NCBI GenBank assembly: GCA_021160245.1
Contig: JAGHCW010000079.1
Location: 1-13,330, forward strand
Direction: 5' to 3'
Origin: a bacterium
GTDB lineage: Bacteria; B130-G9
DNA: 13,330 nt
Positions 1 through 13,330 of the stretch are shown here, in pieces. Positions within the stretch are counted from its first letter, which is position 1. Each line of letters starts with the position of its first letter. Both the position numbers and the translations under genes were made by a program. Under the pieces are notes generated by a model. It was given only the letters and a program-made list of their open reading frames with translations, was not told the DNA's origin and did no database searches.

Positions 1-624
1 ATCAAGACGATTGATGAGATAGCCTTCCAGACCAACCTACTCGCTCTCAACGCGGCAGTTGAGGCGGCGCGTGCTGGAGAGGCCGGTAAGGGCTTCGCAG
101 TGGTCGCAGAGGAGGTTCGGAATCTTGCACAGCGCAGCGCCGAGGCCGCCAAGAACACGACCGACATGATCGAGGAGTCGGTGATGAACGTGGGAGAGGG
201 CGTCAAGATCGGTGAGGAGGTTACCAAGATGCTAGATGAGATAGCAGGCTCGACGCAGAAGGTCACAGACATTATCACCGAGATCGCAGCTGCCAGCCAG
301 GAGCAGTCGCAGGGCATTGAGCAGGTCAACATCGCGGTCGCGCAGATGGACAAGGTGACTCAGCAGAATGCGGCCAATTCCGAGGAATCGGCAAGCGCTG
401 CCGAGGAGCTGAACGGCCAGGCGGTTGAGCTTGGCAACTTGGTTGGGATGTTCCAGATCACCAGCAGCAACGGCAACGGTCGTGGTTCACGGTCTGTGCA
501 GCGTCAGGCTCGACCTATAGCGCCAGCCGCGCCGCGTGCTGTGAACAAGCCACAGGCTGGGGCAGCCGTCCGGAGCCCTGCGAAGGTCATCCCGCTTGAT
601 CAGAATGAGCTGAGTGAGTTCTAG
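1..624 (+). CDS. Methyl-accepting chemotaxis protein, C-terminal signalling domain (5' partial)
   Basis: This is the last 207 residues of a chemoreceptor; the sensor, membrane and HAMP parts lie left of the window. The reading frame is open from base 1. It starts in the highly conserved hairpin tip that contacts CheA and CheW ([20 protein letters not shown], then [15 protein letters not shown]). It continues through the returning coiled-coil helix with Glu/Gln-Ala-Ser methylation-type segments ([13 protein letters not shown] and [12 protein letters not shown]). After the coiled coil comes a Pro/Ala/Arg-rich, probably disordered tail of about 55 residues, ending in ELSEF. In known receptors such a linker plus terminal peptide tethers CheR or CheB. 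This terminus ends in Phe but lacks the second aromatic of the NWETF-type pentapeptide, so tethering is only a guess. Two CheR-type genes follow downstream, which fits receptor adaptation. Confidence 0.96.
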
Positions 625-647
625 GCTATTGGTTAGAATGATTTTGT

Positions 648-681
648 GGGGGAGCCGTTCACGGCTCCCCCAACCCTTTTC
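648..681 (+). terminator. Intrinsic terminator after the chemoreceptor gene
   Basis: A perfect 10-bp stem (GGGGGAGCCG, 648-657, with CGGCTCCCCC, 662-671) closes a TTCA tetraloop 24 bases after the chemoreceptor stop. The tract that follows is AACCCTTTTCT, so the T-run is short. The stem is strong enough to suggest that the receptor transcript ends here and that the CheR genes have their own promoter or depend on read-through. Confidence 0.8.
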
Positions 682-804
682 TAAGATGGACGAACGTATG
701 AAGGGTGGGGCAAGCACCACCTCTACGAAACGGCAATAGATTATATGGCAAGGGCGCCTCTGTGAGCGCGCCTATCAAGTTCGGTAAGGAGGCGATGGCC
801 GAAG

Positions 805-1416
805 ATGGCATTTACATACTTCTTCAGGGACAAGACGACGCTTGATTTCATTGGCGAAGAGATAGTGCCTACGCTGAAGGCCAAGAGATTCATAAACATT
901 TGGGACGCTGGATGCGCGATGGGTCCTGAGCCCTACTCCATCGCGATGATGTTCCGCGAGCACATGGGCGCCTTCGTATTCCGCAACGTGAAGATATTTG
1001 CGACGGACATTGACAATACTAATAAATTCGGCGAGATCATATACAAAGGCCTCTATCCTCATGATCAGGTGAAGCGAATTGACGGAGGGATTCTTCAGAA
1101 GTACTTCTCGGCGGACGATGACAAGCAGAACTTCAAGATATCGGACGAGATAAAACATTCCGTTCGCTTCCAGAAGCATGACCTTTTGTGCTTGCAGCCT
1201 GTCCGGCAGGGGTTCTCGCTCATCGTGTGCAAGAACGTACTTCTGCATTTCACACCAGAAGAACGTATCAAAGTTATGAGGATGTTTTACGAGGCACTGG
1301 ACGACAACGGGTTCCTTGCGCTGGAACAGACGCAGAAAATGCCCGACTGTTTTGCTGACTGTTTTGAGAGTATTTCATCTAAGAACCAGATATTCAGGAA
1401 GAGAAATGGATCGTAG
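805..1416 (+). CDS. CheR-like methyltransferase, catalytic domain only
   Basis: This 203-residue protein matches the SAM-dependent catalytic domain of chemotaxis receptor methyltransferases. It begins directly at the FFRD segment, so the alpha-helical N-terminal domain of ordinary CheR (about 70 residues) is absent. Visible motifs are the SAM-binding loop IWDAGCAMGPEPYSIAM (residues 32-48), the acidic ribose-binding stretch IFATDID (64-70), and FSLIVCKNVLLHF (137-149), matching the usual FDxIFCRNVxIYF. GCAMGPEPYS replaces the usual ACSxGEEPYS but keeps the glycine and EPYS. I recall this variant loop from short CheR-like proteins elsewhere, so it looks like a subfamily rather than decay. The start is the only in-frame ATG after a TGA at 763; AAGGAGG lies 12 bases upstream. 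The 3' end overlaps the next cheR by 11 bases, implying translational coupling. Receptor methylation is likely, but the substrate and activity are unproven. Confidence 0.88.
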   Translation: MAFTYFFRDKTTLDFIGEEIVPTLKAKRFINIWDAGCAMGPEPYSIAMMFREHMGAFVFRNVKIFATDIDNTNKFGEIIYKGLYPHDQVKRIDGGILQKYFSADDDKQNFKISDEIKHSVRFQKHDLLCLQPVRQGFSLIVCKNVLLHFTPEERIKVMRMFYEALDDNGFLALEQTQKMPDCFADCFESISSKNQIFRKRNGS

Positions 1417-2338
1417 AACCTTTAACGACTTCAGGGGCCTCATTTACGATTTGAGTGGCATCTCGCTTAGCGAGAACAAGGAGACACTGGTTTCCTGCCG
1501 AGTGAACAAGAGGATGCGGGCGCTTGACATCAAAAGCGCCGATGATTACTTGAATTATGTGCAGGACGATGATAACAGCAGCGAAATTGTGCATCTGCTG
1601 GACGCTATTTCAACGAATGTCACGCACTTCTTCCGGGAGTCGGGCCACTTCGACTTTCTTAAGGCAAAGGTCTCCGACTGGGCATCAAATGGGCAGAGAC
1701 GCTTGCGCATCTGGTCGGCGGCCTCCTCTAGCGGCGAAGAGCCTTATTCCATTGCGATAAGCGTCCTGGAAGCTCTTCGTGGCAAGAACGTGGATGTAAA
1801 GATACTCGCCACGGACATCTCTACCCGTATGCTGAAAATAGCTGAAGAGGGTATCTACGAGGGCAAGACGCTTGAGAAGGTCACCGCCGCCCACAGGGAG
1901 AAGTACTTCACGCGAATTAAGACGCCCCATGGCGCTCCCAGAAAATACCGGGCCAAGCCTCTTCTGAGAAACATGATTGTATTTGAGCGACTCAATCTCT
2001 CTCAGCCGCCATTTCCCATGCACGGCCCATTCGACATTATTTTTTGCCGCAACGTTATGATATATTTCGATAAAGAGGTGAAGAGCCGATTACTGGCTGA
2101 TATGTATCGGCTTCTTAGATCAGATGGCTACTTGATGGTTGGGCACGCTGAGAGCTTGACTGGTCTGATAAGCGACTTCAAGATCGTCGGGCCGTCTGTT
2201 TACGAGAAAGACCTCATACTTCATGGGACGCGGAAGACACAGAAGGCTAGAGTCGAGAGGACGCAAATACAGCAAGCCCGTCCGGATTTGTCGCAGACAC
2301 AAAGGTCCGCAAGCGGCTGTTATAGTGCCCGCACCTGA
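1406..2338 (+). CDS. cheR: CheR, chemotaxis protein-glutamate O-methyltransferase
   Basis: This is a full-length CheR of 310 residues that transfers methyl groups from SAM to receptor glutamates during adaptation. The N-terminal helical domain covers residues 1-70 (FNDFRGLIYDLSGISLSENK; basic CRVNKRMRAL at 31-40). The catalytic domain follows, with ISTNVTHFFRE (68-78), the SAM loop IWSAASSSGEEPYSIA (102-117), ILATDIS (133-139) and the typical FDIIFCRNVMIYF (209-221). It ends with LMVGHAESLTG and VGPSVYEK. Most relatives have Cys where the first Ser follows WSAA; this swap is probably harmless. About 40 basic, Gln-rich residues extend past the usual end. The ATG at 1406 was chosen because AGGAAGAG precedes it and the protein then begins at the family start; the frame stays open further upstream but only inside the previous gene. 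CheR1 and this gene appear co-translated. Confidence 0.95.
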   Translation: MDRRTFNDFRGLIYDLSGISLSENKETLVSCRVNKRMRALDIKSADDYLNYVQDDDNSSEIVHLLDAISTNVTHFFRESGHFDFLKAKVSDWASNGQRRLRIWSAASSSGEEPYSIAISVLEALRGKNVDVKILATDISTRMLKIAEEGIYEGKTLEKVTAAHREKYFTRIKTPHGAPRKYRAKPLLRNMIVFERLNLSQPPFPMHGPFDIIFCRNVMIYFDKEVKSRLLADMYRLLRSDGYLMVGHAESLTGLISDFKIVGPSVYEKDLILHGTRKTQKARVERTQIQQARPDLSQTQRSASGCYSART

Positions 2339-2426
2339 TGAGAACCGCCTCAGGGCGCGGGCGAATTCTGTGCTTATGCTCTTCGTCTTCCAGCCTACGG
2401 TCTGGAGTTTTTTCAAATGGTGAAGC

Positions 2427-4613
2427 TCAGCTGGCTGAGCCGCTCGCATTGAAGAGATTGCTGTTGCGATAGCGGTCCTTTAGCTCTGCTATCTTGCCTA
2501 GATTCCAGCTCGAGAGCTTCGTGAAGTAGCCCGTGATGCGCGTGATGCCGTCCACGTTCTTGGAATGGCAATACGGGCATTCGGCGGTAAGGCCGCGCGA
2601 CGTCTTGTGGCAGTCGTTGCAGGTCGTGAACTCGGGCGAAAAAGCTATCTGATCGTTGTTGGTGTGTTTGAAGGTCTTAATCACGAAGTTCGCAAGCGAT
2701 TCCCCGCTCGGACGCTGCTCACCCAGCCAGAGATGCGAGATCGCTCCCGCCTCGATGAGCGGATGAAACATCCCCTCGAGGCGCACGCGCTCGATTGGGT
2801 TGGTCACGGAGCCTACGTCAAACAGCGTTGAGTTGGAGTAATAGACGCCTCCGTTATTCGCATCGCCCTTGACAATGCTTGAGGCGCGCTCTGGGAAGTG
2901 CTTCATGTCTAGTTTGGCAAACCGATAGGCGGTCGATTCCGCGGGCGTCTGCTCCAAGACAAACTTCATGTTGTGCTTCTTGCCTAGGCGCTCGGACATT
3001 ATCTTCATGTGGGCGATTACCTGGAGACCGAATTTGAGGGCCCGCGTCGTCTCGTGCAGACGCTCGCCAATGTGAGCGTAAATCATATCATCCAAGCCAA
3101 CCATGCCCATCAAGTACGACGCTTTCTCAAACCGCAAGTAAGGCGTGCCGTCCTTCTTCATCGTCAGCAACGCAAGCGGCCCTTCGCTGTCGAGAGCCAG
3201 GAGCTTCTCGATGAATATCCTCTTCTGCATGTGCGCCTCGGCTGCAAGCTCCATAAGCTCCGACAGCCTCGCAAACAGCACCGTGTCGTTACCCTCCGCC
3301 TCGTATGCTATTCTCGGCAGATTAGTTGTAACATTCTGAAGCGCGGAGAAGCGCATTCTCCAGGGCTGCTTGGCGTCCTCAATGTCCTCCGACGTCAGCT
3401 TGAAGGATAGCCGACAGCACTCAGAAATCTTGGCCGTCTCGCCTCTGTCAAAGACAAAATAAGTGTTCCCCATTTTGCTGGCAACCTCGCATATATGCAG
3501 CAGGAACTTCTCGTGACCCTCTGTCTTGAAGAGCTCCTCGGTGATATGCACAAGCGGCTTGGGGAAAAAGAATGGCCGCCCCGACCCGTCACCCTCGAGG
3601 TAAATATCAAAGAGTGCCCAGACAAAACGCTGAGCGTCCTTCTCATACTCCTTATACTTTTTGCCCGTATATTTGCCGCCAGGGCCAATCGCATCAACAT
3701 CCCTAAAGTGCTTGGGAACCTCCCAGTACAGATTGAGGTCCGAGAATATCGCCTGACCCCCACGCGCCACGGCCTGCTGCGAAAACTCGAAGATCAGTAT
3801 CTGCGCCAGCTGATGAAGCTCCCGGTCAGGCATCCCAACGATGTAAGGAGCGAAAAACAAGTTCACGGCATCCCAACCGATTGCGCCCGCAAAATGCCCC
3901 TGCAACGCCGCCGAGAATTTTAACATGTGTGCAAGGAGAACCTCCGGATGCTTCGCAGGCTTGGCTATCGAGAGAGCATTCGGCAGCGATAGGCCGAACT
4001 TCTTCACATACTCCAGGGACTGGCCAGAGCAATATGGCCTGTCAATGAAACCCAAATCATGAAGGTGAATGTCGCCCGCAAGATGCGCGTCCGCCACCCG
4101 CTGCGAGAAAACCGTCAGCAGCGCGAACTCCTTCTTGATACTTTCCGCAAGCGTCAGGTTCGTCCCCTCAGGCCCGTGCGGAACGTTCGCATTCTCCTTG
4201 TTCGCATGAAGGATCAACTGATTCACGTCAAAGAGCGGAACGCCAAGCCTTGTATGATAGCGCCTCGCCTCCTCAAGCCCGTGCTCGATCAGCTTGGCGT
4301 TGACCATCTCACGCACAAGAGGCGCGGTAACCGTCTTGATCGACGAGCGCACCAGCTGCTCCTCGACCTCAAGGCCAATTCGCTCGGCCGTTCCCAAGTC
4401 GATATTGGTCTCCGTAGTTAGAGCCTGAACTATTCGTTCGCGGCTCCATTTTTCGACTTCCTCACTCGACGTCCGGACGAACATCGCAATGTCTGTGGCC
4501 TCGCCGCCCAAAGACGGCGGGCTCAAATAAGACCCTCGATCCCGATCACTCTGCGCTATTTCTGCCCTTTCCATACTATCCCCACCATTCCCTAAAATTA
4601 GATCAAGGCGCAT
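2427..4613 (-). CDS. nrdD: Anaerobic (class III) ribonucleoside-triphosphate reductase
   Basis: NrdD reduces ribonucleoside triphosphates to deoxyribonucleotides without oxygen, using a glycyl radical. Residues 46-125 look like an ATP-cone regulatory domain (MFVRTSSEEVEKWSRERIV, then TVTAPLVREMVN and ARRYHTRLGVP). The catalytic barrel has the conserved Cys in RPYCSGQ (C195) and the ECCRL pair (C399-C400) expected on the radical finger loop. Near the C-terminus are a four-Cys zinc site (C665, C668, C679, C682) and the glycyl-radical segment TRITGYF with Gly695, followed by SSWNLGKIAELKDRYRN. At 728 residues the length fits the family. The annotated start is the outermost ATG. Met14 (4574), preceded by GGTGGGGAT, or Met44 (4484), which sits at the family's usual start, are alternatives. 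It is convergent with cheR. No nrdG activase gene is visible here, although one is required. Regulation is probably by NrdR (see the promoter entries). Confidence 0.97.
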   Translation of the reverse strand: MRLDLILGNGGDSMERAEIAQSDRDRGSYLSPPSLGGEATDIAMFVRTSSEEVEKWSRERIVQALTTETNIDLGTAERIGLEVEEQLVRSSIKTVTAPLVREMVNAKLIEHGLEEARRYHTRLGVPLFDVNQLILHANKENANVPHGPEGTNLTLAESIKKEFALLTVFSQRVADAHLAGDIHLHDLGFIDRPYCSGQSLEYVKKFGLSLPNALSIAKPAKHPEVLLAHMLKFSAALQGHFAGAIGWDAVNLFFAPYIVGMPDRELHQLAQILIFEFSQQAVARGGQAIFSDLNLYWEVPKHFRDVDAIGPGGKYTGKKYKEYEKDAQRFVWALFDIYLEGDGSGRPFFFPKPLVHITEELFKTEGHEKFLLHICEVASKMGNTYFVFDRGETAKISECCRLSFKLTSEDIEDAKQPWRMRFSALQNVTTNLPRIAYEAEGNDTVLFARLSELMELAAEAHMQKRIFIEKLLALDSEGPLALLTMKKDGTPYLRFEKASYLMGMVGLDDMIYAHIGERLHETTRALKFGLQVIAHMKIMSERLGKKHNMKFVLEQTPAESTAYRFAKLDMKHFPERASSIVKGDANNGGVYYSNSTLFDVGSVTNPIERVRLEGMFHPLIEAGAISHLWLGEQRPSGESLANFVIKTFKHTNNDQIAFSPEFTTCNDCHKTSRGLTAECPYCHSKNVDGITRITGYFTKLSSWNLGKIAELKDRYRNSNLFNASGSAS

Positions 4614-4632
4614 CCGAGTGGTGCACCTTTAT

Positions 4633-4648
4633 TAACATCATTTTGTGT
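4633..4648. promoter_or_regulatory. NrdR box 2 (near the transcription start)
   Basis: TAACATCATTTTGTGT matches the NrdR consensus at 11 of 16 positions and is weaker on its left half. Its start is 31 bp from that of box 1 (15-bp gap), the roughly three-turn spacing typical of paired NrdR boxes. The spacing supports this site more than its own sequence does. Confidence 0.6.
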
Positions 4649-4658
4649 CTGCCTTTAA

Positions 4659-4686
4659 AATATATACAACATATAGAGTATGTCAA
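4659..4686 (-). promoter_or_regulatory. Sigma70-type promoter of nrdD
   Basis: Read on the minus strand, a perfect TTGACA (-35, at 4681-4686) and TATATT (-10, 5 of 6, at 4659-4664) are separated by 16 bases. The predicted start is about 40 bases before the first nrdD ATG. The spacer is almost exactly filled by an NrdR-box-like palindrome. Confidence 0.75.
4664..4679. promoter_or_regulatory. NrdR box 1 (promoter spacer)
   Basis: ATACAACATATAGAGT matches the NrdR-box consensus acaCwAtATaTwGtgt at 13 of 16 positions, with the central C-W-A and T-W-G half-sites intact. It lies between the -35 and -10 elements of the nrdD promoter, where a bound repressor would block RNA polymerase. NrdR is a known repressor of ribonucleotide reductase genes; no nrdR gene is in this window. 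Confidence 0.72.
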
Positions 4687-4765
4687 GCTATTTCTTGCCT
4701 GGCATTTCGCCAAATGATCAAAACCCGGAACGCACACGAGCGAGGCGATGGCTCCATTTTCTAAA

Positions 4766-4853
4766 CTTCTTCGTGCTTCTTGCTGTTCTTTGTGGATTCC
4801 CGATTCAATTAGATATTTCGTCCACGAAGAGCACGAAGGCACACGAAGGAAAG
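4766..4853. repeat. Imperfect inverted repeat of CACGAAG type
   Basis: The left arm (4766-4796, pyrimidine-rich, TTCTTCGTGCTTCTTG...GTGGA) and the right arm (4821-4853, TCCACGAAGAGCACGAAGG...) are imperfect reverse complements around a 24-base AT-rich loop. The arms consist of degenerate CACGAAG/GCACGAAG words. I have seen similar low-complexity words scattered between genes in other bacterial genomes, but I cannot confirm a family here. The position, after the stop of the broken gene and before the nrdD promoter, would also suit a transcription barrier. Confidence 0.6.
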
Positions 4854-4910
4854 AATTCTATGTTTTGGTCTTTGAGCCGCATGTCCCGCCAACGAACGCT
4901 ACAAAAGCAG

Positions 4911-5852
4911 TTATTTTGGCAGTTCAACGAGTATGCAGAACTCGTCATAAGATGGGAATCCCAAACCGAGCCACTCTTCCTCGCCGGCGCGCTTGAAGCC
5001 GGAGCGCCATCTGTAGTGACCGTCCGATGCGTACTCGGGGATGATTATCTCGCCCAAGTCGTAGATAAACGATGTATCGGTTGGGATGGTGATATTGCGG
5101 AGTGCTGGTGTCTCCTCTGCGGTCCAATTGGATTCGCCCGTCTCAGGATTCGGGACCCAATAGAAGTATGGGCCGGTCCCAAACTGGAGCGCGGCGTACC
5201 AATCGACGGCGATGCTGCCAGCGTAATTCGTAAAATGGACCTTGGTCTTCGCCGGGTCCCCCGCGATATAGACGTCCCTGACATTATCCACCATGATGCG
5301 CGACTGAGGCGCGAGGTTGAGTCGCGTTGGCCGGTGTCCCTTGTACCAAAGCGTGCCATACTTTGCGAATGAGCGGCCGGGACCTTTGAAGAGCCGCGTG
5401 CTGTCCGTCCAAGGGCGATTCTCTTTGGCCCAGGTCAGCCTATCCGAGCCGTCATAGGGGATATATTGAACGCCATTGGAGAGCCCGACCCAAAGGCCAT
5501 TCTCACCCGCCTCGACATCGTATGTGTAATTATCATTAACCCAGTTGTCGAGCTGGCATGGGATGATTTGGAACGTCTGAGAGCTCTTCTGCATAATCTG
5601 GTCCGACGCACCGGCCGCGCAAAGCCAGAATGAAATCGTATGTTCGCCGGACTCATAAAGCGGGAGCTTCATCGACGTTTATCTCTTGCCCGCCATTCTT
5701 AACGTTGATGTTGATGTTCATATAATCCCCGGCGTAGAAGATGTTCTTGTTCAGGCAGACCTCAACGAGGAACGCCTCTTGGGCATCCGCCTCATAGCTG
5801 CCGAAGGCGCAGAAGGCGCAGAAAACCAGAAAAACGGGGCAAGTCGCTTCAT
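4911..5852 (-). pseudogene. Frameshifted gene for a secreted protein with Ig-like and propeller-like segments
   Basis: Three reading-frame pieces join into one plausible exported protein. The start ATG (5852) follows a good Shine-Dalgarno (AGGGAGGA, 5859-5866) and encodes MKRLAPFF. The frame must then shift in a run of five T's (plus-strand A's at 5830-5834) to continue as LVFCAFCAFGSYEADAQ, completing a signal peptide, followed by EAFLVEVCLNKNIFYAGDYMNINI, an Ig-like strand pattern. This piece stops at 5653; coding resumes in another frame as LPLYESGEHTISFWLCAAG (from about 5670) and runs to the stop at 4911. That part contains one beta-propeller-like blade (ENGLWVGLSNGVQYIPYDGS) and a C-terminal aromatic-rich domain I do not recognise. 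It may be a decayed gene, a sequencing artefact, or the remnant of a larger propeller protein. The open piece 4911-5672 alone would encode 253 residues without a signal peptide. Confidence 0.7.
5803..5825. repeat. GAAGGCGCA tandem microrepeat within the signal-peptide coding region
   Basis: Two exact tandem copies of GAAGGCGCA (5803-5820) are followed by a partial third, GAAAA. On the minus strand they encode the FCAFCAF part of the broken gene's signal peptide and lie just upstream of its first frameshift. Short tandem repeats of this kind are prone to slippage. Confidence 0.55.
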
Positions 5853-5903
5853 CTTCAATCCTCCCTATATATGAAGCCCAGTTTTGAGGATACTGCCGGA
5901 CAT

Positions 5904-5919
5904 TGTGATCTGTATCACA
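5904..5919. promoter_or_regulatory. CRP/FNR-family operator-like palindrome
   Basis: TGTGATCTGTATCACA has perfect TGTGA-N6-TCACA half-sites and matches the classic CRP consensus core (TGTGATCTAGATCACA) at 14 of 16 positions. It sits between divergent genes, 52 bases before the broken secreted-protein gene and about 150 bases before the EF-G-like gene. Which side it controls is unclear, and no CRP-family gene is in the window. Confidence 0.6.
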
Positions 5920-5993
5920 GCGGCGCCGATACAAGGTTTAAGCGACCCGGCCAATCCCAGAGTTTCCCCAAACGGCAGCCCCTCAAGCGCCGC

Positions 5994-6023
5994 TTGACAG
6001 TGGCGCTTTTGAACGCCTAATAT
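5994..6023 (+). promoter_or_regulatory. Sigma70-like promoter of the EF-G-like gene
   Basis: A perfect TTGACA (5994-5999) is followed after 18 bases by TAATAT (6018-6023), 46 bases before the start codon at 6069. The -35 box lies inside a 7-bp inverted repeat (AAGCGCC 5985-5991, GGCGCTT 6002-6008), which could be an operator. Confidence 0.5.
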
Positions 6024-6068
6024 GCGGTAGTTATCGCAGACCACCATATATTATGAGGAATACCATCT

Positions 6069-8156
6069 ATGAGGGATTATGATCTGGAAAACGTCCGCAA
6101 TGTCGTCATTTGTGGCCACGGTGACAGCGGCAAGACAACGACGGCCGAGGCGCTGCTCTTCAATAATAAAAAGACGACTCGACTCGGCAGAGTTGAGGAC
6201 GGGACGACGGTCATGGACTACGATCCTGACGAGATAGAGCGGGGGATTTCGATCACGAGCTCCTTCGCCTTCTTCGAGTCGGGCTACACACGGGTGAACC
6301 TGATCGACACGCCCGGGTATGCAGACTTCGTGATGGACGCCAAGACCTGCATCAGAGCTTGCGAGGGCGCCATTATGGTGCTCTGCGGTGTTGGGGGAGC
6401 GGAGGTACAGACAGAACAGGTCTGGGATTTCTGCGAGCAATTCGATACGCGTCGGATAATTTTCCTCAACAAGATGGGTCGCGAGCGAGCAAGCCTTGAG
6501 GGCGCAGTCGCGTCGATAAAGAATCGCCTCACCGATAAGATAGTCGTCATGAACCTTCCGTTGGGCACTGAGGCGAACTTCAAGGGCATTATAGACCTGC
6601 TTCGCAAGAAGGCCTTCGTCTATGAGGGCGACGCTTCCGGCAAGAGCGAATCCATCGAGATTCCGGACGAATATGCCGAAAAGGTCGCGGAGCATCGTGA
6701 GGCGATGATCGAGGCGATTGTCTCAACGGATGATAGTCTTTTGGAGCGCTATTTTGCGGAAGAGAAGATCTCTGAGAAGGAGCTAATGGCGGCCTTGTCC
6801 TCAGCAGTGAAGAGTGGCGCATTGATTCCGGTGTTCTGCGGGTCTGCAAAGCAGAATATCGGGATAGATATTCTCAGCAAGATGACAACTGCTCTTTTGC
6901 CTAGTCCCGAGGATGCGCCTCCTGTCATGGCGACCGACGAGTCGGGCGAGAAAGATATTGAGTTCAAGATGGACCCATCAGGCAAGCTCGGAGCGTTCGT
7001 TTTCAAGACTATCGCCGATCCCTACGCCGGCAAGATATCGGTGATCAAGGTCTATTCCGGCGAGATTTCGTCGGATAGCACGGTTCACAATGCGACACAG
7101 CGCCGCAAGGAACGCATTGGGCAGCTGATATACTTGGAGGGTAAGACGCATTCCATCTGCCCGTTGGCCAAGGCCGGCGAAATGGTTGCTGTCGCCAAGT
7201 TAAAGGAGACGACCACGGGCGACACGCTCTGTGATGATGGCTTTAAGGTGCGCTTCAAACGAGTGGATTACCCCGAGCCGATGATCTCATTTGCCATAGA
7301 GCCGAAAGCAAAGGGCGACGAGGACAAGATCACGACAGCCGTGGCAAGGTTGCAGGAGGAGGACCCGACAATGAGGTCGAGGCGCGACCCGGAGACCAAG
7401 GAGCTCATAGTCTCTGGCTCAGGTCAGCTCCACGTCGAGGTCATAGTTGGCAAAATGAAGCGCAAGTTTGGCGTGGAAGTGAACCTGAAGGCTCCCAAAA
7501 TTCCATATCACGAGACCATGCGACGGAAGTCAAAGGCCCAGGGCAAGTATAAAAAGCAGACAGGTGGCCGAGGGCAATTTGGCGACTGCAAGATAGAGAT
7601 CGAGCCTCTGCCGCACGGCGCGGGCTTCGAATTCGTGAACAAGATCGTCGGCGGCGTGATTCCTCGCCAGTTTGTTCCGGCGGTTGAGAAGGGCGTGATT
7701 GGGGCGATGGAAAAGGGTGTGTTGGCTGGCTATCCAGTCGTGGACACTCGCGTTACGGTTTACGACGGCTCATTCCATGCAGTCGATTCATCGGAAATGG
7801 CTTTCAAGATCGCCGGGTCAATGGCGTTCAAAAACGCTGCGGCCAATGCTAAACCAGTCCTACTGGAACCGATTATGGAGATGGAGATATTCTTCCCCGA
7901 AGAGTGCATGGGCGACGTAATAGGCGACATCAGCTCGCGGAGAGGCAAGGTTTTGGGCACAGAAACCAAGGCTGGCCGCCAGACGCTTAAAGTCACCGTT
8001 CCGCTCTCGGAGATATCCCGATATGCTCCAGACTTGCGCTCGATTACGGGGGGAAGGGGCAGCTACACTATGAAGTTTGCCACATACGAGGAAGTTCCCG
8101 CAATAATCAGCGAGAAGGTTATAGCCGAGTCGCAAAAGGAGGAAGAAGAGGAGTAG
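6069..8156 (+). CDS. EF-G-like translational GTPase (EF-G2 type)
   Basis: The 695-residue protein has the full five-domain layout of elongation factor G, which drives ribosomal translocation. The P-loop is GHGDSGKTT (16-24) instead of the AHIDAGKTT of canonical FusA. Switch I reads ERGISITSS, and the G3 motif is DTPGYADF (80-87) with Tyr in place of the usual catalytic His. These traits mark the EF-G2 paralogue group rather than housekeeping EF-G. The G4 motif, normally NKMD, is NKMG (134-137), so the guanine-contacting Asp is missing. Domain IV is intact (GKYKKQTGGRGQFGDC; GSFHAVDSSEMAFKIAGSMAFK), as is domain V (ITGGRGSYTMKFATYEEVP), with a Glu-rich end. GAGGA lies 9 bases before the ATG. 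Its exact role (translocation, recycling or stress) cannot be told from sequence. The next gene starts 4 bases after its stop. Confidence 0.93.
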   Translation: MRDYDLENVRNVVICGHGDSGKTTTAEALLFNNKKTTRLGRVEDGTTVMDYDPDEIERGISITSSFAFFESGYTRVNLIDTPGYADFVMDAKTCIRACEGAIMVLCGVGGAEVQTEQVWDFCEQFDTRRIIFLNKMGRERASLEGAVASIKNRLTDKIVVMNLPLGTEANFKGIIDLLRKKAFVYEGDASGKSESIEIPDEYAEKVAEHREAMIEAIVSTDDSLLERYFAEEKISEKELMAALSSAVKSGALIPVFCGSAKQNIGIDILSKMTTALLPSPEDAPPVMATDESGEKDIEFKMDPSGKLGAFVFKTIADPYAGKISVIKVYSGEISSDSTVHNATQRRKERIGQLIYLEGKTHSICPLAKAGEMVAVAKLKETTTGDTLCDDGFKVRFKRVDYPEPMISFAIEPKAKGDEDKITTAVARLQEEDPTMRSRRDPETKELIVSGSGQLHVEVIVGKMKRKFGVEVNLKAPKIPYHETMRRKSKAQGKYKKQTGGRGQFGDCKIEIEPLPHGAGFEFVNKIVGGVIPRQFVPAVEKGVIGAMEKGVLAGYPVVDTRVTVYDGSFHAVDSSEMAFKIAGSMAFKNAAANAKPVLLEPIMEMEIFFPEECMGDVIGDISSRRGKVLGTETKAGRQTLKVTVPLSEISRYAPDLRSITGGRGSYTMKFATYEEVPAIISEKVIAESQKEEEEE

Positions 8157-8160
8157 GACC

Positions 8161-9201
8161 TTGAGCAGCCCGGTCAGGGTCCCGGTTTTCCAGCCGGGGC
8201 AGCCGGTGAGTCTGCCAGCAATAGCTGGGGCTTTTCATCGAACCTCGCTCTGTCCTCATTCGACAGGCTCCTATTTCGTCGGCTTCTTTAGTCTCGTTGC
8301 GGTCATTCTCGTTGCGGTAGCCTCATCTTTGGGCTCAATCGCCATTGAGGGTACCGAGCGAAATGCGCCCGTTTTGAAGTTGGCCGCATCGCATCTGATC
8401 GAGCGTCACGAGAATGTCTTGATCGACTGGACAAGCCGAACGATCTACGCCGTGGGCTTCTGCGACGCCTTGAGAAAAAAAGAAGAGCCACATTGCCTCG
8501 CCTCGGCATATAGCGGCGCGAAAAGATCGCTCATCAAAGCGTTGACAGGGCTAGCAGTGACGTCTTTCTTAACCGTTGATGATCTTTGTGCGCGGCGTCC
8601 CTCTCTCTTCTTTCTAATTCACAGCCTCGTTGACAACGCTCAGGTTTTTGCCCAAGGTGTTGAGCGCGAGCGTGGGATTGCTGGGGTGATGCTTGCGCTC
8701 AATCTCTCAGAATCAGGCGCCGTTCCGCTTTTGGTTGAGGGTATGGACATAGGTCAATATCAAAGCAGTCTGCCGAAACCGACTCCTCCACAAACAGATG
8801 CCAACGCAAAACTGCTCGCCGAGATACGCCAGCCAACCGGGCTCATCATTGACGCCAGGAATGTCTGCGCCTCCCAGGCTATACTCCCGGCCATATATGC
8901 GGAGGACGGCAGACTTGTCTTTGGACGCCGATTCGCAAGGCGACTCCGGTTCATGCAGCATGGGCTTTGTTCCTACGTGTCGGACCTCGAGACCGCCGGT
9001 AGGGATGGCAAGCTCGGCGTAAATCCCAAAGTAGTTGAGGCGGCCTCTGCCTCGGGGCCTTGCGGGTGCGACCTCATAGTATCTGATGACGACGCCGATA
9101 GACTCATCTTCCTTCGCACGCGGCTTCCGTTCTTCTCTGAATGCAGATTGACAATTGTCTGCTCATCCAATGCCCCGATCGAGCACGTCGTAGCGGATTA
9201 G
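8161..9201 (+). CDS. Exported protein resembling the LPP20/FlgT type
   Basis: This 346-residue protein has a hydrophobic export or anchor segment at about 38-58 (YFVGFFSLVAVILVAVASSLG). The first mature domain (about 68-190) runs from VLIDWTSRTIYAVGF through SGAKRSLIKALTGLAVTSFLTVDDL to GVMLALNLSESGAVPLLVE, the pattern of the domain found in LPP20-like and FlgT-like surface proteins. A second segment, PTGLIIDARNVCASQAILPAIYAEDGRLVFG (225-255), and GVNPKVVEAASASGPCGCDLIVSDDDADRL, resemble their C-terminal module (usually TGLxxDARGLGLxPAxxPxIxDEDGxxVYG), with the glycines partly lost. The start is uncertain. TTG at 8161 is coupled to the upstream stop with GAGGAG ahead of it; GTG at 8206 is an alternative. 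The 37 residues before the hydrophobic segment are unusually long for a signal peptide. The function is unknown; it is probably envelope-located and cotranscribed with the EF-G-like gene. Confidence 0.72.
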   Translation: MSSPVRVPVFQPGQPVSLPAIAGAFHRTSLCPHSTGSYFVGFFSLVAVILVAVASSLGSIAIEGTERNAPVLKLAASHLIERHENVLIDWTSRTIYAVGFCDALRKKEEPHCLASAYSGAKRSLIKALTGLAVTSFLTVDDLCARRPSLFFLIHSLVDNAQVFAQGVERERGIAGVMLALNLSESGAVPLLVEGMDIGQYQSSLPKPTPPQTDANAKLLAEIRQPTGLIIDARNVCASQAILPAIYAEDGRLVFGRRFARRLRFMQHGLCSYVSDLETAGRDGKLGVNPKVVEAASASGPCGCDLIVSDDDADRLIFLRTRLPFFSECRLTIVCSSNAPIEHVVAD

Positions 9202-9242
9202 CGGGCTGCTCAGCCATCGGCCTGATTCCCGGAGACAATCGA

Positions 9243-9269
9243 TTAAACCTTCTGGCCTGATTGTCTGTC
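9243..9269 (+). promoter_or_regulatory. Putative ECF-sigma promoter of the first Spy-like gene
   Basis: TTAAAC (9243-9248), 17 bases, then TGTC (9266-9269). The same two elements with the identical spacing occur before the ECF sigma gene (10446-10472), while the spacers differ. The pattern resembles ECF promoters (AAC-type -35, GTC-type -10). An 8-bp inverted repeat (AGACAATC 9233-9240, GATTGTCT 9259-9266) brackets the -35 element and could be an operator or the end of the upstream transcript. Confidence 0.55.
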
Positions 9270-9379
9270 TTACGTGTGTTGGTTGTTTCACTTATCAGTA
9301 AGACGGTCTTCGGTTGATGAATAGGGCCAGTTATGACCCGCGACCGATATGGCCGGACAAAAAAACGGAGAGGGAGAAG

Positions 9380-9928
9380 ATGAAGACCAAGAGGACTCTG
9401 ATTGTGGCGGTGTCGCTTGTGTGCCTGCTTTTGGCAGGCGCAGCCTTTTCTCAGTGCGGTTTCCGTGGTCTTATGAAGGGCAATGGCAATGCCAACATAG
9501 ACAGGCCGGACAGAGAGGACGCCCGACGTGATCGGTTTGAGCGCCACCTCGAGAGGTTGGCTGAGTTTGTCGGATTGAGCGAAGAGCAGATGCAGGAATA
9601 CGAGGCGATTTTCACTGAGCATCATGAGTCGCAGAAGGAGCTACGTGATCAGCTTCGTGACGCGATGAAGACGCTTCGTGAGGAGATGGCCAAGGATGAT
9701 CCTGATGAGGAGCTGCTTGAGCAGTACATCGCAGCGATTAAGTCGCTTCGTGACCAGATGCGGGTGAATGCCGAGGCGCTGAGAACCAAGATCGAGGAGT
9801 TCGTCTCCTCGTTGACAACTGAGCAGCAGGCGAAGTTCATTCTCTTTCACGCCGCTCGCCGCGCGAGAGGTCCTATGGGGAGACATAGAGAGATGCCGCC
9901 GGAAGACAGCCCAATAGATATTGGCTAG
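9380..9928 (+). CDS. Spy/CpxP-like periplasmic protein (LTxxQ type), copy 1
   Basis: The 182-residue product starts with a clear Sec signal peptide (MKTKRTLIVAVSLVCLLLAGAAFS, residues 1-24). The mature part is a charged, all-helical protein with two LTxxQ-like motifs, LSEEQ (66-70) and LTTEQ (145-149). This is the layout of periplasmic Spy, CpxP and heavy-metal-sensor (CnrX/ZraP) relatives, which act as chaperones or as sensors feeding signals to regulators. The ATG at 9380 is preceded by AGGGAGAAG; an in-frame ATG at 9314 would place a charged stretch before the signal peptide and is unlikely. A promoter-like site matching that of the sigma gene lies about 110 bases upstream, and a strong terminator follows. 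A second relative sits at 11879 and shares the segment QQAKFILFH. His pairs (EHHES) could bind metal, but this is untested. Confidence 0.85.
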   Translation: MKTKRTLIVAVSLVCLLLAGAAFSQCGFRGLMKGNGNANIDRPDREDARRDRFERHLERLAEFVGLSEEQMQEYEAIFTEHHESQKELRDQLRDAMKTLREEMAKDDPDEELLEQYIAAIKSLRDQMRVNAEALRTKIEEFVSSLTTEQQAKFILFHAARRARGPMGRHREMPPEDSPIDIG

Positions 9929-9984
9929 CAGCAGCCGGTTTGATCAGACCCCTTAATAGGGTATCTCACAACCGCATCTTATTT

Positions 9985-10016
9985 AAGGGCGCGCCCGATT
10001 TGGGCGTGCCTTTTTT
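9985..10016 (+). terminator. Intrinsic terminator after the first Spy-like gene
   Basis: A 12-bp stem with two G-U pairs (9985-9996 with 10002-10013) and a 5-base loop (GATTT) ends in a run of six T's (10011-10016), 56 bases after the stop codon. This is the clearest intrinsic terminator in the window. It separates the first Spy-like gene from the palindrome block and the sigma operon. Confidence 0.9.
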
Positions 10017-10037
10017 ATGCTTATGGGAGTTTGGCAG

Positions 10038-10407
10038 GGGTGTGACCCTAGATTGAAAGTAGAGTTCTTAGCCATCTATATTGCCATATTAAAATACGGT
10101 GATTCGTAGGGGCGTATTGCATACGCCCTTGAATCCCACGACACCCACCTCATCGCCCGGCTTTAGCCGAGGCGATGCAAAGGGTTCCTATGATCCTAAG
10201 CCCCGAATTCATTCGGGGGATGTGCTGCCGACACCTCCCCTATATGCCCTTCAGATGGGAGATCCGGGGAGGGAGGAGGGCGCGCCTCGCCTCTACAGGC
10301 CACCCGAATGAATTCGGGTGTTAGTATGATGAGAGCCATCTATGTGCCCGCGTTGAAACGCGGTCGAGCTGACAACGAATCGCTACCTACAATCTAGGGT
10401 CACGCCC
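10038..10407. repeat. 370-bp REP-like palindrome cluster bounded by 25-bp inverted repeats
   Basis: The ends (10038-10062 and 10383-10407) are inverted repeats identical at 22 of 25 positions, with shared core GTGACCCTAGATTG. Inside are at least five separate short hairpins with 2- or 3-base loops or nested arms: 10110-10128 (GGGCGTAT/ATACGCCC), 10151-10177 (CATCGCC-CGGCT arms), 10201-10218 (CCCCGAAT/ATTCGGGG, loop TC), 10301-10320 (CACCCGAAT/ATTCGGGTG, loop GA) and 10348-10363 (CCGCGTT/AACGCGG, loop GA). The third and fourth share a core that is the exact reverse complement of each other. The word AGCCATCTAT occurs directly repeated at 10070-10079 and 10334-10343. No transposase is present and no target duplication is seen. 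It may be a non-autonomous MITE- or BIME-like element. The block lies between the terminator of one gene and the promoter of the sigma gene. Confidence 0.75.
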
Positions 10408-10445
10408 GCCGGCCGGAGATCATTTACAGTAGGTGGTAAGTCCGG

Positions 10446-10472
10446 TTAAACTTCTTTTGAATATGCGCTGTC
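10446..10472 (+). promoter_or_regulatory. Putative autoregulated ECF promoter of the sigma gene
   Basis: TTAAAC (10446-10451), 17 bases, then TGTC (10469-10472), ending 31 bases before the sigma start codon. It repeats the element pair and spacing found before the first Spy-like gene. ECF sigma factors commonly transcribe their own operon, so positive autoregulation is a reasonable inference. Confidence 0.55.
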
Positions 10473-10503
10473 CATATAGAGTAGGTTTCATTAGAGAAGC
10501 AGC

Positions 10504-11055
10504 ATGAGCGAACTAAGTGGCGACGAGATCAACCAGATTGTAAAGAAGGCGCAGGGCGGCGACAATGATGCGTTTGAGACTCTTTACAGGCAGTTTAGCA
10601 GACCGCTTTACAACACGATTGCGAGAATCGTGGGTGATGCTGAGACCGCCGAGGAGCTGGTGCAGGAGCTGTTCCTTAAGACGTTTCGGAAGATCTGCTC
10701 ATTCAACTATCGCTCGAGCTTCTACACTTGGGTCTATAGGATTGCGATAAACATGTCTCTAAATCATTTGAAATCGAGTAAATCGCGCCGTGAGACCAAG
10801 CTTCCGCCCGAGGCGTGGGATGCTATCCCCTCCGGCAGGAAGGACGACAAGGACAACGTCTTTTTGAAGGAGGCTACGCTCGCGGCAATACAAAAGGTCC
10901 CGCCAAGGCAGCGGGCGGTGCTGGTAATGCGCATCTATGACGACATGGATTATGCCTCAATTGCTGGAACTCTTGGCAGTTCAGTGGGAGCGGCAAAGGC
11001 GAATTTTCACTTCGCGATGCAGAAGCTTCGGAATTATTTGAAGGACTATAGGTAG
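10504..11055 (+). CDS. ECF (RpoE-like, group 4) RNA polymerase sigma factor
   Basis: This 183-residue protein has only the two conserved sigma domains, as in extracytoplasmic-function sigma factors. Region 2 spans about 20-92: DAFETLYRQF, the core-binding stretch AEELVQELFLKTFRKI, and the -10 recognition part SSFYTWVYRIAINMSLNHLKS. After an acidic linker, region 4 spans about 123-178 with the -35 helix-turn-helix (PPRQRAVLVMRIYDDMDYASIAGTLGSSVGAAKANFHFAMQKLR). The ATG at 10504 has only a weak ribosome site (AGAGAAG), and nothing better exists in frame. The stop directly abuts the anti-sigma gene, the usual sigma/anti-sigma arrangement. It probably directs transcription of itself and of the first Spy-like gene, because both carry matching promoter elements. 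The exact ECF subgroup is not determined. Confidence 0.94.
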   Translation: MSELSGDEINQIVKKAQGGDNDAFETLYRQFSRPLYNTIARIVGDAETAEELVQELFLKTFRKICSFNYRSSFYTWVYRIAINMSLNHLKSSKSRRETKLPPEAWDAIPSGRKDDKDNVFLKEATLAAIQKVPPRQRAVLVMRIYDDMDYASIAGTLGSSVGAAKANFHFAMQKLRNYLKDYR

Positions 11056-11058
11056 GTG

Positions 11059-11805
11059 ATGGGAATGAATTGCAGAAGATTCAGAAAGGTTCTGGACGAT
11101 TATCTTCTGGGCTCGCTTTCGGAATCAGAGAGTATCGCGATCGAGGCCCACGCAAAGAGCTGTGAGGATTGCAGGGAAGAGCTTGAGGCTGCGAGTCGCT
11201 TGCACAAGGTGTTGGCCACAGTTGATGAGCCGGCTTCGACTGTCGCGGGCGATTGGCAAGCGATAGAGAACAGGATTTGGGCACGGTTGAAGAATGAGCT
11301 GGAATCGCCCGCCAATGAGGGGTGGCTCAAACGAATACTCGACGTTTTGTTCCCACAATTTGCGCCGCGTCCGGCTTTTGCGTTTGGTGTTTCGATGGGT
11401 CTGGTAGTAGTTGGCACGCTGGTCTTGGGGCTATTCTGGCTCTCAACATCGCAGGAGAGAATCGCCTGGGACAACACGAATCTCATTCAATTCTGGTGCG
11501 ATGAGGGAACCTTAGGCTTGGAGAACGGGACGCAGATTGCTTCTATTATGACTGGCGTGGAACGAATACTCGCCGAGGACAACGGCTACGATGCGTATTC
11601 AATTGACACGGATGCGATGTTGAAATCGATCGCCTCGGAGATGAACGAGGAGGGACTTGAGCCCGGAGATTTGGAGGCCTCGCCAATGCCCTCGGTCCTA
11701 CTTGACGCGGGTGATTTCATAGAGAGTGATTTGCTCAATGCCTCAAGGAAAGAGCTCGAATCGGCAATAGAATCTGTATTTTCAGAGACGGGAAACGGAG
11801 CATGA
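11059..11805 (+). CDS. Membrane anti-sigma factor with zinc-finger (zf-HC2-like) domain
   Basis: The 248-residue protein probably holds the preceding sigma factor inactive at the membrane. The N-terminal cytoplasmic domain shows Cys5, then His31-x3-Cys35-x2-Cys38 in AHAKSCEDCREEL, the zinc-binding anti-sigma signature, flanked by DDYLLGSLSESE, typical of the family. One transmembrane helix lies at about 106-128 (FAFGVSMGLVVVGTLVLGLFWLS). The remaining 120 residues form an acidic extracytoplasmic domain that I do not recognise. Starts at GTG 11056, ATG 11059 or ATG 11065 are all possible; the middle one is used. It begins 3 bases after the sigma stop (11053-11055), so the two are translationally coupled. 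The outer domain is a candidate partner for the neighbouring Spy-like proteins, by analogy with the CnrYXH sigma/anti-sigma/sensor system; that is inference. Confidence 0.9.
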   Translation: MGMNCRRFRKVLDDYLLGSLSESESIAIEAHAKSCEDCREELEAASRLHKVLATVDEPASTVAGDWQAIENRIWARLKNELESPANEGWLKRILDVLFPQFAPRPAFAFGVSMGLVVVGTLVLGLFWLSTSQERIAWDNTNLIQFWCDEGTLGLENGTQIASIMTGVERILAEDNGYDAYSIDTDAMLKSIASEMNEEGLEPGDLEASPMPSVLLDAGDFIESDLLNASRKELESAIESVFSETGNGA

Positions 11806-11878
11806 TTAAAGCGCAGTTGATACAACCAACAGATCAAATGCAACATTGAAAATAGGTAACACAGAAAGGAGAAACGAT

Positions 11879-12466
11879 ATGACTAGAAGCAAAAGCGCGA
11901 TTATGATTTTGGTCGCCATCACAACCCTAGTTTGTGTTGGACTCTCGTTTGGCCAACCCTTCGGTTTCTTTGGTGATGACTGGGCGGAGAAAGGCAAGGC
12001 CAAGAGAAGAGAGACGAGGGAGCTTCTCTCGACGGTCTATTTGATGGAGCTCACAAAGGAGCTTGCGCTTGACAAGACGAAGGCCGTGGAGATAGCGGCC
12101 GTTCTTAGCAAGGAAGAGAAGGCCAAGGAGAAGCGTCAAGATACGATCCGCAAGACGATCCGCGAGCTGAGGCACGAGCTGGGCAACGATAAACCCAGTA
12201 AGAAGAAACTCAAGAATCTCATCGAAAGCGCCAAGGCCGCTCGCGACGAGATGCAGGAGCGCGCGCGCATCGTCAGAGACAAAATACTCTCAAAGCTCTC
12301 CGTCCAACAGCAGGCGAAGTTTATTCTCTTTCACATCAAATGGATCCAGAAGGTTCAGAGAATAAGAGAGCACATCCGAGGTGAGAGAATGCGCGAGCGT
12401 GGCGGTGACGGACCAGGCCCTGGGCAGATGAGAAAAGGGCCAAACGGGCGTCGGGGGATGAGGTGA
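11879..12466 (+). CDS. Spy/CpxP-like periplasmic protein, copy 2
   Basis: The 195-residue product begins with a signal peptide (KSAIMILVAITTLVCVGLSFG, about 5-25) and continues as a very basic, helical mature protein. The second LTxxQ-like motif is clear (LSVQQ, 140-144), followed by the segment QAKFILFHIKW, which is shared with the copy at 9380. The first motif is degenerate (LALDKTK at 62-68). The C-terminus is rich in Arg, Gly and Pro. AAAGGAG lies 7 bases before the ATG at 11879; the in-frame ATG at 11846 lacks such a site. The gap to the anti-sigma gene is 73 bases with no terminator, so it is probably the third gene of the sigma operon. It is highly basic whereas copy 1 is more acidic, so the two may bind different clients or act in opposition. 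Confidence 0.82.
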   Translation: MTRSKSAIMILVAITTLVCVGLSFGQPFGFFGDDWAEKGKAKRRETRELLSTVYLMELTKELALDKTKAVEIAAVLSKEEKAKEKRQDTIRKTIRELRHELGNDKPSKKKLKNLIESAKAARDEMQERARIVRDKILSKLSVQQQAKFILFHIKWIQKVQRIREHIRGERMRERGGDGPGPGQMRKGPNGRRGMR

Positions 12467-12506
12467 TCTAGTTCACGCTGAAATCTCAACCATAGATGTT
12501 GAAGAT

Positions 12507-12548
12507 GGGGGATGTGGCCGTGGTCCGGCGCATCCCCCAAGCATTTTT
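12507..12548 (+). terminator. Intrinsic terminator of the sigma operon
   Basis: An 8-bp outer stem (GGGGGATG 12507-12514, CATCCCCC 12531-12538) encloses an inner GCCG/CGGC stem. It is followed by AAGCA and five T's (12544-12548), 40 bases after the second Spy-like stop. Confidence 0.85.
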
Positions 12549-12644
12549 ACCTGCATTCCGGAACATCACTTGCCGCGTATCGTCTCAATTCGTGTAAAGC
12601 ATGGGATTGCCATGATCTGTGCTTCTGAGATGGCTCAAATGGGG

Positions 12645-12665
12645 GTGGGTCAAGAATTGACCCAC
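12645..12665. repeat. Short perfect hairpin (REP-like)
   Basis: A 9-bp perfect stem (GTGGGTCAA, 12645-12653, with TTGACCCAC, 12657-12665) closes a GAA loop. There is no T-tract, so it is not a classic terminator. Its small-loop form resembles the palindromes at 10110-10363. Confidence 0.6.
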
Positions 12666-13012
12666 TGAATGCGGCCTGTTTAGCCTGGGTTACGATTTAC
12701 TGGCATGGATGTGGATCAATTTAGAGCCACCTTGCGGCTCATTCTCGTCTTCTCCTTGAGTAGGGTTCTAGGAGGGAGTCGCTGGCTTTGACCTTCAGGA
12801 GCCGAAAGGCTTCCTTTTCTCAAAAGTCTTTCGCTCAATGGCACAGAATCTGCTATTATCTCCAATAGAAGTTGGCCCTCTTGTGTCAACTCGAGGCGCT
12901 TGGTTCGGCAATAATAGCAAAGCTGCCGCATGCCATTTCAGCCAACGGCCGGGCGCCTCGGGAGAAGGATTTTCAAAGAGGGCTGATAAATTCGGGTTTC
13001 CGGCCAGTTGGA

Positions 13013-13039
13013 CGTGCCTGATGAAGGCGTTCAGGCACG
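13013..13039. repeat. Short hairpin
   Basis: A 9-bp perfect stem (CGTGCCTGA, 13013-13021, with TCAGGCACG, 13031-13039) has a 9-base loop (TGAAGGCGT). There is no T-tract. It lies just after the stop of the right-edge minus-strand frame, so it could also mark that transcript's end. Confidence 0.5.
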
Positions 13040-13066
13040 CCAACACCCCGGCTGTCAGGTCTTAAT

Positions 13067-13330
13067 TCAGTCTGCCAGAAACAACAGAGCATCGCCGCTT
13101 TGAATCGTCTTGATTACCTCGCGGTCCCCAATCAAACGCGCACGTCTCTCGCTAGCTCTCCTTTTGAGTATCTGGAAAGTTCGCGAAAGCGCCATGAGAA
13201 AAGCTCTGTGGAATCGGAAATCCGTCTTAAGCGCGTCTTTTGCAAAAAAGTATAGGCTCCAAAGGAGATGCTGCCTCAGCATTGCCCGGTCGAGGATGTT
13301 ACTGTAAAAGAATATATAGCTGTTTCTAGC
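13067..13330 (-). CDS. Possible YlxR/L7Ae-type RNA-binding protein, C-terminal part (runs off the right edge)
   Basis: The minus-strand frame is open from the window edge to a TGA at 13067 (87 residues visible). ARNSYIFFYSNILDRAMLRQHLLWSL fits the register of the YlxR (DUF448) ending, GRGAYxCxxxxCLxxALxxxxLxxAL, though both cysteines are replaced. After a linker, ILKRRASERRARLIGDREVIKTIQSG and ALLFLAD resemble the start of an L7Ae/YlxQ domain (ARRAGKLVSGEEAVLKAIRSGKAKLVLLAED). Fusions of these two domains are known in bacteria. The frame ends where a normal L7Ae domain would continue for about 50 more residues, so the gene is either truncated or frameshifted. The match is by eye and weak; a chance frame remains possible. 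Confidence 0.35.
   Translation of the reverse strand, partial: ARNSYIFFYSNILDRAMLRQHLLWSLYFFAKDALKTDFRFHRAFLMALSRTFQILKRRASERRARLIGDREVIKTIQSGDALLFLAD

Follow-up and report, generated by a model that had tools for sequence, protein, structure and literature searches.

A shared promoter motif points to a small ECF sigma factor regulon with Spy-like proteins in a poorly known bacterial lineage

Genes and motif pair of the locus

The window, meaning the whole 13,330-nucleotide stretch of DNA that was analysed, carries a sigma factor gene followed by genes for an anti-sigma factor and a secreted helical protein, spy2, with the separate gene spy1 upstream (Table 1). The sigma protein consists of sigma2 and sigma4 domains only and scores 92.2 bits against TIGR02937 (cut-off 42.9), which places it among the ECF (group IV) sigma factors. 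Directly 3' of it, in the window as in relatives, lies the gene for a zf-HC2/transmembrane protein with a hydrophobic peak and an HxxxCxxC motif, as expected of a co-encoded anti-sigma factor. An acidic and leucine-containing segment (such as LSDEELELFENKL) near the anti-sigma C-terminus (window 11710-11802) is, as judged by eye, common at the ends of many anti-sigma factors of the subfamily; a contact site for a Spy-like protein is one possible role of this periplasmic segment.

Table 1 Features of the sigma locus and of the upstream spy1 gene in the window
Feature	Position	Strand	Basis
Candidate ECF promoter of spy1	-35 TTAAAC 9243-9248, TGTC 9266-9269, N17	+	Exact match
spy1, secreted Spy/CpxP-like protein, 182 aa	9380-9928	+	LTXXQ 28.5 bits, cut-off 24.3
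Terminator-like hairpin with T run after spy1	9985-10013	+	Consensus scan, 13 pairs; consensus match only
Candidate autoregulatory ECF promoter, sigma operon	-35 TTAAAC 10446-10451, TGTC 10469-10472, N17	+	Exact match
ECF sigma factor, 183 aa	10504-11055	+	Sigma70_r2 and Sigma70_r4_2 above cut-off; sigma70-ECF above cut-off
Recognition-helix residues K165-A166-N167-F168-H169-F170, sigma region 4	10996-11013	+	Alignment
Anti-sigma factor, N-terminal zf-HC2, one transmembrane stretch, periplasmic C-terminal part	11065-11805	+	zf-HC2 37.5 bits, cut-off 22.2
spy2, third gene of operon, Spy/CnrX-like secreted helical protein, 195 aa	11879-12466	+	Third-gene profile

Spy1 is assigned to the LTXXQ family by its profile match, and its ortholog in the related genome G001 matches Metal_resist at 56.5 bits. 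Spy2 has no Pfam match at E 0.1, LTXXQ included. A profile built from 28 proteins encoded by third genes of such operons, all from outside the family, detects Spy2 (3e-23) and Spy1 (4.9e-20); its only other matches in the scanned family loci are the counterparts of these two. Because Spy2 lacks an LTXXQ match yet is related to Spy1 and to the third-gene family, we term it Spy-like only. Most third proteins contain two LTXXQ-like motifs about 76 residues apart. An AlphaFold2 model of Spy2 is helical (mean pLDDT 76), and CnrX chains fill the first eight places among its Foldseek matches, while NccX, CpxP, and Spy come within the first 20, at a best E of only 0.019. VIA-align lists many unrelated helical bundles at similar Z, and we do not read these as kinship. 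CnrX uses histidine metal ligands. As no invariant or nearly invariant histidine was found in the aligned Spy2 set (alignment A2), the data do not point to metal sensing as in CnrX.

The initial annotation had pointed to a pair of ECF-type promoters with identical spacing before spy1 and the sigma gene, and this pair is exact, with both sites on the + strand: TTAAAC-CTTCTGGCCTGATTGTC-TGTC at 9243-9269 and TTAAAC-TTCTTTTGAATATGCGC-TGTC at 10446-10472. No further match with up to one mismatch occurs anywhere in the window. Shuffled versions of the window, searched with one mismatch allowed, gave a mean of 0.39 matches and at least two matches in 17 of 200 shuffles, a figure that is weak taken alone because the motif was picked after the pair had been seen. 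The accompanying statement that the spacers are unrelated holds for most of their length and fails at the two ends, where both have a T-rich start (CTTCT and TTCTT) and share the base before TGTC (CTGTC). The T-rich start is part of an extended -35 element, TTAAACYTTT, that is conserved across the wider family.

The TGTC of the sigma promoter ends 31 nt before the ATG, and the terminator-like hairpin stands between spy1 and the sigma operon. Palindrome-like repeats (CCCCGAATTCATTCGGGG and CACCCGAATGAATTCGGGTG) were noticed by eye in the intergenic DNA between spy1 and the sigma promoter (10200-10330). Elsewhere in the window, positions 100-2338 hold the end of a methyl-accepting chemotaxis protein gene followed by two CheR methyltransferase genes, and two adjacent overlapping open reading frames of 253 and 93 aa without Pfam matches occupy 4911-5934 on the - strand and may represent a single secreted protein split by a frameshift. 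No Rfam RNA elements were found in the window.

The motif in the genome and in the same family

The initial annotation had proposed a genome-wide scan for TTAAAC-N16..18-TGTC and held that a motif as frequent in shuffled or coding sequence as upstream of genes would speak against the regulon. In a pattern search of the genome (3.43 Mb, 244 contigs), this motif occurs 8 times and the same pattern read backwards 10 times, that is, without enrichment, and several of the other matches fall inside genes. Judged by that yardstick the idea would have been thrown out, because the short motif is too common for counting to be of use. Since raw counts are uninformative here, the support comes from position and comparison: the same motif, before the same genes, in relatives. 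Two single matches were set aside. One, an exact site with a GC-rich spacer, precedes a secreted orphan that looks BamE-like by eye only (G000:C139) and has neither a Pfam match nor any relative among the three sister genomes; this site is a weak candidate. The other sits within an RND-type gene (G003:C305) and is taken as chance.

Three genomes of the same family (G001, G002, and G003) were searched with the window sigma protein, making four genomes including that of the window. The sister sigma proteins are 63-65% identical to the query, and the exact motif stands before the orthologous sigma gene in all four genomes, 30-31 nt from the start codon. It also precedes the Spy1 ortholog in each of the three family genomes that have one, namely those of the window, G001 (C87:5420), and G003 (C93:5916); no Spy1 ortholog was found in G002. 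None of the family's remaining ECF genes (L177-L179) has the motif upstream.

The three sister sigma sites and the Spy1 sites of G001 and G003 extend further, to CTGTCTATA. Across the four genomes, TTAAAC-N16-CTGTCTATA has six exact matches, all at a sigma, Spy1, or copied-sigma promoter, and its sole single-mismatch match is the window sigma promoter; an estimate that assumes equal base composition predicts about 0.02 exact matches and one single-mismatch match by chance. When up to three mismatches are allowed, the reversed control gives the larger total, which confines the signal to the best matches.

The copied promoter lies in G001 (C161, L175; site 4146, - strand), where a near-copy of the sigma promoter and of the first ~25-30 sigma codons sits upstream of a gene pair of the membrane-fusion (HlyD-like) and RND type. 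The arrangement suggests that the sigma promoter was copied to this place, with an assembly artefact as the alternative. A near match at the TolC promoter of G001 (C87:6355) was considered and left as unproven; in G003 the -10 element reads TGTT, and the TolC locus of G002 yielded no site.

The most serious competing account is that the sigma operon alone is autoregulated, the site at 9243 being a chance or decayed match and spy1 being read by another sigma factor. The window spy1 site is indeed the weakest of the sites, with no TATA extension after CTGTC and three mismatches to the CTGTCTATA-extended pattern, and fewer genomes stand behind the spy1 evidence than behind that for sigma (conservation of the spy1 site covers three genomes, two of them of one genus). 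Set against this, the G001 and G003 orthologs of Spy1 carry the full extended motif in a neighbourhood unlike that of the window, upstream of TolC-like and membrane-fusion/ABC-type genes and not beside sigma. We therefore regard regulation of the sigma operon alone as unlikely, though worth keeping in mind.

Promoter and recognition helix in other phyla

The upstream regions of 108 ECF homologs were searched with TTAAAC-N14..18-[CGT]GTC, which is present in 13 of them and in none of three control readings of the same DNA. The 13 regions include Coatesbacteria, Zixibacteria, Bacteroidota, and Latescibacterota. At nearly all of these loci the sigma gene is followed by an anti-sigma gene and then by one for a small secreted helical protein, the exception being L036, with its 14-base spacer; the order sigma, anti-sigma, Spy-like is thus kept across phyla. 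A Reichenbachiella locus (L058) shares the order, but its recognition helix is RAT and it lacks a TTAAAC site.

More sets of loci were collected with a sigma protein profile alone, and not by the motif. In the larger of these sets the motif is found at all 20 sigma genes with a KAN or KSN helix vs two of nine others, both KAS (Fisher p 2.3e-5, without correction for kinship). Over all distinct loci, [AT]TAAAC-N16/17-NGTC precedes 37 of 38 K[AS][NS] sigma genes vs 1 of 131 other ECF genes, counts that are not independent events given that sigmas with the motif made up most of the profile's seed and that the loci share ancestry. The lone K[AS][NS] exception, L045, has TTAAAC with TATC. A consensus of 35 distinct promoters reads TTAAACYTTT, a spacer of 16 or 17, and GTC.

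Sigma factors with other helices are associated with other -35 elements. All five KTN sister sigmas (L280-L284), which also have Spy-like genes downstream, show TTAGTC-N16-TGTC in place of TTAAAC, and three KVN sigmas match a TTTAAC pattern, two clearly by eye and the third (L020) doubtfully. The helix patterns were noticed first and then tested on the same and on new loci, and the KTN set was seen once only. In one further genome, a second sigma/anti-sigma/Spy-like operon (L252; G004:C84) combines a different helix with TTAAAC-N16-TGTC upstream; that genome's first sigma factor may transcribe it.

The structure of SigW sigma4 with its -35 element offers a frame for these associations, with purine-specific contacts to G-35, A-34, and the base opposite C-31, and two Arg at G-35 (PMC6713349). 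Promoters of Bacillus subtilis SigW and E. coli RpoE resemble those described here in the AAC of the -35 element and in a GTC-type -10 element, and both proteins share with the window sigma a Lys or Arg in the recognition helix that faces C-31 (PMC6713349). Unlike them, the window promoter has T for G at -35. In an alignment with SigW, the window sigma keeps the Lys (K165), whereas N167 and F170 replace the two Arg, a substitution that, at the level of aligned residues, fits T at -35 instead of G.

These data bear on whether the conserved box might serve a different regulator, or be a house-keeping promoter, instead of being the site of the window sigma. Binding of this sigma factor to the box is a prediction, and a sigma-70-like match (TTTACA-N18-TAAACT, 9 of 12 positions) at 10423-10452 overlaps the sigma promoter. 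Nonetheless, such sigma-70-like matches are found near the shuffled expectation (4 vs 2.7), and the -35 element changes along with the recognition helix of the neighbouring sigma (TTAAAC with KAN-type, TTAGTC with KTN, TTTAAC with KVN), which makes a different regulator very improbable. That both window sites are chance matches to a short motif, as the genome and shuffle counts alone would allow, can be dismissed as next to impossible, since chance leaves unexplained why the motif is found before orthologous genes both in three additional genomes and across other phyla.

A proposed stress-response circuit and its counterparts

Taken together, both motifs are, with high probability, promoters that the ECF sigma factor of the window (gene at 10504-11055) recognises; this factor would drive its own operon and spy1 upon release from the anti-sigma factor. 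The initial annotation had suggested that the sigma factor transcribes both itself and an envelope chaperone gene, and the comparative data support this suggestion: in relatives the motif is kept at sigma and Spy1 genes, and other phyla have it before sigma genes that belong to this subfamily. These comparisons count for the proposal because the window pair was not used in them. Among ECF factors at large, about 55% are considered to be autoregulated (PMC8103513). The regulon seems to have few members, among them probably spy2, the third gene of the sigma operon.

From the motif, the gene content, their conservation, and the association of motif with helix, all directly observed, we infer transcription by the window sigma, its mode of release, the kind of signal, and a role for Spy2 along the following lines. 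Without stress, the membrane anti-sigma factor would hold the sigma factor. An envelope signal, possibly sensed via the periplasmic Spy/CnrX-like Spy2, would set it free. With RNA polymerase, the released sigma factor would then transcribe two units: its own operon of sigma, anti-sigma, and spy2 genes from the site at 10446-10472, and spy1 by itself from that at 9243-9269. The outcome would be a positive feedback loop in which extra anti-sigma factor is made too, providing for shut-off. The output would be two periplasmic Spy-like proteins, of which Spy2 may double as sensor.

The closest tested system appears, by analogy, to be CirYZ-Spy of Phocaeicola vulgatus, in which RNA-seq showed that cirY, spy, and two genes close by are induced once the anti-sigma gene has been deleted; because removal of the anti-sigma factor induces cirY itself, the loop is self-activating (PMC13114119). 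Like the window, it comprises an ECF sigma factor, an anti-sigma factor, and a co-transcribed Spy protein, and the order sigma, anti-sigma, spy2 recurs in the window. CirY is likened to the window sigma by gene order and predicted regulation. The Phocaeicola system differs in belonging to another phylum, and a separate spy1 with its own site is a feature of the window; no promoter motif for CirY was found in the text of PMC13114119. CnrYXH and NccYXH of Cupriavidus metallidurans likewise combine an ECF sigma factor, a membrane anti-sigma factor, and a periplasmic helical protein. CnrX is the closest solved structure to the Spy2 model, by the weak fold match given above, and the Spy2 set differs from the CnrX type in its lack of an invariant histidine. 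Additionally, the RpoE8 operon of Azospirillum brasilense (PMC12826043) encodes, in order, a sigma factor, a hypothetical protein, and a 'periplasmic heavy metal sensor', a likeness of gene order only. That the window circuit belongs to a known type of stress-response circuit is well supported.

A broader and more speculative proposal, which we put forward as a possibility less likely than its negation, is a cross-phylum ECF subfamily with one promoter code tied to an anti-sigma factor and a Spy/CnrX-like protein. Changes in the helix (K-A-N, K-T-N, K-V-N) would track those in the -35 element (TTAAAC, TTAGTC, TTTAAC) as a natural promoter-switch series, and the Spy-like protein would gate the anti-sigma factor as a sensor and not serve only as chaperone output.

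For a poorly known lineage, the family with Candidatus Coatesbacteria, these results define a testable regulon. They also illustrate how a small regulon that comes to light when relatives are compared can be wrongly dismissed if motifs are counted in a single genome. Several phyla have the operon of sigma, anti-sigma, and Spy genes, and with it the same promoter; experimental data on such an operon were found for one gut Bacteroidales species. The association of helix with promoter supplies natural pairs with which a change of promoter choice by ECF sigma factors can be tested.
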